From Candidatus Pacearchaeota archaeon (GTDB lineage: Archaea; Nanoarchaeota; Nanoarchaeia; Pacearchaeales; GW2011-AR1), in the NCBI GenBank assembly GCA_002690445.1, contig NZER01000333.1, positions 1 through 7,132 on the forward strand: a stretch of DNA of 7,132 nt, written 5' to 3'. The notes below the pieces were generated by a model, which did not search any database, was not told where the DNA came from, and worked only from the letters and a program-made list of their open reading frames with translations. Positions 1 through 7,132 of the stretch are shown here, piece by piece. Position 1 is the stretch's first letter; the number at the start of each line of letters is the position of its first letter. The position numbers were made by a program, and so were the translations under genes.

Positions 1-363
1 AGAACTAGAGATAGACCTCGAGATATACCTAGATATACGCCTAGAGATACGCCTAGATATACGCCTAGAGATATACCTAGATATACTCCTAGAAGAGATC
101 CGCCTAGAGGTCCCCCTCCTAGATATACTACAATAACTCCGCCGCCGCCAAGATACGCGCCGAGATTTCCGTCTAGATTAAATTTAAGGTCATTTCCTAG
201 CAAAAAGAAAAAAAAGTTTAAACAGCCTACAGAATATAAGCCGACAGTTTACTCAATTTCTAGAGGATTTAAAGCGACTAAATCAGCAATAAAAAAGAAA
301 ACAAAGGGCAAGAGATTAACTAAATCAGGACTAGGTCTTAGACCTACTCAAAAAGGATATTAA
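1..363 (+). CDS. C-terminal part of a Pro/Arg-repeat, Lys-rich protein (5' end outside window)
   Basis: The frame is open from base 1 to TAA at 361-363, so only the last 120 residues are seen. Residues 1-45 are a low-complexity run of four-residue units (PRYT, PRDI, PRDT). A PPPPRYAPRF stretch follows, then a strongly basic tail with a KKKKK run near residue 69 and KKKTKGKR near residue 100, ending in QKGY. There is no membrane segment in the visible part. Such a basic, disordered tail would suit binding to nucleic acid or to an acidic virion partner, but this is inference from composition. The stop abuts the ATG of the next gene, so it is the upstream member of the same operon. I do not recognise the family. 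Coding is supported by the 12-base periodicity staying in frame and by the absence of stops. Confidence 0.8.
   Translation, partial: RTRDRPRDIPRYTPRDTPRYTPRDIPRYTPRRDPPRGPPPRYTTITPPPPRYAPRFPSRLNLRSFPSKKKKKFKQPTEYKPTVYSISRGFKATKSAIKKKTKGKRLTKSGLGLRPTQKGY
5..105 (+). repeat. In-frame tandem repeat of 12-base units (PRYT/PRD[IT])
   Basis: Imperfect tandem units of 12 bases, CCTAGATATACN and CCTAGAGATAYN, alternate to give a 24-base higher-order period. Each unit encodes Pro-Arg-Tyr-Thr or Pro-Arg-Asp-Ile/Thr. The units vary at third and selected positions but never lose frame, so this is a protein-level repeat. Unit number is likely to vary between relatives by slippage. Confidence 0.85.
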
Positions 364-912
364 ATGAAAGAGCAAGAAGAAAACAAAAGTTTTGAAGTAC
401 AATCTGAGGGGGTACAGGACGCGGGTATTTTAGCGCTTAGGTTAGAGACAGAGCGACTAGTAAACAGATTTAGAGTTTACTTAACAGGGAAAATTATAGA
501 AACGACTTACGACGAAGAGACGGGAGAGCCACGATCTACCGAGCTAACTATCGCTAAGCCTAAAGCAAACGCTCAGGGCGTACATTTCTTATTAAATTTT
601 TTCGAGAGTATAGTCAACCCGCAGACAGTACAGGGGAATTTAATAAACGAGGACAGATATGACTCAATAGTCAAAGAGATTCACTTAGGACTTATTCAAG
701 ATATAGTCAATAATATGTATTTATGGGATATAAAAGAGGACGAAGTAGAGCCTTTAATAAATAATGTAGTTAATACTATCGCTTTATTTTTAACTAGACC
801 TATAGAAAATAAAGAAAGAGAGTCCTATAATCAAACTATAAGACATCAAGAGACTAACTCTATAAGTAATCGGGGGGGATTCGCTAATGTCCTCCAAAGA
901 GGAGGCGTTTAA
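364..912 (+). CDS. Soluble protein of unknown function, 182 aa
   Basis: The ATG immediately follows the upstream TAA, with an AAGGA Shine-Dalgarno at 353-357. The protein has no signal peptide and no membrane helix. The first 20 residues are acidic and Gln-rich. Residues 25-60 look like helix then strands (LRLETERLVNRFRVYLTGK, then a DEETGEP turn). Residues 65-150 are mostly amphipathic helix with an NPQTVQG turn near residue 86. The tail from residue 150 is polar and Gly-rich. In a block of membrane and exported proteins it is the one clearly cytoplasmic or interior member, so an internal virion or assembly role is possible, but nothing in the sequence shows this. A run of seven G at 872-878 lies in the gene and keeps frame. 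Family not recognised. Confidence 0.85.
   Translation: MKEQEENKSFEVQSEGVQDAGILALRLETERLVNRFRVYLTGKIIETTYDEETGEPRSTELTIAKPKANAQGVHFLLNFFESIVNPQTVQGNLINEDRYDSIVKEIHLGLIQDIVNNMYLWDIKEDEVEPLINNVVNTIALFLTRPIENKERESYNQTIRHQETNSISNRGGFANVLQRGGV
891..905 (+). promoter_or_regulatory. Hairpin that sequesters the ribosome binding site of the 913 gene
   Basis: CCTCC (891-895) is the exact complement of GGAGG (901-905), with an AAAGA loop. GGAGG is the Shine-Dalgarno of the ATG at 913 (seven-base spacing). The fold would hide the site until a ribosome ending the upstream gene at 910-912 opens it, which suggests translational coupling. Seen: the perfect 5-bp stem. Inferred: the regulatory effect. Confidence 0.5.
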
Positions 913-1929
913 ATGCCTACTAAGAGCCAAACTCTAGGAGGGAGAGAGAAACTCTTACTCTGTTCTTTTATGGCGCTAATGAGCTTTATATTCTTTGTGG
1001 AGGCTAGTATCCCTCAGACGTTAAATATACATGGAAAGCTGACTAACTTATCAGGTATAGCAGAGGAGGGGACTTTCTCTATCAACTTTACTATTTATGA
1101 CGCCTCAACAGGCGGAAACGCTCTTTATTCTACTGTTAACGTTGTCAGTACAGACTCTAACGGGATCTATACTACAATACTCTCAGGAGTTGATCTAGAT
1201 TTTAATGCTGCACGTTATTTAGGTGTAAAGGTCGGATCAGATTCTGAAATGACTCCAAGAAATAATTTAACCTCAACTCCCAGCTCTTTAGCTGCGTGGA
1301 GAGAGGATTCAAATAATCTTTTTTATGAAACGGGAAACGTAACTATAGGATCTACTAGCTCGACAGGTTTACTAGGTTTAGTTAGTGCTTTTGATGAAAG
1401 TACTTTAACCGTAGATAATACAGCAACTCTAGGAGATTCAGTTATTAAATTTAAGATTGGAGGATCTACTAAACTAACCTGCGGGATTAGAGACGCGGGA
1501 AGTAATGATCCTTTTGAGTTTAATTATGGAGACGGTCTAGACTCTGCTCCCGAGCTATCTATCACAACAGATGACATATTGATCGGAGAGCCGACTACTC
1601 AAAGCGCTAGTTTAATATTTAATAATAAACTAGAGAATAGTTGTCCTGTTATAGGCGACGTAGACGTAGATGATACTAATTATCTATATCTCCCTGTTGC
1701 TACCTGCACATATGATGGTTTTTCAAACGGAATAGAGGGACAACTTCTAATAATTATATGCCCTAGACCTCAGTTCGTAACTATAACTGTCGCCGATACT
1801 AATAGAGAGATAGGATTATCAGGAGGGAATGATTTTGTTTGTGGTAATGCTGGAGATACTCTAACCTTATTTATGGGACCTCCTCCTTTTAATGAGTGGT
1901 TTGAGTTGAGCAGATCTTTTAATACTTAA
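913..1929 (+). CDS. Exported modular surface protein (adhesin or fibre-like), 338 aa
   Basis: Residues 14-32 form a signal peptide core ending VEA|S, so the protein is predicted to be exported. Residues 35-130 form a beta-rich module (QTLNIHGKLTNLSG, then FSINFTIYDA, then a LGVKVGSDSEMTPR segment ending in LTSTPSSLAAW). This resembles modules I know from hypothetical surface proteins of small archaea and bacteria. Residues 138-240 look like short beta-repeat material. The C-terminus (about 285-338) has the pattern IGLSGGNDF...DTLTLF...WFELSRS, typical of tail-fibre or adhesin end domains. Cys pairs at residues 244, 265, 283 and 310 could form disulfides. There is no C-terminal membrane helix. 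It starts directly after the upstream TAA with a strong GGAGG site. A host-recognition or virion surface role is inferred from these modules and from its neighbours. Confidence 0.85.
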   Translation: MPTKSQTLGGREKLLLCSFMALMSFIFFVEASIPQTLNIHGKLTNLSGIAEEGTFSINFTIYDASTGGNALYSTVNVVSTDSNGIYTTILSGVDLDFNAARYLGVKVGSDSEMTPRNNLTSTPSSLAAWREDSNNLFYETGNVTIGSTSSTGLLGLVSAFDESTLTVDNTATLGDSVIKFKIGGSTKLTCGIRDAGSNDPFEFNYGDGLDSAPELSITTDDILIGEPTTQSASLIFNNKLENSCPVIGDVDVDDTNYLYLPVATCTYDGFSNGIEGQLLIIICPRPQFVTITVADTNREIGLSGGNDFVCGNAGDTLTLFMGPPPFNEWFELSRSFNT

Positions 1930-1930
1930 A

Positions 1931-2329
1931 ATGATAGGAAAAATAATAATAGGAATAATAATCGTCTTTATGGCGGTTTTTGTTTATGCAGACGGAGAGC
2001 CTGAGGGATCTCTGACTATGGAGGAGTTTAATGATCTACAGGACTATAATTTTAATGAGACTTTATTAGAAATAGAAAGCGGAACTCTAGAAGATTATTA
2101 TCTTTTTGAAATGAATATCTATCAACCTTTTACTCATTATTATAATATTAATAATGAGACGGGGACATACGATCAGATGACTTTAATAAAGCAACAGAGA
2201 AAGCTCGATTATTTCGCCTGTCCTAAAACTATCGGAGACTGTAACTCAGCTTATACTAGTTTTATAGAGGAATATAAAACGTGGTGGCTAAGGTGGTATG
2301 ACGATTTAAAGGGAGATTATAATGAATGA
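1931..2329 (+). CDS. Small exported or N-anchored protein, 132 aa
   Basis: Residues 2-19 are an unbroken Ile/Val/Phe-rich helix (a run of GKIIIGIIIVF), then VYA|DG, which could be a signal peptidase site or an uncleaved anchor. The remainder (residues 21-132) is acidic, rich in Tyr and Asn, with two Cys (CPKTIGDC, about residues 97-104) that may form a disulfide, and a Trp-rich TWWLRWYDDL near the end. I see no Shine-Dalgarno. The ATG is one base after the previous TAA, so translation probably restarts after termination. Its stop overlaps the next gene's ATG (ATGA). The family is not recognised. Location outside the membrane and disulfide formation are inference. Confidence 0.8.
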   Translation: MIGKIIIGIIIVFMAVFVYADGEPEGSLTMEEFNDLQDYNFNETLLEIESGTLEDYYLFEMNIYQPFTHYYNINNETGTYDQMTLIKQQRKLDYFACPKTIGDCNSAYTSFIEEYKTWWLRWYDDLKGDYNE

Positions 2330-2667
2330 AATATTTAATATTGTTATTATTATTGATACCAAGCGTTCAAGCTTTAGGCGGATCAGGGAGCAGCGAGAAC
2401 TATGAGGCTTATACTCAAATATCAGCGGGGGGGACTAACACTACGTCCGAGAGCTATATGAATAATTTACTAGTAGGAGAGATCGCGGGGAATATGACTT
2501 CAGAGAGTTACGATAATTGTCTAGGTTTTTGGTGTATCTCAGAACTCCCTCCGACTGTAGCGGAGTTCATAACAGGAGTTAAACAGTATTATCCCGTAAT
2601 ATTATTAGTTATGTTAATGTTTATAGGAACAATAGGGAGGAAACAAAAATCGACGGACTCAGCATAG
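2326..2667 (+). CDS. Exported SENY/SESY-repeat protein with C-terminal membrane anchor, 113 aa
   Basis: A classic signal peptide (MKYLILLLLLIPSVQA|LGG) is followed by three copies of a short motif, SENYEAY, SESYMNN and SESYDNC, separated by Gly/Thr-rich linkers. Similar Ser-Ser-x-x-Tyr repeats occur in surface proteins of many small-genome prokaryotes. Residues about 88-104 form a single C-terminal membrane helix, followed by GRKQK, which would stay in the cytoplasm. The protein should therefore project a short ectodomain outside the membrane or virion envelope. The start overlaps the previous stop as ATGA and is preceded by AAAGGGAGA at 2308-2316. A run of seven G occurs in the second linker. 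No function can be assigned beyond a surface component. Confidence 0.82.
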   Translation: MKYLILLLLLIPSVQALGGSGSSENYEAYTQISAGGTNTTSESYMNNLLVGEIAGNMTSESYDNCLGFWCISELPPTVAEFITGVKQYYPVILLVMLMFIGTIGRKQKSTDSA

Positions 2668-2681
2668 TAACAGGGATCGCA

Positions 2682-3020
2682 ATGACAGTATTTTTATTAT
2701 TCTATCTAGCTTTTAATATAGAGAAAAATCACCCATTTTTAAGAGTCTTAACTATATTCGCGGGAGTATTTACTTTATTACTAATTCCGTCGCTTACTTT
2801 AAACCTAGAGAATGACTGCGCCATTTTAAACGACGGGACTTATAAGTGTTATGACAGCGCAGGAAATGTAGTCGTACCCTCAGAGAGTACAGTAGGAACT
2901 CAATTTCTTAGCGCTTATCTATGGTATATACGGATTTTCGTAGCTTATCTTTTTATTTATTATGGATATATGGCTCTATTATGGTTACAGAAAAGCATAA
3001 GACTACGGAAAAATGGCTAA
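2682..3020 (+). CDS. Small membrane protein with one Cys-containing outer loop, 112 aa or longer at N-terminus
   Basis: The ATG at 2682 starts inside a hydrophobic helix (TVFLLFYLAF), which is an awkward start for a membrane protein. The same frame is open upstream through residues IDGLSIVTGIA, overlapping the previous gene, but offers no ATG, GTG or TTG. A helix follows at residues 20-42, then a polar loop with NDCAILNDGTYKC, whose two Cys could pair. The last helix is at residues 78-102, ending in basic RLRKNG. GGGA at 2673-2676 is a possible weak ribosome site for 2682. A stronger GGGAGG lies at 2635-2640, which would suit an AUC at 2649. It overlaps the following gene by 8 bases. Family not recognised, virion or envelope membrane protein inferred from context. 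Confidence 0.75.
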   Translation: MTVFLLFYLAFNIEKNHPFLRVLTIFAGVFTLLLIPSLTLNLENDCAILNDGTYKCYDSAGNVVVPSESTVGTQFLSAYLWYIRIFVAYLFIYYGYMALLWLQKSIRLRKNG

Positions 3021-3201
3021 GAAGAGAAAACATAAGCAGATCAATATATGGACAGAGGATCATCACTCGCTCCTAAAACTCTCAGAGGAGTCTAATAAAT
3101 CAATGAGTCTCATTACAAAGGAAATGATCAGGCTTTACAAAACAACAAAGCAAAAAAAGAAAAAAAATAAAAATGAATGGGTTAAAAAAACTAGGATCTA
3201 A
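3013..3201 (+). CDS. Small ribbon-helix-helix-like DNA-binding protein, 62 aa
   Basis: A basic N-terminus (AKKRKHK) is followed by a strand-like KQINIWT, helix A (EDHHSLLKLSEESN), a turn, and helix B (SMSLITKEMIRLYKTTK). That order and length match the Arc/MetJ ribbon-helix-helix fold, in which the strand of a dimer reads DNA and helix B packs the dimer. The tail is a Lys-rich stretch from an A-rich tract. It would act in the cytoplasm, perhaps as a regulator of this element. The ATG overlaps the previous gene's stop by 8 bases. The 3' end overlaps the next gene by 29 bases, which is longer than other overlaps here and lies just after an A7-G-A8 tract. The RHH assignment is by pattern only. 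Confidence 0.7.
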   Translation: MAKKRKHKQINIWTEDHHSLLKLSEESNKSMSLITKEMIRLYKTTKQKKKKNKNEWVKKTRI

Positions 3202-3685
3202 AAAAGGTAATGTACCTCTAGAGGCTATTATAGGAATGTTTCTTCTATTTGTAATAGCTATCTTTTGGGTGGTATCTTCTTTAGTCTTTACAGAGATAAC
3301 TGAGTCTATGGTAGAGGACGGAGACCTAGATCCTGTAGCTAATGCTAGTATAACCAATCTCGAGAGTAGATTCCCTGAGACTTTCGACGGAGCTTTTGGA
3401 CTTATATTTATTTTATTGTGGATCGCTACGCTAGTCTCAGCGTTCTATATTGATACTAACCCCGTAGTCTTTATTATATCTATGACATTATTAATAATCT
3501 TATTAGTCTCCGCAGGATTCTTAGGGAATGCTTTTTCTGAAGTAATAGAGGATAGTTTAATCTCTTCAGCAGGAGATAAATTTCCTATTATGAGTTTTAT
3601 TATGCAACACTTAGTAACGTTTATACTATTAATTGGGGGAGGGGTAGGATTAGTTTTATACGGAAAATCTAGAGGATCAATATGA
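3173..3685 (+). CDS. Four-helix membrane protein with class III-like KKG N-terminus, 170 aa
   Basis: The N-terminus reads GSKKG|NVPLEAIIG followed at once by a hydrophobic helix. This matches the archaeal class III (pilin/archaellin type) signal: basic residues, Gly, then Glu at +5. Helices lie at about residues 17-39, 74-93, 96-118 and 143-165. A polar loop (residues 40-72) carries one NAS sequon (about residue 58). Whether a pilin peptidase cuts it is unknown, because multi-helix proteins are not usual pilins. The ATG has no clear Shine-Dalgarno and sits in an A-rich tract, so translation may be coupled to the upstream gene. Its stop overlaps the next ATG as ATGA. Probably a virion or assembly membrane protein, family not recognised. 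Confidence 0.82.
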   Translation: MNGLKKLGSKKGNVPLEAIIGMFLLFVIAIFWVVSSLVFTEITESMVEDGDLDPVANASITNLESRFPETFDGAFGLIFILLWIATLVSAFYIDTNPVVFIISMTLLIILLVSAGFLGNAFSEVIEDSLISSAGDKFPIMSFIMQHLVTFILLIGGGVGLVLYGKSRGSI

Positions 3686-5859
3686 AAAAATTAAATATAA
3701 AATTAATCTTAGTATTTATTTTACTAATTAATATGAGTCTAGTATTAGCCTCGCCGCCATCATTACCCTCTACAATATCACCTATTAATGGATCTTCATA
3801 CTTCTCCAATCCTACTTTATCATGTACAGGATCAACTGATCCAGAGAGTAATGAGATTAATTATTCAATATATTATGCTGAAGGTATAGAACATGGATTA
3901 ACAGTAGATAGAAGATTATATTATAAATTAGATGACGGAGCAATATGGAAAGATGAAAGAAACCAATATAATGGATCAGTAACAGGTGATGTAGTTAATA
4001 CTACAGGAAAACTTGGAAATGGAGCTTACTTCACAGGTGTAGACGATTTTGTGACACTCCCTAATAACGCAGGATTTAATATAGATTCTAATTTTACCAT
4101 AAACTTATGGGTTAAATATGGATCCTCTGGAAGTGATTCAAGACAAGTATTCGAGCCAGAGTCAGGAATGTATAGTCCAAGAGTATATGAGGGTGATGCA
4201 GGTAATGACGGTAAACTCATAGCATATATAGGTCAATCAGGTGGTACAATCACTACAGGATATACTTCTAGCACTTACAATGATAATAATTTCCATATGG
4301 TTACTTATATCTGGAATACAGATACAAATACACTAAACTTACGTATTGATAGTACAGCAGAAAGTTTATCTGCAGTAGGATCACCAACACAAATCAGTAG
4401 TAGTTTAGATTTCGGTTGGGGTGGAACAGATGACTCGGGGAGTAATTGGCTCGGTTATATGGACGAAATAGGAGTCTGGAATAGAGCATTATCAGCTCAA
4501 GAAGTAGCAGATTTATATAACAGTAGTTATGCACTTTATTATGATAACTTTGATGATACAGGTTTAAATCTTTTATCAAATAATCAAAGTGGATCAACAA
4601 CTTTTGACATGGAATCATTAGGTTTAACTTCTGCATTTTGGAATTGTAAATCATGTGATAATAATTCAGAATGTTCATCATTTACAGATTTAATACAAGT
4701 TAACACGATTAACTTTTCTGAGTGTGATGGAGGAAATATAGCTCAGCAATTTAACCTCCTTAATGAGACAGCAAGTCAAGATCTAGGGAATTATACTCAA
4801 GACTGCGCATATACTTTAACGTCTGGTTACGATACTAAAACTTATACTTTTGCTCTCGCGGGACAGACTTTTTATTCATTTTGTTTAAATCCTCTCAATG
4901 TATCAGTTACTTTAAACGGTTTCTGTCAATATGACTCAACTCTGTCAGGGTATAGTTATGCTAGACAGTATTATTTTGATGATGTTATTCTAGACGGAGG
5001 TACTCTTAGAAATTATAGTTTTTATCAATTAGAGGACGCATTAAGTACGGCGATAACCTTTTCAGTAACAGAGGCAGGAGTCCCTCTAGAAAATAGGATC
5101 ATTCAGATCCAAAGATACGACATAGCGACAGGAAACTATAGGACTGTTTCTATGCTTAAAACAGACGCTAATGGTCAAGATATAAGCTATTTAGAGCAGA
5201 CTACGGCTTTTTATAAAGTCTGTATATTTGAAGTAGGAAACCCTAATCCTGTTTACTGCTCTAGTGCTTTCCATTTAACTAGCGATAGTTACTCAATCGC
5301 CTTAACTACTTCGTCTGCGTTGTCATGGTCTAGTCTAGTAGGAGTAGCTCATAACTTAACTTTTGATAGTGGATCGGATCAATTCGAGTTAACTTATTCA
5401 GATCCTAATGAAAAAACGACTCAATTCTGCTTAGATGTTTTTGAGGAAAGATTTACTCAAAGAGTTTTAGTTTCTAGTAATTGTTTAAGCGCAAACTCTG
5501 GAACAGTTCAGACTAGCGTAGACGCTATCAACGGGACTACATACTCTGCTTTTGCTTTCGCTACTCTATTCACTAATACTAGCGGACAATATGTCGCTGA
5601 TAATTTCTTACTAAGTCAGATAACTCATAGCTACGGAATGAGCGAGGCTTTCCAAAATAACGGATTATTCTTTATATGGTTATTAGTAGCCATATTTAGC
5701 TTATTAGCCTTTTACTCTCCGTCCTTAGCTTTATTATTAGCTCCTCTCCCTGTAATATTCGGATCTTTCTCAGGGATTATAGCTATACCAATGGGGACGG
5801 CTTTCGCTCTATATTTAGGATTTATTATCTTAGCCGTAATAGTTGGAGGGAAAGAATGA
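3682..5859 (+). CDS. Large membrane-anchored surface protein with LamG-like lectin module (spike candidate), 725 aa
   Basis: Residues 1-23 are a signal peptide (VLA|SPP). Residues 26-65 start an Ig-like domain (ISPINGSSY, then LSCTGSTDPESNEINYSIYY). Residues about 78-287 are a LamG/concanavalin A-like lectin domain, with YYKLDD, GNGAYFTGVDDFVTLP, FTINLWVK, FHMVTYIW and YMDEIGVWNRALSAQEVADLY all in the usual order. Residues 288-345 resume Ig-like sequence ending in FWNCKSCDNNSECSSF. From 345 to 650 are Cys-containing beta domains, one resembling a carboxypeptidase-regulatory fold (VTEAGVPLENR...TDANGQ). Residues about 660-720 hold three membrane helices. Many NxS/T sequons suggest glycosylation. 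This architecture fits a receptor-binding glycoprotein on a virion or cell surface. AGAGGA precedes the ATG, and the gene overlaps both neighbours by four bases (ATGA). Confidence 0.88.
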   Translation: MKKLNIKLILVFILLINMSLVLASPPSLPSTISPINGSSYFSNPTLSCTGSTDPESNEINYSIYYAEGIEHGLTVDRRLYYKLDDGAIWKDERNQYNGSVTGDVVNTTGKLGNGAYFTGVDDFVTLPNNAGFNIDSNFTINLWVKYGSSGSDSRQVFEPESGMYSPRVYEGDAGNDGKLIAYIGQSGGTITTGYTSSTYNDNNFHMVTYIWNTDTNTLNLRIDSTAESLSAVGSPTQISSSLDFGWGGTDDSGSNWLGYMDEIGVWNRALSAQEVADLYNSSYALYYDNFDDTGLNLLSNNQSGSTTFDMESLGLTSAFWNCKSCDNNSECSSFTDLIQVNTINFSECDGGNIAQQFNLLNETASQDLGNYTQDCAYTLTSGYDTKTYTFALAGQTFYSFCLNPLNVSVTLNGFCQYDSTLSGYSYARQYYFDDVILDGGTLRNYSFYQLEDALSTAITFSVTEAGVPLENRIIQIQRYDIATGNYRTVSMLKTDANGQDISYLEQTTAFYKVCIFEVGNPNPVYCSSAFHLTSDSYSIALTTSSALSWSSLVGVAHNLTFDSGSDQFELTYSDPNEKTTQFCLDVFEERFTQRVLVSSNCLSANSGTVQTSVDAINGTTYSAFAFATLFTNTSGQYVADNFLLSQITHSYGMSEAFQNNGLFFIWLLVAIFSLLAFYSPSLALLLAPLPVIFGSFSGIIAIPMGTAFALYLGFIILAVIVGGKE
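3913..4542 (+). other. LamG-like lectin module with distinct codon use, nested in an Ig-like domain
   Basis: This stretch encodes residues 78-287 of the 725-residue protein. It uses mainly ACA, TCA and GAT codons, whereas the flanks favour ACT, TCT and GAC. The tetramer CTAG, frequent elsewhere, appears only once between about 3755 and 4783 (at 4268). The compositional change extends a few hundred bases past the lectin module on both sides. A recently acquired cassette is the simplest reading. Domain limits are by eye. Confidence 0.6.
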
Positions 5860-6287
5860 AACTCTCTATATTTATAGTAACTTTATTAGCTTTTAGTATT
5901 ATTTTCGTAGGAGGTTTCGGGAGCTTTTTAGCCGAGTTAAATACTAATTATTCTCCTGCTAATTATACAGAGAGCGAGATAACTACTTTTAATAAATTAG
6001 ATAGTATCCAAACCAACGCCAACGCTATTAGAGCTAACGCTGAGACAATAGGATCAACAGGATCAGGGATCTCCGATATTTTCGGAACTTTCTTAACTCA
6101 GGGATATTCCGCTCTAAAAATAGCTGCGGGATCTTTTGGAGTTTTTGCTGATATGTCAGGCTCTGCTCTAGGAAATATAGCAATAGACGACAGATACGGC
6201 GTATTTAGTGCAGGATTTTTAACAATAGGGGTAATATTAATATTCTTAGGGATATTAATAGCAGCCGTCCTAAAGAGGAGGTTATAA
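5856..6287 (+). CDS. Two-helix membrane protein with Asn/Ala-rich helical middle, 143 aa
   Basis: Residues 4-26 are an N-terminal hydrophobic helix that could be a signal or an anchor. Residues 28-38 carry one NYT sequon. Residues 43-66 (TTFNKLDSIQTNANAIRANAE) look like an amphipathic helix or short coiled coil, then a Gly/Ser-rich turn. Residues 75-110 are moderately hydrophobic (FGTFLTQGYSALKIAAGSFGVF). Residues 117-139 form a strong C-terminal helix ending in LKRRL, probably cytoplasmic. The start overlaps the previous stop as ATGA, with GGAGGG at 5846-5851. Size and topology suit a minor virion membrane protein, but I do not recognise the family. Confidence 0.83.
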   Translation: MKLSIFIVTLLAFSIIFVGGFGSFLAELNTNYSPANYTESEITTFNKLDSIQTNANAIRANAETIGSTGSGISDIFGTFLTQGYSALKIAAGSFGVFADMSGSALGNIAIDDRYGVFSAGFLTIGVILIFLGILIAAVLKRRL

Positions 6288-6593
6288 ATGGCTTATAATA
6301 TGAATTTCACAGATACTAGTAATACTTTACTAGACATATTCACAGGAGTAAATACGGCTAATAATTTCGCCGTTATGAATTTTGTATTATTATTATTTTG
6401 GTTAGTTCTTTTTATGAGTCTAAGAGATAGCGGAACTCAGAGAGCTAGTATTACTGCCTCCGCTATTTGTTTATTATTAGCGTCTCTTTCGTGGTCTTTA
6501 GGGTGGATAGCTTTCGGTACTATCTTCTATCCTGTAGCGGTATTACTAGGCTCTTTATTATGGAACGCTCTCAGCGATAGCGGAGGATATTAA
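6288..6593 (+). CDS. Three-helix membrane protein, 101 aa
   Basis: The ATG directly follows the upstream TAA (6285-6287) and has a strong AGAGGAGG at 6274-6281. Residues 1-25 are polar with an N-terminal NFT sequon. Hydrophobic helices lie at about 26-45, 54-72 and 74-93, with a short RDSGTQRAS loop between the first two. The C-terminus is polar (SDSGGY). It is the last gene of the long operon and ends before a 91-base control region with a hairpin. Small polytopic proteins like this are common in archaeal spindle and pleomorphic viruses, but no specific relative is recognised. Confidence 0.83.
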   Translation: MAYNMNFTDTSNTLLDIFTGVNTANNFAVMNFVLLLFWLVLFMSLRDSGTQRASITASAICLLLASLSWSLGWIAFGTIFYPVAVLLGSLLWNALSDSGGY

Positions 6594-6600
6594 ATCCGTA

Positions 6601-6623
6601 TCATATTTTATTATTAAATATGA
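6601..6623. terminator. AT-rich hairpin after the long operon (terminator or operator)
   Basis: TCATATTT (6601-6608) pairs perfectly with AAATATGA (6616-6623) across a seven-base loop. It lies 8 bases past the stop of the 101-residue gene and just before the TATA box of the next gene. It may end the long transcript. As a DNA palindrome it could instead bind a dimeric repressor such as a ribbon-helix-helix protein. There is no long U-tract directly after it, so the terminator reading is uncertain. Confidence 0.45.
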
Positions 6624-6630
6624 CAGAATG

Positions 6631-6638
6631 TTTAAATA
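6631..6638 (+). promoter_or_regulatory. Archaeal TATA box driving the intron-containing gene
   Basis: TTTAAATA matches the archaeal TBP box. The expected start of transcription, about 25 bases downstream, falls near 6660. That would give a leader of about 25 bases containing only the Shine-Dalgarno site. A second, weaker candidate (TTTAAAATA, 6644-6652) follows. A separate promoter suits a protein needed in large amounts, such as a capsid protein. Confidence 0.6.
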
Positions 6639-6672
6639 TTTCATTTAAAATAACAACAACAACAAAAAATTT

Positions 6673-6680
6673 AAGGAGGA
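6673..6680 (+). promoter_or_regulatory. Strong Shine-Dalgarno AAGGAGGA, fixes start at 6685
   Basis: AAGGAGGA ends four bases before ATG 6685. The in-frame ATG at 6703 (MNKKG) has no such site, so 6685 is the preferred start. This is the best ribosome binding site in the window and implies strong translation. Confidence 0.75.
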
Positions 6681-6684
6681 AAAA

Positions 6685-7053
6685 ATGCAAGATAGAGCAA
6701 AAATGAACAAAAAAGGATTTGCTCTAGGAGATATACTACCTATTGCGCTTACATTAGTTGTCGCAGGTATCGGAGAGATCTTTTAATTATAATAGATTAT
6801 AGATCCCGATTTTGCCTACGGACTAAATGTAATGGGCGACGTAAAGTCAGACATGACTGCTGATTCAACTGAGTATAATGCAACCGCAAACGCAATAACA
6901 GGAGTAGCTAAATTACCAGAGAAATTTCCACTAATCGTAACAGTAGTAATTAATGAGAGTTGTTATGCCTGACAGGATAGATTCTATTAACTATAGGTTG
7001 CTGCGATTTTAATAGGAATTTTGACTAGGTATTTATTAGTTAAATACTCTTAG
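6685..7053 (+). CDS. Two-helix major capsid-type protein, interrupted by two BHB introns (spliced 94 aa)
   Basis: Coding exons are 6685-6775, 6812-6948 and 6997-7053, joined to 285 bases (94 residues plus TAG). Unspliced, the frame meets stops at 6784, 6790, 6793, 6970, 6988 and 6994 and yields only 33 residues. Spliced, the protein has a class III-like start (MNKKGFALGD at residues 7-16), helix 1 (about 17-37, with VVAGIGVAYGL across junction 1), a polar loop with an STEYNATANAI motif (49-59) and KLPEKFP (64-70), then helix 2 (71-90, VTVVVAAILIGIL across junction 2) and a basic end. Two helices around an NAT loop with Pro before helix 2 is the pattern of fusellovirus VP1-type capsid proteins, which line the lipid-associated shell. 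The join restores both helices without an odd residue, strong evidence against a pseudogene. It has its own promoter and terminator. Family match is by pattern only, and splicing is not shown experimentally. Confidence 0.85.
6776..6811 (+). other. Intron 1, 36 nt, canonical bulge-helix-bulge
   Basis: Outer helix AGGTA (6765-6769) pairs with TGCCT (6813-6817), one U.G pair. Central four-base helix TCGG (6770-6773) pairs with CCGA (6806-6809). Bulges are AGA (6774-6776) and TTT (6810-6812), three bases each. Inner helix GATCT (6777-6781) pairs with AGATC (6801-6805), closed by an AT-rich loop. Cutting after the second base of each bulge joins G6775 to T6812 and creates a GTT Val codon, giving GIG-V-AYGL in frame. 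The intron is phase 1 and contains three stops. This is the textbook substrate of archaeal tRNA splicing endonuclease. Confidence 0.88.
6949..6996 (+). other. Intron 2, 48 nt, relaxed bulge-helix-bulge
   Basis: Outer helix ATCGTAACA (6934-6942) pairs with TGCTGCGAT (6999-7007), eight of nine pairs with one A.C mismatch. Central helix GTAG (6943-6946) pairs with CTAT (6991-6994), one G.U. Bulges are TAA (6947-6949) and AGGT (6995-6998). The second has four bases, hence relaxed. Inner helix TTAAT (6950-6954) pairs with ATTAA (6986-6990). A small hairpin (TAT-CCT/AGG-ATA, 6964-6979) sits inside. Cutting after the second bulge bases joins GTA to GTT in phase 0, giving VTVV-VAAI. The intron holds three stops. 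Relaxed folds are cut by the broad-specificity endonucleases of some archaeal lineages. Confidence 0.82.
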
Positions 7054-7063
7054 AGACAGAAAA

Positions 7064-7090
7064 AGGGATTAATAATCCCTATTTTATTAT
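7064..7090 (+). terminator. Hairpin plus U-rich tail after the capsid-type gene
   Basis: AGGGATT (7064-7070) pairs perfectly with AATCCCT (7074-7080) over an AAT loop, followed by ATTTTATTAT. It begins 11 bases after the TAG, where a transcript end for the single-gene unit is expected. Confidence 0.65.
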
Positions 7091-7091
7091 T

Positions 7092-7111
7092 ATAAAGGAG
7101 AATAAAGGAGA
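7092..7111 (+). repeat. Tandem duplicated ribosome binding site (2 x ATAAAGGAGA)
   Basis: The ten-base unit ATAAAGGAGA occurs twice in direct tandem (7092-7101 and 7102-7111), so two AAGGAG sites precede ATG 7115. Only the second has normal spacing (four bases after GGAG). Probably a slippage duplication. Whether it affects translation is unknown. Confidence 0.7.
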
Positions 7112-7114
7112 AAA

Positions 7115-7132
7115 ATGGGAAGAGAAACAAGA
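7115..7132 (+). CDS. First codons of a further gene, cut by window end
   Basis: The ATG is preceded by a good AAAGGAGA site and opens MGRETR before the window ends. It follows the terminator hairpin, so it starts a new unit. No TATA box is certain in the short AT-rich gap. Nothing can be said of its function. Confidence 0.55.

Follow-up and report, generated by a model that had tools for sequence, protein, structure and literature searches.

The gene at 6685-7053 (+ strand) of the window, by which we mean the whole analysed stretch of 7,132 bases (GC 0.36, with the + strand carrying nearly every gene), likely encodes the main coat protein of a DPANN-type archaeal virus and is interrupted by two stop-bearing inserts, which we predict with good confidence to be removed from the mRNA as bulge-helix-bulge (BHB) introns. 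Its frame opens with an ATG at 6685, directly preceded by AAGGAGGAAAAA, and closes with a TAG at 7051, with six earlier in-frame stops (6784, 6790, 6793, 6970, 6988 and 6994) that are all confined to 6776-6811 (36 nt) and 6949-6996 (48 nt). When 6685-6775, 6812-6948 and 6997-7053 are joined, an intact protein of 94 aa is obtained, which reads MQDRAKMNKKGFALGDILPIALTLVVAGIG / VAYGLNVMGDVKSDM...FPLIVTVV / VAAILIGILTRYLLVKYS, the slashes marking the two junctions. Thus, the reading of the frame from 6685 and the joining of these three segments bear out the initial annotation, which had placed all six stops in two short segments and expected a 94-residue protein after excision of both. The features are as follows (identifiers beginning with P designate related database proteins).

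6675..6680, + strand: purine-rich GGAGGA just 5' of the start codon, which we take to be a ribosome-binding-type sequence (sequence reading)
6685..6775, + strand: exon 1, residues 1-30 and base 1 of codon 31 (alignment with relatives)
6765..6817, + strand: canonical BHB of intron 1 (pairing search, constrained fold)
6776..6811, + strand: predicted intron 1, 36 nt, with stops 6784, 6790 and 6793 (stops, offset test; reading ...VAGIGEIF-stop also found in P0124)
6812..6948, + strand: exon 2, remainder of codon 31 through residue 76 (alignment with relatives)
6933..7008, + strand: relaxed BHB of intron 2 (pairing search, constrained fold)
6949..6996, + strand: predicted intron 2, 48 nt, with stops 6970, 6988 and 6994 (stops, offset test; intron-2 peptide also found in P0122)
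6997..7053, + strand: exon 3, residues 77-94 and stop TAG 7051 (18-residue peptide identical in P0001, P0002, P0003, P0107 and P0123)

Uninterrupted relatives and position of the junctions

At E<=1e-3, a set of 5.8 billion proteins yields 225 candidates, 190 of which qualify as relatives of the joined protein, and the junction counts given here rest on the 120 of these 190 that were listed. The best relative, P0001, is uninterrupted and identical at 91 of 94 positions, the three differences (residues 47, 50 and 57) all falling in the loop 47-57. Across junction 1, 119 of the 120 listed relatives align without any gap over 12 residues, the exception being P0107, which begins past this junction, and across junction 2 all 120 do so. 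Intron-less homologues lining up through both junctions, which the initial annotation had proposed as a check, are therefore at hand. Both stretches are insertions because the relatives encode the gene without interruption, and removal of 6776-6811 and 6949-6996 restores the protein that these relatives encode.

The exact excision points were examined by keeping each insert length fixed and shifting the excision from -9 to +9 bases (19 offsets). At junction 1, offset 0 is the only one of the 19 that yields a residue present in the relatives, with a hybrid codon G/TT encoding V31; residue 31 is I in 41, L in 37, V in 23, M in 14, T in 3 and A in 1 of the 119 relatives, and neighbouring offsets give F, D or E, found in none of them. 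At junction 2, the exact protein results from offsets 0 and -1 and a variant with I77 (5/120 relatives) from offsets +1 to +3, and a BHB core of 4+5 bp exists at offset 0 only. The protein comparison thus fixes the cut at junction 1 to a single nucleotide position, which coincides with the BHB cut (past base 2 of each 3-nt bulge), and at junction 2 the protein-derived cut is compatible with the BHB cut. The proposal of two BHB-type introns in one gene is supported by these results, as homologues span both junctions and junction 1 matches the BHB cut to the nucleotide.

These positions also bear on translational bypassing, which is known from T4 gene 60 and from the byp elements of some yeast mitochondria and in which ribosomes would hop over the inserts of an unspliced RNA. 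Both inserts have lengths (36 and 48 nt) that are multiples of 3, a property counted against splicing, which has no such need, and they are hairpin-forming and contain in-frame stops, as would suit bypassing. However, ribosomes must resume at a whole codon, which gives E or F at residue 31 (0/119 relatives) where splicing gives V, and at junction 2 no landing codon matches the take-off codon GTA (GTT being preceded by TAG). We therefore regard bypassing as very unlikely.

BHB folds, host enzymes and known introns

Archaeal tRNA-splicing endonuclease (EndA) cuts junctions that lie in bulges flanking a 4-bp helix. At its splice sites, insert 1 shows the archaeal arrangement, a 4-bp helix with a 3-nt bulge on either side, composed of an outer helix of 5 bp (6765-6769/6813-6817), a central helix of 4 bp (UCGG/CCGA, 6770-6773/6806-6809) and an inner helix of 5 bp (6777-6781/6801-6805), with the 5' bulge at 6774-6776 and the 3' bulge at 6810-6812 (order: outer, TTT, central, AGA, inner). 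A 5+4+5 bp geometry for a 36-nt insert occurs at one of 7,032 placements in the window, which is insert 1 itself, and for inserts of 18-100 nt at 2 of 584,569 placements, insert 1 among them. When the geometry is lowered to 4+4+4 bp, 8 of 579,506 placements for inserts of 18-100 nt are found in the window, i.e. seven besides insert 1. Because of these eight placements, the BHB motif alone is weak evidence, and its evidential weight is its coincidence with the protein junctions defined by homology. Pair probabilities at insert 1 are 0.91-0.99 for the central and inner helices and 0.33-0.74 for the outer helix, and the fold is more stable than most shuffled sequences (z -2.34; 4 of 200 shuffles fold at least equally well).

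Insert 2 has a central helix of 4 bp (GUAG/CUAU, 6943-6946/6991-6994), an inner helix of 5 bp (6950-6954/6986-6990) and a 5' bulge at 6947-6949, and this core of 4+5 bp is found for a 48-nt insert at 4 of 7,032 placements in the window, the insert 2 cuts included. Contiguous outer pairing is restricted to 1 bp in the strict geometry; the constrained fold shows a 4-nt 3' bulge from 6995 followed by helices of 2 and 7 bp with a mismatch between them, forming an imperfect outer stem that reaches 6933/7008. This structure lies 1.0 kcal/mol above the minimum, with central pair probabilities of 0.40-0.45, and stability beyond that of shuffled sequence was not found (z -0.51; 59/200 shuffles at least equally stable). 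The BHB of intron 2 is thus relaxed and weaker than that of intron 1. Of the two canonical folds initially announced, that of insert 1 (5+4+5 bp) stands, and that of insert 2 has to be described as relaxed, with a non-canonical outer helix and a 4-nt 3' bulge.

In the computed folds, base pairing between the 5' exon and the 3' end of each intron can place both junctions in bulges flanking a 4-bp helix; according to the proposed mechanism, host EndA would then cut both bulges and host RtcB would join the exons, so that the capsid protein would be made only from spliced mRNA. Translation of the unspliced mRNA would end after 33 residues. The host order was inferred from the nearest named relative, which lies on a contig (L001) titled 'Candidatus Pacearchaeota archaeon isolate Bin_285' (genome G001), and such an assignment, made from one metagenome bin contig, can be wrong. 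Within the order of this genome, EndA (PF01974) was found in 82 of 91 genomes and RtcB also in 82 of 91 (81 over its cut-off), G001 being included in both cases; as positive controls, PF01974 was recovered in the four archaea and RtcB in nine of 14 genomes.

Hardly any BHB introns are known in protein genes. In a 2020 paper, cbf5 is presented as the only reported example besides the new mRNA substrate of that paper (PMC7714728). The cbf5 introns, as described in PMC2738675, are 16-44 bp long, some being of 36 bp and frame-neutral, with a border between codon letters 1 and 2 as in intron 1 here. The likeness extends, within the same source, to a short intron in a protein gene of Crenarchaeota with a BHB at its borders, gained and lost between lineages. 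In contrast, cbf5 is a cellular housekeeping gene whose splicing was demonstrated, whereas the present case concerns a likely viral structural gene with two predicted introns and a DPANN-type host, and intron 2 (48 nt) exceeds the cbf5 range given in that text. The HVO_1309 mRNA, according to PMC7714728, also carries BHB sites cut by EndA, but these are located in the untranslated leader of a cellular gene. Finally, putative 12-bp introns, for which splicing was proposed, have been described in protein genes of the rudivirus SIRV1 (Peng et al. 2004, as related in PMC2738675 and PMC4390879). Like the present inserts, these elements are putative introns of archaeal virus protein genes that appear and disappear; they differ in being 12 bp each, whereas the inserts described here bear stops, so translation through them would fail. 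The novelty claimed at the outset has to be narrowed accordingly, as putative introns in an archaeal virus had already been proposed for SIRV1 (PMC2738675); searches of the open-licence PMC literature listed no viral capsid gene reported to contain a spliced BHB intron. The two insert lengths, 36 and 48 nt, are each divisible by 12, the size in bp of the SIRV1 elements, which we mention as a curiosity and not as evidence.

If the proposed splicing is true, viruses can hand one step of virion production to the tRNA-splicing enzymes of their host. Gene callers would miss such a gene, and databases carry only fragments of it (P0107, P0122-P0124).

Related alleles on other contigs

Four short database ORFs (P0107 and P0122-P0124) probably represent related alleles, as judged from their protein readings; two of them, P0124 and P0122, were found by searching with readings that continue past an exon end into an insert. 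The P0124 ORF, from a JGI contig of 966 bp and with 3 member sequences, has the reading MTECLNIS...MQDRAKMNKKG...VAGIGEIF and then stops, as the window does at intron 1; its exon 1 and first intron codons are the same as those of the window and its leader is different. P0122 (ENA, 682-bp contig, 4 members) contains exon 2 continuing into INESCYAWQDRFY, which is the intron-2 reading of the window with UGA read as Trp, this Trp occupying the position of a TGA in the window. Over the 39 aa of its exon it matches the uninterrupted P0001 exactly; the sources of both would be near-identical viruses differing by intron 2, and insert 2 therefore looks recently gained or lost. P0107 (57 aa, 14 contigs, the longest of 13,872 bp) and P0123 (57 aa, 1 contig) have exons 2 and 3 already joined and start at Met38, which suggests alleles with intron 1 alone, although a different upstream break could yield the same ORF. 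A further candidate, P0121, which is listed with no source, was not counted as independent evidence; it reproduces what the window itself encodes from 6796 when UGA is taken as Trp, and departs from it solely in the first residue, for which the window has TAG.

These recurrences bear directly on the less favourable explanations of the stops. An assembly or sequencing artefact is hardly credible, as the same exon-intron readings are found elsewhere, with a different leader in P0124 and with an exon variant in P0122. The gene could also be a recently broken pseudogene, or belong to a defective genome, with two unrelated insertions and no product, as might be thought from the six stops, the existence of uninterrupted relatives and the weak fold of insert 2. 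Such decay is improbable in view of a flanking protein that loses nothing at either insertion, of a junction 1 placed on a canonical BHB to the nucleotide, of an exon 3 that is identical to P0001-P0003 past the stops and of the recurrence of each insert on another contig.

With removal as BHB introns as the preferred explanation, the database ORFs suggest that the introns may come and go among closely related viruses. A bolder and more tentative extension is that the two mini-introns move into and out of the capsid genes of otherwise near-identical viruses (alleles with none, one or two introns); no smaller mobile BHB introns might then be known, and they could act as a host-specific switch of virion production, the coat protein depending on the tRNA-splicing enzymes of the host. 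Intron gain and loss is an old question for archaeal mRNA introns, and, since alleles with and without inserts seem to coexist, it could be studied here in natural virus populations.

Nature of the protein and genomic setting

The product of the split gene is likely a coat or main capsid protein, as judged from its size, helices, sequon, gene order and tandem copies. Hydropathy of the 94-aa protein peaks at residues 11-39 and 62-94, and a structure model of P0001 (mean pLDDT 74.8, pTM 0.44) contains helices at 14-43, 50-63 and 65-93. It is thus a small protein with two hydrophobic helices, a trait of spindle-shaped virus capsids that it has in common with the major capsid proteins of SSV1 and His1, and an N-A-S/T sequon is present in all 120 listed relatives. 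Two hydrophobic helices and suspected N-glycosylation sites are reported for spindle-virus capsids (PMC10866085). However, profile comparison by hhalign, which covered SSV1 VP3, His1 ORF21 and ORF25, gave no similarity (E 0.35, 0.39 and 0.27, respectively). Similarly, Foldseek with this moderate-confidence model gave no match at E<=0.001 among 97 PDB and 304 BFVD matches at E<=10; the PDB sequence search gave no match below E 0.14 and P0001 received no PHROG assignment. The spindle-virus capsid type attributed to this gene from the start is a putative assignment, based on the small size, the two hydrophobic helices and a gene order shared with two contigs of archaeal genomes, and in these comparisons neither profile nor fold matched a known spindle-virus capsid.

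The introns could be real in a gene for a membrane or minor structural virus protein rather than for the main capsid protein. This we consider rather unlikely: the lack of profile or fold matches to known spindle-virus capsids would agree with it and two hydrophobic helices equally fit other small membrane proteins, but the protein is small, strongly conserved and has numerous uninterrupted relatives, three tandem copies are found on another contig (L079, below), and the sequon is in 120/120 listed relatives, in line with the N-glycosylation sites suspected in spindle-virus capsids (PMC10866085).

Several longer relatives (P0102, P0106, P0108 and others) possess translated in-frame inserts, which were rejected as introns since their place is the loop around residue 45-50, away from both junctions. 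In P0102, P0106, P0108, P0110, P0114, P0115 and P0119, these translated inserts contain Cys and are situated between the hydrophobic helices, where they perhaps form a surface-exposed variable region.

Returning to the main capsid protein as the likely product, L001 encodes a relative of it (58% over the best-matching segment) whose gene shows no interruption before the contig ends, in a gene order similar to that of the window, with three aligned pairs at 30, 33 and 28% identity. L079 (genome G010, from the class of G001) carries at 1501-2560 three tandem capsid-like genes flanked by genes for a 100-aa protein and a basic 117-aa protein, which corresponds to the order 101-aa gene, capsid-like gene and basic gene of the window. 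The third of these tandem genes has a long translated loop insert (168 aa). The search of genome contigs for the capsid-like protein returned one relative, L001, and sampled genomes with a relative amounted to 2/378 in the class (G001 being one of them) and 1/200 in the order (G001 itself). No relative was obtained by three protein or alignment scans of the viral collection, where the exact intron patterns had 0 matches, and phage and plasmid records gave no match at 1e-5.

The protein encoded at 3682-5856 (725 aa) has a hydrophobic C-terminus and a Laminin_G_3 domain (PF13385, E 1.2e-17), the sole Pfam match above cut-off in the ten scanned window proteins, and is likely a lectin-like adhesin, with a counterpart of 897 aa on L001 (28% identical). 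Scanning the viral collection with it gave 76 loci; among the matches listed, at least those ranking high are confined to the widespread lectin domain.

The ends of the window read through in frame, 7115-7132 joined to 1-363 encoding a single Arg-rich basic protein of 126 aa, so that the window may represent a complete 7.1-kb circle. No exact terminal repeat of at least 6 bases was found at its ends and none of the scanned window proteins was recognised as a replication protein; contigs with close relatives of the capsid-like protein reach 12-14 kb. Lastly, the 112-aa ORF at 2640-3020, called from ATG 2682, stays open upstream, where the residues IDGLSIVTGIA are similar to those with which the 123-aa gene product of L001 (5909-6280) begins, and translation may actually start from a non-ATG codon at about 2649.
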